From contig NC_019697.1 of the NCBI RefSeq assembly GCF_000317145.1, positions 5,530,886 through 5,594,885 of the forward strand: a DNA stretch of 64,000 bases, read 5' to 3'. The DNA comes from Chamaesiphon minutus PCC 6605. GTDB taxonomy: Bacteria > Cyanobacteriota > Cyanobacteriia > Cyanobacteriales > Chamaesiphonaceae. Below, in pieces: positions 1 through 64,000 of the stretch. How positions within the stretch are numbered: the first letter of the stretch is position 1; every line of letters begins with the position of its first letter. A model generated the notes under the pieces. The model made no database searches. It saw nothing but the letters and a program-made list of their open reading frames with translations, and had not been told where the DNA came from. The translations under genes and the position numbers were made by a program.

Positions 1-28
1 CTAGATCTACACGAGCAACAAGAGCGAT

Positions 29-235
29 ATGAATAGTGACGAACTAGCCAGATATATCGAACAAACAGGCGGAATGGGTAAATCTTGGTTATTGGTACAG
101 CTACGCTTGCAAAAGTTAGCAGAAGCAAGGCCCGATTTATCAACAGAAGAATATCTTCATCGCATTGAAGATATTCACGCAGACATGATGAATCTCGGTG
201 AATGGTGGGTAGGTATTGAGAACGAGGTATTTTAA
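29..235 (+). CDS. Small hypothetical protein (68 aa)
   Basis: A 68-residue acidic, soluble protein that I do not recognise. It is bounded upstream by an in-frame stop at positions 2-4, so it is complete and not a fragment cut by the window edge. It has no signal peptide or membrane segment. Tryptophans cluster near the C-terminus (EWWVGIENE). It resembles the small helical proteins often found beside other short genes in cyanobacteria, but no function can be assigned. No strong ribosome-binding site is visible upstream of the ATG. Confidence 0.5.
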   Translation: MNSDELARYIEQTGGMGKSWLLVQLRLQKLAEARPDLSTEEYLHRIEDIHADMMNLGEWWVGIENEVF

Positions 236-271
236 TGAAGGCAGATGGTAGTGAATAGTGAATAGTGGATA

Positions 272-547
272 AAAGACTAGTGCTTAGTAGAGATAGTCGG
301 GTACCCACAAGCGGCGTTTTTATTCGGGGGTTCCCCCCGAATAAAAAAACGACAAGACAGGGGCACCCCTACGCAATTAACCCACAAGGGGTACCCCTTG
401 TGGGTACCCTGGGTCGAAACTAAGCACTAGTAGTCTACGGCGTAAATAAGGTTACTATTTTGGGAGACTTTGAGACGGGGAGAAAGAAACGGTACCCTCA
501 TTTCCGCTGCTTAATACTAGTATATTTGAGCTGGTGCAAGATGTGAG
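272..547 (-). repeat. Dispersed element, copy A (inverted, one end missing)
   Basis: Read on the minus strand, this stretch matches much of the 437-bp element at 37721-38157. Shared parts are the end sequence CTCACATCTTGCACCA (532-547), the block with GCAGCGGAAATGAGG, the nested GGTACC palindromes, the TTATTCGGGGG/CCCCCGAATAA hairpin and the tail CTACTAAGCACTAGTC. The second terminal inverted repeat is missing, as similarity stops near 272. The intact end lies one base from the stop codon of the LCP gene. The central palindrome cluster of the complete copy is absent here. Confidence 0.8.
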
Positions 548-548
548 A

Positions 549-1994
549 TTACCAATCTTTTTGATTGACGGTCTTATAAGCTTGTTCTTTTTCCACCCAA
601 TCGCGACCGAGTTTGATAGTTACATCAGAATAAAGATTGCCAGAACTATCGACTTTGGTTTCGCCAATTCCTAATATTTTAGATAATCCTTCGGCAACTT
701 CGGGATTACCTTTTTGAGCGATAAATTGACTGATAGCTAAATCTTCTTTAATCTTGGGTGCGGCATCGAGATGGACGTTTTGATAACCAGCTTTATTCAA
801 TCGTTTGATGAGTCTGGCAGTAGCATCGGGGAAATGACTGGTATCTTGAATCTTCACACGCAGCGTTTCGACTTTCGGCTGCTCTAGAGTGAGCGTACCG
901 CGATCGAAGTAACGTGCCATCATATTTTGAATCCCTTTTTCATCGGGGAGCCAGTAGCTCGTGCCGTGCTTGCCGTCGCCGTTATAGTCACCTGGCATCA
1001 TCAACATTTGCATTTTTGATTTGCCATTTTGCATCGAAAAACTACCGAGTGCGAGTAATTCTTCGACGGTGAGATTGGTATCGACGTGAGATTGAATCAC
1101 AGAAAATAGTTGAGGAATCCTAGCGATCGTCATTGGGTTGAGCGTTTGCTCCATTAAGGCTTTGACTACCATTTGCTGGCGTTGCATCCTACCGATATCG
1201 CCGTTGGCATCGTTACGATAGCGTAGCAATCCCAAGAGTTTCGTGCCATCGAGATGTTGTCTGCCAGCCTTGAGATTGATATAGAAATGTTGAGAGTCAT
1301 CTTGATACTTGATATCTTTGGGGACGGTAACAGTTACGCCACCCAGTTCGTCGATCAGTTTGGAGACTCCCTTATTGTTGAGGCGAATATAACGATCGAT
1401 CGCCACACCGCCAAGCACCTTGCTGACTTCTTTAGCCGCTGCGGCTGGGCCACTTTCACGATCTACAGCATTAATTTTCTCGGTACCGTGTCCGGTACGT
1501 TCGATCTTAGTATCGCGGGGAATTCCTAAGAAAACCGTCCGTTTGGTTTGAGGATCGAAGCGGAGCAACATGATTGTATCTGACAAACCATCGAGGGAAT
1601 CAACTTCTGCATTGTAGCCAATTTTTTTCTGTTCGTTGCCGCTAGCTGTCTTGACATCTGAAAGATTAGTTTTGATCCCTAGCAACAAGATATTTACAGG
1701 CTTAGAGACTTCTGGTACCTGTAATAAACTCCGCGAGAAAGCTTCCTTATTTTGATTGAAAAACGCAGCATCTGCGGCAGACAAAGCGCGTTGTTGGAGT
1801 GGTGCCGAAGTCAGCGATACCGCTAAAAAAGCCCCAGCAGCAGCCGAACACGCTCCAATACTTCCCAACCCCAGCCACAACCATAGCGGTACTTTACGAC
1901 GCTTTTTAGCTGGCTGACGGCGAACCATCTGTGGGCTGGGTTTACTCGATTTGCGGCGTTGCCGATCTACTTTTCTAACTTCCACTTTACTCAC
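549..1994 (-). CDS. LytR-CpsA-Psr (LCP) family cell-wall ligase
   Basis: LCP proteins transfer undecaprenyl-linked glycopolymers to peptidoglycan or other acceptors at the outer face of the membrane. A basic cytoplasmic tail (residues 1-35) and one membrane segment (about 36-60) precede the LCP domain (about 98-285). Family residues are visible: Asp139 in LSDTIMLLRF, Arg160-Asp161 in GIPRDTK, and the Arg-rich RYRNDANGDIGRMQRQQ near 258-274. The C-terminal 100 residues look like a LytR_C domain. The start is GTG. A conserved small membrane protein gene lies upstream on the same strand, and a repeat element begins 1 bp after the stop. The acceptor polymer is not known. Confidence 0.9.
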   Translation of the reverse strand: MSKVEVRKVDRQRRKSSKPSPQMVRRQPAKKRRKVPLWLWLGLGSIGACSAAAGAFLAVSLTSAPLQQRALSAADAAFFNQNKEAFSRSLLQVPEVSKPVNILLLGIKTNLSDVKTASGNEQKKIGYNAEVDSLDGLSDTIMLLRFDPQTKRTVFLGIPRDTKIERTGHGTEKINAVDRESGPAAAAKEVSKVLGGVAIDRYIRLNNKGVSKLIDELGGVTVTVPKDIKYQDDSQHFYINLKAGRQHLDGTKLLGLLRYRNDANGDIGRMQRQQMVVKALMEQTLNPMTIARIPQLFSVIQSHVDTNLTVEELLALGSFSMQNGKSKMQMLMMPGDYNGDGKHGTSYWLPDEKGIQNMMARYFDRGTLTLEQPKVETLRVKIQDTSHFPDATARLIKRLNKAGYQNVHLDAAPKIKEDLAISQFIAQKGNPEVAEGLSKILGIGETKVDSSGNLYSDVTIKLGRDWVEKEQAYKTVNQKDW

Positions 1995-2132
1995 GGTTTA
2001 ATAGGGGTGGGTGGGGTTTAATAATCGCTGTTGTCGTTACGGTTGTTTCGATCTTAAGGTGGCTATTGTGCCATAAGCCGCATTTGCTGGAGACTCAATT
2101 GCACTTAATTAAATCTATCCATGCCGATCGGA

Positions 2133-2555
2133 TTAGTTTTGCCGAATCGTGCGTTCTGCTAAAGTACTAAATCCTGGCAATCGTAAAGATTTCTTTTGCC
2201 AGAGTAGCATCATTAGCCACAGGCTAGTCATGAAATAGCTAGATGTCGCCAGACCATTGAGAAATAATAGCCGAAATCCGATCGCTGACGATCCCGATAC
2301 ATCTGCACCAATATTTAAACTCATGTATGTACTCAACCAGATAAAAGCGAGCAAAATTGATAGCCGACAGACTGCCAATTGGCGATTGTCCCGTTGACGC
2401 CGATAGATTGCCCACATTGAAGGCAATATGCCAATGACGGGAATCAGGTATAGAAATGTTTCTAACCTGTCGAGCGCATCGAGATCTCGTTTTAATGGTC
2501 TTGGCACTAGCAAATCGATCTCCGATCCTGGTGAAGTGTCGGGTGAGGCGGTCAT
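2133..2555 (-). CDS. Hypothetical membrane protein, 140 aa
   Basis: A 140-residue protein with about three hydrophobic segments (near residues 33-52, 63-84 and 97-120). It has a polar N-terminus rich in Ser, Asp and Pro and a basic C-terminal tail. The pattern resembles small cyanobacterial conserved membrane proteins, but I cannot name it. It lies upstream of the LCP gene on the same strand, separated by about 140 bp, so co-transcription is possible. It has no catalytic motif. Confidence 0.65.
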   Translation of the reverse strand: MTASPDTSPGSEIDLLVPRPLKRDLDALDRLETFLYLIPVIGILPSMWAIYRRQRDNRQLAVCRLSILLAFIWLSTYMSLNIGADVSGSSAIGFRLLFLNGLATSSYFMTSLWLMMLLWQKKSLRLPGFSTLAERTIRQN

Positions 2556-3043
2556 AGTCTATTGTCCTATCTGTAATATTTTTTTCTCTATAGATCTAAA
2601 ATCCCCAATTTTTGGCAATTTAGCACTATCTAGCTAATATTTTTTTGGTAGGTAGGAGTATGGTTGGAGATCGCCGCTCCAGTACTAAAGCCACCCAATT
2701 AGCGATCGCCTCAGGTGTAATTACTTAAGTATAATTTGACACTGGCGATGCAAAATCTATCCTCATATACATTTTGTGGTTAGATTTTAATATCTAAGGA
2801 AATAAATGCAGATGTTCTAGTGCAAAATTGTATAAGCTAGTTCGATGTTAACATTTTCTTAATTATTTCAGAACCGCGCTCCCTTGAAAGTGACAAAAGT
2901 CATAGGGAATAAGGGTGGATGAGTGGATGAGCGGATGGGTAATGGGTAATGAGTAATGGTTAATGGTTAATGAGTAATGGGCAGCGACGCTGCCTTGTTG
3001 AAGAACACACGAGACTCATCATCCACTCATTTACCCATCGACC
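2556..3043. other. Intergenic stretch with GGGTAAT-type heptamers
   Basis: No gene is visible in these 488 bp. The left half is AT-rich with one HIP1 site near 2702. Between about 2917 and 2985 there is a run of imperfect heptamers of the types GGATGAG, GGGTAAT and GGTTAAT. It is followed by a small GCAGCG/CGCTGC palindrome. The run ends about 60 bp before the stop of the subtilase-like gene. Confidence 0.6.
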
Positions 3044-4651
3044 CTATTTCGCCGGAACCGTCCACCAGGCGATCGCATATGATTGCAGGGGGAGATTGAC
3101 GGCTTTGCGAAAATGGACGCGAATTTTATATTTGCCCGGGTCGCGAATTTGCTGAAAAATGTGTTGGACGCTATCGACAGGGCTAGTTGACGACCATAAG
3201 CTGCGATCGAGTCGATTTTCGTTAGCTGGGAGGAGATAAAGATCGAGCTGATTGAGACCGCGATCGCGAAATTTCTTGCCCAGAGCGTACTCTTTACTTT
3301 GGGGATCTTCTAGCTCTACCAATCGATCCCAGGCAAGGGTAATCGATACCCAACTATTAGCCGCTAAAGGTCGATCGAGAAAATAATCGCGATAGCCACC
3401 AGCATCGACACTCCGATAATCCCACCCGATCGGGGGTGCGGGTAAGAGCGGCTGATGCTGTCCGGGACTAAACTGTTGATAAGCGCGAAAGGCATGTAAC
3501 TGACCTGCGCCGATCTGGTAATCTAGTGGGGTCTGTGGGTTGCGCTCTGCAGCTGATTCTGTCCAATCGCGATTATTTTTGGCAAGGATCGTCCGCGTCA
3601 TTCCCAATCGCAAGCCATCGCCCGCATCTTGAATTTTATCGGCAGAATTTAATAATACTGCTTTCATCACCTCATGACGGCGAGTGTCGGTACTCCAGTG
3701 CGGACGCAGATTGGCAGACATTTTGCGTTTCGATCGTAACTGGCGATCGCCAAATTCTTGCAACAGCGCGATCGTCCCCGTAACATGCGGCGCGGCAAAA
3801 CTCGTCCCATTGACCACGATCGTTTTACCCGCTAGATTGTAAAGCTGGAGATTGCCGCCTGGAGCGACTAAGCTAATCGATCGGCGATTGCCGACATTTA
3901 CTTCCAAATCCTCGATAATTTTGGCAGTCCCGATCGGTGCTTCGCTGAGATTGGCAAAATCTAGCTTTTGATAGATGCCCTGACGGACAGTGGAATAAGC
4001 TACGTTAATTCCATTGTAGTTGTCGGTCGGAATCGAAATTCCGCCTTTACCCTGATTGCCCGCGACGATGTAGCTGACATTATGCACCCGCGCCGACCAA
4101 TCCAGACATTGGGTGAACAAAGCATTGCCATCTAACTTGGCATCGGGTCGCGGATCGCGCTCTAATGGCTCCCCAAAGCTCAAATTAATCGCCCGCACGT
4201 CCCCACCATTCTGTTGGGCTATATGTTGGATGGAGAGGCATTCTTCGGGCTGTCCGCTCTCTCTGGGGATGCCGACAGCCGTAGCGTATAGCCGCGCATC
4301 GGGAGCGACGCCAGGAAAGCGTTTATCCCGACTCACCATCACCGATGCCACCATCGTCGCGTGCTGTTCGACATTTTTATTGACTTTAGCGACCCCGTTT
4401 TGATAAAAAATTTGTTCGACTTTAAATTTGGGATCTTTGGCCGCTTTATCCCAGCCAAATTGCCCCGGACGCCCGACTTCCACTTGCCCGATCGCGATTT
4501 TTTTGCCAGTAAGGTTATATGGAGCCTGATGCAATTTCAAAGCATCGATCCCCGCACTCCCGATCGAGTTTGCCGTCAGCATGGCCACACAGGGTGTTAC
4601 CACACTCGCGATCGCCGTCCCGATCGCGATCCGCTGCCAATACTTCTTCAA
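3044..4651 (-). CDS. S8 family (subtilisin-like) serine peptidase, catalytic Asp replaced
   Basis: A secreted subtilase-like protein. Residues 1-32 form a signal peptide. His97 lies in EQHATMVAS, Asn199 in VAGNQG (oxyanion hole) and Ser284 in NGTSFAAPHV, the usual order of S8 motifs. The position expected for the catalytic Asp reads GQVEVG, so Glu58 stands where DTG/DSG is normal. A C-terminal beta-rich domain follows (about 400-535). The start is TTG directly after an in-frame TGA, with GGGAG seven bases upstream; no upstream alternative exists in frame. It could be an active protease using Glu or a non-catalytic relative. It stands alone. Confidence 0.85.
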   Translation of the reverse strand: MKKYWQRIAIGTAIASVVTPCVAMLTANSIGSAGIDALKLHQAPYNLTGKKIAIGQVEVGRPGQFGWDKAAKDPKFKVEQIFYQNGVAKVNKNVEQHATMVASVMVSRDKRFPGVAPDARLYATAVGIPRESGQPEECLSIQHIAQQNGGDVRAINLSFGEPLERDPRPDAKLDGNALFTQCLDWSARVHNVSYIVAGNQGKGGISIPTDNYNGINVAYSTVRQGIYQKLDFANLSEAPIGTAKIIEDLEVNVGNRRSISLVAPGGNLQLYNLAGKTIVVNGTSFAAPHVTGTIALLQEFGDRQLRSKRKMSANLRPHWSTDTRRHEVMKAVLLNSADKIQDAGDGLRLGMTRTILAKNNRDWTESAAERNPQTPLDYQIGAGQLHAFRAYQQFSPGQHQPLLPAPPIGWDYRSVDAGGYRDYFLDRPLAANSWVSITLAWDRLVELEDPQSKEYALGKKFRDRGLNQLDLYLLPANENRLDRSLWSSTSPVDSVQHIFQQIRDPGKYKIRVHFRKAVNLPLQSYAIAWWTVPAK

Positions 4652-4768
4652 TCAGTCGCTCCCACCTAAATTAGATATTTACCAGTTAATCATAGGTAAC
4701 ACCGATTCGGATTGCGGATTGGAACTGCGTTCCCCATTTGTCCACTCATCTCACCCTCGCCCTCTCCA

Positions 4769-4834
4769 CCTAAAACCTAAAACCTAAAGCCTAAAACCTA
4801 AAACCTAAAGCCTAACGCCTAAAACCTAACGCCT
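4769..4834 (+). repeat. CCTAAAA/CCTAAAG heptanucleotide array
   Basis: About nine consecutive 7-bp units, mostly CCTAAAA with CCTAAAG and CCTAACG variants. The array lies between the subtilase-like gene and psaM. The same heptamer occurs in arrays at 16141, 21301, 43521 (opposite strand) and 56512. This matches the short tandemly repeated repetitive (STRR) class known in cyanobacteria. Confidence 0.9.
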
Positions 4835-4928
4835 ACTTTCTACATTTTGTTACATTATCGCCAGCCACAGCCAAAATTGTCGCAAACTGTGATCAGGTCA
4901 AAAATCCCTGTGTTTGGAGGAATATCTC

Positions 4929-5018
4929 ATGTCTGATACTCAAGTTTTCATCGCATTAGCGATCGCACTCATTCCTGGTTTGTTGGCATTTCGTCTATCC
5001 ACCGAACTCTATAAATAA
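4929..5018 (+). CDS. psaM: Photosystem I reaction centre subunit XII (PsaM)
   Basis: A 29-residue protein beginning MSDTQVFIALAIALIP and ending RLSTELYK. It is almost identical to the PsaM consensus, a single membrane helix at the photosystem I trimer interface that helps bind carotenoid and chlorophyll. GGAGG lies 8 bases upstream of the ATG. The gene is monocistronic and followed by its own terminator at 5063-5106. It is short and easily missed by automated gene callers. Confidence 0.97.
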   Translation: MSDTQVFIALAIALIPGLLAFRLSTELYK

Positions 5019-5062
5019 GTAGTACGTGAGATCGATTGTCGATCTGACTTTTTACCGAGCTT

Positions 5063-5106
5063 CTGGGACGTAGCTGAGACTACGCCCCAGTTTTTGTGTG
5101 TTTTTT
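5063..5106 (+). terminator. Rho-independent terminator of psaM
   Basis: Arms CTGGGACGTAG (5063-5073) and CTACGCCCCAG (5080-5090) form an 11-bp stem with one A-C mismatch. They are followed by TTTTTGTGTGTTTTTT. The position, 45 bp after the psaM stop, fits a terminator. Confidence 0.85.
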
Positions 5107-5156
5107 GGTTAGATTGATCTCGATCGAATTTTGCCCCAAAATGAAGATGTGAAACT

Positions 5157-5187
5157 TTGACATAATCTGGGTCACAAGTCGTATAAT
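5157..5187 (+). promoter_or_regulatory. Sigma-70 type promoter
   Basis: A perfect TTGACA at 5157-5162 and a perfect TATAAT at 5182-5187 are separated by 19 bp, slightly longer than optimal. The promoter lies 33 bp upstream of the ATG at 5221. Confidence 0.6.
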
Positions 5188-5220
5188 GATTAAAAAATTC
5201 TATTGGGCGACACTAATTTC

Positions 5221-5745
5221 ATGAATGCACTATCTCCGATCGAACCGCCAAAACTTCCATCCCGATCGGTTAAGCCCCGCGTGCGACAACCACCTGGTGC
5301 GGCTAGTTCCCAACCAGTCAGCGCACAGAACAAGCACATAGATCGCCCTGGGGCGCACCCAGAGGGATTCTCGGTCGGAGAGGCTGCACCAATGCCAGTA
5401 AAATTAAATCCAGCTTACGTGTATCGTCGTCAGGGATTGGAGGCGATCGCCAAGTTAGTTACTTATTCGACTTTATCGGTGTTTGGGATGGTAACTTTGG
5501 CCAACTCAATCGGCTATAACTGGTCGCAGCGGAGTAAGTTACAGCATTTGGAAACTGAGTTGCAAGAGGCAAAACTCCGCGCTGAGAAGGTTCATGGTAA
5601 TTTCAGCCGCTCGTTCGCTCCAGAAGCGCAAAAAGGTCTAATGGAAGAAAACAGTTATAAAATAGCACCCGATCGACTACAAATATTTCCGATCGATTCC
5701 AATACCAATTCAAATCGCTCTACACCAACTCAGCGCAGTAAGTAA
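5221..5745 (+). CDS. Hypothetical single-pass membrane protein with coiled coil
   Basis: 174 residues from the ATG at 5221. A TTG at 5203 would add six residues with no better ribosome-binding site. The N-terminal 70 residues are rich in Pro, Ser and Arg and probably disordered. One hydrophobic segment lies near YSTLSVFGMVTLANSIG. A predicted coiled coil follows (LQHLETELQEAKLRAEKV), then a polar tail. The family seems to be a conserved cyanobacterial hypothetical; I know no function. A consensus promoter precedes it. Confidence 0.7.
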   Translation: MNALSPIEPPKLPSRSVKPRVRQPPGAASSQPVSAQNKHIDRPGAHPEGFSVGEAAPMPVKLNPAYVYRRQGLEAIAKLVTYSTLSVFGMVTLANSIGYNWSQRSKLQHLETELQEAKLRAEKVHGNFSRSFAPEAQKGLMEENSYKIAPDRLQIFPIDSNTNSNRSTPTQRSK

Positions 5746-5949
5746 TTTTTCTCAAAGTTTTAGCTAAGAAATTGCAACTGCTCGAATTCTCGACTCTGTC
5801 TAATGAGATGGATTTGCTTTCCGATCGGAAGTTGGAGTTGAAGATTCAATAGTAGTAGTAAATTTGATTGGTGATGTTTCGGGGCGATCGCGGCTAGTCA
5901 GCCAGAGTTGCCCCGGCAATTTCGATCGCTCTAGTTACGTACTTTATTG

Positions 5950-6555
5950 CTAACGATCGACTTCTGACTCTCGAAACACTAAAAATCTTGACTTTTGCAG
6001 GATATCTATTAGTAAATCAATCAAAACTATTAGTAAGGCGATCGCGATCGTGCCCAAAACTCCCCAACAGCTTCCCCACAATAAATGATTAGTGCTTAAA
6101 AACGCAAATGTGGCTGAAGAACACAAGAAGATTAAGCCGTATGTCGCCATTATTGCCATAATATAAATCGCGATTGTCATCAATTTATTACGGAAATAAA
6201 AACTAGCAATAGCCATTATTAATGTGCCAATAATAGCACCACCGATCGCTGGTTCGGGATTTTTAGTGCCAGATAAAAGCCCTCCATAACAAAATCCCAG
6301 CCAAGTTCCAGAACTAGCGGCTGAGATAGTGTTCATTATCCGAGACAGCAAAGGCTGTTTTTTCGTCTGGATACTAGTAGCTAAAGCGATCGCCGTGACT
6401 GAAAAAATAACAAATAAAATTACTAAATAAGGCCATCCAGAGTCTTCTGGAGTGCGACCTAAAATGCCGAAGCTCGATTGGCTAACGGCGTGAAATGACA
6501 AGATGGCAATGGCAACTACGATCGATATTGTCGCGATGATTTTTAGCTTTTTCAA
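5950..6555 (-). CDS. Hypothetical polytopic membrane protein (201 aa)
   Basis: Five or six hydrophobic helices fill nearly the whole 201 residues. The ends are short and charged, and the C-terminus is polar (ILQKSRFLVFRESEVDR). The start is TTG. I do not recognise the family and see no catalytic motif. It is transcribed divergently from the phosphodiester glycosidase gene, and the 180-bp gap between them is AT-rich and could hold both promoters. Confidence 0.6.
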   Translation of the reverse strand: MKKLKIIATISIVVAIAILSFHAVSQSSFGILGRTPEDSGWPYLVILFVIFSVTAIALATSIQTKKQPLLSRIMNTISAASSGTWLGFCYGGLLSGTKNPEPAIGGAIIGTLIMAIASFYFRNKLMTIAIYIMAIMATYGLIFLCSSATFAFLSTNHLLWGSCWGVLGTIAIALLIVLIDLLIDILQKSRFLVFRESEVDR

Positions 6556-6737
6556 TATTTGAACTACCTTTGCTAATTCATAGTTTCGAGCGATATTAAC
6601 TATTATAGATCGTCAATAGATCGTTTGTTTAAATGTGTAGTATAATCAGAAATAGAGAATGAGATCGAATACTTTGTAAATAGTATAACAGTCGATCGAT
6701 TTACTGGGTCTATTAGTAATTTTTAATCGAGCTGCGA

Positions 6738-7610
6738 ATGACGATCCAACGTCGAATTTTGGTAGCAACGGTAACAGCTTGTTTGCTGCTACCCCTGGGA
6801 GCCTACGGGATATTGCATTTTCAAAGACCGCCGCGAACGGGCGAACACCGAAGGCTATTTCCGGGCATTACCTACACCCGTGATGCTCGATCTCAGCCGC
6901 GTCCGGTAATGATTCATATCGTGAATATCGATCTAAAAACTGCTGGACTAAAAATATTAGTTACTCCAAAAGTACCAAATAAGTCACGCACGACCTCTGA
7001 ATTTTTACGAGAGTTTAAGCTAAAAGTGGCGATTAATGCCAGTTATTTTGTGCCTTTTTACGAAAATACCCCTTGGAATTACTATCCCCGCAGTGGCGAT
7101 CGTAGCTATGCAATGGGAGAAGTAATTGCCAATGGCGATCGCTATTCTCAGCCGGGATCGCAATGGGCTGTGTTATGTATTTCACGGGCTAACATTGCCA
7201 GTATCGCCGCCACAGGTACCTGTCCCCAAGGTACCCTCAATGCTGTTGCTGGGCGCGAATTATTGGTAAGCGATGGAAAACCCGTACCAGAATTATCTAC
7301 ACCCAGTGCCCCCAAAGAAAATGCTTACCCGCGTGTTGCTGTAGGGATCGATCGGCTTGGCGAAAAGCTGTGGTCGATCGTCGTCGATGGCAAGCAACCG
7401 CTGTACAGTGAGGGACTTACTAAGCTTGAACTCGCCGAGTTACTTGCCAAACTCGGAGTCGATCGAGCACTCAATCTCGATGGTGGCGGCTCGACAACCC
7501 TAGTAATGGCCGCCAGCAATGGAGTTAAAGTTTTAAATGCGCCTATCCATGCCAAGCTTCCCACTATCGAGCGTCCGGTTGCCAATCACCTCGGGTTTTA
7601 TGTCCCTTAA
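6738..7610 (+). CDS. Phosphodiester glycosidase family protein (NAGPA domain)
   Basis: 290 residues with an N-terminal membrane anchor or signal (ILVATVTACLLLPLGAYGIL). The rest is an NAGPA domain, related to the enzyme that uncovers mannose-6-phosphate. The family signature is clear: an early VAINASYF block and LNLDGGGSTTLV near residues 244-255, followed by the usual ERPVANHLGFY ending. Bacterial members are exported and thought to cleave phosphodiester-linked sugars in envelope polymers; the substrate here is unknown. It is monocistronic. Confidence 0.88.
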   Translation: MTIQRRILVATVTACLLLPLGAYGILHFQRPPRTGEHRRLFPGITYTRDARSQPRPVMIHIVNIDLKTAGLKILVTPKVPNKSRTTSEFLREFKLKVAINASYFVPFYENTPWNYYPRSGDRSYAMGEVIANGDRYSQPGSQWAVLCISRANIASIAATGTCPQGTLNAVAGRELLVSDGKPVPELSTPSAPKENAYPRVAVGIDRLGEKLWSIVVDGKQPLYSEGLTKLELAELLAKLGVDRALNLDGGGSTTLVMAASNGVKVLNAPIHAKLPTIERPVANHLGFYVP

Positions 7611-7715
7611 CAATTCGATCTTGTCCTCACCCCCAACCCATCTTTCAATTAGAACCTATTTGCAATCTTTGAGGGCGACGACGATCGCCGTTCGCGTAGC
7701 GTCGGCTCTGCCAAG

Positions 7716-9338
7716 CTAGCTAGAATTATCCACGACCACAACTGGTATGGTGCTACTTTCTAGCACGGCTTGAGACATCGACCCCACCAAGACCTCATCC
7801 AGGAGACGATGACCGCCTTTGCCAATGACGATCTCCGCCACACTACAATCCTGAGCCATGCGAACAATTTCTTCAGGCACCGAGCCATTGGCGGTGACAA
7901 ATTGATATCGAATATCTGCCAGGATTCTGCTTGCCTGATGACGGAGGCTTTCGATTCCTTGAGGATCGTCCATCCGCAAAACATGGAGCACGACCACTTC
8001 GGCATCGCTGCGACGAGCCAACTCGGCAACTTTGGTCAACACTTGGGTCGCTAGGGGAGAGGTATCGACGGCTGCAAGCAATACAATCCGCCGAGACACC
8101 GAAACCTTCGTCGGGTCGACATCCCCCCGCTCCAGAAGCTTTGGTGCAAAAGTGGGAATTGCCCAAGCTCCAAGGGGTGCGCTCACCAAAATCGAGAGAA
8201 CTGCTATGGCAAGAATCGTTTCGCCCCCTGCGATGCCTTGGGCTAAGGGAACTGCACCAATGGCGGCCTGTACCGTTGCCTTGGCGGAATTTCCAGGCAG
8301 CAGAAATAGCCGCTCTTTCCATGTCCAGTTACTCCCTAATGTTGAAAGATACCAACCAAGGGAACGCCCAATCAGAGTGCCAATTGCTAATATGACTACG
8401 CCAACGAGCAATGTATTACCCAGCACATTAAGCTGAATACTCGCACCTAACAGCACAAAGAGCACGATCTCAGCGATCGCCCACAAACTATCAAAGCCAC
8501 CGCGTAGCCGTCGTGCTAACGGGGCATCCATCTCAATCAGGAAAAAGCCAGTCGTCATGACTGCCAGATAGCCAGAGAATACTGGAAATTTTTCTGCTAG
8601 GACTACGAGCAATAGGGCGAAGCCTGCGGCAACCAGTGTATCCTGCACCGCAGTTTGCGTCCAGTTTTGCTTTGTTAATAATGAGACCAACAGACGAGCT
8701 ACAAACCATCCCAGCAAAACTCCTAACCCGATTTGCAGCATGATTTGAAACGGCAGCACTTGCAGTGGAGTCAAGGATAACCCTCCTGGCAAGGTTATTC
8801 CGGCTGCGGCACTTTGAGACAAAAATGCCAGCAGCAAACTAAAGACCAGCAGTAGCAAAACATCAGATAGCGCACTTCCGGTTAATATGGCATCTGGAAT
8901 CCCTTTCGTACCCCCCCAGCCCAGACTTTTTAGACGTAACATTCCAGGAACGATGACGGCAGGAGATTCAGCACTAATGACACAGCCCAGGAGTAGCCCA
9001 GTAGCAAAGTCAAACTGGAGCAGCCACATTGAGGCAAATGCAATGGCGATCGCTTCGCAAGCCGCAGGCAAAAAGCCCAATCGCAATGCTACAGTGCCCT
9101 GCTGAGCTAGCTTCTCCCGATCGAGACCCAATCCAGCCTTCATTAAAATCACCATGACGGCGATCGCGCGGAACGAATCTGCCGCTCCCAAAACCTCTGG
9201 CGCGATCGCATTGACCAGGTTGGGGCCAAGCACAACGCCGATCGACACCATCCCTACCAGCGCAGGTACTCGCGTTCGTCGAGCAATTTGCCCTCCGAAA
9301 AAGCCTATTAATAAAATCCAGATAATGCTTTCTAACAT
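7716..9338 (-). CDS. Cation:proton antiporter (CPA family) fused to a universal stress domain
   Basis: 540 residues. The first 385 hold 11-12 membrane helices of the NhaP/KefB-like Na+/H+ exchanger fold. The core motif near residue 120 reads GCVISAESPAVIVPG, so the classical paired Asp of CPA2 proteins is not present in that form. After a short linker, residues about 405-540 form a UspA domain. Its nucleotide-binding signature is visible (GKGGHRLL, then GSMSQAVLESSTIPVVVV). The fusion suggests ion exchange gated by nucleotide binding. A likely role is pH or Na+ homeostasis. It is a single gene, convergent with the glycosidase gene. Confidence 0.88.
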   Translation of the reverse strand: MLESIIWILLIGFFGGQIARRTRVPALVGMVSIGVVLGPNLVNAIAPEVLGAADSFRAIAVMVILMKAGLGLDREKLAQQGTVALRLGFLPAACEAIAIAFASMWLLQFDFATGLLLGCVISAESPAVIVPGMLRLKSLGWGGTKGIPDAILTGSALSDVLLLLVFSLLLAFLSQSAAAGITLPGGLSLTPLQVLPFQIMLQIGLGVLLGWFVARLLVSLLTKQNWTQTAVQDTLVAAGFALLLVVLAEKFPVFSGYLAVMTTGFFLIEMDAPLARRLRGGFDSLWAIAEIVLFVLLGASIQLNVLGNTLLVGVVILAIGTLIGRSLGWYLSTLGSNWTWKERLFLLPGNSAKATVQAAIGAVPLAQGIAGGETILAIAVLSILVSAPLGAWAIPTFAPKLLERGDVDPTKVSVSRRIVLLAAVDTSPLATQVLTKVAELARRSDAEVVVLHVLRMDDPQGIESLRHQASRILADIRYQFVTANGSVPEEIVRMAQDCSVAEIVIGKGGHRLLDEVLVGSMSQAVLESSTIPVVVVDNSS

Positions 9339-9649
9339 GACGCCACGTTATAGTTGAATCAGATTATCAACGTGACTTATAGGGACGGATTTGCTTTGGC
9401 CCTTACAGACACAGCCCTAGCCTTCCGCTACAAGTCGGAACAGTAGGAGCCATCAGCCAAATACATTACGATCGTGCTGAATCCGCCCAGCGTTTTGAGC
9501 GCGATTTATCGCCATCATTTCTATCTTATACCATCCGGTATTGTTGATTCTGAATATGAATCATCAAGTGTGCAGTCGCCCAAACCCTCGTTAGGGGTAA
9601 TTCATGAAGCGACCGAAATCACGCGGAGGTTTCCTCCCGTTCGATAATA
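9339..9649. other. Intergenic stretch, partly repeat-derived
   Basis: No intact gene is visible. From about 9606 to 9645 there is a palindromic repeat fragment (CACGCGGAGGTTTCCTCCCG) of the family seen at 18666, 21317 and 41620. It directly abuts the first readable codons of the ATPase pseudogene. Confidence 0.5.
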
Positions 9650-10266
9650 GAAACGCCACTGACTCGCAAGATCGAGCAATTTAGTAAGAGTCTGGTGTAT
9701 GTTATTCTGGGGTTAGCAACATTGATATTGGCGGTAGTCATCGGCAAAGCAGTAATTCCAAATTCAAACCTATTCGTATATCTCGTAGGGGCGGGTTTAT
9801 GCTAGCCAGTCCAGATTTGTACTAATCAATACCAAACAAACCCGCCCAACCCCACTAGCAAAGATGGATTATCGGTGAAAAATCGGTGAAATATTTTGAA
9901 TTTGGAATTGCTGTCGGCAAAGTCGGCAATTGGACGGAAGGATTTAAAGCCGCAGTTGCGCTAGCATTCAGTTATTAAAATGAACAACCTGTGGAACGCG
10001 ATCGAGCTTTGATGTTACCAGAGTGGTTACAGTGCGGCTTTTTGGGCAACGACTCACACATGCAAGCGCAAGATGGGCAACTAGCTGTAGCAGGCGATCG
10101 CACGGAGGGGGCACTGATTGTCTCGGCACAAAAGGCTGGGTTGGCACTGAAATCTTTAGAGCAGGAGCAACCGCGACTGGATACGATTCCTTTTGAATCG
10201 CAGTTTCCATATATGGCGATCTTGCATCAGTTTTGGCAAGAAAGTCATCGTCATCGCCAGGAATAA
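9650..10266 (+). pseudogene. Remnant of a PacL/PMA-type cation-transporting P-type ATPase
   Basis: Three separate blocks of one family can be read. 9650-9784 encodes ETPLTRKIEQFSKSLVYVIL, the stretch between the actuator domain and helix M3. 9890-9960 encodes GNWTEGFKAAVALAF, the start of M4. 9991-10215 encodes NDSHMQAQDGQLAVAG, GALIVSAQKAG and IPFESQFPYMAILH, the nucleotide-binding domain. The phosphorylation loop DKTGT, the remaining helices and the C-terminal half are missing. A palindromic repeat sits at the left end and a 70-bp inverted-repeat element splits the first two blocks. The last reading frame stops 2 bp before the ycf20 ATG. Confidence 0.85.
9785..9854 (+). mobile_element. Short inverted-repeat element (MITE-like) in the ATPase pseudogene
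   Basis: A 70-bp unit with GTAGGGGCGGGTTTATGCTAG at the left and AAACCCGCCCAACCCCAC at the right. The ends can pair as GGGCGGGTTT/AAACCCGCCC. A diverged copy lies at 32938-32999. It interrupts the remaining reading frame of the pseudogene, where a TAG arises inside the element. Confidence 0.7.
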
Positions 10267-10268
10267 AT

Positions 10269-10631
10269 ATGCAAAAGACTCGTCTTAGTACTCTATTCGA
10301 TCGACTATTTCAGCAATTTAACCAGTGGGGTCAAAATCCTTGGCGGCGAATATCGCTCGTCATTATTAGTTTGTTGAGCGGTAATTTTCTGGCTACCACA
10401 GTTTCCACAACTACCGGACAAAAAGCCGATTTAGATATTACAGTCGCCCTAATTCTGGTGACGATCGTCGAGACAGTTAGTTGGATCGCTTATGGTAGCA
10501 ATTTGGGTCCTCGTCGCCCCGATCCTGAAGCTATTTTAGGTCAACGTCCGCTGTGGATCGCCATCCTAAACAGTCTCAAGTTAGGCTTAATTTATGGTTT
10601 ATTTGTCGAAGCATTTAAGTTGGGCAGCTAG
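10269..10631 (+). CDS. ycf20: Ycf20-like protein (DUF565)
   Basis: 120 residues from the ATG at 10269. The sequence follows the Ycf20/DUF565 family, including NPWRRISLVIISLLSGNFL near the start, TTGQKADLDITVALILV in the middle and the conserved end LKLGLIYGLFVEAFKLGS. Two to three membrane helices are expected. Algal and plant homologues are linked to non-photochemical quenching; the cyanobacterial role is not settled. The ATG is 2 bp after the end of the ATPase remnant, so its promoter must lie in or before that remnant. Confidence 0.88.
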   Translation: MQKTRLSTLFDRLFQQFNQWGQNPWRRISLVIISLLSGNFLATTVSTTTGQKADLDITVALILVTIVETVSWIAYGSNLGPRRPDPEAILGQRPLWIAILNSLKLGLIYGLFVEAFKLGS

Positions 10632-10740
10632 CATAAGTTATCCGTGAGTTGCTGGCACTCGATATTTGATTCGTGAAAGTCAATAATTTGAGAAGAAAAT
10701 CCACACCAACCAACGATCGGATGGATCGCTAATTTCGCTA

Positions 10741-13719
10741 ATGGCACTATCAAACCTACCGTCAGTTAAAACTCCAAACCGATATTGGCGATCGCTCATT
10801 ATCCCGATTCTGCTGGTGCTAACGATCGTCATCGAAATCGGGGCACGTCTGGGAGCAGAGATCCTCTGGTTTCAAGAACTAGGCTACCTGCCGATGTATT
10901 TGCTCAGGCTGGGTACCCAAGGAATATTGGGCGTAGTTGTATTTACGATTACGACAATCTATCTGCTGTGGAATTTAGCCCTAGCTCAACGATTGAAGTC
11001 TCCCGATCCATCCCCAGATCGCCGAGCCATTTCGCTCTCCACCCGTCGTCCCCTGACTCTCCGCTGGCTGCTACCTTTAACACTGAGTTTGAGCCTGCTC
11101 GCGATCGCGATTTTGGTTCACTATGGTCGGATGGCGATGAGTCAATGGTATATGGATGCCGATCTGCCTACTGTCGTTCCGCCTGCACCAATTTTGCTAC
11201 GTCCAGAATTATTCTGGCAATTGACAACCCAGATCTTCGTTAATGGCTGGGTGATTCTTGGGGTAATAGCTCTGGCAATTGCGATCCTCGTCTACCCGCG
11301 CTGGTTGCTGCTGGCAATCGCCCCGATCTTGAGTATGCTCATTGCCTGGGTGATGTCTCGTCAGTGGATGAGAATACTCCCATTCTTCCAAGCTACTGCT
11401 TTTAACAGCAATGATCCCGTATTTGGCCAAGATATTAGCCTGTATGTATTTAGCCTCCCAGTAGGAGAACTGCTGGAGTTCTGGCTAATGGGTGGCTGTT
11501 TATATGGATTTATTGCTGTCCTACTGACATATTTACTAGGTGGCGATAGTTTGAGTCAGGGGCGATTTGGGGGATTTTCTCGCCAGCAACAACGCCATCT
11601 CTATGGGGTGGGCGGTAGTTTGATGCTGGTTGTGGCTTTTAACTATGGGATTAGTTGCTGTGAGTTGTTATATTCACCCCGTGGCGTGTCTTACGGGGCG
11701 AGTTATACCGATGTGATGGTGCAATTGCCAACCTATGGAGTGTTGAGTATTCTCGCACTGGCGATCGCGGGCTACTGTTGCTGGGAAGCAATTTCCGCTC
11801 GCCGTCATCTATTTAAGTGGAAATTTATTCGAGTAGCAATTGGTTTGGCTCTGGGACTAGCGGCGATCTCTAGCACCATTTTACCCCTGGCAGTTCAGTT
11901 CCTGCTGGTGCAACCCAATGAATTAGCACGAGAAACACCCTATATTCAACGCACGATCGAAATGACGCGCAAGGCGTTCGGGTTAGACAAGATCGACGCT
12001 CAAACTTTCGATCCCCAAAATAATCTCACCGAGCAAACGATTCAAGCAAACGAGCGCACGATTCGGAATATTCGCCTCTGGGACCAAGAACCCTTGCTTG
12101 CTACCAATCGCCAACTGCAACAGATTCGCCTTTACTATCGGTTCCCCGACGCCGATATCGATCGCTATTTTTTAGCTGGCGAACCGCCAACAGCCACCCC
12201 CACCACACCACAACCCCCCACCACAATCGCCCCAGAACCCCAACAAGTCCTGATTTCGGCACGAGAATTAGAATATACCGCCGTCCCCAAGCAAGCCCAA
12301 ACTTGGGTCAACAAACATCTGATCTATACTCACGGTTATGGTTTTACGCTCAGTCCAGTCAATCGAGTGGCTCCAGATGGATTGCCGGAATACTTGGTCA
12401 AAGATATCGGTATTACCGAAGGGAGTCCCCTGACTACCTCTAGTGCAGCAGTGCGGCAGAGCATCCCGATCGGTCAACCCCGCATTTATTATGGGGAAAA
12501 TGCCAATAACTACATTATGACTGGCACCAAAGTCAAGGAATTAGACTATCCCAGCGGCAATGATAATGTTTATAACGTCTATGATGGGCGCGGCGGAATT
12601 AATATTGGTACAACCTGGCGGAAACTGCTATTTGCGAAATACTTAAATGACTGGCGGATGGTGTTGACACCAGAGTTTTTGCCAGAAACTAAACTATTAT
12701 TTCGCCGTAATTTGAATCGACGAATTCGAGCGATCGCCCCTTTCTTGAGATACGATGGCGACCCGTATCTAGTGGCTGCTGATGCCAGAGCTAACCCTAA
12801 AGATCCTAAAGATCCCAGTTATTTATACTGGATTGTCGATGCTTATACCACTAGCGATCGCTATCCTTATGCTGATGTAGGGAAAGAAGGAATCAACTAT
12901 ATTCGCAACTCAGTTAAGGTGGTCATCGATGCCTATCATGGCTCAGTTAGCTTCTATATTGCCGATCCTAGCGATCCGATCGTCACGACTTGGGCAAAAA
13001 TTTTCCCCGATCTATTCAAACCGCTCAGTGCGATGCCAGCCAACCTGCGCGCTCACCTCCGGTATCCGGCAGATTTCTTCAAGATTCAATCAGAGCGATT
13101 GATGACCTATCACATGACCGATCCCCAGGTATTTTACAATCGGGAAGATCAGTGGCAAATTCCTACCGAAGTCTATGGCAACAAACCCCGCTTGGTAGAG
13201 CCTTACCATCTAATTACCAGCTTACCGACCGTCCCCTTTGAAGAATTCATTCTACTGTTGCCATATACACCCCAGCAGCGCACAAATTTAATCGCTTGGT
13301 TAGCTGCCCGCTCCGATGGTGAAAACTATGGCAAATTATTACTCTACACCTTTCCCAAGCAACGACTGGTGTATGGCCCCGAACAAATCGAAGCCCGCAT
13401 CAATCAAGACCCAGTGATTTCTCAGCAAATTTCTTTGTGGAATCGTCAAGGTTCGCGAGTCATTCAGGGCAATCTCTTAATCGTGCCGATTTCCGGTGCC
13501 AAAGGCTCCCGCGAGCAATCTCTACTATATGTCGAACCCCTCTATCTGGAAGCAACTCAAAATAAACTCCCAACTCTAATTCGGGTAATTGTCGCTTATG
13601 AAAACCGGATCGTGATGGCCCAAACACTCCAACAAGCGTTAACAGCTATTTTTAAAACATCGCCAATACCCGCACCCCCACCGATCGTCCGTCCAGTTGC
13701 AGAATCACTTCAGCCGTAG
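10741..13719 (+). CDS. UPF0182 family large membrane protein
   Basis: 992 residues, the normal size for this family (COG1615). The first about 385 residues contain seven or eight membrane helices and the rest is a large extracytoplasmic domain. Recognisable family blocks include [19 protein letters not shown], the [16 protein letters not shown] region and [20 protein letters not shown] Pro/Thr-rich linker (about 480-500) is probably variable. Function is unknown across bacteria. The start is ATG, and the gene seems monocistronic. Confidence 0.92.
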
Positions 13720-13941
13720 TAATTAATTCTGCTAACTTTTATACCGCCAATCCTAAAAATAGGATTTATTTCGATTACCTCCGGTAGGCTTTTCAATATC
13801 TGATATTATCAAGTAATGCAGATGACTTTGGCATATCACGATCGATATTTAACAAGACAGGATCGTTGTAGGCATTATCTACGATCGGCTAAGTAGGTCG
13901 GTATAATTATTTTAAATATTAGAACTACCTATGATCCTTGT

Positions 13942-13958
13942 GGTGGGCAGTGCCCACC
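13942..13958. repeat. GGTGGGCA palindrome
   Basis: The 17-mer GGTGGGCAGTGCCCACC is a perfect palindrome around a central G, followed by CTACAAG. It lies in the gap between the UPF0182 gene and ligA, which are convergent, so it might act as a weak terminator, though no T-tract follows. I recall similar GTAGGGTGGGCA palindromes as common dispersed repeats in cyanobacteria. Confidence 0.5.
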
Positions 13959-13994
13959 CTACAAGATATTTTATATTTAATCGAGCCTTTCTAC

Positions 13995-16052
<2,058 letters not shown>

Positions 16053-16082
16053 TTACAAGAACTCGATCGATTCTACAAGAGT

Positions 16083-16124
16083 GGATGGGGAGATGGGTGG
16101 ATGGGTAATGGGTAATAGGTAGAA
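16083..16124 (+). repeat. GGGTAAT/GGATGGG heptamer run
   Basis: Imperfect heptamers of the type GGATGGG, GGTGGAT and GGGTAAT fill this stretch upstream of ligA. The run sits directly beside the long CCTAAA array that follows, the same pairing of two repeat types seen at several other places in the window. Confidence 0.65.
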
Positions 16125-16140
16125 CGCTGTTCTACAAGCC

Positions 16141-16273
16141 TTCTACCTAAAACCTAAAGCCTAAAACCTAAAACCTAAAACCTAAAACCTAAAGCCTAAA
16201 ACCTAAAACCTAAAGCCTAAAGCCTAAAACCTAAAACCTAAAACCTAAAGCCTAAAACTTAAAACCTAAAGCC
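16141..16273 (+). repeat. Long CCTAAAA/CCTAAAG heptanucleotide array
   Basis: About 19 units of 7 bp, alternating irregularly between CCTAAAA and CCTAAAG, with one CTTAAAA variant. It ends 3 bp from the stop codon of the USP gene. It is the longest array of this type in the window and fills most of the gap between ligA and the USP gene. Confidence 0.93.
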
Positions 16274-16275
16274 CT

Positions 16276-16689
16276 CTAAGGAACCACTAACACCGGACAA
16301 GGCGCGAGCGAGATCGTCCTACTGGCAACGCTTTCAGATGCATGTTCGAGATCGACACCGATGCCGCGACTGCCCATGACGATTAGATTGACATTGAGTT
16401 CGTCGGCGACATCGCAGATGGTAAAAGCAGGTTTGCCTTCGCGTTGGATAATTTCGGCATCGATGCCACGTTTGGCGAATAAAGCTTGAGCCGAATGCAG
16501 CAATCGATCGACCGCATCTGGAGATTGCATGACGGGGTCTTCGAGTACCTCTGCATCGAGATCTGGAGTCTCCACTACAGATAATAAGATCAGTTCGCTT
16601 TGATACTTCTGAACCAAATCGATCGCAACAGCAATCGCTTCTTGAGCTTCACGAGAGCGATCGAGGGGAAATAGAATTTTGTTAAACAT
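16276..16689 (-). CDS. Universal stress protein (UspA family)
   Basis: 137 residues forming one UspA domain. The ATP-binding signature GSRGIGVDLEHASESVA followed by CPVLVVP is present, so it belongs to the nucleotide-binding subgroup. The N-terminal MFNKILFPLDRSREA fits the normal start. Members act in the cytoplasm during stress or starvation, with ill-defined partners. It ends against the heptamer array and is divergent from pgk. Confidence 0.92.
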   Translation of the reverse strand: MFNKILFPLDRSREAQEAIAVAIDLVQKYQSELILLSVVETPDLDAEVLEDPVMQSPDAVDRLLHSAQALFAKRGIDAEIIQREGKPAFTICDVADELNVNLIVMGSRGIGVDLEHASESVASRTISLAPCPVLVVP

Positions 16690-16917
16690 AAACTGAGGCT
16701 AAATAATCCGGCTTTTATCCTCTTACCACCTTATTCTCGATCTTCAGCCCTAGCTTTATAAAAATTGGTAACAAATCTACACGGGTTTTCCGGTAGAATT
16801 GTGAAACGGCAGAGCTAAATGTTTTCTTTAATACAGTACGACTATTCGGTATTACTACTTTTCTCAGCTTTTATATCAAAACCAAATTAACCACGATCGT
16901 TTTAAGGAGTTTCACCA

Positions 16918-18120
16918 GTGTCCAAGAAGTCCATTGCCAGTCTATCCGCTGCCGATCTCACAGGCAAGCGCGTCCTCGTCCGCGCCGATTTTAACGTCCC
17001 CGTAGACGATGCTGGTAATATCACCGATGATACCCGGATTCGCGCCGCTTTACCCACCATCAAAGACCTAACTGGTAAAGGTGCTAAAGTTATTCTCAGC
17101 AGCCACTTCGGTCGTCCCAAAGGCGTCGATGAGAAATTACGCTTGACTCCTGTTGCCAAGCGGTTGTCGGAGCTATTAGGCCAAGATGTGGTCGCGTGTA
17201 AGGACTGTATCGGCGATGAAGTTGCCCGCCAAATCGCGGCGATGAGCAATGGACAAGTTGCACTGCTCGAAAACGTCCGTTTCTACCCTGAAGAAGAAAA
17301 AAACGATCCCGAATTTGCTAAAAAGTTAGCTGCTAACGCTGACTTGTATGTCAACGATGCTTTTGGTACCGCTCACCGCGCGCACGCTTCTACAGAAGGC
17401 GTCACCAACTATCTGAGTCCTTCGGTAGCTGGCTATTTGATCGAGAAAGAATTGGAATATCTCCAAAACGCGATCGAAAAACCTCAAAAGCCGTTAGCAG
17501 CGATCGTTGGTGGTTCTAAAGTATCGAGTAAAATCGGTGTAATTGAAACCTTACTCGACAAGTGCGACAAATTATTCCTCGGCGGTGGGATGATTTTCAC
17601 CTTCTACAAAGCACGCGGTTTAAATGTTGGTAACTCGCTAGTTGAAGACGATAAATTAGAACTCGCGCGCGCACTAGAAGCTAAAGCTAAAGAACGTGGT
17701 GTCGAACTTTTATTACCTACCGATGTAGTCGTTGCTGATAAATTTTCGGCTGAAGCAAACACCCAAATCGTCGATGTCAATAACATCCCTGATGGTTGGA
17801 TGGGACTAGATATTGGCCCCGATTCGATTAAAGTTTTCCAAGCTGCTTTAGCTGATTGCAAAACCGTAATTTGGAACGGCCCAATGGGTGTGTTTGAAAT
17901 CGATAAATTTGCTGCTGGTACGTTTGCCGTAGCTGATACTTTAGCTCAAATCTCCAAGTCTGGCGCAATTACCATTATTGGTGGTGGTGACTCGGTAGCT
18001 GCTGTCGAAAAAGCTAATTTAGCCGACCAAATGAGCCACATTTCAACTGGCGGTGGTGCTTCTCTAGAGTTACTCGAAGGCAAAGTCCTTCCTGGAATTG
18101 CTGCATTAGATGAAGCGTAA
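16918..18120 (+). CDS. pgk: Phosphoglycerate kinase
   Basis: PGK interconverts 3-phosphoglycerate and 1,3-bisphosphoglycerate with ATP/ADP, serving the Calvin cycle and glycolysis. The 400 residues are full length. Motifs: [13 protein letters not shown] (substrate binding), [22 protein letters not shown], and the C-terminal nucleotide loop [13 protein letters not shown]. The GTG start has AAGGAG upstream with good spacing. A strong terminator follows at 18319. Codon use is typical of a highly expressed gene. Confidence 0.97.
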
Positions 18121-18318
18121 ATAAGGCACTTGAGGTCGAGAAATAGTTTATAGCCCAAGTTGCATTTATAGAATGCCTACGATTGAAATAGTGGCTGCTG
18201 AGAAGTGTTTTTAACCACTTTGATAAATACGTAGCAACTTAGGTTTTTCAACTAAACCCATAGTATTTCTATAGATTTAATAAGTTAGCCCTCACAAATT
18301 TCCTAAAACTTACTTATA

Positions 18319-18357
18319 CCGATCCAACGAGTGTCTCTTGGATCGGTTTTTACTTTT
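18319..18357 (+). terminator. Strong Rho-independent terminator
   Basis: CCGATCCAA and TTGGATCGG form a perfect 9-bp stem with a 10-base loop, followed by TTTTTACTTTTT. It lies about 200 bp after the pgk stop with no gene between, so it most likely ends the pgk transcript. Confidence 0.85.
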
Positions 18358-18394
18358 TAAATAGTTTAAAAGTAAGATTCGATCTAAAAATCCC

Positions 18395-18800
18395 AGAGGC
18401 TAGTATGAGACGGCAGAAATGAAGCTACCTTTTCTTGCCAACTCTCCCAACACATAGCTTCCTGCTTGGTGAAACGCCCGCTGTAAGCGTTGACGATAGC
18501 CTGCCGTAGGCATACGAAGCGAGATGTGCCGCAGGCGGGAACCGCTCCCTACGGGAAGGCTACGCCAACATCGCGATTTCATCCGAAACTCCCCGCTGTC
18601 TTGTCTTGTCTCGCATAATCCGGGAGGAAACCTCCCGGCTGCGAGCCGCTCCCTGTCTTGTCTCGCTTGCTTGGTGCAACACATGCGGAGGGAACCTCCG
18701 CGGGATTGCATCCGCAAACCGTCGGGAAACCCGACGAGCGCGAGCCGCCGCTCCCCGCAAAATAGTAACCTTATTTACGCAGTAGAATACTAGTCGATCG
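18395..18800 (+). repeat. Dispersed element, copy C (diverged), packed with palindromes
   Basis: The left part (GGCAGAAATGAAGCTACC) and the right part (AAAATAGTAACCTTATTTACG, then ACTAGT) match the outer blocks of copies A and B. Between them lie palindromes: CCGGGAGGAAACCTCCCGG near 18620, GCGGAGGGAACCTCCGC near 18686, and CGTCGGGAAACCCGACG near 18720. Terminal inverted repeats are not recognisable. Short overlapping reading frames here have repeat-derived sequence and are not genes. Confidence 0.75.
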
Positions 18801-18898
18801 ATTTCGACATTGTTTGTAATAACTTTTAGGATATTAGGCTCGGTATTTCCCGCGCGCTCTAAAGATCCCAAATGGGTTTTATAAAGGCAAAGATCGAG

Positions 18899-18926
18899 AA
18901 AAAGCCCCCCCTTATAAGGGGGGGGA
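18899..18926 (-). terminator. Terminator of metK
   Basis: A C7-TTATAA-G8 palindrome with a run of five A on its left. Read on the minus strand this is a GC stem followed by CTTTTT. It lies 36 bp past the metK stop. Confidence 0.85.
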
Positions 18927-18961
18927 GTAATACAATTCCAGCAAGAAGCTAAAATTAACTG

Positions 18962-20221
18962 TTAACCGACTGTTGTCGTTTCAAATTTGGTAGCTGCGGC
19001 TTTGAGCGTAGCTGCTTTTTCGGTTTGTTCCCAAGGTAAATCTAGATCCGCTCGACCAAAATGACCGTAGGCGGCAACATCTTGATAAAAACGACCATTG
19101 CGTTCGGCTGGGAGATTTCGGAGGTTGAAAGTAGCCAGAATTCCTTCTGGACGCAGCTCGAAATGTTCTTCGATCAGCTCAAAAAGTTGGTCGTCGCTAA
19201 TGATGCCAGTGCCGAAAGTTTCGACTAAAATACTGACAGGAGCAGCAACACCGATCGCGTAACTGAGTTGAACTTCGCACTTGGTAGCCAAACCAGCAGC
19301 GACAATATTCTTCGCCACATGACGGCAAGCATAAGCCGCAGAGCGATCGACTTTGGTGGGATCTTTACCGGAGAAAGCACCACCACCATGGCGAGAATAA
19401 CCGCCGTAAGTATCGACAATAATTTTACGTCCGGTTAAACCAGCGTCTCCCTGAGGACCACCAATTACAAACTTTCCAGTTGGATTGACTAAAAAATGAG
19501 TTTTATCGTCAGGTTTGATATCTAAGTCTGCGAACACTGGTAAAACTACATAATTCCAGAGATCGGCTTTGATTTTGGCTTGAACGCCAATATCGTCTTT
19601 AATGTCACCAATTGTCGCATCGTGTTGAGTGGAAATCAAGATCGTATCGATCGCGATCGGAATACCATTTTTATACTCAACTGTAATCTGCGTTTTGCCA
19701 TCGGGACGAAGATAGGGTAAATCGCCAGTCTTACGGACGGCAGCTAACCGACGAGCGACGCGGTGCGATAAACTAATTGGCAATGGCATTAATTCGGGTG
19801 TTTCGTTACAAGCATACCCGAACATAATCCCCTGGTCTCCAGCACCCGTCTGGTCGAAAATATCGGTACTGTCGTCCCGATTTTCTTTAGCTGTATTGAC
19901 CCCTTGAGCAATATCTGGCGACTGCTGATCCAATGCAATTAGCACCGAAGCACTAGTTGCCGAAAAGCCATTATCGGCATCTGTATAGCCGATTTCGGCA
20001 ATCTTGTTACGAGCGAGGTCGATATAGTTGACTGTCGCTTTGGTGGTAATCTCGCCCGTGATCAAGACGAGTCCGGTATTGACTACAACCTCTGCGGCAA
20101 CCCGACTGTAGGGGTCTTGAGCGAGTAGTGCATCCAAAATTGTGTCAGAAATCTGATCGCAGATTTTGTCAGGGTGACCTTCCGTCACGGATTCCGAAGT
20201 AAAAAGATATCTACGAGACAA
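18962..20221 (-). CDS. metK: S-adenosylmethionine synthetase
   Basis: MetK makes S-adenosylmethionine from methionine and ATP. It is full length at 419 residues. Motifs: [14 protein letters not shown] near the N-terminus, [12 protein letters not shown] (ATP binding) and [19 protein letters not shown] (phosphate loop). The start is TTG, supported by AAGGAGG about 8 bases upstream and by the standard [18 protein letters not shown] beginning. I saw no SAM riboswitch-like structure in the leader, but that was judged by eye only. Confidence 0.97.
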
Positions 20222-20357
20222 GGAACAGTCCTCCTTCTGGTACTGGCTAATGTTAGCCTATATATTTACATAATGCCCATAAAATTAATCCAGAATTTTA
20301 CCATTCGGTAATTTCATGTGCTAGCAGGCAATAATAGCTGCTATTAAATCTATATCA

Positions 20358-20480
20358 AAATGGAACACAGGAGCAGCGAAAATTGTTGAAAATCGGGGTA
20401 AATATCGCTCGTGTTGCCACTGTCGGACAAACCAGACGCAAGGTCTAGCCCGATCCGGTCGCCCAGCAATGCTAGCATCC
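20358..20480 (+). pseudogene. Decayed partial duplicate of the pdxJ leader and 5' end
   Basis: This stretch repeats the sequence at 20496-20617 with a 138-bp offset. The shared leader is TGGAACACAGGAGCA, then CGAAAATTGTT. The translated copy reads IGVNIARVATVGQTRRKV, a stop, then PDPVAQQ, against [18 protein letters not shown] and PDPIAAA in the intact gene. The His needed in the active site (IDHVA) is lost and two stops are present, so it cannot make a protein. Confidence 0.85.
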
Positions 20481-20520
20481 GCGTACAATTTAAATAAATG
20501 GAACACAGGAGCATCGAAAA

Positions 20521-21246
20521 TTGTTAACGCTTGGGGTAAATATCGACCATGTTGCCACGATTAGGCAAGCCAGACGCACTGTCGAACCCGATCCGATCGC
20601 CGCAGCGGTACTGGCCGAATTAGCTGGTGCAGAAGGGATTACGGCACATTTGCGCGAAGATCGGCGACACATGCAGGATCGGGATATTCGGCTGCTGCGC
20701 GAAACCGTCCGCACGCACTTAAATCTAGAGATGGCAGCGACAGCGGAGATGGTGCAAATTGCGCTGACAATCAAACCAGATTATGTGACGCTGGTACCGG
20801 AAAAGCGCGAAGAAGTGACGACGGAAGGGGGCTTAGATATTGTTGGACAAATCGATCGATTGAACTCGGTGGTGGATAAGTTACAATCGGCATCGATCCC
20901 TGTCAGCCTATTTATCGACCCAGAACCCTCCCAAATTGCCGCAGCAGCCCAGATAAAGGCGCAATTCATCGAATTACACACCGGACGCTATGCAGAGGCT
21001 AAAGATCCGCTCCAGGTACAGCAGGAGCTAGCAAATTTAGCTAAGGGCTGTGAATTGGCGATCGAGGCTGGTTTGCGGGTCAATGCCGGACACGGCTTGA
21101 CTTATTGGAATGTTCGTCCGGTAGCTTGTTTGCCCGGTATGGAAGAATTAAATATCGGCCATAGTATCATCAGTCGCTCTGTACTCGTCGGCATCGATCG
21201 AGCCATCCGCGAAATGAAAGCAGCCATGCTTGGAGTGACTTACTAG
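20521..21246 (+). CDS. pdxJ: Pyridoxine 5'-phosphate synthase
   Basis: PdxJ condenses 1-deoxyxylulose 5-phosphate with 3-amino-2-oxopropyl phosphate, the last ring-forming step of DXP-dependent vitamin B6 synthesis. The 241 residues show the standard [48 protein letters not shown] and [12 protein letters not shown] blocks. The TTG start has GGAG about 10 bases upstream and gives the usual N-terminus. A decayed copy of the 5' end lies immediately upstream. Confidence 0.95.
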
Positions 21247-21300
21247 ATAGACTAATTGGGGTAAAGGGTAAAGGGTAAAAGACTTGAATTCAAAACATTA

Positions 21301-21396
21301 CCTAAAGCCTAAAGCCTTGCTTGGTGAAACACATGGGTCGGAGACCTCCGCGTGATTTCATCCGCAAAACCTAAAACCTAAAACCTAAAACCTAAA
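21301..21396 (+). repeat. CCTAAA array interrupted by a palindromic element
   Basis: CCTAAAG units at 21301-21315 and CCTAAAA units at 21365-21396 are parts of one heptamer array. A 50-bp element (21317-21366) lies between them. It has the pairing arms TGAAA/TTTCA around a GGAGACCTCC core. A related element at 18667 carries TGCAA/TTGCA instead, a compensating change. A GGTAAAG run (about 21259-21280) precedes it. The array ends 3 bp before the ycf54 ATG. Confidence 0.85.
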
Positions 21397-21399
21397 ATT

Positions 21400-21729
21400 A
21401 TGCAGACTTACTACTATATAGTCGCCAGTAAAAGATTTTTACGCGAAGAAGAACCCCTCGATGAAGTAATTGCAGAACGCATCCGCAATTATCAGGAGCA
21501 AGGGAAAGAAATTGACTTTTGGTTTATCGATCGACCTGCTTTTCTAGATGCTCCAGAGTTAGCTATTGTCAAAGCGAAAGTTCCGCAACCTGCAAGTGCT
21601 ATTATCTCTACTAATCCACAGTTTATTACTTGGTTGAAGCTACGCTTGGAGTTTGTTGCCACAGGCGAGTTTCAAGCTCCATCGGCAACTATTCCCAATC
21701 CGATCGCTGGCTCTTTAACTACAGCCTAA
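21400..21729 (+). CDS. ycf54: Ycf54-like protein, Mg-protoporphyrin monomethyl ester cyclase subunit (DUF2488)
   Basis: Ycf54 supports the aerobic cyclase AcsF, which forms the fifth ring of chlorophyll. The 109 residues match the family: MQTYYYIVASKRFL, EEPLDEVIAERIRNYQEQGK, and ISTNPQFITWLKLRLEFV. The protein is soluble. The CCTAAA array runs up to the third base before the ATG, so no Shine-Dalgarno sequence is visible. A strong terminator follows at 21766. Confidence 0.93.
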   Translation: MQTYYYIVASKRFLREEEPLDEVIAERIRNYQEQGKEIDFWFIDRPAFLDAPELAIVKAKVPQPASAIISTNPQFITWLKLRLEFVATGEFQAPSATIPNPIAGSLTTA

Positions 21730-21765
21730 ATTTCCGATCGATCTCGATTGCATCCCCGCATGAGT

Positions 21766-21797
21766 CCTTATCGATCGCAAATCGATAAGGGCTTTTT
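21766..21797 (+). terminator. Terminator of ycf54
   Basis: CCTTATCGAT and ATCGATAAGG form a perfect 10-bp stem with a 5-base loop, followed by GCTTTTT. It begins about 37 bp after the ycf54 stop. Confidence 0.9.
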
Positions 21798-21891
21798 CAA
21801 TGCTAACTTTTAGTTTAGTTATCTATATACAGATCGGCCTTACCGATCTAAGATACGATCTTTAAATCTCAATCCCCAATCCCCAATCCTC

Positions 21892-23550
21892 ATGCCCCAG
21901 CCATTATTAGATGTCCAAAACCTCTGGGTGACTTATCCCCAACCGGAATCGAACCAGCAGCTAATCAATGCGATCGAAAATGTCTCCTTTCAACTAGCTG
22001 CGGGAGAAAAAATTGGCTTCGTGGGCGAGTCGGGTTGCGGTAAATCTACACTGGGTAAAGCCATCATGCGGCTGCTACCGGAGGGTTCGCGGATTGAAGG
22101 TAAAATCTTATTTGAGGGACAATCCATACCAGAGATGAATCCCGATGTGCTCCGCAGATATCGGGGGGAAGTGGTGGGATTGGTATTTCAAGATCCGATG
22201 ACGCGGCTAGATCCGCTGATGACGATCGGCAATCATTGTCTCGAAACACTTCAAGCTCACGAACCAAATCTTACCAAACAACAAGCCAAGCAACGCGCGC
22301 TAAATACCCTTGCAGCCGTCAAAATTCCTGAAGAGAGATGGAACCAGTACCCGCACGAATTCAGCGGTGGAATGCGCCAGCGGGTGGCGATCGCGTTAGC
22401 TTTATTACTCAATCCCAAGCTAATGATCGCTGACGAACCGACGACGAGTTTAGACGTGCGGGTATCAGCAGAAATTCTCCAAGAATTGACGCGGTTGTGT
22501 GCCGAACGTCAGATGGGACTGTTGCTAATTTCTCACGATCTGGCGACGATCGCGACTTATTGCGATCGCATTGTGGTGATGAATAAAGGACGCAAGGAGG
22601 AAGAAGGTACTGTCGAACAAATTTTTGGTAATCCTCAAGCTCAATACACCCAAACTTTGCTCAAAGCCGCTCTGCACGTCCAAGCTAACGATCGCGATAT
22701 CCAGCTTACTTCAGCCGCACTAGCTAAGCAAATTCCGATTCTTACAGTCGATCGACTCCAGAAATATTACACGATCGAGACTAGTTTGCTCCAGCGATTA
22801 TTTACCAAAGAGCGGACTAAAATTACCAAAGCTGTCGATAATATCCAGCTCGAACTCTATCAAGGCGAAATCTTTGGCTTGGTAGGCGAATCAGGCTGTG
22901 GCAAAAGTACCCTGTCTCGAACGATTTTGCAGTTAATCCCCGCTACTTGCGGCACAGTCACATTTTGCGGCGAAGAACTCACCCACTTATCGCCAGCCGC
23001 AATTCGCGCTAAACGGCGAGATATGCAGATGATTTTCCAAGATCCGAGCGCGTCTCTAAATCCGATGATGACTGTCGGTGAAAGTATCGCCGATCCGCTC
23101 CAGATTCACGAAATCAACGCAACTCCAGCAGCTACTAGAGCGCAGGTGCTAGCAATGTTAGAACGCGTGGGTTTAACTCCCGCCGAAACATACTTCGACA
23201 GGTATCCCAACCAACTCTCTGGCGGACAACAGCAACGGGTAGGTATCGCCCGCGCTTTAATTACCAAGCCTAAATTGGTAATCTGTGACGAGCCAGTCAG
23301 TATGCTAGATGCCACGATTCAAGCCGAAGTTTTGGAACTGATGCTCGAACTCAAGCGCGAAGATAATCTCACTTACTTATTTATCACTCACGATCTCTGG
23401 CTGGCAAGATTTTTGTGCGATCGCATTGCGGTGATGAATCAAGGACAAATCGTGGAAATGGGCGAGACTCAAGCAATTTTTAGCAATCCCCAGCATCCCT
23501 ATACCCAAGAATTACTAGCAGCAGCTCCGCTATTGAGAAAACAGGCATAA
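21892..23550 (+). CDS. Fused double ABC transporter ATPase, dipeptide/nickel type
   Basis: 552 residues with two complete ABC domains in one chain, as in YejF/GsiA. Each has Walker A GESGCGKST (near 44 and 331), a signature motif (FSGGMRQR and LSGGQQQR) and Walker B (LMIADEPTTSLD and LVICDEPVSMLD). The C-terminal signature QHPYTQELLAAAP is typical of oligopeptide ATPases. No permease or binding-protein gene is adjacent, so the partners must be elsewhere. The substrate is probably a peptide or metal complex. Start is ATG. Confidence 0.92.
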   Translation: MPQPLLDVQNLWVTYPQPESNQQLINAIENVSFQLAAGEKIGFVGESGCGKSTLGKAIMRLLPEGSRIEGKILFEGQSIPEMNPDVLRRYRGEVVGLVFQDPMTRLDPLMTIGNHCLETLQAHEPNLTKQQAKQRALNTLAAVKIPEERWNQYPHEFSGGMRQRVAIALALLLNPKLMIADEPTTSLDVRVSAEILQELTRLCAERQMGLLLISHDLATIATYCDRIVVMNKGRKEEEGTVEQIFGNPQAQYTQTLLKAALHVQANDRDIQLTSAALAKQIPILTVDRLQKYYTIETSLLQRLFTKERTKITKAVDNIQLELYQGEIFGLVGESGCGKSTLSRTILQLIPATCGTVTFCGEELTHLSPAAIRAKRRDMQMIFQDPSASLNPMMTVGESIADPLQIHEINATPAATRAQVLAMLERVGLTPAETYFDRYPNQLSGGQQQRVGIARALITKPKLVICDEPVSMLDATIQAEVLELMLELKREDNLTYLFITHDLWLARFLCDRIAVMNQGQIVEMGETQAIFSNPQHPYTQELLAAAPLLRKQA

Positions 23551-23847
23551 GTAATTAAATATCCTTATAGACAATCGGCTCTCTCGATCTTGTTGGCTAA
23601 ATAACCTAAGTTACGGATAATGAAAATCGATCTGCTCCGCTCGAGTACCGTCCTGAGCTAGAGTTTCTCGTTGTGAGATGCTGTGCAAACGGCAGGCTAC
23701 GCCAACGCCAACGGGCTAATAGCTCAAGTTACAAATACAGGCAACTCAGACAATCTGTGCCATTGCATGTTAATATTACTCGCGATATCTAACCAATCTT
23801 CACTGTCGATCGTTAATTAACTATTGACAAAAACTGGGGTGCCCAAC

Positions 23848-24387
23848 ATGAATGCCTGGAATTTCGCTGCAAGTATTGCCAGTATTCTGTCACTGATTTT
23901 TCATCTCAGTGGTAAAGGTTCTACACTGCGACAATTTACACTACCTACGACTACAGCATTAGTCGGATACACGATTGGGGTCCATCGTGCTGATGCCGAA
24001 CAAGCATCTGGTTTGTTATTACAGGACCCGCATCTAATATTTATGTTAGTGGTGATGCTATTATTATTCGCGCTAACGATGTATTTGGTCGAATCGACTA
24101 AACCAGATGCCAAAATATCGATGATCTTTTTAGTTTTTTTGGCAACTATTGTCGTGCCTCAATTAATTAAAAGCTACAACGATATCGCACCGATGGTAGC
24201 CACCCAAGACTATCTTGCGTTGGCTAGAGTTAAGGAACTAGATGGCAATACCGATGATGCCATCAAGTATCTCAAAATTTACGGTAGGCGAGTCGATCGA
24301 GTAGAGTTACAAAAACAGGTAAACATTCGCATTGATAGTCTACGCAAGCAGCAATTCAATCGCGAATCTAATACCAAGAGTAAATAA
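23848..24387 (+). CDS. Hypothetical membrane protein (179 aa)
   Basis: Three or four hydrophobic segments occupy the first 110 residues. A soluble C-terminal part (about 115-179) has the helical pattern of a single TPR-like hairpin (YLALARVKELDGNTDDAIKYLKIYG). The ATG at 23848 has GGGG about 9 bases upstream; an in-frame TTG at 23824 would add eight residues. I do not recognise the family. The preceding 297 bp hold repeat fragments (GGCAGGCTACGCCAACGCC near 23693) and no gene. Confidence 0.6.
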   Translation: MNAWNFAASIASILSLIFHLSGKGSTLRQFTLPTTTALVGYTIGVHRADAEQASGLLLQDPHLIFMLVVMLLLFALTMYLVESTKPDAKISMIFLVFLATIVVPQLIKSYNDIAPMVATQDYLALARVKELDGNTDDAIKYLKIYGRRVDRVELQKQVNIRIDSLRKQQFNRESNTKSK

Positions 24388-24447
24388 CAAAGGTTTTCTC
24401 GATCGGTTAAGTAGTATTTTGTAAAGTTATTAAAATATTTGCTAAAT

Positions 24448-24843
24448 TTATTCAGTAGTCACCAATCGCCAGTCGATCTGCATTGGCATTGCCTTCTCCC
24501 CAATCTGCCAGTTGCGAGTTGCTCTTCTAGTCATTCGATCGAGATCTGCACGCAAAGTCTCTTGATTATGAAAGCCTTCGAGTCGATCGACGACACGTCC
24601 GTTGGTAAATAAAATTAGGGTGGGGAGTGTTTTTAGTTTGTAAGTACTAGCCAGCTTAAAATTCTCATCGGCATTGATATTAACCAATTTAATTTGCTCG
24701 TCCCAACACTCGTAAAACTGAATTAGGGTGGGCTTGATTAGCTTACACAAACCGCACCAAGGAGCTTCAAAGTTAACCAGTACGGGGAGCGATGATGCGA
24801 GAACCCGTTCCTTAAAATTCAGATCTGTTACAGAATGGATCAT
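24448..24843 (-). CDS. Thioredoxin-like protein with WCGLC active site
   Basis: 131 residues with the thioredoxin fold. The active site is PWCGLCK (Cys30, Cys33), with Leu replacing the usual Pro of WCGPC, which should alter redox potential. The cis-Pro loop is present (LKTLPTLILF). A C-terminal extension of about 25 residues follows the fold. ATG at 24843 gives the normal N-terminus; a TTG eight codons upstream is possible. A disulfide oxidoreductase role is likely; the target is unknown. Confidence 0.85.
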   Translation of the reverse strand: MIHSVTDLNFKERVLASSLPVLVNFEAPWCGLCKLIKPTLIQFYECWDEQIKLVNINADENFKLASTYKLKTLPTLILFTNGRVVDRLEGFHNQETLRADLDRMTRRATRNWQIGEKAMPMQIDWRLVTTE

Positions 24844-25016
24844 AAAAGGTGGTCGGTTTAATATCAAATCTTTTGTTTTATATAAGTAATCATTTTAACG
24901 CTAAATACTCCGATCGGGGTAGAGGGATCGCGGAATAAGCACTAGGGATCGAGGCAATAGAGAGAGAATCTACAGCTAAATGGCCGATCGCCGATCCATC
25001 AACATCGCTGCACTGT

Positions 25017-25730
25017 TTAAAAGGATACCCGTGAGGTCATCTGAATTAACCATGGATGTCCCCACCAAAATACCAATACGAAGGCAATTACCCCGATGTA
25101 AGCAGGCCGGAGGAACTCTGATAATTTTAGCGTCTGTCTACCATCAAAAATCGCCTGGAAGGGGACGATCGAGGTTCTGGCTTTAACTGACTCAAATTCC
25201 GCTCCATACCGCTGTCCGAGGCGATAATCGCCATGCCAGACCGCAAATAAATGATGCAGCATCAACCCGATCGAGGTTACCAGTGTAAAGCTAGTCCCAA
25301 TCCACAGTGTGTGCGCCACACACCAAATTAATTGACCCACCATTTGCGGGTGTCGGGTGATGCGCATAATGCCTGTTTCGTAAATCCGGACTTGGGGTTT
25401 GAGTACCGCTGCTACTTCTAACAGATTGAAGGTCGCTGGATAGAGGAACAGAAAAGAGATAAACGACAAAATCCACACTAGTGGCGTTACCCATGGCGTA
25501 CCCTGCACCTGCCACAGTTGCCAGCCATCATAGCGATGATTGAAAAAATAAATAATCAAAATCGTCGCAAAGGGAATACTCACCAATGCGAAGATAACTC
25601 GATACAACCGCGCGCCAATTTTAGCCTCCGCCCAGGGGCGCAAAGCTGCCAAGCCACTATGCGCGATCGCAAAACCGAGTAATAACGCCAGGATAATACC
25701 GTGGCTGGCTGTCAATGAGTCTAAATGCAT
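25017..25730 (-). CDS. NnrU family membrane protein, possible 15-cis-zeta-carotene isomerase (Z-ISO)
   Basis: 237 residues with six or seven membrane helices matching NnrU (PF07298). Plant Z-ISO, a heme-dependent isomerase of carotenoid synthesis, belongs to this family, and cyanobacterial members have been linked to the same reaction. Histidines possibly relevant to heme are visible in ITRHPQMVGQLIWCVAHTLW and in HHLFAVWHGD. No carotenoid gene is adjacent, so the assignment to Z-ISO is by family only. A denitrification role, implied by the family name, is less likely here. Confidence 0.78.
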   Translation of the reverse strand: MHLDSLTASHGIILALLLGFAIAHSGLAALRPWAEAKIGARLYRVIFALVSIPFATILIIYFFNHRYDGWQLWQVQGTPWVTPLVWILSFISFLFLYPATFNLLEVAAVLKPQVRIYETGIMRITRHPQMVGQLIWCVAHTLWIGTSFTLVTSIGLMLHHLFAVWHGDYRLGQRYGAEFESVKARTSIVPFQAIFDGRQTLKLSEFLRPAYIGVIAFVLVFWWGHPWLIQMTSRVSF

Positions 25731-25913
25731 TATGTCGATCTTAAAAATGAGAGCGGAATTTATAAATTAGCAGCCAAATAAATCCAGTAGTTAGTTAACT
25801 TCAGAACCAAATAAGGGCACTCTATATGAACTGAGGATGCGTGTTTGCTGGGGCGATGCTAACTCCTGAGGGCTTTTACAAGACTACTGTATTCAACTTA
25901 TTCGCCTAAATCT

Positions 25914-27089
25914 ATGTTAGAGCAAGCTGCTGATGCCTTGGAGCGTAAAGATTATAAGACTGCGGCCAAAATAATCGCTACTTTAGTCGCCGAGCGACCG
26001 GATGACCACCAAGTACAACTTTACGCGGCACGATTGCAAGAAGCAACCAACAAACTCGATAACGCGATGGAAATTTATCGATTGTTGATCCAACATTCTC
26101 TCAATCTCAAAATTACTAACGAAGCACGAGCGGGAATTCTCCGGATCGAAGAAGCGCAAACACAGATTCGGGCACATGCCTATGTTTGCGCCAGAGCGGG
26201 AATCGAAGATAATGTCGAACCAGGATTTTTGGTGCTCGAACCAATCGAAGTAGAAGATAAAAAACTGATGGCACAAAAATTTGCCTCGATTATGGAGATC
26301 GATAACTATAGTGCCAGACTTCAGTTACCCAGTCGGGGCTGGCGGCTGTACCGCGTGGGAAAAATGGGCGAATTAGAGTTCTATCGAGATTTGTTGCTCC
26401 AGGCAGAGATTCCCTGTTTTTGCGTTTCCCAGCAGCAGACGCAGCAATTGTTTATCTTTAATGTCAGTCATTTTCAATCTTTTGGCCCGCAAGCCTCGAT
26501 CGTGTGTATGGACGCTCGATCGGAACTGCGGATATTTAATTTTGAGTGGTCGGAAGTTACTCAGATCGTGCAGGGAATGCTACCGATTTTTGAAGAGGTG
26601 TTCACGATCGAACCTAACAACCGCACTCGTCGCCGCCACAGAATTCTCGACTACGTTCAGATCTGCGATTTACACTTGCCCAAACGTCGCAGCGTGTTTA
26701 GACTATGTTCGCAAATTTATGATTTTTGCGATTACAAACAAATTATCGCCAAAAGTCGCGATCGACTTAATGGCGATGCCAACGGACAGTCGAGCGGAGA
26801 TTTGAGTGGATTGTTAAACGGAGAAAAAATTGCGACTACCAGCCGCGATAATTGGAACAAGCTCATGTCCCAAGTTGGCGAACAACTTCCCGACGTGCCA
26901 GTCCAAAGCAATTTTGCACCTTTTGCAGAGACTGCCATGGGCTATCCAGAGCTACTAGAGCGAATCGATCCGCAGATCGAATTATTGCGGCGTGCTGAGA
27001 GCTTATGGGATCGAGCGTTTCACCTTTATAGCTGTCTAGCCATGTGTCGCGAGCAAAGGATCGCGGTCGATCGATCGAGCTTTAACTAG
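25914..27089 (+). CDS. TPR-containing cyanobacterial protein of unknown function
   Basis: 391 residues. The first 90 form two TPR-like hairpins (DALERKDYKTAAKIIATLVAE, ATNKLDNAMEIYRLLI). A longer globular region follows, with blocks such as GWRLYRVGKMGELEFYRDLL and RRRHRILDYVQICDLHLP. A low-complexity Gly/Ser/Asn stretch lies near 288-305, then a helical end. There is no signal peptide or membrane segment. I do not know the function; the architecture suggests a conserved cyanobacterial hypothetical. It is monocistronic. Confidence 0.7.
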   Translation: MLEQAADALERKDYKTAAKIIATLVAERPDDHQVQLYAARLQEATNKLDNAMEIYRLLIQHSLNLKITNEARAGILRIEEAQTQIRAHAYVCARAGIEDNVEPGFLVLEPIEVEDKKLMAQKFASIMEIDNYSARLQLPSRGWRLYRVGKMGELEFYRDLLLQAEIPCFCVSQQQTQQLFIFNVSHFQSFGPQASIVCMDARSELRIFNFEWSEVTQIVQGMLPIFEEVFTIEPNNRTRRRHRILDYVQICDLHLPKRRSVFRLCSQIYDFCDYKQIIAKSRDRLNGDANGQSSGDLSGLLNGEKIATTSRDNWNKLMSQVGEQLPDVPVQSNFAPFAETAMGYPELLERIDPQIELLRRAESLWDRAFHLYSCLAMCREQRIAVDRSSFN

Positions 27090-27179
27090 CAACTTTTGCC
27101 AACTACAGAATACTCCTGAAATCTAATCTTTACAAGAGACTTCAGGAGCCAAATTAAATAACTCAATACCAGTCAAAAT

Positions 27180-27629
27180 TTACTTTTCAGTAGTTTTGCG
27201 CTCGGTAGCAGGTGCTTTCTCACTAGCTTTGCGCTCGATAGCAGTTGCTTTAAAAGCCGTTGGTTTGTCAATCTTACGAGCTAGATCTAAGAATCCACGC
27301 ATGTTAGCCCCAGGTAGGCGACGGCTGCTATTGGAAGAAGGTTTGATTAGATAATCAGTTGCAAAATTAGTAATTGGCGGAGCTGGTGGTGCGGTAACTA
27401 CAGGTGCTTTTTGCTCTACAGCTTTAGGAGCTTCAGCTTTTTTCTCAGATTTAGCAGGCACAGCAGCTTCAGTTTTAGCGGCGACAGGAGCAGTCTGTTT
27501 GGTTGCCGGAGCTGGAGTTGCTGGAGCGACAGCTTCAGGTTTGGCCTTCACTGCGGGCTTTTGCGCGTCATCGTCTTCTAGTTGAAGATAAAAGCCATCA
27601 TTTTTTTTACCAAAAAACTTTTTAAACAC
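27180..27629 (-). CDS. Low-complexity Ala/Pro/Lys-rich protein
   Basis: 149 residues. It begins MFKKFFGKKNDGFYLQL, followed by about 65 residues dominated by Ala, Pro, Lys and Val, probably disordered. A short conserved-looking block comes next (NFATDYLIKPSSNSSRRLPG and MRGFLDLARK), then a basic repeat-like tail in which ERKASEK, TERKTTEK recur. The GTG start is supported by reading-frame composition. The family appears cyanobacterial; no function is known. Confidence 0.65.
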   Translation of the reverse strand: MFKKFFGKKNDGFYLQLEDDDAQKPAVKAKPEAVAPATPAPATKQTAPVAAKTEAAVPAKSEKKAEAPKAVEQKAPVVTAPPAPPITNFATDYLIKPSSNSSRRLPGANMRGFLDLARKIDKPTAFKATAIERKASEKAPATERKTTEK

Positions 27630-27922
27630 GGTAAGTTATTTACTCTCATTACATAGATCGAATTATCATTTTTGACCGCTAGCAAGCGCAAGATAAACTT
27701 ACAAAGTTTAACAAAAATTCACTACCTACGGCTATTCTACACGATCGCTAGAGCTGTCTATAATTTGTTGATGCCCATCAATATCAGTTAAAGTCTTACC
27801 AGGAGCGACGATGCTGATGATTCTTTCACACATTCCGCGAACCCCATCCCAACAACACGATCGATCTTAGCCTCTGCCTTGGAAAATCGTCGAGGATGCC
27901 ATTTTTGTGATGTGTCGGCTGG
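27630..27922. other. Intergenic stretch, possibly decayed coding sequence
   Basis: No intact gene. On the minus strand short open stretches run in changing frames (for example GMGFAECVKES and APGKTLTDIDGHQQI), which hints at an old frameshifted gene. I could not match them to any family, so this is only a suspicion. Confidence 0.25.
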
Positions 27923-28357
27923 CTACACGACTAATACTTGAAGTTCGCTGAGAATTTCTTCCAAAAATCGATCGCTACCATCAATGACTTTCGTGGCACT
28001 ATAATAAATCATCGCATTAAACCCTTGAGTATCCCCAGAACCTCGAAAATCGGTTCTGACAGCGATAACTGGAATACCTTGACTCACCGCATAACCACAT
28101 TCCCAACAAGTCCCACTATCGGCATCAGCACCATCGACAATTGCAACAACAACTGCTGCCGATCGTAACCCATACAGACAAGTTTTATAGATATCTTCTC
28201 CTTCAGCCTGTTCGCATTCTTGTTGAGGCAAAAATACTTGATAACCATTAGTCGTTAAGTATTCATATACGCTAAGATTAAAATCTCGCTCGCCCTTCGT
28301 AAATAGCGGCGCAGCTAAATATATGTGTTGTTTAGTTATCATCTTTGTCTGTTGCAT
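27923..28357 (-). CDS. Nucleoside 2-deoxyribosyltransferase-like protein
   Basis: 144 residues with the PF05014 fold. IYLAAPLF near the N-terminus matches the nucleoside-binding strand. The region VVAIVDGADADSGTCWECGYA carries the Asp and catalytic Glu pattern (GTxxExGxA). Family members exchange bases between deoxynucleosides or hydrolyse nucleotides in salvage and detoxification; related domains also occur in stress or defence effectors. The substrate is not predictable here. A second ATG (MITKQHIYLAAP) five codons in is also a plausible start. Confidence 0.88.
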   Translation of the reverse strand: MQQTKMITKQHIYLAAPLFTKGERDFNLSVYEYLTTNGYQVFLPQQECEQAEGEDIYKTCLYGLRSAAVVVAIVDGADADSGTCWECGYAVSQGIPVIAVRTDFRGSGDTQGFNAMIYYSATKVIDGSDRFLEEILSELQVLVV

Positions 28358-28425
28358 TAAAGGATTCTTTAAAAAACGACGATTACTTTCGATCGAACAC
28401 TATACATCGATTTATTTACATTTTA

Positions 28426-28674
28426 CTAATGATTCCTAATTTTAACCGATCGAGATGTAGAATCGAAATCTATCGATCGATTCCCAAACCATCCAAATCG
28501 GCATGAAAAATTAGTAACATCGGCTCGATCTCGTTCAGTCCATTCATCGCTGATATCAATAACTGATACGTTCTGCTTTAATCCCTCTAGAATCAATGTT
28601 GCCAATTGCAACCTATCTGTTGGGGATAAAGTTTGGATAACTGATGTATAAATCTCTTCAGCAATAGGGGACAT
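28426..28674 (-). CDS. Antitoxin-like small protein, C-terminus altered
   Basis: 82 residues from the ATG at 28674, which has AGGAG seven bases upstream. The N-terminal MSPIAEEIYTSVIQTLSPTDRLQLATLIL and SVIDISDEWTERDRADVTNFS match a common cyanobacterial antitoxin-like family. After Phe-Ser the usual LQYA-type ending is missing, and the tail CRFGWFGNRSIDF looks out of frame or diverged. No toxin gene follows, so it is probably an orphan or a decaying antitoxin. Confidence 0.65.
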   Translation of the reverse strand: MSPIAEEIYTSVIQTLSPTDRLQLATLILEGLKQNVSVIDISDEWTERDRADVTNFSCRFGWFGNRSIDFDSTSRSVKIRNH

Positions 28675-28774
28675 AATATAATTCTCCTGGGCATCTTTAT
28701 ATTGTCTTAACACTTTTATCATTTATTAAATCTCTGAAGACCGAGTTCTATCCATAGAATAAACCAGATAACAT

Positions 28775-29476
28775 TTAGAAATCTACTGGTGGAGGTTGTT
28801 TGATGTGATAGCCACCGATATGAGAACCTGATACATAACCAGTTGGTGTTTGTGGTAGCGAATTAGTACAGTCAATCGAACAGGCATGAACCAATAATGG
28901 CAAAACATCAGTTGCAACTGGAAGAGATATCCAACGTCGATAAATATTAGATCGATCTAGTTTTGTACGACAAACACTGCACTCATCAGGAGTTATTTCT
29001 GAATAATCGTCTGACTCTAACTCTTGGCGGAAAAATGGAAATGGAGGTCGATACTTTCTATTTCCATACAGAGCGCGAGTACTAACAGTACTAGACTTTA
29101 GATTTCGACATCGAGTAATCTCATAAGGGAACCAATGCAGTGAATGAGAAGTATATGGTGTAAATTCTTCTAGCGATTCCATTTCTCCAATTTCTGGTGG
29201 AATACGAACTAGATAACTACGATAAAGAATAAAATGTTTAACACTCTTTAGTTTTGAGATAGTTGGTGGGAGAGTTATAATATCTGCTCTTTCTTCTTGC
29301 GTTAATTCACGAAGCGGTGCAAATTCTTCAACACCTCCACTAGCCGCAGATTCGATTAAATCGAGTAACTTTTGCCATGCTTCGCATTGAACATCTTGTT
29401 TTTCAGTATGAATTGGAGAAATTTTACCGTGCTTTGTGGAGAATAAGTTAAAGCAGTTACATATGATTCTATCCAT
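28775..29476 (-). CDS. Leucine-rich repeat protein with C-terminal Cys motifs
   Basis: 233 residues. The middle contains two or three LRR-like turns (ITLPPTISKLKSVKHFILY, RIPPEIGEMESLEEFTPY). The C-terminal part has CSVCRTKL and, about 40 residues later, HACSIDCTNSLP, a possible four-Cys metal site. No membrane or signal segment is visible. Such LRR-plus-Cys proteins appear sporadically in cyanobacteria and other bacteria; the role is unknown. The gene follows the radical SAM gene on the same strand after 26 bp, so the two may be co-transcribed. Confidence 0.7.
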   Translation of the reverse strand: MDRIICNCFNLFSTKHGKISPIHTEKQDVQCEAWQKLLDLIESAASGGVEEFAPLRELTQEERADIITLPPTISKLKSVKHFILYRSYLVRIPPEIGEMESLEEFTPYTSHSLHWFPYEITRCRNLKSSTVSTRALYGNRKYRPPFPFFRQELESDDYSEITPDECSVCRTKLDRSNIYRRWISLPVATDVLPLLVHACSIDCTNSLPQTPTGYVSGSHIGGYHIKQPPPVDF

Positions 29477-29502
29477 ATATCGAAAACAAATTTAGTATAT
29501 GG

Positions 29503-32412
29503 TTACTCACCTACAATCAATCTCAATCGAACAACACTTACCAACTGCAACTCCATCCCAGAAACCTGTTCTAACATAAACACCATCTGTTCTGGACGCA
29601 ACAACGTTCCATCATTTGCACAACTGCCCACATATCGCAACTCTATATTACTCCCCTCCTCGGAGGGGCTGGGGGTGGGTTCCGACTCCAATTCATATAA
29701 TCGATCGCGTAGATTGATTTGTGTATTCTTGCCAGATTTAGATTTTTTGTTCTGAATGATTTCCTGACTAGCTAACACCGCCGCGAGCCAAGTTTCCCAT
29801 TGGGGAGGTATTTCGCTAATCGATGAAACAGTAATTAGATATTCCGCTTTAGTTATTAACGCTGAAGCCGCAGGTTGTTTGAGATCAACAGATTCTACGC
29901 GATAAATGGGAATATCTGCGGGTAATTGGGCTGCTAATTTGGTGTGAAATTCTGACTCATCCATCATGCTGGTGAGTTCGATATCGGCGATTTCACCCGT
30001 ACTTGTCGAGCCTAATGGTAAGGCGTTGGCAATCATAATCCGAGGTGCCGGATGGAAGCCGCCACTGTAGGTTACGGGAATACTGGCACGGCGGATGGCT
30101 CGATCGAATAATTTGGCTAAATCTAGATGCCCGACTAGAGACATTTTGCCAATTTTGCCGAACCAGACGCGGATGCGCTGTACTTTGTCGGTATTGGGGG
30201 TAAAGTGTCCCGTAAATTCGGGGATGGGGAGGGGCGGTACGATAACATTGTGCCCGAAATCGGTGCCACAGACGCCGCAATGGGAGCAGCCATCGAATGA
30301 GCAGTCGGGGACGATGCCAGCGGCGAGGGCGCGTTCTAGGTCGTCTTGGAGCCACTTTTTATCGATACCCGTGTCGAGGTGATCCCAGGGGAGGGGGGCG
30401 TTGAGGTTGTGGGGAAGTTGGATGGGGGAGGGGGGGACTGGATTATTTGTGGGTGCCGTGGTGGGCTGGGTACCCACAAGGGGCACCCCTACGGATTCTG
30501 GTGTGTTCGAGGAATCTGTTAGTGCGGCTTCGCCTGTGGCGATGCGTGGTTTGAGGATTGGGGCGCGATTATTGACTACAGATCTTGGCTCAGTACCCGG
30601 ATCTGTAGGGGTGCCCCTCGTGGGTACCCCACCATCTTCGCTACCTACTCCAAATCCCTGCTTGGAGACTAGGGTTTCGGCGGAGATCTTTACCCCAACC
30701 CAGCCCTCCCCTTGTAAAGTGGAGGGAGCAAGAGCGGGATCGTTCTCGAAGATATTCCATTCCCCATTTTCGACGCGACGGTATTTCCAGTCTAAACCAG
30801 CTTCGTCGATCGCTTGTGCCCAGGCACCGTAGGCTTTATCCAGACTTTCCCACCAGGCATCCATCCCCGCACCGAGTTCCCAGGCGCGACGGATGACGGG
30901 AGCAAGAGATCTGTCGCCCCGTCCGACAAAATCTTCCATTGCCGAGATCCGCACGTCAGTATAATTGACCTTAACACCGCGTAGATCTCGGAATTCTTCT
31001 TTGAGTAACCGTTGTTTGCGGGCAAATTCGGTAGTCGAAACCGAATGCCATTGGAAAGGGGTATGGGGTTTGGGTGTGAAATTGGAAATGGTGATATTAA
31101 AATTCAGGTACCGTTTGCCCTTTGCCCAGCATTCCCGTTTGAGCCAGCGCACAGTTTCGGCAATCCCAATGACATCGACATCGGTTTCGCCCGGTAAACC
31201 GATCATAAAGTAGAGTTTGATCTTATCCCAACCTTGCTCGAAGCCCGTCTTCACGCCGCGCAGCAGTTCTTCATTCGTCAAACCCTTGTTAATAATATCC
31301 CGCAGGCGTTGGGTACCCGCTTCGGGCGCAAAAGTTAAGCCACCTTGACGCGTACCGCCAATGATATTGGCAATATTTTCATCGAATCTATCTACCCGCT
31401 GACTGGGAAGCGTGAGCGAGATATTTTCATCCTTAAGCCGATTCTTAATTTCTAATCCGACAGCAGGAAGAGCGAGATAATCGGAGCAACTGAGGGAGAG
31501 AAGAGAAAACTCATCATAACCCGTCGATCGCATTCCAGATTCGATCGCATTAATTACTGCTTCCGGCTCCACATCCCGCGCAGGGCGAGTCAACATTCCT
31601 GGCTGGCAAAAGCGACAACCACGGGTACAACCACGGCGAATTTCGATAGTTAACCTGTCGTGGACGGTTTCGACATAGGGCACCAACCCGATCGAGTATG
31701 CTGGAATCGGGGTAGCTACCCGTCGGAGAATGCGTTCGGGTACGTCGGGATGATTGGGTTTCACACTCCCATCGGGATGCGAATCGTAAAATTGGGGTAC
31801 ATAGACACCAGGCACCTGCGCCAAATCCAATAATAAATCCCGCCGACTCAACCCCGCATTCTTGCCATCTTCCACCACCAAACCAATTTCGGGTAATAGC
31901 TCTTCCCCATCCCCCAGGGCGATAAAGTCAAAGAAATCCGCGTATGGTTCGGGATTGGATGTCGCTGTCTGTCCCCCGGCAAAAATCAGTGGATAATTAC
32001 CCGCCTCACGTTCGCGCCACGTCAGGGGAATTCCCGCCAGACTCAACATTTCCAAGATATTCGTTGCGCCCAATTCATAGCTGAGACTAAAACCGAGGAT
32101 ATCGAATTCGGCAAGCGACTTCTGCGACTCTACCCCGAATAATGGTGTCTGCGTATCGCGTAACTTCTGTGCCAAATCCGCTGCGGGTAGATAGGCTCGA
32201 TCGCACAATTGGCGCGGCTGGGCGTTGATAATACTGTAGAGGATAATATGCCCCAGATTGCTCGCCCCAACTTCGTAGATCTCTGGATATGTCAGTGCCC
32301 AACGAACCGTCGCACTCTCCCACGGCTTATGCACTGCGCCGAGTTCGTTACCAAGATAGCGAGCGGGTTTGAGGATTTCAGGAGTAATGAGACTATCTAC
32401 TGCAACTGCCAC
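29503..32412 (-). CDS. B12-binding radical SAM protein (TIGR03960) fused to a TIGR03936/DUF2344 domain
   Basis: 969 residues. The N-terminal half has a B12-binding-like region and a radical SAM core with the iron-sulfur motif RRGCTRGCRFCQPG (CxxxCxxC). The C-terminal part (about 735-965) matches the DUF2344 domain (RIRVWFGKIGKMSLVGHLD). The reaction is unknown; in many bacteria this pair lies near RNase G and ribosome genes. The start is GTG. Residues about 595-648 are encoded by a 162-bp repeat-derived segment in the linker, and the surrounding Pro/Thr-rich linker (about 570-670) is unusually long. Confidence 0.9.
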   Translation of the reverse strand: MAVAVDSLITPEILKPARYLGNELGAVHKPWESATVRWALTYPEIYEVGASNLGHIILYSIINAQPRQLCDRAYLPAADLAQKLRDTQTPLFGVESQKSLAEFDILGFSLSYELGATNILEMLSLAGIPLTWREREAGNYPLIFAGGQTATSNPEPYADFFDFIALGDGEELLPEIGLVVEDGKNAGLSRRDLLLDLAQVPGVYVPQFYDSHPDGSVKPNHPDVPERILRRVATPIPAYSIGLVPYVETVHDRLTIEIRRGCTRGCRFCQPGMLTRPARDVEPEAVINAIESGMRSTGYDEFSLLSLSCSDYLALPAVGLEIKNRLKDENISLTLPSQRVDRFDENIANIIGGTRQGGLTFAPEAGTQRLRDIINKGLTNEELLRGVKTGFEQGWDKIKLYFMIGLPGETDVDVIGIAETVRWLKRECWAKGKRYLNFNITISNFTPKPHTPFQWHSVSTTEFARKQRLLKEEFRDLRGVKVNYTDVRISAMEDFVGRGDRSLAPVIRRAWELGAGMDAWWESLDKAYGAWAQAIDEAGLDWKYRRVENGEWNIFENDPALAPSTLQGEGWVGVKISAETLVSKQGFGVGSEDGGVPTRGTPTDPGTEPRSVVNNRAPILKPRIATGEAALTDSSNTPESVGVPLVGTQPTTAPTNNPVPPSPIQLPHNLNAPLPWDHLDTGIDKKWLQDDLERALAAGIVPDCSFDGCSHCGVCGTDFGHNVIVPPLPIPEFTGHFTPNTDKVQRIRVWFGKIGKMSLVGHLDLAKLFDRAIRRASIPVTYSGGFHPAPRIMIANALPLGSTSTGEIADIELTSMMDESEFHTKLAAQLPADIPIYRVESVDLKQPAASALITKAEYLITVSSISEIPPQWETWLAAVLASQEIIQNKKSKSGKNTQINLRDRLYELESEPTPSPSEEGSNIELRYVGSCANDGTLLRPEQMVFMLEQVSGMELQLVSVVRLRLIVGE
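30468..30629 (-). repeat. In-frame inverted-repeat segment inside the radical SAM gene
   Basis: Two 25-bp arms, 30468-30492 (GGGTACCCACAAGGGG then CACCCCTAC) and 30605-30629, are reverse complements with one mismatch. They flank 112 bp. The whole is 162 bp, exactly 54 codons, and stays open. The arms match the GGTACC/GGGGTGCCCC palindromes of the dispersed element at 272-547 and 37721-38157. The encoded peptide ends read GVPTRGTPTD and SVGVPLVGTQ. Confidence 0.85.
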
Positions 32413-32577
32413 GATCTTGCCTCTGGTTCGGATTGTTTGGGCGATTATCTATCGTAGCGCAGATTCTCGATCTGAGATTGGGAATATTGATTGTATTGTT
32501 GTTTCACTCGATCGATTTTGTTGCAACACTTTAACTTCGACCCTCAATTTATGGGTCGATTTTACAAGAAGTATCTT

Positions 32578-32784
32578 ATGAACATTGAAAAAATAGTGCG
32601 CGATCCGATACTTGTGCTTGGCACTTCAGGAATTTTGTCTTTTGGCATAGGAAAATTATTTAACATTCCTATACTAACTATGATTGGCATGAGAATATTT
32701 AACGTTATAGCTATTATTGGAATAGTGTTATTCATTGCACTTTTATTTTTAATAATTGGTACAAGACTTCGCCAGAAAAAGTAG
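32578..32784 (+). CDS. Small hypothetical membrane protein (68 aa)
   Basis: 68 residues from the ATG at 32578, with two hydrophobic segments (about 17-35 and 41-62) and a basic end TRLRQKK. An upstream extension in the same frame has unlikely composition. There is no strong ribosome-binding site. I do not recognise it. It is divergent from the radical SAM gene. Confidence 0.45.
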   Translation: MNIEKIVRDPILVLGTSGILSFGIGKLFNIPILTMIGMRIFNVIAIIGIVLFIALLFLIIGTRLRQKK

Positions 32785-32937
32785 ATTATGTGGATGGCGG
32801 ATTTGGCATAAATTCCTGGTATAATTCTCTTGCAAGAGGCTACGCCAACGAGATTGAATTGCATAAACTAGCCCCTGCAGGTTGATAACGATCGATCATT
32901 TTTCTGTGGTGTTCGATCGATCTTAATTCTAGGAACT

Positions 32938-32999
32938 GTAGGGGAGGGTTTATGCTAGGGATATTGAATTGTACAGATTGATATTGAACGAACCCGCCC
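32938..32999 (+). mobile_element. Short inverted-repeat element, second copy
   Basis: GTAGGGGAGGGTTTATGCTAG at the left and AACCCGCCC at the right match the 70-bp element inside the ATPase pseudogene at 9785-9854. The internal sequence differs, although both copies contain a GTAC or GATATTGAA-like AT-rich middle. The rest of the 32785-33080 gap has no gene. Confidence 0.6.
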
Positions 33000-33080
33000 A
33001 TCACATCTAGATATGCTCGACGATTTGGGTTTGTGGATTGTAGATTCGATAGGGGTTGGAAATTGGGGAATCGATCGAGA

Positions 33081-33431
33081 TTACAATTCTCTCATCCGAA
33101 TTTTGTTATTATCGATCGTGCTGAAATGTCCTGCCCAATCATCACGAAGTTCAATTACAGTTATAATTTTTTCAGTCATTATAATACTTGATGGCGATTG
33201 AATCCTAAATAGGACAATGCCACTAGTTGCGGGAAGCTCAGTTACAAAAGCCAGCTCTCCAAAATCCTTATCAAAAGTTAGTAAAACCCGATCTTCTGCT
33301 TGGGCAAGTTTTAGCACTTCAGGATCGGAAATCCCTGGCGATAATGTGCGAATCCATGCCACATCATGTCCATTCGATCGTAATGCTGCTACGGCACCGC
33401 CTGGAAAATTTTCATCGGCGAGGAAGCGCAT
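33081..33431 (-). CDS. DUF5615 PIN-like toxin
   Basis: 116 residues beginning MRFLADENFPGGAVAALRSNGHDV, the DUF5615 start with the first acidic pair Asp6-Glu7. LLTFDKDFGELAF supplies further conserved acidic residues of the PIN-like nuclease fold. It is the likely toxin of a type II module, cleaving RNA. Its ATG lies 3 bp after the stop of the DUF433 gene, a typical operon arrangement. Confidence 0.9.
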   Translation of the reverse strand: MRFLADENFPGGAVAALRSNGHDVAWIRTLSPGISDPEVLKLAQAEDRVLLTFDKDFGELAFVTELPATSGIVLFRIQSPSSIIMTEKIITVIELRDDWAGHFSTIDNNKIRMREL

Positions 33432-33434
33432 AAA

Positions 33435-33662
33435 TTAGGCAGGTATGGGGTAGACTTTTTCAGCCTTGAGAGCTTCATTTGCATAACTGAGACAAGCTCG
33501 AATATCTTCGATCGTAATGCAATAATTTTCGATAATATCTTCATTACTCCATCCTTGAGCAAGAAGATCGATAACAAATTCCACAGCGAGGCGAGTTCCT
33601 CTGATAGTAGGTTTACCAACGAGAATATTGGGTTCGATAACTATTCTTTCTTGCCAGTTCAC
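33435..33662 (-). CDS. DUF433 antitoxin
   Basis: 75 residues matching DUF433: RIVIEPNILVGKPTIRGTRLAV, then FVIDLLAQGWSNEDIIENY. The family has a winged-helix DNA-binding fold and often pairs with DUF5615 toxins. The start is GTG. It is the first gene of the two-gene module, consistent with an antitoxin that represses its own promoter. Confidence 0.9.
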   Translation of the reverse strand: MNWQERIVIEPNILVGKPTIRGTRLAVEFVIDLLAQGWSNEDIIENYCITIEDIRACLSYANEALKAEKVYPIPA

Positions 33663-33903
33663 GATCGACCACCTCTATACAACTATTTTCTATTTTATCT
33701 TGTCTCGTTTGCGTTGGCGTAAGCCTACCTTATGGCACATCCAGTTGTCGAAATGGCATTAGCTGGATATTTAGATAGTGAATCGATCGGATTTGTCGAT
33801 CGTACACCCGTTCGCGTTGGCGTAAGCCTGCCTTTGGCACAGCGAACCGGAGGTAATCGAGGTCAAGGTTAGAGTTTAGGAATTCGATCGACGAAACCTC
33901 AAA

Positions 33904-34260
33904 TTACGATCGACGATTGCGTCGAGCTAGCTTGGTTGCTGTTCCTCTCCACAAGGGAAATAGGGGAATAGCGGTAATTAGTAATAGAAAAATTAAAACA
34001 TAAGATTGTGAAGATAGTACAAGCGCAAAGGTGATTAAAAAGGTGGTGCCAAACATTAACCAACCGGAGATTAGCACCCACCAGCGCACATTACCTCCGC
34101 CTAGTGTTCTGAGTGCGCGCCCTCTGATGTGGATTTCACCCATTGGATCTGAAGCAGAAGGGATTCGCTCTGGATATGGATAGTGCGGTGTTGAGGGAAC
34201 TTCAATGAAGATCTCTTTTGGCTCTAGATCTGTTTTATCATTCACTGAGCTAGTCTCCAA
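33904..34260 (-). CDS. Hypothetical two-helix membrane protein (118 aa)
   Basis: An acidic, Pro-rich N-terminal part (about 1-58) is followed by two hydrophobic helices (about 60-80 and 85-103) and a basic end with RRNRRS. TTG at 34260 is used as start; an in-frame GTG at 34245 is possible. It looks like a conserved cyanobacterial hypothetical. The gap before it (33663-33903) contains repeated GCGTTGGCGTAAGCCT-type sequences and no gene. Confidence 0.6.
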   Translation of the reverse strand: METSSVNDKTDLEPKEIFIEVPSTPHYPYPERIPSASDPMGEIHIRGRALRTLGGGNVRWWVLISGWLMFGTTFLITFALVLSSQSYVLIFLLLITAIPLFPLWRGTATKLARRNRRS

Positions 34261-34466
34261 TAGATCGTTTGGGTAGGCTGTTTTGTCTGATACTTACATT
34301 ATTGGGTGAATGGGTGACAATTATGCATCACGATCGTAATTATTATCGATCGATCGAGAAAACCAGGGTTATTATTAGAATTAGAAGCAATCTTGCTCAG
34401 AGCCACCGAAACGCCTTATAACGTTAAATAGTATTGGTTGAATATTTTGGGTTCTGGATCTACATC

Positions 34467-35330
34467 ATGCTAAATTTCAGTCAGATTAAAAATTATCCAG
34501 CACCGGGGCGAATGTTTTGCTTTATCCTGGTGTTGGCTTTAATATGGTTGCCTGGATTGGCAATCATATATCTAGTGATGAGTAGCACCCAAAATCTGGA
34601 AGATCCGGCTACCAAGAATTTGCTCTCGATTCTGACAATGGGATTGCTCGCGATCGAGTTTATCGCATTATTACCTTGGTGGGGACGCAAAGTTTACGAG
34701 CATCCCAATTTATACGCTCGTTATGGGTTGGTCTTCACGCGCCAGAATGGACTATTATTACTCAAAGGATTGGCGATCGGTGCGAGCTTTGCTGTTGCGT
34801 TATTTATTACTCAAGGGCTGCTCGGTTGGTTGACGTGGCAATCCCCGCGATTGTCTATTTTGCAGTTAGCATTAGAAGGTTCGGCAACAGCATTGGGCGT
34901 CGGCTTGGCAGAAGAGTTATTTTTTCGGGGCTGGATGTTGGATGAATTAGAGCGAGATTATGCGCCAAAAATTGCTTTAATTATCGATGCTAGCTTATTC
35001 GCGCTCTTACATTTTCTCAAACCGATTCCAGTCATACTCGCATCTTTGCCGCAGTTCCCTGGACTAGTTTTACTCGGCATTGTCGTGATTGTTGCCAAAC
35101 ATCAACATCGAAACTTATTAGGGATTTCGATCGGTCTTCATGCTGGGATGGTCTGGGCTTATTATATTGTCAACGTTGGGAATATGGTTAAATATTCTGG
35201 TCGAGTTTCGGATTGGATTACTGGAATAAATGGCAATCCAATTTCGGGGATATTGGGGTTGATTTTCTTAGGAATTTTAGCTGTTTTAATGTCGAATATG
35301 TCGAAGACATTCGATCGACCCAAAGTTTAA
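34467..35330 (+). CDS. CPBP family intramembrane metalloprotease
   Basis: 287 residues from the ATG at 34467; an in-frame TTG at 34434 would add eleven. About seven membrane helices. The Abi/CPBP motifs are clear: GLAEELFFRGWML (the paired Glu and the Arg), ALLHFLKP (His) and SIGLHAGMVWAY (His). Family members cleave or bind prenylated and other membrane substrates. In bacteria they often serve bacteriocin immunity or protein processing; the target here is unknown. A hairpin terminator follows at 35345. Confidence 0.9.
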   Translation: MLNFSQIKNYPAPGRMFCFILVLALIWLPGLAIIYLVMSSTQNLEDPATKNLLSILTMGLLAIEFIALLPWWGRKVYEHPNLYARYGLVFTRQNGLLLLKGLAIGASFAVALFITQGLLGWLTWQSPRLSILQLALEGSATALGVGLAEELFFRGWMLDELERDYAPKIALIIDASLFALLHFLKPIPVILASLPQFPGLVLLGIVVIVAKHQHRNLLGISIGLHAGMVWAYYIVNVGNMVKYSGRVSDWITGINGNPISGILGLIFLGILAVLMSNMSKTFDRPKV

Positions 35331-35344
35331 AATGTTAGCAAAAA

Positions 35345-35377
35345 AGAAACCCAACTTTTTTGAGAAGTCGGGTTTCT
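35345..35377. terminator. Hairpin of the AAGTCGGGTTT family after the CPBP gene
   Basis: AGAAACCCAACTT and GAAGTCGGGTTTCT form a long stem with one unpaired base around a T-rich loop. It starts 14 bp after the CPBP stop. Related hairpins occur at 48437 and 49783. Confidence 0.7.
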
Positions 35378-35428
35378 GCGGTAGTTAATGGTAGGGATAA
35401 CTCATGAATTACCCCTACCATTTATCTC

Positions 35429-37459
35429 TTACGGAGCGAGATAAGTATATTGAGACAGACTGTGTTCGTAGTTTTGTAACAGGCGTTGGGCTTCACCGAT
35501 CTCGATCCGATTTTCAAGCAGTGCTTGTTCGGCTTTTTGACGAATGCTCTCAATTAAGTCTTCAACATCATATTGAACGTAACCGACAACTTCGGTCATC
35601 GTATCGCCTTTAACGACGTGTTCGATCTTATAACCTTTAGGGGTGATCTTGATATGGACGGCATTGGTATCTCCAAATAAGTTATGAAGATTGCCCATAA
35701 TCTCTTGATAAGCACCACCGAGAAATAGTCCTAAATAATAAGGTTCCTTGGCTTCTAAAGGATGCAATTCGAGTACGTGTTTGACGTCTTTAAGATCGAT
35801 AAATTGGTCGATTTTGCCATCGCTATCGCAGGTAAGATCGGCCAAAATGCCCCGTCGGGTGGGTTCTTCACCCAACCGATGAATCGGCATAATCGGGAAT
35901 AATTGATCGATCGCCCAACTATCTGGAGCCGACTGGAAGACGGACAAATTGATATAGTAGATCGATGCCATGATTTGTTCGAGTTCTTCCAAATCTTCGG
36001 GCATATATTCCTCGCGCTTGGCGATGTCGAGGATTTTTTGGCAGCAAGCCCAATAGAGTTGTTCGGCACGAGAACGTTCGGTGAGCGTCAGGTAGCCAAA
36101 TTTAAAGCGACTGAGGGCTTCTTCTTTAAATTGGTTGGCATCGTAAAATGCTTCCCGAAAATTTTCTGGGGTAATACTTTCGTAAGTTTCCCACAGGTTG
36201 CGCACGATTTGGTGTTCGGGATTGGTTGTGGGTGGGGGTAAGTCGGTGCGGACTTCACAGGTGCTCAGGACATCAAAAATTAGCACCGATTGGTGGGAGG
36301 CGATCGCGCGTCCGCTTTCACTGATCAGGGTAGGAACGGGGATATTTTTGTCGCTACATGTCTCACGAACTTCGGCGACGATATCGTTGGCGTAGTTTTG
36401 GAGATCGTAGTTTTTGGAAGCATGAAAATTGGTCTGCGAACCGTCGTAATCGATGCCCAAACCACCACCGACGTCGAGATATTTCATATTCGCCCCTAAT
36501 TGGACGAGTTCGACATAGATCTTGCTAGCTTCGCCGATCGCATCTTTGATCACAGAGATCGAGGAAATTTGCGAGCCGATGTGGAAGTGCAGCAGTTGCA
36601 AGGAGTCGATCATATCGACTGCTTTGAGCTTGTCTACTACCATGATGATTTCGGGAATCGTCAGCCCAAATTTAGCCCGATCGCCGCTAGATACGCCCCA
36701 GCGTCCGATTCCTTTAGCATTGAGTTTGGCACGGACGCCAAGATTGGGTTTAATGCCGAGTGCTTTGGCTGCTTCGATCGCAATTTCGACTTCTTCGATC
36801 TGTTCGAGAACGATAATCGGTGTTTGGTCTAATTTCTGCGCTAGCATCGCGGTTTCGATATATTCGCGATCTTTGTAGCCATTGCAAATTAGCAAGGCTC
36901 CAGGGTTATTGAGCATGGCAATCGCAATCATTAGCTCTGGTTTGGAGCCTGCTTCCAAACCAAATTGATATGGTTTGCCAAATTTAACCAGATCTTCGAT
37001 CAGGTGCTTTTGTTGGTTGCACTTGACCGGAAATACCCCTTTGTACACGCCGCCATAGTTATAACGCGCGATCGCTTTAGCAAAACAGGCATTGAGCCGC
37101 TCGATCCGATGCTCTAAAATGTCTGAAAACCGAATCAGCAGCGGCAAAGCCAAGTTGCGCTGTTGCAGGGATGTGACTAGCTCGTAAAGGTCTAGCGAGC
37201 CACCGCGATCGCCTTGGGGTGCTACGGTAACGTGCCCCGCAGCATTAATTGAAAAGTAAGGTTCGCCCCAGCCTTGAATTCGGTACAGATTCTCACTATC
37301 CTCGATCGTCCAAGGTGCTTTGGGTCGTTCGGGTTGGTGTTGGTTTTTGACACCCACTTTCGCTTTATCCTTGGGATCTACAGTATTTTTCAATAGTCGA
37401 TCTAACTCTGCGGTTACGGTGATCTCAGCTCGCTCTAGTTCCATTTTTTTTTCTGCCAC
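35429..37459 (-). CDS. speA: Biosynthetic arginine decarboxylase
   Basis: SpeA converts arginine to agmatine for polyamine synthesis, using PLP. The 676 residues are full length. The PLP lysine lies in GVFPVKCNQQKHLIEDL (near residue 123). The glycine-rich phosphate loop YLDVGGGLGIDYDGS and ISESGRAIASHQS are present, as is the C-terminal active-site Cys region near TCDSDGKIDQF. GTG is the start. It is convergent with the CPBP gene. Regulation is not evident from the sequence. Confidence 0.96.
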   Translation of the reverse strand: MAEKKMELERAEITVTAELDRLLKNTVDPKDKAKVGVKNQHQPERPKAPWTIEDSENLYRIQGWGEPYFSINAAGHVTVAPQGDRGGSLDLYELVTSLQQRNLALPLLIRFSDILEHRIERLNACFAKAIARYNYGGVYKGVFPVKCNQQKHLIEDLVKFGKPYQFGLEAGSKPELMIAIAMLNNPGALLICNGYKDREYIETAMLAQKLDQTPIIVLEQIEEVEIAIEAAKALGIKPNLGVRAKLNAKGIGRWGVSSGDRAKFGLTIPEIIMVVDKLKAVDMIDSLQLLHFHIGSQISSISVIKDAIGEASKIYVELVQLGANMKYLDVGGGLGIDYDGSQTNFHASKNYDLQNYANDIVAEVRETCSDKNIPVPTLISESGRAIASHQSVLIFDVLSTCEVRTDLPPPTTNPEHQIVRNLWETYESITPENFREAFYDANQFKEEALSRFKFGYLTLTERSRAEQLYWACCQKILDIAKREEYMPEDLEELEQIMASIYYINLSVFQSAPDSWAIDQLFPIMPIHRLGEEPTRRGILADLTCDSDGKIDQFIDLKDVKHVLELHPLEAKEPYYLGLFLGGAYQEIMGNLHNLFGDTNAVHIKITPKGYKIEHVVKGDTMTEVVGYVQYDVEDLIESIRQKAEQALLENRIEIGEAQRLLQNYEHSLSQYTYLAP

Positions 37460-37611
37460 AGCCTATCCCATTTCTCCTATCGTCGAACGGACTACCGTCT
37501 GTTAGTTTAACGCATTATTCAAGGATCTCTCGATCGATTCGATGCACCTTGACGTATTTAAGATACCCCAGAGAGCTAATACAACTATAGATGTATCCAA
37601 TATTGTAAATG

Positions 37612-37700
37612 TTTTGGGTGGAGGGTAAATGGGTAAATGGGTAGATGGGTGGATGGGTGGATGAGTAATGGGTAATGGGTAATATAGGTAATGGGTAAGA
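37612..37700 (+). repeat. GGGTAAT/GGGTGGA heptamer run
   Basis: Heptamers such as GGGTAAA, TGGGTAG, GGGTGGA and GGGTAAT run for nearly 90 bp just upstream of the transposon-like element. This is the longest stretch of that repeat class in the window. Confidence 0.7.
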
Positions 37701-37720
37701 ATATGAGCTTCCTATATTCG

Positions 37721-38157
37721 TTAACTCACATCTTGCACCAGTTCAAGTATACTATTTATAAGCAGCGGAAATGAGGCTACCGTTTCTTTCTCCCAGTCTC
37801 CGAGTCTCCCAAAATAGTGTAGATCCAGGGTACCCACAAGCGACGCAGCTCCCTTCGGGAAGGCTCCGCCAACGAACGGGAGGTTCCCTCCCGTTCGATG
37901 CGTCAGCGGCTCGCAGCCGGGAGGAAACCTCCCGGATTATGCGGATGCGCTCCGGTCGGGTTTCCCGACCATGGAAGCGCACCAAGCAGCGAGACAAGAC
38001 AAGACAGGGGCACCCCTACAGATTAATTGTGTAGGGGTGCCCCTGTCTTGTCGTTTTTTTATTCGGGGGGAACCCCCGAATAAAAACGCCGCTTGTGGGT
38101 ACCCGACTATCTCTACTAAGCACTAGTCTTTCCGTATTGGTGCAAGATGTGAGTTAA
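37721..38157 (+). mobile_element. 437-bp element with perfect 20-bp terminal inverted repeats (copy B)
   Basis: The ends are TTAACTCACATCTTGCACCA (37721-37740) and its exact reverse complement (38138-38157). The outermost TTAA may be a target duplication, because copy A has only the inner 16 bases. The interior carries a cluster of palindromes (AACGGGAGGTTCCCTCCCGTT, CCGGGAGGAAACCTCCCGG, GGTCGGGTTTCCCGACC) and, near the right end, GGGGCACCCC/GGGGTGCCCC and TTATTCGGGGG/CCCCCGAATAA. There is no transposase reading frame, so it would be non-autonomous. Confidence 0.8.
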
Positions 38158-38202
38158 CTAAGCAGCGTCGCTGCTTGTTACCTCCTACCATCTGCCTCAA
38201 GC

Positions 38203-39042
38203 CTAAAGCCTAATCCCTAGCAGTTTGAGAGTCATCGGGCCGACATCGCCATCCGCAGCCAATCCTTGCTTGAGTTGAAACTTAATGACAGCCGCCTTCG
38301 TTTTGTCGTCGAAAACGCCATTGATGGGCACAGAGAAACCGACATTGGTCAAGTGCTGCTGAATCCGCGTTACAACGGCTCCATTATCGCCCAGACGAAA
38401 CACGCTGACTACTGAAAAGCCCCGGATCGGGCACCGATCCATTTTCGCGGCGGTTTGGTCGCCAAAGTTACCATCTACAGTCATTCGATCTGTGGGATTG
38501 TAGCGATTCCACAGGCTCTGAAAAGCTTTCACTCCCAAGGTACTGATATCATCCCGTCCGTTAGTATTAAAAAAATGTACCGGATCGTTACCGCCAAGCC
38601 ATTGCCAACCATTAGCCAACAGATAGGTTTTCCAAGCATTATAGTTATTAACATCGATCGCCAGACCATCTTCATGGTTGCTATTTCCAGGCTTGGCGGC
38701 TAATGGAATTAATTTGGGATCTCGCTGATAAACACGGTAGAGAATGTGCTGTTGGGCAACAGTCCGAAAAGCTGAATTAATTGTCATTCTCAGACTGGGT
38801 TGCTGGGCGATCCCCGATCGCAGTGCGGCTCGCAAAGCTTCTCTGGCTCCAGCTTGCAGATAGAGATTGAGATGAGCTTCGCCAGAAGAGTTAATTCCTG
38901 GTAGGCTCTCAAAGTTAACTAAAATACCAGTCTGCAAGGTATTCATTTGGGCGATAATTTGCCGACTCAAGCCGCTAACGCGTCCGGTTTCGACATTACG
39001 CTCTCGAATCATCGCCTCGATCGCTTCTTTAACTGTAGTCAT
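38203..39042 (-). CDS. M15-type D,D-carboxypeptidase-like protein with peptidoglycan-binding domain
   Basis: 279 residues. The N-terminal 160 match a VanY-like M15 peptidase: Arg93 in INSAFRTVAQ, zinc ligands His123 and Asp130 in SNHEDGLAIDV, and His156 in DPVHFF. A short linker with a possible second PG-binding remnant precedes a PG_binding_1 domain (about 215-277, LGDNGAVVTRIQQHL to GPMTLKLLGI). No signal peptide is visible at the ATG start, odd for a cell-wall enzyme. It might be released by lysis, exported another way, or phage-derived (endolysin-like). Confidence 0.83.
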   Translation of the reverse strand: MTTVKEAIEAMIRERNVETGRVSGLSRQIIAQMNTLQTGILVNFESLPGINSSGEAHLNLYLQAGAREALRAALRSGIAQQPSLRMTINSAFRTVAQQHILYRVYQRDPKLIPLAAKPGNSNHEDGLAIDVNNYNAWKTYLLANGWQWLGGNDPVHFFNTNGRDDISTLGVKAFQSLWNRYNPTDRMTVDGNFGDQTAAKMDRCPIRGFSVVSVFRLGDNGAVVTRIQQHLTNVGFSVPINGVFDDKTKAAVIKFQLKQGLAADGDVGPMTLKLLGIRL

Positions 39043-39140
39043 ATCGCTAAGGGAATGGGTAATGGGTGATGGGTAGGTAGTCCCGACAACTTAATCCTGT
39101 CAATCCTCAAATCCCAATGAAAATTATTAACTTTGTGCGT

Positions 39141-39243
39141 TTCGTCCCGATGGCATTGTGGGAAGTATGGATATAGGAGTGGTAGATGCACCCTGATTAT
39201 TCGTCCCTAACTTGCCTTGTAGTAAGTTGGGGCTTTTTATTAT
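39141..39243 (+). ncRNA. Putative small RNA unit, copy 1 of 3
   Basis: First of three tandem 103-bp units. It begins TTCGTCCCGATGGC and holds the core GGAGTGGTAGATGCACCCTG. It ends in a terminator: CCCTAACTT (39205-39213) pairs with AAGTTGGGG (39224-39232), with one T-G wobble and a 10-base loop, then CTTTTTATTATT. Nothing protein-like is conserved among the copies. A nine-codon frame (ATG at 39168, MDIGVVDAP) exists in copies 1 and 2 only. Confidence 0.6.
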
Positions 39244-39261
39244 TTAGTAGATTACTTTAAA

Positions 39262-39364
39262 TTCGTCCCGATGGCATTGTGGGAAGTATGGATATAGGAG
39301 TGGTAGATGCACCCTGATTATTCGTCCCTGACTTGCCTTGTAGTAAGTTGGGGCTTTTTATTAT
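39262..39364 (+). ncRNA. Putative small RNA unit, copy 2 of 3
   Basis: Nearly identical to copy 1 and starting 121 bp after it. The stem here is CCCTGACTT with AAGTTGGGG; the A-to-G change turns an A-U pair into a G-U pair, so pairing survives. A T-rich tail CTTTTTATTA follows. An 18-bp unrelated AT-rich spacer (39244-39261) separates the copies and might hold a promoter. Confidence 0.6.
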
Positions 39365-39390
39365 GAAGGCTCTAGCAAATTAATTTCAAA

Positions 39391-39493
39391 TTCGTCCCGA
39401 TAATGCGGTGGGGAGTGCGGATATAGAAGTGGTAGATGCACCCTGATTATTCGTCCCGAACTTATCTTATGGTAAGTTGGGACTTTTTATTAT
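39391..39493 (+). ncRNA. Putative small RNA unit, copy 3 of 3 (diverged)
   Basis: The 5' part differs (GATAATGCGGTGGGGAGTGCGG), but the block GTGGTAGATGCACCCTGATT followed by ATTCGTCCC is fully kept. The stem reads AACTTA/TAAGTT, lengthened by a new A-T pair, plus CCC/GGG across a bulged G, then CTTTTTATTA. It overlaps the last codons and the stop of the convergent membrane-protein gene (39462). Confidence 0.58.
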
Positions 39494-41423
39494 CCATAGA
39501 AGCTGGCGAGAATTGATAAATTCGCAATCGATCGTTCTCATAATAAATTGCCTGGAGATCGGGATGGTAGCGACGGTAAGTTTCGCACAATTGTAACATT
39601 GCTGTCGCGAGTTGCGTGCGTCCGCTGGGCGATCGATAATTACGATAGGTCGGATCGATCAGGACTGAATAGGGGACTGGATACTCTGGCTTATCAGAGA
39701 TAAAGGGACGCTTTTCGACAAAGACCAAAAGTGTAGTTTGATGTGGAAATACGAAGCTAGCGGCGGTAACTCGATCGCGATATCGGGCGGTAAATTGAGC
39801 TGCATCTTCATACCAGCCGCGACCATAGACTTGAGACAATTGTTCGATTGGCGCGACGACAGTCCATTGATGGTGGGGAAATAGATATCCGATCTCTACT
39901 GCTTTGCGGGCGGCGGCATCGTATTCGAGATAATCGATTTGGGGCGATGGTGGCAAACAAAAATTGAGCGTAATTGCCAGAAAAACGGTTAAACAGATCG
40001 GTACCGACCAATTAGCCAATAATAATCTCCCGGCTGAAGCGATCGCGATAAATAGCAATCCGACTAGCAAGCTCAAACCGATCGGAAGCGTCGTTAAGAT
40101 CCCCGTCAGCATCGCAAAGCCGCTAGTTGGAATGGCTGCTAATACGCCCAAAATCAGCCAACCCATACTCAAGGTAAATAAGGCCATTTGTCGCCCAAAA
40201 ATGCCACCAAACCACCCAAATAAAATTAAAATCGGCAGAGTAGGATCGAGAGCTAGAGCCAGAAAGGTGCAGCAACTAGTATTAACGATCGTGGCGGTTC
40301 GCTGTGAAGATCCGATAATCTGCGTGCTGCAACCGATCGCCAGGATGACAAACAGCGCGCTCAGTTCTGACTCACTTGCCGCCCACGATCGGATCAAACC
40401 CAGATCGAGCGCGTCCCGCAGCGTCCCCAGGCATTGACGAACGCCCAGTGGTAGCCGACTGGAAATTGGTAAATTCCAGGTAAACAGATAAGCTCCTAGA
40501 CTATAGCTAGTTGCCAATGCCGCCGCACCATTTTTGGTCAGACAGCGCATCGTATAACCGATACCCAGCACTAGCAAAGTGCCAATAATCGCCCCCAATA
40601 TCTGGACGACTTGGAGTGGATGCACTCCGCTCAAAGCGGTGAGAAAGGCCGCCAAGCTAGGAAAAATCGGCAAGTAGTTAATTTGGGGTAAGTCTCTTGC
40701 CAATATCTGTTGGACGACCAGCAATCGACCGTAGGTATCGGGATAAGTGAATCGAAACTCGACGATCGGATGCTCGAATCGCAGCCATAAGGAGAGCGCG
40801 CCGATCGACAGCATGACGATCGCTGTCAAAAATAGTGATGGTAAGCTAGAGCCAGAGTGATGACCAACCCGATCCGATTTGCGATCTTGTCGCTCGAAGG
40901 TATTTGGATCGCTCGATCGCAACCGCTCTTGGGGCACAACGGCTCGACTCGAAATTCGCACCCTGCTAGTCGGGACCACCCGGTGTTGTGCTTCGATTAG
41001 CAGCCGAGATTGGATTAACCGCTCGATGGCTCGCCACGGAGACAGCAACCACCGCGACAGTTGTGGCAACGATAACCCGCGATCGAAAATATCGATCGTC
41101 GAAAGTGCGATTTGTTGACCGAGCTGTTGAAATTTGCCGCGATACTGCCACCGATCGCTAGCAATCCAACCGATGCCCAAACCAGTCAGATAACACAATA
41201 CCGCTGTTATCCACGTAAATAAACCTAACTTTGTCCACAATATCCCGCCAATGGCGATTGTCGCAGTCGTCCGCGCAAAAGCTCCCACGATGCGACTAGC
41301 CAATGAGGGGATCGATACCTGCCGAAATGCCAACAGCGGTAACAAGCCAAATAGAATGATAAATACTAGTACCACCCACCCACTGGTGAGAAGATCGAGG
41401 ATGAGGGATGGTTGACTGAACAC
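39462..41423 (-). CDS. Large polytopic membrane protein, possible GT-C type glycosyltransferase
   Basis: 653 residues with about 12 hydrophobic helices. A basic soluble stretch (about 140-195) separates the first three or four helices from the rest, and a C-terminal soluble domain of about 150 residues follows (VVAPIEQLSQVYGRGWYEDA). The block RFTYPDTYGRLLVVQQIL after a helix resembles the first loop of GT-C enzymes, but I see no definite catalytic DE motif. The GTG start lies at 41423. The last ten or so residues (DNKKSQLTIR) are encoded by RNA-like copy 3. Confidence 0.62.
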   Translation of the reverse strand: MFSQPSLILDLLTSGWVVLVFIILFGLLPLLAFRQVSIPSLASRIVGAFARTTATIAIGGILWTKLGLFTWITAVLCYLTGLGIGWIASDRWQYRGKFQQLGQQIALSTIDIFDRGLSLPQLSRWLLSPWRAIERLIQSRLLIEAQHRVVPTSRVRISSRAVVPQERLRSSDPNTFERQDRKSDRVGHHSGSSLPSLFLTAIVMLSIGALSLWLRFEHPIVEFRFTYPDTYGRLLVVQQILARDLPQINYLPIFPSLAAFLTALSGVHPLQVVQILGAIIGTLLVLGIGYTMRCLTKNGAAALATSYSLGAYLFTWNLPISSRLPLGVRQCLGTLRDALDLGLIRSWAASESELSALFVILAIGCSTQIIGSSQRTATIVNTSCCTFLALALDPTLPILILFGWFGGIFGRQMALFTLSMGWLILGVLAAIPTSGFAMLTGILTTLPIGLSLLVGLLFIAIASAGRLLLANWSVPICLTVFLAITLNFCLPPSPQIDYLEYDAAARKAVEIGYLFPHHQWTVVAPIEQLSQVYGRGWYEDAAQFTARYRDRVTAASFVFPHQTTLLVFVEKRPFISDKPEYPVPYSVLIDPTYRNYRSPSGRTQLATAMLQLCETYRRYHPDLQAIYYENDRLRIYQFSPASMDNKKSQLTIR

Positions 41424-41519
41424 ATGACGGAGACAAAGCTACAATCTCTAGTGTAGTCTGGGGTTTGGCGATCTGAACGATCGAATGTAGAAGTTACTAG
41501 TTATGACTTACTAGGGATT

Positions 41520-41670
41520 TGGATTTTGCGGCTCGCGTTCTGGAGGTTCCCTCCAGATTGAGCGAGACAGCGACGCATCGAACGGGAGGTTCCCTCCCGT
41601 TCGATGCGTCAAGACAAGACAGCGACTGAAATCACGCGGAGATTCACGACCCATGTGTTTCAGTCAAGAC
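41520..41670 (+). repeat. Palindromic repeat cluster upstream of recR
   Basis: Contains TCTGGAGGTTCCCTCCAGA near 41539, AACGGGAGGTTCCCTCCCGTT near 41581, and a third element (41620-41670) with the arms ACTGAAA/TTTCAGT around GCGGAGATTC. All belong to the same palindrome family as the clusters at 18600-18740 and 37850-37990. Confidence 0.75.
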
Positions 41671-41794
41671 GGATTTTGGGTTGGAAATAAAATGCGCCCA
41701 TTACCCACTACCTATTACCCATCAACCCATCCACCCATCCACCCAACTGACATCCTCTGCTATAATAATCATCCAGCGATCGTCAGGAGCGAAA

Positions 41795-42394
41795 ATTACG
41801 GCTTATACGCGCCCCCTTGCTAACTTAATCGAGCAACTACAACGCTTGCCTGGAGTAGGTCCCAAATCTGCCCAGAGATTGGCTTTACATATTCTTAAAC
41901 GATCGGCAACAGAGGTCGAGCAATTGGCTCAAGCTTTGATCGAGGCCAAGCAGCAAGTCGGCTTGTGTCAGGTTTGTTTTCACCTATCTGCCGAACCAAT
42001 TTGCGATATCTGTCGCAACCCGCAGCGCGATCGACAAACTATCTGTATCGTCGCTGATTCTCGCGATGTGATTGCTTTAGAAAGAACGCGAGAATTTAGC
42101 GGTCAATATCATGTTTTGGGTGGGATTATTTCACCGATGGATGGAATTGGCCCCGAGCAATTAAATATTTCATCATTGTTACGACGCATCAATGAGCAAG
42201 ATGTCAAAGAAGCGATCGTGGCAGTGAGTCCGACAGTCGAAGGCGAGACAACAACTTTATATCTCGGTAGACTGATCTCGCCGCTGACCAAAGTGACGAG
42301 AATTGCCTTTGGACTGCCCATGGGCGGCGATCTGGAATATGCAGACGAAATAACTCTCGCCCGCGCTCTAGAAGGCAGGCGAGAGATAAACTAG
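41795..42394 (+). CDS. recR: Recombination protein RecR, probable AUU start
   Basis: RecR works with RecF/RecO to load RecA on gapped DNA. Motifs: helix-hairpin-helix [20 protein letters not shown], zinc motif [16 protein letters not shown], and the Toprim domain ([10 protein letters not shown] to the end). The expected N-terminus, [12 protein letters not shown], begins at ATT (41795), which has AGGAG five bases upstream. No ATG, GTG or TTG exists between it and a TTG at 41681. That longer form would add 38 residues derived from heptamer repeats. The ATT start is therefore preferred. Confidence 0.9.
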
Positions 42395-42598
42395 TGGGGA
42401 GTAACATTAAGTCATTTAAGGTCACACTGATAGTTGATAATTGATAATTACTTTTTGCTATGAGCCTTCAGCATAACCGACGATCCACTGTCTCGTTGGC
42501 GCAGCCTCTCGGTAAGAGAATCTGTAAATCGCCATCGGAAAACCCGACGTTGGCACAGCCACTCTGGAGGAGTTACGCAAATCGCTATCTACTATCCA

Positions 42599-43336
42599 CT
42601 AAGTCAATCTTTTCTTGATTAATACAACCAGTTGCCCCAGTTGTTTTTTCAGAGTATCGACCTCAGTTTCAAGCTGGATGACCTTTTCAACAGTGGCTTG
42701 ATGTTCGGTATTTTTGGTTTGCTCGAAAGCTTGGAAACTTGCCATTAACTGTTGAATTTGGGCATGTTGCGCGCTTTCTGCGGCTGCAAGCTGCGATCGT
42801 AATGCTTGAATTTCGGTATCGGTGCTAGTTTGTAGCTCGGCCATCCGCTCGTGAGCGCGAGTAAGCTGTGCTTGTAACTCCGAGAGGTCGTCATTGTTAA
42901 CTTGCGATTCGGTTGGCACTACGACTGCGCTTGGTAGCTCTGCTACACGAGGACGAGCTTTGCGCGCTTTGGTCATCGCTACCCGAATTGCTTCAGCTAG
43001 CACGACTCGATCGAATGGCTTCTCGATGAATTCAAAAAATTCAAAGGGTTCGGAAATCTTACTAGTGACTTCCTCTTTTTTCCCAGACATTAATACCAGG
43101 GGGATTTTCTGAAATTCTGGATGTGCTTGAATTTGCTGAAATACATCCCACCCACTGAGTTTGGGCAAGATAAAATCTAACATGATCAGCGCAGGGTGTT
43201 CTTTTTCGACAAAGTTGATGCCCTCCAGCCCATCTTTTGCCTCGATTACTTCAAAGTCTCCCTCTGGAAGCATATCGCGCACTGTCTTCCTGATTACGCG
43301 GCTATCATCAATTACCAAGATTTTGCTAGTTGCCAC
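42599..43336 (-). CDS. CheY-like response regulator with C-terminal coiled coil
   Basis: 245 residues. Residues 1-125 form a receiver domain with Asp10-Asp11, the phosphoacceptor Asp54 (LIMLDFILPKLSG), a Ser in VLMSGKK and Lys in FIEKPFD. The rest is a Gln/Glu-rich coiled coil (about 145-245) ending in a basic segment (LKKQLGQLVVLIKKRLT). There is no DNA-binding domain, so it probably acts by protein contact. GTG is the start. No histidine kinase lies nearby. Confidence 0.87.
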   Translation of the reverse strand: MATSKILVIDDSRVIRKTVRDMLPEGDFEVIEAKDGLEGINFVEKEHPALIMLDFILPKLSGWDVFQQIQAHPEFQKIPLVLMSGKKEEVTSKISEPFEFFEFIEKPFDRVVLAEAIRVAMTKARKARPRVAELPSAVVVPTESQVNNDDLSELQAQLTRAHERMAELQTSTDTEIQALRSQLAAAESAQHAQIQQLMASFQAFEQTKNTEHQATVEKVIQLETEVDTLKKQLGQLVVLIKKRLT

Positions 43337-43520
43337 ACTTGACTCCTTTTTGTCTGTTATGAACTTAGGTGTTGTACTCGTCGTTACTCCTATCCTTATA
43401 ATTCAGACGATCGAACCCAGTTTCAGTGCAAATAAATAAAATTCCCTATAAATTCCGATCTTAATCGAGAATTGCTAAGATTCAAGGGTAACATCGATCG
43501 ACTCCTGCTCGACAATTTAA

Positions 43521-43592
43521 TTAGGGGATAGGGGATAGGGATTAGGTTTTAGGCTTTAGGCTTTAGGTTTTAGGTTTTAGGCTTTAGGTTTT
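43521..43592 (-). repeat. CCTAAAA heptamer array, opposite orientation
   Basis: TTAGGGGATAGGGGATAGGG is followed by about seven units of TTTTAGG or CTTTAGG. This is the reverse complement of the CCTAAAA/CCTAAAG arrays elsewhere. A C/T-rich run (CTCCCCGTCTCTCCC) follows up to the lipA start. Together they fill the gap 43440-43669. Confidence 0.85.
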
Positions 43593-43669
43593 GGAACTGC
43601 GTTCCCTATCTCCCCGTCTCCCCGTCTCTCCCTTTCTCCTCTCCCCGTCTCTCCCTTTCCCATACACCC

Positions 43670-44569
43670 ATGCACTCACCTACAGACTTAGCCAATTGGC
43701 GCGCGGAAGTTCAGGCTTTACCGAGTTGGTTGCGGCGATCGATCGGTACGGCTAGCGAACTTTCGACAGTGCAGCAGATCGTCAAGCAGCGTCAGATCCA
43801 TACGATCTGCGAAGAAGGTCGCTGTCCCAATCGCGGTGAATGTTACAGTCAGAAAACTGCGAGCTTTTTGTTGATGGGGCCTACTTGCACCAGAAGTTGT
43901 GGTTTTTGTCAAGTAGATAAAGGACACGCGCCGATGCCGTTAGATCCTCAAGAACCCCAAAAAGTGGCTGAGGCGGTTGCACTACTGGGATTGCAATATG
44001 TGGTATTGACAGCGGTAGCGCGGGACGATTTGGAGGATGGCGGTGCGGGTTATTTTGTGGCGACGATCGCGGCAATTCGGGCTGTCAACCCGCAGACTCA
44101 AGTAGAAGTGCTGACTCCAGATTTTTGGAGCGGCAAGGATGCCCGCCAGCAGCAGCAACAACGGATTGCCACTGTAGTTGGCGTCAAACCAGCTTGTTAC
44201 AATCACAATGTCGAAACGGTAGCCAGACTCCAAGATCGGGTGCGGCGGGGGGCAAAATACCAGCGATCGCTAGATGTGCTCGGTTATGTCAAGGAGTTAG
44301 ATCGAAGCATTCCCACAAAGTCGGGGCTGATGCTGGGACATGGCGAAACTGAAGCCGAAATTATCGAAACTTTACAAGATTTGCGATCGATCGATTGCGA
44401 TCGCGTCACATTGGGACAGTATATGCGACCGTCGTTAGAGCATCTACCAGTCGTCAAATATTGGACTCCCGCCGAATTCGATCGATTGGGAGAAATCGCC
44501 CGCGAACTAGGATTCAATCACGTTCGATCGGCACCATTGGTAAGGAGTTCCTATCATGCAGGAGAATGA
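43670..44569 (+). CDS. lipA: Lipoyl synthase
   Basis: LipA inserts two sulfurs into protein-bound octanoate to form lipoate. The 299 residues show both iron-sulfur sites: the auxiliary cluster [12 protein letters not shown] and the radical SAM cluster CTRSCGFC. The C-terminal RSSYHAGE contains the conserved RSSY serine motif. The start is ATG, preceded by C/T-rich sequence and lacking a clear Shine-Dalgarno. No lipB is adjacent. Confidence 0.96.
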
Positions 44570-44791
44570 TTGGATTTTGGATTTTGCGGATGCGTTCTCT
44601 TCTCTTGACGCACACAAACGGGCGGGAACCTCCCGGAGGTTTAGCTAATCGATCGTCAACAATTACTGTTTTCCGTCCTTTGTAGCATCTACCTTAGCAG
44701 AAAAATAGAGGATTGCGAGTGCGAACTATCTGGTTCACTCCTCCCCATTTGGGGATGCTGTACACCTATGTTACCTGGTGAAGATCGCACC

Positions 44792-45709
44792 TCAATTAAT
44801 TGTGGTTGTTTTTCTTCCTTTATAGATTTCGCGCGGATCGATGCCACTATCTTGAAGATATTTATAGACTATTTGCAATCTTTGTTCGGCGATCGTTGCC
44901 CTACTCTCCGAGCGATCGAATTTCTCTTCTAGCTCGCTATTCAATTTAATTTGAGCTTGGAGTTTTTCTTCTAATTGCTTAATCATCGGCCAAGCATTTT
45001 CTGGCTCGATTGTTGAAGTTTTAGATTGGATTTTTTCAGATAACTCAGTAGACGCATGACGATTTAATTCATCAATAACTGTTAGTGATTCGGATGATTT
45101 TGGCGTTGGTTTTGATTGATGAATATCTGTAGTGTTCCTAAGACTTTCTTGCATAACCTGAGCCAGCCACAAGACTTTATCATCGCGCTTGAGAACGAGT
45201 TGACCCGCGATTGTTTTGATCGTAAAAGTACCTGCATTTACATTGATATTCTGCACTGGATACCAGCTACTTTTAAAACTGACCAAAATATTCATATTAA
45301 ACCGCTGTTTATCTTGAAATCTTTCGGTCGGCCACCATTTTTTCCACAAAATTGATGGATCTGTATACCAAATTCGATAGCCAGCAGGCGTTACATAATG
45401 TCTATATTCGATAAAACCCGGACGGCTGGCATCGCCAAACATTACAAAATCTCGCTCGATCGACATCCGATCGATTAATTCTAAAAATGGCGAGCCATGT
45501 TTGACAATTAGGGTACGCGGTTTGCTTTGTAAGTACATAATGGCGATCGGATCGCCATTGCGAGCTAGGAGTTGAGATACTCCCCCAGTCACCTCTAATC
45601 GTAGATTCGGACTAGCTAAGAGTTGATTGCTACCTTGAATGAATTTTTCAATTAATCGCTCGTCATCTAAGTCAAACATATTAGATGTGGTTGATTTCTC
45701 GCTAATCAT
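44792..45709 (-). CDS. Hypothetical protein with C-terminal coiled coil (305 aa)
   Basis: 305 residues, soluble. The N-terminal 175 residues form a globular part with several Trp and Tyr (ILWKKWWPTERF, GYRIWYTDPS). A polar linker (about 200-230) leads to a coiled coil (MIKQLEEKLQAQIKLNSELEEKF, about 240-290). The end is basic (IYKGRKTTTIN). I do not recognise it. The 222-bp gap between it and lipA contains a GGCGGGAACCTCCCGG palindrome near 44619. Confidence 0.6.
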   Translation of the reverse strand: MISEKSTTSNMFDLDDERLIEKFIQGSNQLLASPNLRLEVTGGVSQLLARNGDPIAIMYLQSKPRTLIVKHGSPFLELIDRMSIERDFVMFGDASRPGFIEYRHYVTPAGYRIWYTDPSILWKKWWPTERFQDKQRFNMNILVSFKSSWYPVQNINVNAGTFTIKTIAGQLVLKRDDKVLWLAQVMQESLRNTTDIHQSKPTPKSSESLTVIDELNRHASTELSEKIQSKTSTIEPENAWPMIKQLEEKLQAQIKLNSELEEKFDRSESRATIAEQRLQIVYKYLQDSGIDPREIYKGRKTTTIN

Positions 45710-46005
45710 ATTTTTTAAATAAGGGATGGATGATAAGGGTGAGGAGATTAGGGATTAGTTAATATAAAGTTTAGAATTAGCGATCTCGGATAGATGAGGC
45801 AGACTCATTGTTGAGAGAATCGTTTGGGTATTATCACGATCGAGATCGCCAAATATTGGCGATCTGTTACGTAGCTGATTATGTTTTGACCCAATCGTAA
45901 CCGATCGATCTAGCAATTCGTATCCGACAAAAGTCGGAGATTCGCTCTCAGGGGAGAGATACTCTCATCATCTTGAAACAGCTCCGACATCCTTGGTTTT
46001 GAATC

Positions 46006-47259
46006 CTAATCCCCTATCTGTAGCCGCTGTCTGAGCAGATTTAATCCCTGAGAGGCAGACATCCGGCGAATCAACTCTCGTTCCCGCTGTGAGCTTAACT
46101 GATATTTAATTCCCTCGACATTCCCATTTGGACTGGCAATACCGATATACACCAACCCCACAGGTTTAGTGTCCGTGCCACCACCAGGGCCAGCAACACC
46201 TGTAATACTTACCCCCCAGTCAGTTCTCAACTTAGTCTTGACCCCCGCCGCCATCTGTCGTGCCACGATCTCGCTTACAGCACCTTCAGCCGCCAGATCC
46301 TCAGCATTCACGTCTAAGAGATCGATTTTGACGCGATTGGCATAGGAAATTACCCCACCCATAAAATATTCAGAACTGCCAGGGATATCTGTCAGCATCT
46401 GACCCAAACCTCCACCAGTACAGGATTCGGCTACAGATAGAGTTTGCCCTTTGGCTTTTAATAATCCGCCGACGACACTAGCCAACGTATCCTCATCTTC
46501 ACCATAATAATGCACCCCAGCAATTTGTTTGATTTCCTGCGCGATCGGTTCGATGAGCGCGTTTGCCTCTGCCTCATTTGCCGCTCTTGCTGAAATCCGC
46601 AATCGGACTTCGCCTTTGCCTGCATATGGAGCGACTGTGGGATTGGCAGAGTTAAAGAGATGATTCACCTTTTCGGCTAAGGCGGCTTCGGGAATGCCAA
46701 AAAAGCGCAGACTGCGACTATAAATCGTACTTTGGCCGTAACCTTGAGTTTTTAAAAACGGAACGGCTGTGTCCCGCCACATGCGTTGCATCTCGCGCGG
46801 AACGCCTGGAAAAGTAAAGATCGTCAATCCCGCTCGCGGCTGCCAAATCATTCCTGGTGCCGTCCCCGCAGGATTGGGCAAAAGATCGGCACCTGCGGGT
46901 TGGAGTGCCTGTTTGCGGTTGCTCGGTGTCATTACTCGCCCACTCTGAGCGAATTTTTGCTGAATATCGGCAATGACTTCGGAATGTTCTACTAATGGCG
47001 TATTAAAATAACTGGAGATCGATTCTGTTGTCAAATCGTCTGGTGTCGGCCCCAAACCACCTGTAAAAATTAAGATACTCGATCGATTAGCAGCAATCTC
47101 GATCGCTTGATGGACTCGATCGATATTATCCCCTACTACTGTTTGATAAAAATGCGGTACTCCTAGCTCGGCAAGTTCTTTGGCTAAATATTGAGAATTA
47201 CTATTGAGAATATCACCGAGTAATAATTCGGTACCGACACAGATTACTTCAGCAGCCAT
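46006..47259 (-). CDS. cinA: CinA-like protein (MoCF domain plus PncC nicotinamide-nucleotide amidase)
   Basis: 417 residues. The N-terminal MoCF domain (about 1-170) carries ICVGTELLLGDILNSNSQYL and FTGGLGPTPDDLT. The C-terminal PncC domain (about 255-410) shows SVAESCTGGGLGQML and TGVAGPGGGTDTKPVGLVY. The N-terminal domain is linked to ADP-ribose pyrophosphatase activity and the C-terminal domain to NMN deamidation in NAD recycling. In many bacteria it sits beside recA, which is not the case here. Start is ATG. Confidence 0.93.
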   Translation of the reverse strand: MAAEVICVGTELLLGDILNSNSQYLAKELAELGVPHFYQTVVGDNIDRVHQAIEIAANRSSILIFTGGLGPTPDDLTTESISSYFNTPLVEHSEVIADIQQKFAQSGRVMTPSNRKQALQPAGADLLPNPAGTAPGMIWQPRAGLTIFTFPGVPREMQRMWRDTAVPFLKTQGYGQSTIYSRSLRFFGIPEAALAEKVNHLFNSANPTVAPYAGKGEVRLRISARAANEAEANALIEPIAQEIKQIAGVHYYGEDEDTLASVVGGLLKAKGQTLSVAESCTGGGLGQMLTDIPGSSEYFMGGVISYANRVKIDLLDVNAEDLAAEGAVSEIVARQMAAGVKTKLRTDWGVSITGVAGPGGGTDTKPVGLVYIGIASPNGNVEGIKYQLSSQRERELIRRMSASQGLNLLRQRLQIGD

Positions 47260-47436
47260 AAGTTAGATCGGGAGTTATAGGGATGAGTGTGGACGATTCG
47301 ATCGAATAAAGATAGAGATATATCGAGTGCAGCGATCGTTATCTTTAATTAAGCTTGTGCAACATTTACGTAATGAATGGCGAGAGTTACGTAGTTACTC
47401 ATATACTTTACTATACTCTCTAATTTATCCAAGCAA

Positions 47437-48387
47437 ATGTCCCAAACCACAACCGCTAAATCTTTCTTACAGCTTATCGGTCGCACTTCATTCCTGGGCT
47501 TCATTGTCTTTTGTGGTTTGAATCTATTGCCTCAACCTGCCTCTGCTCAGTCCCAAACCCAGCAGATTGTTAATGCTTTTTTTAATAGTGGTTATAGTTA
47601 CTGCGATGCTCAAATGTTGGCTACTGCTTGGCAAACTAACCCCTATGGTGCCAAAATTAGAGCGGGTAAAATGATTCTCGGTTATGCCGCCTTTCCAGGT
47701 CGCGTCTCAAATAAACTCGCAGCCGCACGTAGAACTTATAGCGGACAGGGGGTTTGTAACTATAGTAGCAATTTTAGTTATGAAGATGCTGTCGCACTCG
47801 CCGCCTACTGGAATATCCCTGTCGAAACGGCTAAATCCAGCCTGACGAGTAAATTAGAATACGGTAATTTAGCCCTAGCCAAAAAAGTCGTCCGCGAAGC
47901 CTATCAAGCTTCTAAAAAATCCGATCGTAACCAGCCGATCTCTAGTCGGGCGCGCACATCTAGTTTGACTAATCTATTTACTGGACGGGATAAATGTTTA
48001 GATATTATTAATGACGGTAGAAACGATCGAGTGACCATGGCTGAATGTGGCAATTTTACTGGCCAGCAATGGACGCTATCTCCCAGTCGAGCAAATTCAG
48101 ATACTTATCGATTGACAACTCAATTTACAGGCACAAATAAGTGTTTGGATATTATCAATGATGGTAGAAACAATAGATTGACAATGGCTACCTGTGGTAA
48201 TTTTTCTGGTCAATTCTGGAAGCTATCGCCGAGTAATAAAAATTCCGGTACTTATCGATTGACAACTCAATTTACAGGTGCGAGTAAGTGCTTGGATATT
48301 ATCAATGATGGTACTAATAATCGATTGACGATGGCTCAATGTGGTGATTTTTCAGGACAATACTGGGTCAAGAGTGATGCTCCTTAA
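47437..48387 (+). CDS. Secreted protein with three QxW beta-trefoil-like repeats
   Basis: 316 residues. A signal peptide ends at ASA near residue 37. Residues 40-160 form a helical domain (FFNSGYSYCDAQMLATAW) with Cys pairs that I do not recognise. Three tandem repeats of about 49 residues follow (177-216, 226-265, 276-313). Each has FTGxxKCLDIINDG, then TMAxCGxFxGQxW (GQQW, GQFW, GQYW), the ricin-type QxW pattern that builds a carbohydrate-binding beta-trefoil. It is probably an extracellular lectin-like protein. The repeats are also similar at DNA level, suggesting recent duplication. Confidence 0.8.
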   Translation: MSQTTTAKSFLQLIGRTSFLGFIVFCGLNLLPQPASAQSQTQQIVNAFFNSGYSYCDAQMLATAWQTNPYGAKIRAGKMILGYAAFPGRVSNKLAAARRTYSGQGVCNYSSNFSYEDAVALAAYWNIPVETAKSSLTSKLEYGNLALAKKVVREAYQASKKSDRNQPISSRARTSSLTNLFTGRDKCLDIINDGRNDRVTMAECGNFTGQQWTLSPSRANSDTYRLTTQFTGTNKCLDIINDGRNNRLTMATCGNFSGQFWKLSPSNKNSGTYRLTTQFTGASKCLDIINDGTNNRLTMAQCGDFSGQYWVKSDAP

Positions 48388-48436
48388 ATTACAGCAGATT
48401 GCAACTCGATCGAGGTACACCATTTAATAAATTCAA

Positions 48437-48466
48437 AAACCCGACTTCTTACAAGAAGTCGGGTTT
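48437..48466. terminator. AAGTCGGGTTT hairpin terminator
   Basis: AAACCCGACTTCTT and AAGAAGTCGGGTTT are exact reverse complements around a short loop. It lies 50 bp after the lectin-like gene. The flanking A and T runs allow it to work in both directions. Confidence 0.75.
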
Positions 48467-48519
48467 ATATACCTTACAAACAGAAAAGTGCTGTAATTGA
48501 GAATTGAGAGCAAAAGATC

Positions 48520-49647
48520 GTGACCGAGATTAATTGGAAAATTGGCATTGAGATTGAATTGTTAGCCCCATTGCGCAAAAGTCGCCTCGACTTAGCACAA
48601 GCGATTAGCGATCGTTATCAAGGTAGTATTCGATCGTTTTTTCATCCTCAATCCGAGCCGAGCAAAGTACCAGGCGTGCCGATTTTTCATAATTTAACGC
48701 TGGGTTATGAAGTATTAGATGCCCAGCAAAATTCGATCGCCAAATGTGTAGACGATCTGACATTGCAAGCCGATCTCAATCGTAATGCGCTACCAAAACC
48801 TGGTTGGTATCGGATCGTCAGCGATGACGAACGATTGTTGCGACTGATTAAACAGCAAGCAGATCCACAACTACCATTGGCAGAAGTGATGCAACCGATC
48901 GCGCGGTTGTTTGGCACCTTACCCGAATCTGGCCAGGGCGGCATGATTCGAGTTAATGACGAGGTTGGGGCTTCGATCGCGATCGCTGCCCCATTACCGG
49001 GCGAAAGAGAGCGACCATGCGAGCTAATTACAGCTCCAATATCTACACATCATGCCGAGCGATTAGAAGAATTATTAAGTCTGGCTCGATCGCTTAATTT
49101 TACGGCTCCTCTGGAGGGCGCGACTCACATTCATTTCGATGCGACTGCGATGCAATCGGCTCATGCGATCGCCAATCTTGTGAATTTACTCTGGATTTAT
49201 GGCGATATTCTCAAACAATTGATGCGTACCAATCCACATTGCCGACGATTGGGTCGCTGGTCTAATTCTCTAGTCGAAATAGTCTCAGCACCAGGCTTTC
49301 GCAATCTCGATTGGCCAGAAGCTCAAGCTAAATTGCAGTCAGCCAATCTAACTAAATATTGTGATTTTAATCTAGTCAATTGTATTCAAAATATTCCTCA
49401 TAAAAATACGATCGAAGTGCGGATTTTGCCAGTCTATCTTGAAAGTCAACCGATCGTCGAGGCTGCATCTTTATTTGCCGCAATTTTAGAGTGTTCGCTG
49501 GAGTCAAAAATCATCAAAACTAGAGAAGTTAAGGTATGCTCGATCAAAAATACCAAATCTTTACTAGATATCTTACCTTTATCTAAATCTCAGAAAAATG
49601 ATTGGTTAGATCTTGCTAAAAAGTCCCTGAAGGAAAAAAATAATTAG
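48520..49647 (+). CDS. Amidoligase family protein (Amidoligase_2-like)
   Basis: 375 residues with the GS-like amidoligase pattern: KIGIEIELL at residues 7-15 (the GxExE metal-binding start), PCELITAPI near 163, GATHIHFDA near 199-207 and TIEVRILP near 293. The family is predicted to form amide bonds with ATP, in peptide tagging, cell-wall modification or natural-product pathways; the substrate here is unknown. The GTG start is at 48520. It follows the secreted lectin-like gene on the same strand, but a terminator separates them, so functional linkage is uncertain. Confidence 0.78.
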   Translation: MTEINWKIGIEIELLAPLRKSRLDLAQAISDRYQGSIRSFFHPQSEPSKVPGVPIFHNLTLGYEVLDAQQNSIAKCVDDLTLQADLNRNALPKPGWYRIVSDDERLLRLIKQQADPQLPLAEVMQPIARLFGTLPESGQGGMIRVNDEVGASIAIAAPLPGERERPCELITAPISTHHAERLEELLSLARSLNFTAPLEGATHIHFDATAMQSAHAIANLVNLLWIYGDILKQLMRTNPHCRRLGRWSNSLVEIVSAPGFRNLDWPEAQAKLQSANLTKYCDFNLVNCIQNIPHKNTIEVRILPVYLESQPIVEAASLFAAILECSLESKIIKTREVKVCSIKNTKSLLDILPLSKSQKNDWLDLAKKSLKEKNN

Positions 49648-49782
49648 TCTTAAGTAGGTGAGCCTAATTAAATATAAGATAGGTAGTGCTCATCAGCTAG
49701 GTTTCAGACAAAATCTATTTTACAAATAATTGCGCCTACCTACTTATAGCAGTACTCAGAGTAATTAGGACATTATTAAACC

Positions 49783-49830
49783 TTAGGACATAGCCCCGAC
49801 TTCTTACAAGAAGTCGGGGTTATGTCCTAA
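49783..49830. repeat. Long hairpin with the AAGTCGGGG core
   Basis: TTAGGACATAGCCCCGACTTCTT (49783-49805) pairs with the downstream arm ending at 49830 with a single G-T wobble, giving a stem of about 22 bp. The core is the same AAGTCGGG hairpin as at 48437. No T-tract follows on the plus strand, so it may be a processed or decayed terminator of the amidoligase gene. Confidence 0.65.
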
Positions 49831-49866
49831 TCTCATTGGCAGTTGCGATATTTTGGACATCTATGC

Positions 49867-49900
49867 AAAACCCCCCTCACACCAGTGTGAGGGGGGTTTT
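49867..49900 (-). terminator. Terminator of psbA
   Basis: AAAACCCCCCTCACAC and GTGTGAGGGGGGTTTT form a perfect 16-bp stem with a CA loop. It lies 23 bp past the psbA stop on its strand, and the T-run follows in the right direction. Confidence 0.9.
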
Positions 49901-49922
49901 AATCTCTCAAATCAAACAGGTA

Positions 49923-51411
<1,489 letters not shown>

Positions 51412-52269
51412 GTGAAGATTGGGATCGTTGGAATTGGATTAATCGGCGCGTCGCTGGGTTGGGATTTGCGCCAATTAGGTCATGAAGTAGTTGGTGTTAG
51501 CCGTCAGCAGCAGACTTGTGAAATTGCCATCGGTAAAGGTGTGTGCGATCGAGCCAGTTGTGAGCTGGCAAGCCTTAAGGATACTGAGGTTATCTTTATC
51601 TGTACCCCAATTGCCGCAATTCTGCCGATGGTGGTGCAACTAGTACCGTTGCTAGATCCGCAGACGATTATCACCGACGCCGGATCTGTCAAAGGCGCGA
51701 TCGTCGATCGCGCGACAGAAATATGGCCGAATTTTGTAGGCGGACACCCGATGGCTGGCAACTCAGAAAGTGGGATTGCGGCCTTTGAAAAGGGTCTATT
51801 TGCCGATCGCCCTTATGTTTTGACCCCAACACCAATTACAGTCCCTTCTGCTCTCGATACAGTTGAGGCGTTAGTACGATCGCTCGATGCTGTCATTTAT
51901 CATACGACTCCCGATCGACACGATCTGGCGGTGGCGTGGATTTCCCATTTACCCGTAATGGTGAGTGGCAGCTTAATTGGTGCTTGTTTGGCACAAGCCG
52001 ATCCGACAATTCTCGATCTGGCCAAAAAGTTTGCCAGTACTGGCTTTAGAGATACCAGTCGGGTGGGAGCTGGCAACCCCGAAATGGGGATGATGATGGC
52101 ACAATACAATCGCGATGCGCTGCTGAAGGCATTGCATGGCTATCGCGATCGGTTGGATAGTGTAATTAACTCGATCGAACAAAACGAATGGACAGAAATT
52201 AAGGATTTGTTAACCAATAATCAAGCCGCACGCCCTGAATTTTTAGATAGTAAAGATATTCATGATTAG
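51412..52269 (+). CDS. tyrA: Prephenate/arogenate dehydrogenase
   Basis: TyrA performs the oxidative decarboxylation leading to tyrosine; cyanobacterial forms usually prefer arogenate and NADP. The 285 residues begin KIGIVGIGLIGASLGWDL, the dinucleotide-binding Gly pattern. GGHPMAGNSESG and SHLPVMVSGSL carry the conserved active-site His residues, followed by ASTGFRDTSRVGAGNPEMG. The GTG start is the only good choice. No ACT domain is fused, so feedback regulation by that route is absent. Confidence 0.93.
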   Translation: MKIGIVGIGLIGASLGWDLRQLGHEVVGVSRQQQTCEIAIGKGVCDRASCELASLKDTEVIFICTPIAAILPMVVQLVPLLDPQTIITDAGSVKGAIVDRATEIWPNFVGGHPMAGNSESGIAAFEKGLFADRPYVLTPTPITVPSALDTVEALVRSLDAVIYHTTPDRHDLAVAWISHLPVMVSGSLIGACLAQADPTILDLAKKFASTGFRDTSRVGAGNPEMGMMMAQYNRDALLKALHGYRDRLDSVINSIEQNEWTEIKDLLTNNQAARPEFLDSKDIHD

Positions 52270-52367
52270 ACCTCCTGCCAAAGTCGGAGATCGGTGTATG
52301 GAGGGTTGAGGTTAGCGGATAAGGCGTCGGGAATAGACCAGTGTCAATGATGGGAAACGCCAAGCAC

Positions 52368-52395
52368 AAAAAAAGACCATTCGATCGAATAGTCT
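52368..52395 (-). terminator. Terminator of glnN
   Basis: AGACCATTCGAT and ATCGAATAGTCT form a near-perfect stem. On the minus strand it is followed by a run of T (AAAAAAA at 52368-52374 on the plus strand). It lies about 190 bp past the glnN stop; no gene lies between. The other part of the 52270-52586 gap shows nothing else recognisable. Confidence 0.75.
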
Positions 52396-52586
52396 TAGTT
52401 ATAAATAATTAATCTAGGCAGCTAGAAACTGCTATCTCGATCGCTAAAGTGGTAGAAAATTAAACCGGAACGATTGAAATTGCTGACTATTAGCTTAGTC
52501 CGCATTCGCTTAGCGTTTCGCAGAGAAGGCCGACTTTGCACCGTTAGCCGCGATTTTAATCGCTGGCTGGCTGACAAGATCGAATG

Positions 52587-54761
52587 TTATTTAATAAACA
52601 ACATTTCCTCATAAGTAGGCAACGGCCATAGGTCGTCGGCGACTTCAGCTTCGAGTCCGTCTGCATATTTGCGGACATCATCCATCAACGGACGCACGGT
52701 TTTGACGAGATATTGCATGTGTGCTTCCATCGAGTCAAAATCTTCATTGTGTAAGGAAGATTCTAATTTGCTGACTAAATCCATCATCGATTTAGTCAAG
52801 CCAGAGACTTTGTGGGCACATTCAGTATCGAAATCAACGCCGATTTCTTTGAGTCCGGCGATAGTCGTAGACAAGTCAGTCAAGTAGCGGCTGGCGGCTG
52901 GATAAATCAGCTTTTTGGCAATGCTGATGACTAGTTTAGCTTCGACCTCGATCGACTTGATATACTGTTCGGCGTAAGTTTCGTAACGGCTGGCCAGTTC
53001 TACAGGCGAGAGAATACCCAGGTTGCTGAATAATTTGACGATCGCTTCTTCATTCAGTACGGGTAAAGCATCTGCTGTCGTCCGCAGGTTACGCAAACCG
53101 CGTTCTTCAACTGCCATTTTGTGCCACTCCTCAGAGTAACCGTTGCCATTGAATACCACTGCGCCGTGGTTGTCGATTACCTCTTTGAGTACGGTTTGAA
53201 TCGCCACATTGAGTTCGGTGCCTTTAGCTGTTTCCGTTTCTAATTTATCGGCCATCCAATTGAGAGAATCCGCCAGGATCGTGTTCATTGCCACTAATGG
53301 CCCTGCCACCGACTGTCCCGAACCGACTGCGCGGAACTCAAAACGGTTACCAGTGAAGGCAAATGGTGAAGTCCGGTTGCGATCGCCTGCATCTGTGGGC
53401 AAGATCGGTAAGGTATCGACACCAATGTGCATCACACCTTTAGATTTCGATCCCTTCAGATTTCCTTGTTTGATTTGCTCGAAAACATCTTGCAATTGAT
53501 CGCCTAAATAGATCGAGATAATTGCTGGTGGAGCTTCGTTGGCACCCAAACGGTGATCGTTGCTAGCTGTAGCAATTACCGCACGCAACAGTGGGCCATA
53601 AGTGTGAATACCACGAATGATCGCACCGCAGAAGACTAAGAATTGAGCGTTAGAGTGGGGATTGTCGCCTGGATCTAATAAGTTGCCTTGGGTGGCATTA
53701 CCGACAGACCAGTTGACGTGTTTGCCCGAACCATTAATGCCTGCAAACGGTTTTTCATGCAGCAAGCACATGAAGCCATGTTTTTTGGCCATGGTCTTGA
53801 GCATGGTCATGATCAGTTGCTGGTGGTCGGTAGCAACGTTGGCAGCCTCGTGGTAAGGCGCGATTTCAAATTGACCGGGTGCGACTTCGTTGTGGCGGGT
53901 TTTGGCAGGAATGCCGAGTCGGTAGAGTTTTTCTTCGACATCTTGCATGAACACCTGTACGCGTTCGGGAATGGCACCAAAGTAGTGGTCGTCAAATTGT
54001 TGACCTTTGGCAGGTGGTTTCCCAAACAGAGTTCTGCCTGCGAGCAACAAGTCGGGACGACTGTTGGCAAAGTTGGCATCGACCAAAAAGTATTCTTGTT
54101 CTGCGCCACAACTGGAGTTGACGGGTGCAATGTTGCTGTTGCCCAATACTTTGAGGACTCTGGTTGCGGCTTTATTCATTGCGGCATTCGATCGCAACAG
54201 GGGCGTCTTCTTGTCGAGAGCTTCGCCAGTCCAAGAGACAAACACCGTCGGGATGCACAAGGTGGAACCATTATCGGTTTCCATGATAAAGGCTGGACTA
54301 GTGACGTCCCAAGCTGTATAACCGCGTGCTTCAAAGGTAGAACGGATGCCACCATTGGGGAAGGAAGAACCGTCGGGTTCGCCTTGTACTAAGAGCTTAC
54401 CAGCAAACTCAGAGATGACCGAACCATCACTTTGGACGGAAACAAAACCGTCATGTTTTTCAGCAGTGGCATTAGTCAGCGGATAAAAGACGTGAGCGTA
54501 GTAAAGCGCGCCTTTAGAAATCGCCCAATCTTTCATCGCGACTGCTACAGAGTCTGCGATGTCGATATTTAGCGATTCGCCAGTTTGAATCGTCTTTTTA
54601 ACAGATTTAAAGACATCCTTGGGCAGGCTTTCTTGCATCTTGCTCAAAGTGAAGACATCGCACGCCCATAGATCTTCCAACCGTTTGGGAGCCTTGGGGG
54701 GCATTGGCTCGCGGTTGGTAATTTGATAAATTGCTTGCATTCGGGATTCATTTCCACTCAC
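52587..54761 (-). CDS. glnN: Glutamine synthetase type III
   Basis: GlnN forms glutamine from glutamate, ammonia and ATP. The 724-residue length and the beginning [20 protein letters not shown] are diagnostic for type III, unrelated in size to GlnA. Catalytic-domain motifs include [30 protein letters not shown] and [11 protein letters not shown]. In cyanobacteria glnN is typically induced under nitrogen deficiency by NtcA. The GTG start has no strong ribosome-binding site. A possible NtcA-like site lies upstream. Confidence 0.96.
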
Positions 54762-54795
54762 AGCTTTTTTCCTCTCTGGCTCTTGACACCAATAA

Positions 54796-54837
54796 ATAAT
54801 AATTGCGATCCATACCTAAAATAGGTACATATGATAC
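54796..54837 (-). promoter_or_regulatory. Possible NtcA-type promoter of glnN
   Basis: On the minus strand GGTATCATATGTACC (54824-54838) is an outer palindrome, followed 23 bases later by TATTAT (54796-54801), close to the layout of NtcA class II promoters. However, the spacing between GTA and TAC is 7, not the consensus 8. It is a candidate only. Confidence 0.35.
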
Positions 54838-54838
54838 C

Positions 54839-55225
54839 GATTGACAGCGATAGATGTGTGTTCGACAATATTTTCGCTGTTGAGTAGTCAGTAGCTACCT
54901 GTATTTAACGTCACATTGGTTGAGATAACCCAGCCCAAACAAGTTTGGTAACAAAGGTGTCGCTACATATTTGGTTTAACTCATTTCTCTGACTCGATTT
55001 GCGACATTATCTCATGGTATTGCGAGATCTAAAAATTTCTAGCAATTATCTTAAGCTCTCGCTCGGAGATCGAGAGTGACTTTCCTCCAGCTCTGCTGTT
55101 TGGCTGATGTTCTCACCAACAACTGGACAGTCTATTAAATTAAGTTATGATGGAAAATGTAACAAAAGTTGTCTCCAAGATTCTTAACACCACAAAATCA
55201 TTTACCTTTTGGCATAGTTTCTACG
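54839..55225. other. Divergent intergenic region between glnN and a small gene
   Basis: No gene. The sequence is AT-rich and must contain the start signals for the plus-strand gene at 55226. A GCTCTCGCTCGGAGATCGAGAGTG-like inverted repeat lies near 55050-55078. No other structure is recognised. Confidence 0.4.
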
Positions 55226-55414
55226 ATGAATAACTCCTCCTCCACACCTACGAACGATACTTCGGTTTGGACTAGCCTCAAACAAGCGATCGCTGCTAGT
55301 TCGGGATTTCAACACTGGGCATCGCAACTATCGACCTTAGAACAATCCAATCTCAATCTTGACGCTCGCGTCCAACGCTATTTGCGCGAAACGCTCGAAA
55401 CGCTCGCTTATTAA
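55226..55414 (+). CDS. Small conserved hypothetical protein (62 aa)
   Basis: 62 residues from ATG 55226; a TTG further upstream would add 19 unlikely residues. The body reads VWTSLKQAIAASSGFQHW and DARVQRYLRETLETLAY, which resembles a small family found widely in cyanobacteria with that same ending. It is soluble and helical. The function is unknown. Confidence 0.7.
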   Translation: MNNSSSTPTNDTSVWTSLKQAIAASSGFQHWASQLSTLEQSNLNLDARVQRYLRETLETLAY

Positions 55415-55482
55415 ATTTTACGCTCGATCTGCCAGGGTAGAGGCAATTGTCTCTATCCAGTTTTTGCCATGTTTCAAAGATG

Positions 55483-55543
55483 CTAGTGCTTAGTGTCGAT
55501 CTGAGGGTATCCACGAAGGGCACGTCTACAAATTAATTGCGTC
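55483..55543 (+). repeat. Fragment of the dispersed element
   Basis: CTAGTGCTTAG, GTCGAT, GAGGGTATCCAC and AATTAATTGCGTCG follow the order found in copy A read on the minus strand (CTAGTGCTTAGTTTCGACCC onward). The GGTACC core is mutated. It overlaps the stop and last codons of prmC (55533). Confidence 0.65.
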
Positions 55544-56447
55544 GCGCTAATGCGAAGCGATCGTGTCCTGCTAGATCGTTGATAATTTCTATGTCTGTAT
55601 AACTACCCTGTTTTGTTAGTAGCTCTATTACAGCACAACCCTGTCCCGCCATCATTTCGATTAACCAAATCCCTCCTGGCTGAAGATATGCAGGTGCGGT
55701 TTCGACTAAAACCCGAATCGCCTCCAAGCCATCAAAACCGCCATCTAAGGCCAAGTGCGGCTCGTGCTTGACAACTTCGGGTTGCAACCGCAGCACCTCC
55801 TCAGAGGGAATATATGGCGGGTTAGAGAGCATTCCGGCAACTCGTCCCTGAAGGTGGGCGATAGACGACCACCAATTGCCTTGACTGAAAGTAATCCGTT
55901 GGCGTAGCCGCCGAGCATCAGAATCGATAACGTCTAACTTTGTCGCATTTAGGCAAGCGATCTTTAAAGCAGCCGCACTGTAGTCTACCGCATAGATCTG
56001 GGCATCTGGTAACTCCTTCGCCAACCCGATCGCAATCGCACCGCTCCCAGTCCCTAAATCGACCCAAATGCCCTGTTTTTGCAGGTTATTAGCATTGGCT
56101 ATGGCAATATCGATTATCGATTCTGTTTCGGGACGGGGAATTAGAACCGCAGGCGAAACCACTAGCTCGAAATCTCGCCAAAAGGCAGTGCCGATTAAAT
56201 ACTGCACGGGCTGATGATTTGCTACTCGATCGTGCCACAATGCCGATAATCGATCGAGTGACATTGAAATCGGAATCGATCGATCTGGTGCGATCGATTC
56301 TAACCGCAAAGTGAGCCGATCTAAGTTAGCAACGGATTGGAGCAACCAATCGATCTCGCGCTCGCTAATCTTTCCCGGTGCCGCAACACTTCGCGCCCAT
56401 CTCCGCCAAGCCCATAATTCTCTTCCGGTAACTAAGCTGTCTGACAT
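55533..56447 (-). CDS. prmC: Peptide chain release factor N5-glutamine methyltransferase
   Basis: PrmC methylates the Gln of the GGQ motif in RF1 and RF2. From ATG 56447 it has 304 residues; the extra 22 residues of a longer frame to 56513 come from heptamer-like sequence and are not PrmC-like. Motifs: WVDLGTGSGAIAIGL (SAM binding) and LSNPPYIPSEE (NPPY). The last residues (ARRN) are encoded by a fragment of the dispersed element. Confidence 0.93.
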   Translation of the reverse strand: MSDSLVTGRELWAWRRWARSVAAPGKISEREIDWLLQSVANLDRLTLRLESIAPDRSIPISMSLDRLSALWHDRVANHQPVQYLIGTAFWRDFELVVSPAVLIPRPETESIIDIAIANANNLQKQGIWVDLGTGSGAIAIGLAKELPDAQIYAVDYSAAALKIACLNATKLDVIDSDARRLRQRITFSQGNWWSSIAHLQGRVAGMLSNPPYIPSEEVLRLQPEVVKHEPHLALDGGFDGLEAIRVLVETAPAYLQPGGIWLIEMMAGQGCAVIELLTKQGSYTDIEIINDLAGHDRFALARRN

Positions 56448-56511
56448 TTCGATCGTATATGAGATTTTAGGAGAGCGGGGAGCGGAGGAGTGGATGGGTG
56501 GAGACGCAAGC

Positions 56512-56545
56512 ATCCTAAAACCTAAAGTCTAAAGCCTAAAGCCTA
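56512..56545 (+). repeat. Short CCTAAAA/CCTAAAG array
   Basis: Four to five heptamers (CCTAAAA, CCTAAAG, TCTAAAG, CCTAAAG) lie between prmC and the Tic22 gene, next to a GGATGGGTGGA run. The combination is the same as in the other gaps. Confidence 0.8.
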
Positions 56546-56561
56546 TTCCCTTCTGCCCTCA

Positions 56562-57317
56562 TTAAGGCTTGGGCTTAGTTGTGGCAGGTTTAGTTTGCAC
56601 GGCGCGTAATTTGCGGATGCTTTCGACACTTTCAGCAGATGGCACGAATACTAGTTGCTGTTGTGCGGGATAATTTTTGGTTTTAAAGTCTTGCAATACG
56701 ACATGCAGAAAATTAACCTTGATTTCTGCTTTGGCGACTAATTTAGGATCTTTTTTTCTCACGCGATCCAACCATTGTTGGGCTTGTTGTCTGTCCAGAA
56801 ATAGCGGTGTTAAATTATTCTCCTGTACCGTTACATATTTGTCTTGCTGCTTAATCGCAACCATAAATAACGGTACTGGATACAAAGCATTAGCTTGAAA
56901 CGGCTTTTTGAGCAGTTGCGCGTTTTTGAGTTGTCGCTCTGTCGGGAAAAATACAAAGCTTACGCCAGGAGATTTTTTTTGCATCTCTGACTGGATTTTA
57001 TAAATTTCGCTCAGCGGCACGATCGTAATTTGCGCTACTTTACTTTGCTGTGGCTGCTCTTTTCTAAGCTTTTTTAATAGAGCGGCAGCATCTTTCAATT
57101 CCATAAATACTGGCGTAATCGTGCGAGTCGCGCCCCCATTTTTGATGCTCTGCTGGAGGAAGTTGCCCGTACCATTAGTAATCGTGAATACTGGCACCTT
57201 CTGAAGTTTTTCAATAATTTGCGCTTCGGGAAGTGCGCGTGCGGGTTGGGGTACAATCGCCATCGGTGCGAGCATTGCACCCACGATCGCGAGCGGAAGA
57301 ATTAACGATTTAAACAT
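56562..57317 (-). CDS. tic22: Tic22 family periplasmic protein
   Basis: 251 residues with a signal peptide (residues 1-28, ending near ARA). The mature part matches the Tic22 family (PF04278), with VPVFTITNGTGNFLQ and VPLFMVAIKQ blocks repeated in the two-fold pattern of the family. Cyanobacterial Tic22 is a periplasmic or thylakoid-lumen factor linked to outer-membrane biogenesis. A Lys/Pro/Thr-rich tail ends the protein. Start is ATG. Confidence 0.88.
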   Translation of the reverse strand: MFKSLILPLAIVGAMLAPMAIVPQPARALPEAQIIEKLQKVPVFTITNGTGNFLQQSIKNGGATRTITPVFMELKDAAALLKKLRKEQPQQSKVAQITIVPLSEIYKIQSEMQKKSPGVSFVFFPTERQLKNAQLLKKPFQANALYPVPLFMVAIKQQDKYVTVQENNLTPLFLDRQQAQQWLDRVRKKDPKLVAKAEIKVNFLHVVLQDFKTKNYPAQQQLVFVPSAESVESIRKLRAVQTKPATTKPKP

Positions 57318-57602
57318 TGTGTGATACTAAAAGATGGCTAGTATTTGAGATACTGTCCGGGTGTCTGTTGGCGATCGAGATGTCGATACTCGGCAGGTTG
57401 GATCGTATTGCGCTACCAACTTGGGGCGTGCAGGATAGATTTTCGCTAAGGACTCAATAATTTTAACCTAAAGCGATCGTCGCTAAGAAGTTCCGACTAT
57501 GAGCCGATCTGATTGGTTCCCGACCTAAAGCTTATATGGAAACAGAGAGACTAGATAACTTTCTAGCCTCTCTATCAATCTATTGGTGGTTTATTTTGCT
57601 TA

Positions 57603-57674
<72 letters not shown>

Positions 57675-57847
57675 CTATGTTTTAGTGATGTTTCACACTG
57701 TTAATATAATATCACCATCGCTTGAAATTTGGCAAGTAGATTTTAAAACTTTTTTCGGTTCGTACCTCAGCTCAGTAACGCCGATCTCCGGAGTGCCACA
57801 GCGGATGAAATAGCTGTTAATCTAAGACTTGACTGTACTGTTGGGGC

Positions 57848-58150
57848 ATGAGAGTTATGGATTTAGCAATCGCGGTAATTTGCTGCAATTGCGCGCTGGC
57901 GATCATCATTTTAGCGATCGCGGTATGGGTGAGGCGGTTTCGCAGACAATTAATCGCATTGACTAAGTGGTGCGATCGGTGGGAGCGAGACTGCAATCTT
58001 GGATTGGAGAATGCCCCAGCATCGATCGCCAACAGCCGCCTGCAAATCGAAAGGCTCTACCAGCTCTATCGACAACAATTGCAAACCATCGATCGCATTC
58101 AGTCTTTTAGAGCATTTTTAGGCATTCTTCGAGCTGTGATTCGACGGTAG
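57848..58150 (+). CDS. Hypothetical single-helix protein (100 aa)
   Basis: One N-terminal membrane helix (about 5-28), followed by a basic, amphipathic helical region with several Trp, Arg and Gln (WVRRFRRQLIALTKWCDRWERD). The end is basic (FLGILRAVIRR). It resembles small conserved cyanobacterial proteins. A second ATG three codons in (MDLAIAV) is equally possible. No function can be assigned. Confidence 0.6.
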   Translation: MRVMDLAIAVICCNCALAIIILAIAVWVRRFRRQLIALTKWCDRWERDCNLGLENAPASIANSRLQIERLYQLYRQQLQTIDRIQSFRAFLGILRAVIRR

Positions 58151-58242
58151 AATTTGACGGGGGACGAGGGGAAGAGGTGACTGGGTGACGCTTGCGTCAA
58201 AAAATTCACCATCAACTATCAACTATCAACTATTCCACCCTT

Positions 58243-58935
58243 CTAGGGATTTACCCGAATCCGTCCCTGACAAACAAGGGCACCGCTTATCAGCTCTAGT
58301 TGGGTAATATCGACATCATCGCCGAGATCGATTTGATGGCTCTGGATCTGGCTGCCAGGAAGATCGAGCGCGCAGCTAATCGTCAGCGGATCGAGATCGA
58401 GAATATGTCCATCGCGAATCTGAACGCCCATGACGATCTCGATCGGTGCCGTTCGATCTTCAGTGGTGAGATTTCCTTGTAAAATTAAAGTCTGGGGAGC
58501 AATCTGGAGATGTCCCCAATCGATCTGCCAGCGAGGAGCTTGTGTCTTTGCCGCTAAGATTTGGGTGAGGAGATCTGTAATTGCTTGAGATAATAGTGGT
58601 GCGGCTAGAGAATCTTGTAAGTTGGCTTCGCTAAATTTAACATCAGCCAGTACCGCGATCGGTTCTAGTAGTCGTAGAGCTTGACCTTTGAGGACTTGGG
58701 GCAGGTTAATCCGAATATTCTTAGCGAGCAGATCGATCGATCCCAATGATAAACCCTGATAGATCGCGCCTACTGCTACCACCGATACCTGGGGGATCGT
58801 GCCGCCCAAAATTTGCCGACTGCCGCCTGCGATCTCAACTTGGATGTCATCTACATGCGATACTTGCGATCTCAACCATCCCCGACAGGCAGGTGCGAGT
58901 ATGGAGCTAACTATTCCTCTAGTTTGATTTGTCAA
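58243..58935 (-). CDS. DUF2993 (LmeA-like) lipid-binding protein
   Basis: 230 residues matching the DUF2993 family: VEIAGGSRQILGGTIPQVSVVA, then YQGLSLGSIDLLAKNIRINL. Mycobacterial LmeA binds phospholipids and mannosylated lipids in the envelope. The cyanobacterial role is unknown. No signal peptide is obvious, so it may act at the cytoplasmic face. Start is TTG. Confidence 0.85.
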   Translation of the reverse strand: MTNQTRGIVSSILAPACRGWLRSQVSHVDDIQVEIAGGSRQILGGTIPQVSVVAVGAIYQGLSLGSIDLLAKNIRINLPQVLKGQALRLLEPIAVLADVKFSEANLQDSLAAPLLSQAITDLLTQILAAKTQAPRWQIDWGHLQIAPQTLILQGNLTTEDRTAPIEIVMGVQIRDGHILDLDPLTISCALDLPGSQIQSHQIDLGDDVDITQLELISGALVCQGRIRVNP

Positions 58936-59070
58936 TGTCGCTAGCTCTTCTGTGTAATATTTCTGAAAAAGAGTCTACATGTAAATAGTTGCTCGTTTCT
59001 AGTGAATAATATCAGTAAACTGGAGACTGCTAAATGTAGAACATTAGATATTACTCACATAATGCCTAGA

Positions 59071-59130
59071 GACTAGTTACTGCGTAGATCTGAGGGTGCC
59101 CCTTGTGGGTACCCTCGGTCGAAACTAAGC
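59071..59130 (-). repeat. Fragment of the dispersed element
   Basis: CTGCGTAGATCTGAGGGTG, CCCCTTGTGGGTACCCTC and GGTCGAAACTAAGCA match copy A in its own orientation (around 390-430). It lies in the leader of the pseudouridine synthase gene, ending about 30 bp before its ATG. Confidence 0.7.
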
Positions 59131-59162
59131 AATCTCAAATCTTCCACTTTTATTCCCACACC

Positions 59163-59912
59163 ATGACTGTCCGGCTTCAGAAAATTTTATCCCAATGGGG
59201 AATTGCTTCGCGTCGGCGTGCGGAGCAACTAATTTTGGCAGGCAGAGTGCGAGTTAATGGCGAGGTAGCCAGAATAGGACAAACAGCCGAACCTGCTACC
59301 GATCGGATAGAAGTTGATGGTAAACTAATTGCAGGACAGAGCCGACCTGAGCCGATCTATCTACTGCTCAATAAACCAGTTGGTGTCGTGTCTACCTGTT
59401 TCGATCCGCAAGGTCGTCCGACAGTGTTAGAATTGCTGCCACCTCAACTGCGCGATTCTGAAGGAATTCATCCGGTAGGTAGATTAGATATCGATTCCAG
59501 TGGTGCATTATTGCTTACTAATGATGGCGATTTGACCTTTAGGTTGACTCACCCGCGTCACAGTATCGGTAAAACTTATGCTGTGTGGGTGCAAGGGCGA
59601 CCGACGGCAGCCACATTATCTGCATGGCGCAACGGGATCGACTTGGATGGGCGAGATACATTGCCAGCACGGGTGACCGTTATTAAGCAACAACCGGATC
59701 GAACTTTGCTCGAAATCGTGCTCGTTGAGGGTCGAAACCGACAAATTAGAAGGGTTGCCGCACAATTAGCACATCCTGTGATTCATCTCCATCGTACCAG
59801 AATAGGTAACATTTGTATCGACGGAGCGAGACCGCTCGCGATCGGTTGCTACCGCCATTTGCAAATCACAGAAATCCACACTCTCCAATTGACTGGGGAT
59901 CGAGTAGAATGA
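59163..59912 (+). CDS. RsuA/RluB-family pseudouridine synthase
   Basis: 249 residues from ATG 59163; the frame extends upstream to a TTG in a repeat fragment. An S4 RNA-binding domain (about 3-60, RLQKILSQWGIASRRRAE) precedes the synthase core. The catalytic Asp109 is in GRLDIDSSGALLLTNDG, and ERTLLEIVL, then EGRNRQIRRV, follow. It modifies rRNA, 16S or 23S; the exact site cannot be read from the sequence. Confidence 0.92.
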   Translation: MTVRLQKILSQWGIASRRRAEQLILAGRVRVNGEVARIGQTAEPATDRIEVDGKLIAGQSRPEPIYLLLNKPVGVVSTCFDPQGRPTVLELLPPQLRDSEGIHPVGRLDIDSSGALLLTNDGDLTFRLTHPRHSIGKTYAVWVQGRPTAATLSAWRNGIDLDGRDTLPARVTVIKQQPDRTLLEIVLVEGRNRQIRRVAAQLAHPVIHLHRTRIGNICIDGARPLAIGCYRHLQITEIHTLQLTGDRVE

Positions 59913-60020
59913 TTTTCACCTTTAATTAAGCAATTAAGGTGAAGGCGCAATTTTAGACAAGATTCTCATAGCTTAACCCCCCCCATCGATATCCCTTACA
60001 ACTACCCCACAAGCAGCGTC

Positions 60021-60905
60021 GTGACTCTACTGGCACCGTTCAAGCACATTACCGCTTTCAAACTGTCTAAATTGTCCATGTTTTTAGGTGCGGCATCTCC
60101 CCTAGAGAGCTTTCGGATTAAAACACCTGACGGCGAACCGATCGAACCTGTCATCGCGGCTCCTTTGCCGCCAACTCCAACTGAGATTTTGCAAGACATT
60201 GGGAATAACCTTCGCCAATTACGAGAGTATAAGCAGATGTCGCGCGAGGATATCTCTGCGCTCACGCAGATTCAACCCCGCTTGATTCAAGCGATCGAAG
60301 AAGGGCATATCGAAATGCTCCCCGAATCTGTGTTTGTGAAGGGAATGATCAAACGGTATGGAGATAGCTTGGGTTTAGATGGTAGAACTATCGCCTCACA
60401 GGTACCCAAATGGGAGCCAGAAGTTGCTACTTTCGATCCGATTACCAAACTTCAGACTACGGGTTTTAGCTCTCCGATGCGAGTTAGTCCCGGACGACTT
60501 TATTTTGGTTACACTTTGGCAATTGTCAGCTTGGGGGCATGTGCGTCACACTTAATCGATAATGCTACCAAACCGCCAGCACTGCCAACTTCCGTGCCGA
60601 TGGCGCAACCGCGTCCGGCAGCGATCCCAGCAGTAAATGCGGTCGAGCCAGCTCAACCCAGTCCGGGTGTGGGGGTTGAGATCGTCGTCCAAAGTCCGAC
60701 CTGGGCACAAATTGGTATCGATGGTACTACTAAATTTACTGGAAATTTGAAAGTTGGAACTCAACTAAATTGGATTGCCACTAAACAAATTACCATTAAT
60801 ACTAATAATGCAGGTGGGTTAGTCATCTCTCGCGGTAAGCAACCAGCAAAACCATTAGGTAAAATCGGTCAAAAGCAAAGTGTGACTATTAAGGTTAGTA
60901 AATAA
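60021..60905 (+). CDS. RodZ-like protein (HTH plus DUF4115)
   Basis: 294 residues. A cytoplasmic helix-turn-helix of the RodZ type lies at about 57-118 (GNNLRQLREYKQMSREDISA). One membrane segment is at about 159-178. A periplasmic beta domain of the DUF4115 type follows (VEIVVQSPTWAQIGIDG onward, about 215-294). RodZ links MreB filaments to the cell-wall elongation machinery. The N-terminal 50 residues before the HTH are an extra region; the GTG start may be too far upstream. Confidence 0.85.
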   Translation: MTLLAPFKHITAFKLSKLSMFLGAASPLESFRIKTPDGEPIEPVIAAPLPPTPTEILQDIGNNLRQLREYKQMSREDISALTQIQPRLIQAIEEGHIEMLPESVFVKGMIKRYGDSLGLDGRTIASQVPKWEPEVATFDPITKLQTTGFSSPMRVSPGRLYFGYTLAIVSLGACASHLIDNATKPPALPTSVPMAQPRPAAIPAVNAVEPAQPSPGVGVEIVVQSPTWAQIGIDGTTKFTGNLKVGTQLNWIATKQITINTNNAGGLVISRGKQPAKPLGKIGQKQSVTIKVSK

Positions 60906-61487
60906 TTAGTTTACAGATCTGGACATTCAGACGATACGATCGCGATCGCCATTAATGCGTAATCTCCGACCGGAATAATTTTAACTAATGTTATAAGCCC
61001 AGCGGTGGAACTTTCGGCTCGATCGCGTACTAAGTTTCGCTCGAAGATTTCGGGTAGTGGTATAAATTGCCGCTACCCGAAATCTTGTGAGCTAGATCGG
61101 TTTGATGTGGTGATAACTAAGTTTGGCAGTAGCGCGACTAAATCGCAGGAGATCGCTCTCGACAGCGAGATATCCAGTGAGAGTAAACCGCTCGAAACGT
61201 CAAACGTTCGCTGCAAAAGAGCGATCCCGGCTAGCTTTTGCCACAGATTCAAGATCGATCGTCAATGTAGTTAAAGTCAGGTTCGTAGCGAACAATATCG
61301 ATCTCGAAACTAGGCAGTCAAAAAAGCAATCTCTCCATAGAAGTATCTTGGTAGTGCCCGATCCTCTCCCGATCGTAAATAGTAGTTATTACCGAACCAA
61401 ATACTTAAAATTACTATACCCAATCGCCAAAATTACTGTGTTAAGATTTAATGACACAGGACAAGCAGCAGGGGATGGAAAACAGCC
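60906..61487. other. Long gap upstream of clpC with one strong hairpin
   Basis: 582 bp without a convincing gene. Two reading frames (about 61005-61274 and 61123-61524) have unlikely amino-acid composition and overlap the clpC start. A 17-bp hairpin lies at 61044-61086. The part near 61370-61487 is AT-rich and probably holds the clpC promoter. Confidence 0.6.
61044..61086. other. 17-bp stem-loop upstream of clpC
   Basis: AAGATTTCGGGTAGTGG (61044-61060) and CCGCTACCCGAAATCTT (61070-61086) pair along 17 bases with one T-G wobble and a 9-base loop. No T-run follows. It lies 400 bp before the clpC start and 140 bp after the RodZ-like gene, so it might end that gene's transcript or shape the clpC leader. 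Confidence 0.6.
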
Positions 61488-63989
61488 ATGTTTGAACGCT
61501 TTACAGAAAAAGCCATTAAAGTAATCATGCTGGCCCAGGAAGAAGCACGTCGCCTGGGGCACAATTTCGTCGGTACCGAACAGATCCTCTTAGGATTGAT
61601 CGGTGAAGGTACTGGCGTCGCAGCAAAGGTCTTGAAATCGATGGGGATCAACCTCAAAGACGCCAGGATCGAAGTTGAGAAAATTATCGGACGTGGTTCG
61701 GGTTTTGTCGCCGTTGAAATCCCCTTCACTCCCAGAGCGAAGCGTGTTTTAGAGTTGTCTCTAGAAGAAGCTCGTCAATTGGGACATAACTATATCGGCA
61801 CCGAACACTTATTGCTCGGCTTGATCCGCGAAGGTGAAGGCGTCGCCGCCAGAGTACTTGAAAATCTAGGTGTGGACTTAACCAAAGTTCGCACTCAAGT
61901 AATTCGGATGCTGGGCGAAACCTCCGAAACTGCGACGGCAGGTACTGGTGCTCGATCGAGTGGTAGCAACAAAACTCCGACCCTCGATGAGTTTGGTTCC
62001 AACCTCACTCAATTGGCACATGATGGTAAATTAGATCCCGTCGTCGGTCGTGCCAAAGAAATCGAACGCGTAATCCAGATCCTCGGTCGGCGGACGAAAA
62101 ATAATCCCGTCTTAATCGGCGAACCTGGAGTCGGTAAGACCGCCATCGCCGAAGGTTTGGCACAACGGATTGCCAATCAGGACATCCCTGATATTCTCGA
62201 AGATAAGCGCGTTGTTACCCTCGACATTGGTTTGCTCGTCGCAGGTACCAAATATCGCGGTGAATTTGAGGAACGTCTCAAAAAGATCATGGATGAAATC
62301 CGCCAAGCGGGTAACGTTATCCTGGTGATCGATGAAGTCCACACCTTAATTGGTGCGGGGGCTGCTGAAGGCGCGATCGATGCTGCAAATATCCTCAAAC
62401 CCGCTCTAGCACGGGGTGAGCTGCAATGTATCGGCGCGACGACTCTAGATGAGTACCGCAAGCACATCGAACGCGATGCCGCTCTAGAACGTCGCTTCCA
62501 ACCAGTAATGGTCGGCGAACCCAGCGTAGACGAAACGATCGAAATCCTCCACGGTTTGCGCGAACGTTACGAACAGCACCACAAGCTGAAAATCACCGAT
62601 CTCGCCCTGGAAGCTGCGGCTAAACTAGCCGATCGCTATATCTCCGATCGGTTCTTACCCGATAAAGCGATCGATCTGATGGATGAAGCTGGCTCCCGCG
62701 TTCGCTTGCTCAATTCCCAACTCCCTGCTGCGGCAAAAGAATTGGATAAAGAGTTGCGTAAAGTCCTCAAAGAGAAAGACGAAGCCGTCCGCTCGCAAGA
62801 CTTCGATAAAGCAGGTTCTCTCAAAGACCGCGAAATCGAAATCAAAGCTGAGATCAAGAGCATCGCTCAAGCTAAGAAAACTAGCGACGAGACCGAAGAT
62901 CGCGTCATGCCAGAAGTTACCGAAGAAGACATCGCTCAGATCGTCGCTTCTTGGACTGGCGTACCTGTCAGCAAGCTCACCGAGTCTGAGTCCGTCAAAC
63001 TGCTAAATATGGAAGAAACCCTCCATCAGCGGTTGATCGGCCAAGAAGAGGCTGTCAAGGCTGTCTCCCGCGCCATTCGTCGCGCTCGTGTCGGCTTGAA
63101 AAATCCCAACCGTCCGATCGCCAGTTTCATCTTCTCTGGCCCGACTGGAGTTGGTAAAACTGAGTTGACCAAAGCGTTGGCAACTTACTTCTTCGGTTCC
63201 GAAGACTCGATGATCCGCTTGGATATGTCCGAGTATATGGAACGCCACACCGTATCGAAACTAATCGGTTCGCCTCCAGGTTACGTCGGCTACAGCGAAG
63301 GCGGTCAATTGACTGAAGCCGTCCGTCGTAAGCCTTATACTGTCGTCTTATTCGATGAAATCGAAAAAGCGCACCCAGACATCTTTAATATGCTCCTGCA
63401 AATTTTAGAAGATGGTCGCTTGACTGACGCCAAAGGCCGCACGGTAGACTTCAAGAACACCTTGATTATCCTTACCTCCAACGTCGGTTCTAAAGTAATC
63501 GAAAAAGGCGGCGGCGGTCTGGGATTCGAGTTCTCGGACAACAAAACCGAAGCTACTTACAACCGGATTCGCAGCTTGGTCAACGAAGAACTCAAGAACT
63601 ACTTCCGTCCAGAGTTTCTCAACCGTCTTGACGAAATTATCGTCTTCCAACAGCTCACCAAGCCAGAAGTCAAGCAAATTGCTGACATTATGCTCAAGGA
63701 TCTGTTCACTCGCCTCACCCAGCAAGGGATTCACCTTGAAGTCACCGATCGTTTCAAAGATCGTCTGATCGATGAGGGTTACAATCCTGCATACGGCGCG
63801 CGTCCGCTCCGTCGCGCGATTATGCGTCTACTCGAAGACATCCTCGCGGAAGAAATGCTCTCCGGTCGTCTCAAAGACGGGGATACCTCGATTGTAGACA
63901 TGGGTGAAGACGGTAAAGCGATCGTTACTCCCAAGCAACAAGACAAACTACCATTAGCACCCGATTTACTAGCCCCAGTCGGCGAATAA
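61488..63989 (+). CDS. clpC: ATP-dependent Clp protease ATP-binding subunit ClpC
   Basis: 833 residues, complete. An N-terminal double Clp repeat (about 1-145) is followed by AAA+ domain 1 with [12 protein letters not shown] (near 211), a UVR middle region (about 420-455), and AAA+ domain 2 with [14 protein letters not shown] (near 550). ClpC unfolds substrates for ClpP; in cyanobacteria and plastids it is essential. The start is ATG, and the C-terminal tail ends LLAPVGE. Codon use is that of a highly expressed gene. Confidence 0.98.
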
Positions 63990-64000
63990 TCGATCGAACA

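Follow-up and report, generated by a model that had tools for sequence, protein, structure and literature searches.

A tandem array of NsiR1 small RNAs in the unicellular cyanobacterium Chamaesiphon minutus that seems uncoupled from its known circuit

The small RNA NsiR1 of Nostoc sp. PCC 7120, reportedly the subject of Ionescu et al. in 2010, is regarded as HetR-dependent and as marking heterocyst fate at an early stage; nitrogen limitation induces it in a heterocyst-specific manner. Parts of two papers describe NsiR1 in Nostoc as dependent on HetR, encoded in twelve copies next to hetF, and antisense to the hetF leader, and state that it pairs across the start codon of the hetP-like gene alr3234, which it thereby represses (PMC9045159, PMC8406250). 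The DIF1 element, TCCGGA, is placed at -35 of NsiR1 and other promoters in sections of two reports (PMC6133370, PMC7377430), and an excerpt of another reports GGGn5CCC as a requirement for HetR binding (PMC4192349). The NsiR1-like RNA162 of Limnospira indica PCC 8005 is a case of NsiR1 in a cyanobacterium without heterocysts, and the array described here resembles it in that respect; Limnospira, however, has a hetR-patS locus according to part of the same paper (PMC8400943), whereas HetR was not found in the genomes that we searched of Chamaesiphon, a unicellular cyanobacterium described in part of PMC5856356 as dividing asymmetrically.

We analyzed a 64,000-nucleotide stretch, here called the window, of the Chamaesiphon minutus PCC 6605 genome (three contigs with a total of 6,761,765 bases, of which the first contig has 6,284,095). 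A repeat search of the window returned one repeat family of three 103-nt units, at 39141-39243, 39262-39364, and 39391-39493, with identities of 100, 99, and 84% for copies 1, 2, and 3, respectively. These are exactly the three tandem units that the original prediction had located, and the sequence of the units bore out the invariant core and ATTCGTCCC that it had described. All three units match the Rfam model of NsiR1 (RF02399) at full length and above its curated cut-off of 39, on the plus strand: copy 1 at 39180..39240 (model positions 1-60, 56.7 bits), copy 2 at 39301..39361 (55.0 bits), and copy 3 at 39430..39490 (52.1 bits). The E-values of these matches for the whole window, 1.6e-8 to 2.2e-7, make chance a poor explanation. 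No further NsiR1 match was found elsewhere in the genome among the 150 of 1072 first-look candidates that were scored. The units are, with near certainty, three tandem NsiR1 copies in Chamaesiphon, and this is a known RNA family with a member in an unexpected setting.

The original prediction had taken the units for an undescribed small-RNA family with transcripts of about 100 nt. It was right that the units are tandem small RNAs that share a conserved core and end in terminators of their own, and its suggestion that the core is the target-binding part is plausible. The "undescribed" part was in error: nothing favors it, and the RF02399 matches above the gathering score in all three units leave it a vanishingly small chance of being right. 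The length was also wrong, because the 5' third of each unit (its first 39 bases) is the putative promoter, so that the transcript placed by the model is about 61 nt. Within the library of papers searched, none names both NsiR1 and Chamaesiphon; a record of the RNA in this genus may exist elsewhere.

A hairpin terminator is present in each unit, as had been claimed, at 39205..39232 in copy 1, where it is followed by CTTTTTATTA, at 39326..39353 in copy 2, and at 39453..39483 in copy 3 (all on the plus strand). The first two were recovered both by folding and by a terminator scan, which found 5 sites with a hairpin and T-run versus 0.6 expected in shuffles; the third was missed by the scan and is seen by folding, in which copy 3 scores best (-18.9 kcal/mol, z of -3.3, with z values of -2.2 and -1.7 for copies 1 and 2). 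Tandem copies with individual terminators, a trait by which membership in the family was judged, are therefore present, in copy 3 by folding only. The two stem changes said to preserve pairing, A-U to G-U in copy 2 and an extra pair in copy 3, are both there. Among 17 Chamaesiphon copies, 98.3% of the pair cells are paired, a share that 0 of 500 shuffles reach and that compares with at most 55.5% in slid controls. Eight cells, in two pairs of the terminator stem, are changed on both sides (A-U to G-C in five copies and C-G to U-A in three), and 0 of 500 shuffles reach eight such cells, but two doubly changed pairs are no more than expected, since 259 of 500 shuffles have as many. The covariation on which the prediction had staked itself thus beats the shuffles in paired share and in doubly changed cells and fails to do so in the number of pairs; it is real but modest.

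Each RNA is preceded by a DIF1-like TCCCGA, one mismatch from TCCGGA, at 39145..39150 in copy 1, 39266..39271 in copy 2, and 39395..39400 in copy 3 (plus strand), in every case 35 bases before the RNA; judged by sequence, this is the expected offset in all three window copies. For a wider promoter survey, 262 distinct copies with the core pattern were collected from sampled loci. Among 227 copies from 54 of the 77 genomes with both HetR and HetZ, 217 match DIF1 when up to one mismatch is allowed, 175 of them exactly (TCCGGA). The 23 copies read from nine Chamaesiphonaceae genomes include 22 with DIF1 at the expected offset with at most one mismatch, 2 of which are exact, and the commonest variants are TCCCGA (12 copies) and TCCTGA (6 copies); the core-intact copy of genome G392 (genomes and loci are cited by our own handles) lies too close to a contig end and is outside this count. 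Since TCCYGAT is frequent in filamentous genomes too, the change from TCCGGA in Chamaesiphonaceae is no proof of rewiring, and the idea that TCCYGA marks loss of HetR was dropped because the same variant occurs in Calothrix, Leptolyngbya, and others (at least 118 stretches). Each copy would probably be an independent gene, with TCCCGA at -35 of a DIF1-type promoter and a terminated transcript of about 61 nt, the use of the promoter being inferred. We also observed that TTCGTCCC occurs twice per unit, in the promoter (39141-39148 in unit 1) and at the foot of the terminator stem (39200-39207), and likewise in units 2 and 3.

The survey revealed a second promoter class. GGGn5CCC, which resembles the HetR box, is carried by 11 of the 18 copies without DIF1 and by 0 of the 244 copies with it. 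All 11 belong to a subtype reading AGTAGATGCACCCTGATG, of which one further copy, in G095, is without the box. They come from G002, G066, G207, G298, G118, G058, and G083, with four more in G229, and the loci concerned are L116, L119, L404, and L405 (G229), L389-L392, L384, L096, and L097. None of the 23 Chamaesiphonaceae copies read has this box.

In its core, size, terminator, tandem copies each with a DIF1-like motif ahead of the RNA, and divergent gene beside the array, the locus is like that of Nostoc sp. PCC 7120; it differs in having three copies rather than 12, TCCCGA instead of TCCGGA, and vanY instead of hetF as its neighbor. A further difference is that HetR, HetF, and HetP were not found in Chamaesiphonaceae, which we searched in 11 genomes; several are drafts, and 7 reach at least 90% completeness with no more than 5% contamination. 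NsiR1 itself is present in 10 of these 11 genomes, in two genera, with 26 matches, and no copy was found in G388. The core GGTAGATGCACCCTGAT is identical in all 24 aligned copies; the other 2 of the 26 matches, left out of the alignment, are low-scoring truncated copies in G392 (31.4 bits) and G393 (29.9 bits) with an altered core, GATGCATCCTGAC.

A profile search that recovered the control, G008, found HetR in 0 of the 11 family genomes, that of the window included, so the HetR dependence of Nostoc NsiR1, a regulatory trait outside the sequence definition of RF02399, has no HetR match to support it here. HetF scored above 500 bits in 0 of the 11 genomes and in all 10 tested genomes that carry both HetR and HetZ; this line is our own choice, and 3 of 30 searched genomes pass the curated cut-off of 1200. 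A different CHAT protein, with 141 to 158 bits in the HetF search, is present in 11 of 11. The profile search for HetP also found it in 0 of 11, and HetP is missing as well from 5 of the 10 tested genomes with HetR and HetZ (G002, G008, G011, G286, and G211), so its absence alone is not notable. At these thresholds, the known targets of the RNA, hetF and the hetP-like alr3234, were not found in the family.

In a sample of 386 cyanobacterial genomes, NsiR1 was counted only above the RF02399 cut-off because E. coli gives a match below it. The original prediction would have been refuted had this strain stood alone, and it does not: 80 of the 386 genomes have NsiR1, and 79 have HetR. HetR is present in 77 of the 80 NsiR1 genomes versus 2 of the other 306, and HetZ or a HetZ-related protein in 79 of 80 versus 0 of 306, a count that leaves out 14 genomes with a weak match only. 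The genomes are related, so these counts are not independent, and among NsiR1 genomes HetZ is ahead of HetR by a small margin only. NsiR1 occurs without HetR in G000 (the window genome), G229, and G308, and HetR occurs with NsiR1 below the cut-off only in G058 and G083. G229 (Oscillatoriaceae M33_DOE_052), considered as a second HetR-less case, is doubted: 4 of the 8 copies read there (from 11 matches) have GGGn5CCC, so that hetR is probably missing from this metagenome assembly and HetR is probably present in the organism. The edge of HetZ therefore rests on G000 on one side and on G058 and G083 on the other. The latter two (L096, L097) have HetR and no HetZ-group protein, and the sole NsiR1-like match of each has a HetR-box-like site, not DIF1. 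G095 (L098, 1501-1555) and six congeneric genomes have a single NsiR1-like match per genome, below the cut-off; the one copy of that genus that was read, from G095, keeps the core intact and has neither DIF1 nor the HetR box. Searches of G095 and these six congeners found no HetR, and G095 has only HetZ-related protein 2.

HetZ proper was not found in the 11 Chamaesiphonaceae genomes. Nine of them encode a HetZ-related protein (in G000 at C1:5374334-5375431) scoring 550 to 565 bits, under the model cut-off of 612, and the two examples scanned score higher with the HetZ-related than with the HetZ model. A tree set all nine apart from two HetZ proteins with full support and gave no firm placement by the HetZ-related ones. 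The array shares its motif position with the DIF1 promoters that part of PMC7377430 places under HetZ, and it differs from them in that Chamaesiphon shows only a HetZ-related paralogue. G390 and G391, both drafts, had no HetZ-related match, yet NsiR1 is present in both. It is quite possible, if somewhat doubtful, that transcription would depend on another factor that reads DIF1, for which the HetZ-related protein of 9 of the 11 genomes is the best candidate. HetZ-related protein 2 is encoded 3 kb before the window (L272, 6833-8026) and has a weak sigma-70-like match to TIGR02937. That HetZ is a sigma factor was left as an idea, since this match (5.8e-7) and that of HetZ to Sigma70_r4_2 (1.4e-4) are both below cut-off and a PDB profile search was unconvincing.

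Divergent from the array is a vanY-like gene (38203..39042, minus strand) whose product has VanY D-Ala-D-Ala carboxypeptidase and peptidoglycan-binding domains (Pfam PF02557, PF01471). A divergent vanY lies beside the array in seven Chamaesiphon genomes, namely, the window's own, G386, G387, G389, G390, G391, and G392, in the last of which (CAN_BIN19 Chamaesiphon) it was recognized by its first 60 codons at 68% identity; two copies in G389 are away from vanY, and those of G394 and G395 show other neighbors. By analogy with NsiR1 on alr3234, the RNA would, somewhat more probably than not, repress mRNAs whose translation start regions pair with its core, GAUGCACCCUGAU. The vanY mRNAs of G387 and G392 carry the exact complement of GATGCACCCT up to the start codon, and the predicted duplexes of the core with the vanY starts of G387 (-23.4 kcal/mol), G392 (-20.9 kcal/mol), and G389 (-17.3 kcal/mol) are the strongest of 204 ORF starts, for which the mean is -9.5 with a standard deviation of 3.1 and the next start is at -16.6 kcal/mol. 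These 204 are mechanical first ORF starts in stretches of eight genomes, the vanY of G389 itself among them. No core complement is found at the vanY start in the window species, G386, G390, or G391 (ranks 155, 133, 116, and 200 of 204), and a copy that has since decayed may have left the site in G387 and G392 as its remnant. Because the site is unremarkable in four species and could be such a remnant, vanY is counted as one candidate only, a doubtful one that has a start-region site in some species and for which the RNA of C. minutus would be at most antisense to the 5' leader. That leader holds, at 39043-39080, a low-complexity stretch with GGGTAATGGGTGATGGG, and in G390 the corresponding position is taken by a CCATCTCC repeat. 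The hetF starts were also tried as a trans site for the core and set aside: duplexes were -7.1 to -16.3 kcal/mol with no background set, the conserved GTG was scored in 6 of 11 genomes, and the value of -35 for G027 is the antisense NsiR1 gene itself.

The neighboring genes allow a different account, in which the copies matter purely as cis-antisense RNAs, to the vanY leader in the manner of NsiR1.1 at hetF in Nostoc and, for copy 3, to the 3' end of a convergent 653-amino-acid ORF without a Pfam match (39462..41423, minus strand), whose stop codon lies inside copy 3 and whose 3' end is antisense to it. The aligned part of the homologous gene in C. polymorphus (G386, L105) also ends within the adjoining copy. 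The divergent arrangement in the seven Chamaesiphon genomes agrees with this account and parallels that of hetF: of the 11 genomes in which HetF exceeds 500 bits, 7 have hetF next to NsiR1 and divergent from it (G284, G382, G068, G062, G027, G008, and G229). A leader running through copies 1 and 2 could start from a sigma-70-like site at 39389-39360 on the minus strand, but such matches are within chance (2 found, 1.4 expected), and a purely antisense role would not explain why copies away from vanY (G389 C74 and C29, G394 C160, and G395 C60) have an identical core. We consider this account rather unlikely.

Still less probable is that the array is a relic, its function gone, in which NsiR1 has survived by inertia after loss of a heterocyst-type circuit. 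The regulator and known targets were not found in the family, G388 shows no copy, and the truncated copies of G392 and G393 have changed cores, all as decay would have it; against this, the other 24 copies of the family do not differ in their core, double changes leave the terminator stem intact, the promoter motif is at its offset in 22 of the 23 copies read, and the RNA is retained in 10 of 11 genomes of two genera. That a HetR too divergent to detect still drives the array is highly improbable. Sub-threshold stretches of 12 to 15.5 bits do occur in G391, G387, and G394, but these are far below the cut-off of 27; G000 is without any match even at an E-value of 10, the same model gives a best match of at least 214.9 bits in each of the 79 positive genomes, and the GGGn5CCC box is lacking from the 23 family copies read.

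We therefore favor, as a likely overall explanation, an NsiR1 array that works without its known circuit, from DIF1-type promoters and through pairing of its core with mRNA starts. Within this explanation, it is very probable that NsiR1 would work without HetR, HetZ proper, HetF, and HetP, none of which was found in Chamaesiphonaceae. Judged from the genome sequences, NsiR1 seems uncoupled in Chamaesiphon from its known circuit, and its retention where the master switch and both known targets were not found suggests that in this budding unicellular organism it has another, undiscovered job. More speculatively, and on balance improbably, NsiR1 may not be a heterocyst RNA at root: an older module of a HetZ-family protein, DIF1 promoters, and NsiR1 would control cell-wall and division genes, and Chamaesiphon would have kept it after losing HetR, HetF, and HetP and would employ it when budding asymmetrically, the VanY peptidase being among the targets. 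The persistence of NsiR1, with its core unchanged, in a unicellular lineage where HetR and both known targets were not found separates this RNA from the heterocyst circuit. It makes Chamaesiphon a simpler organism in which to ask what protein recognizes DIF1 promoters and which binding partner the core has been selected for.
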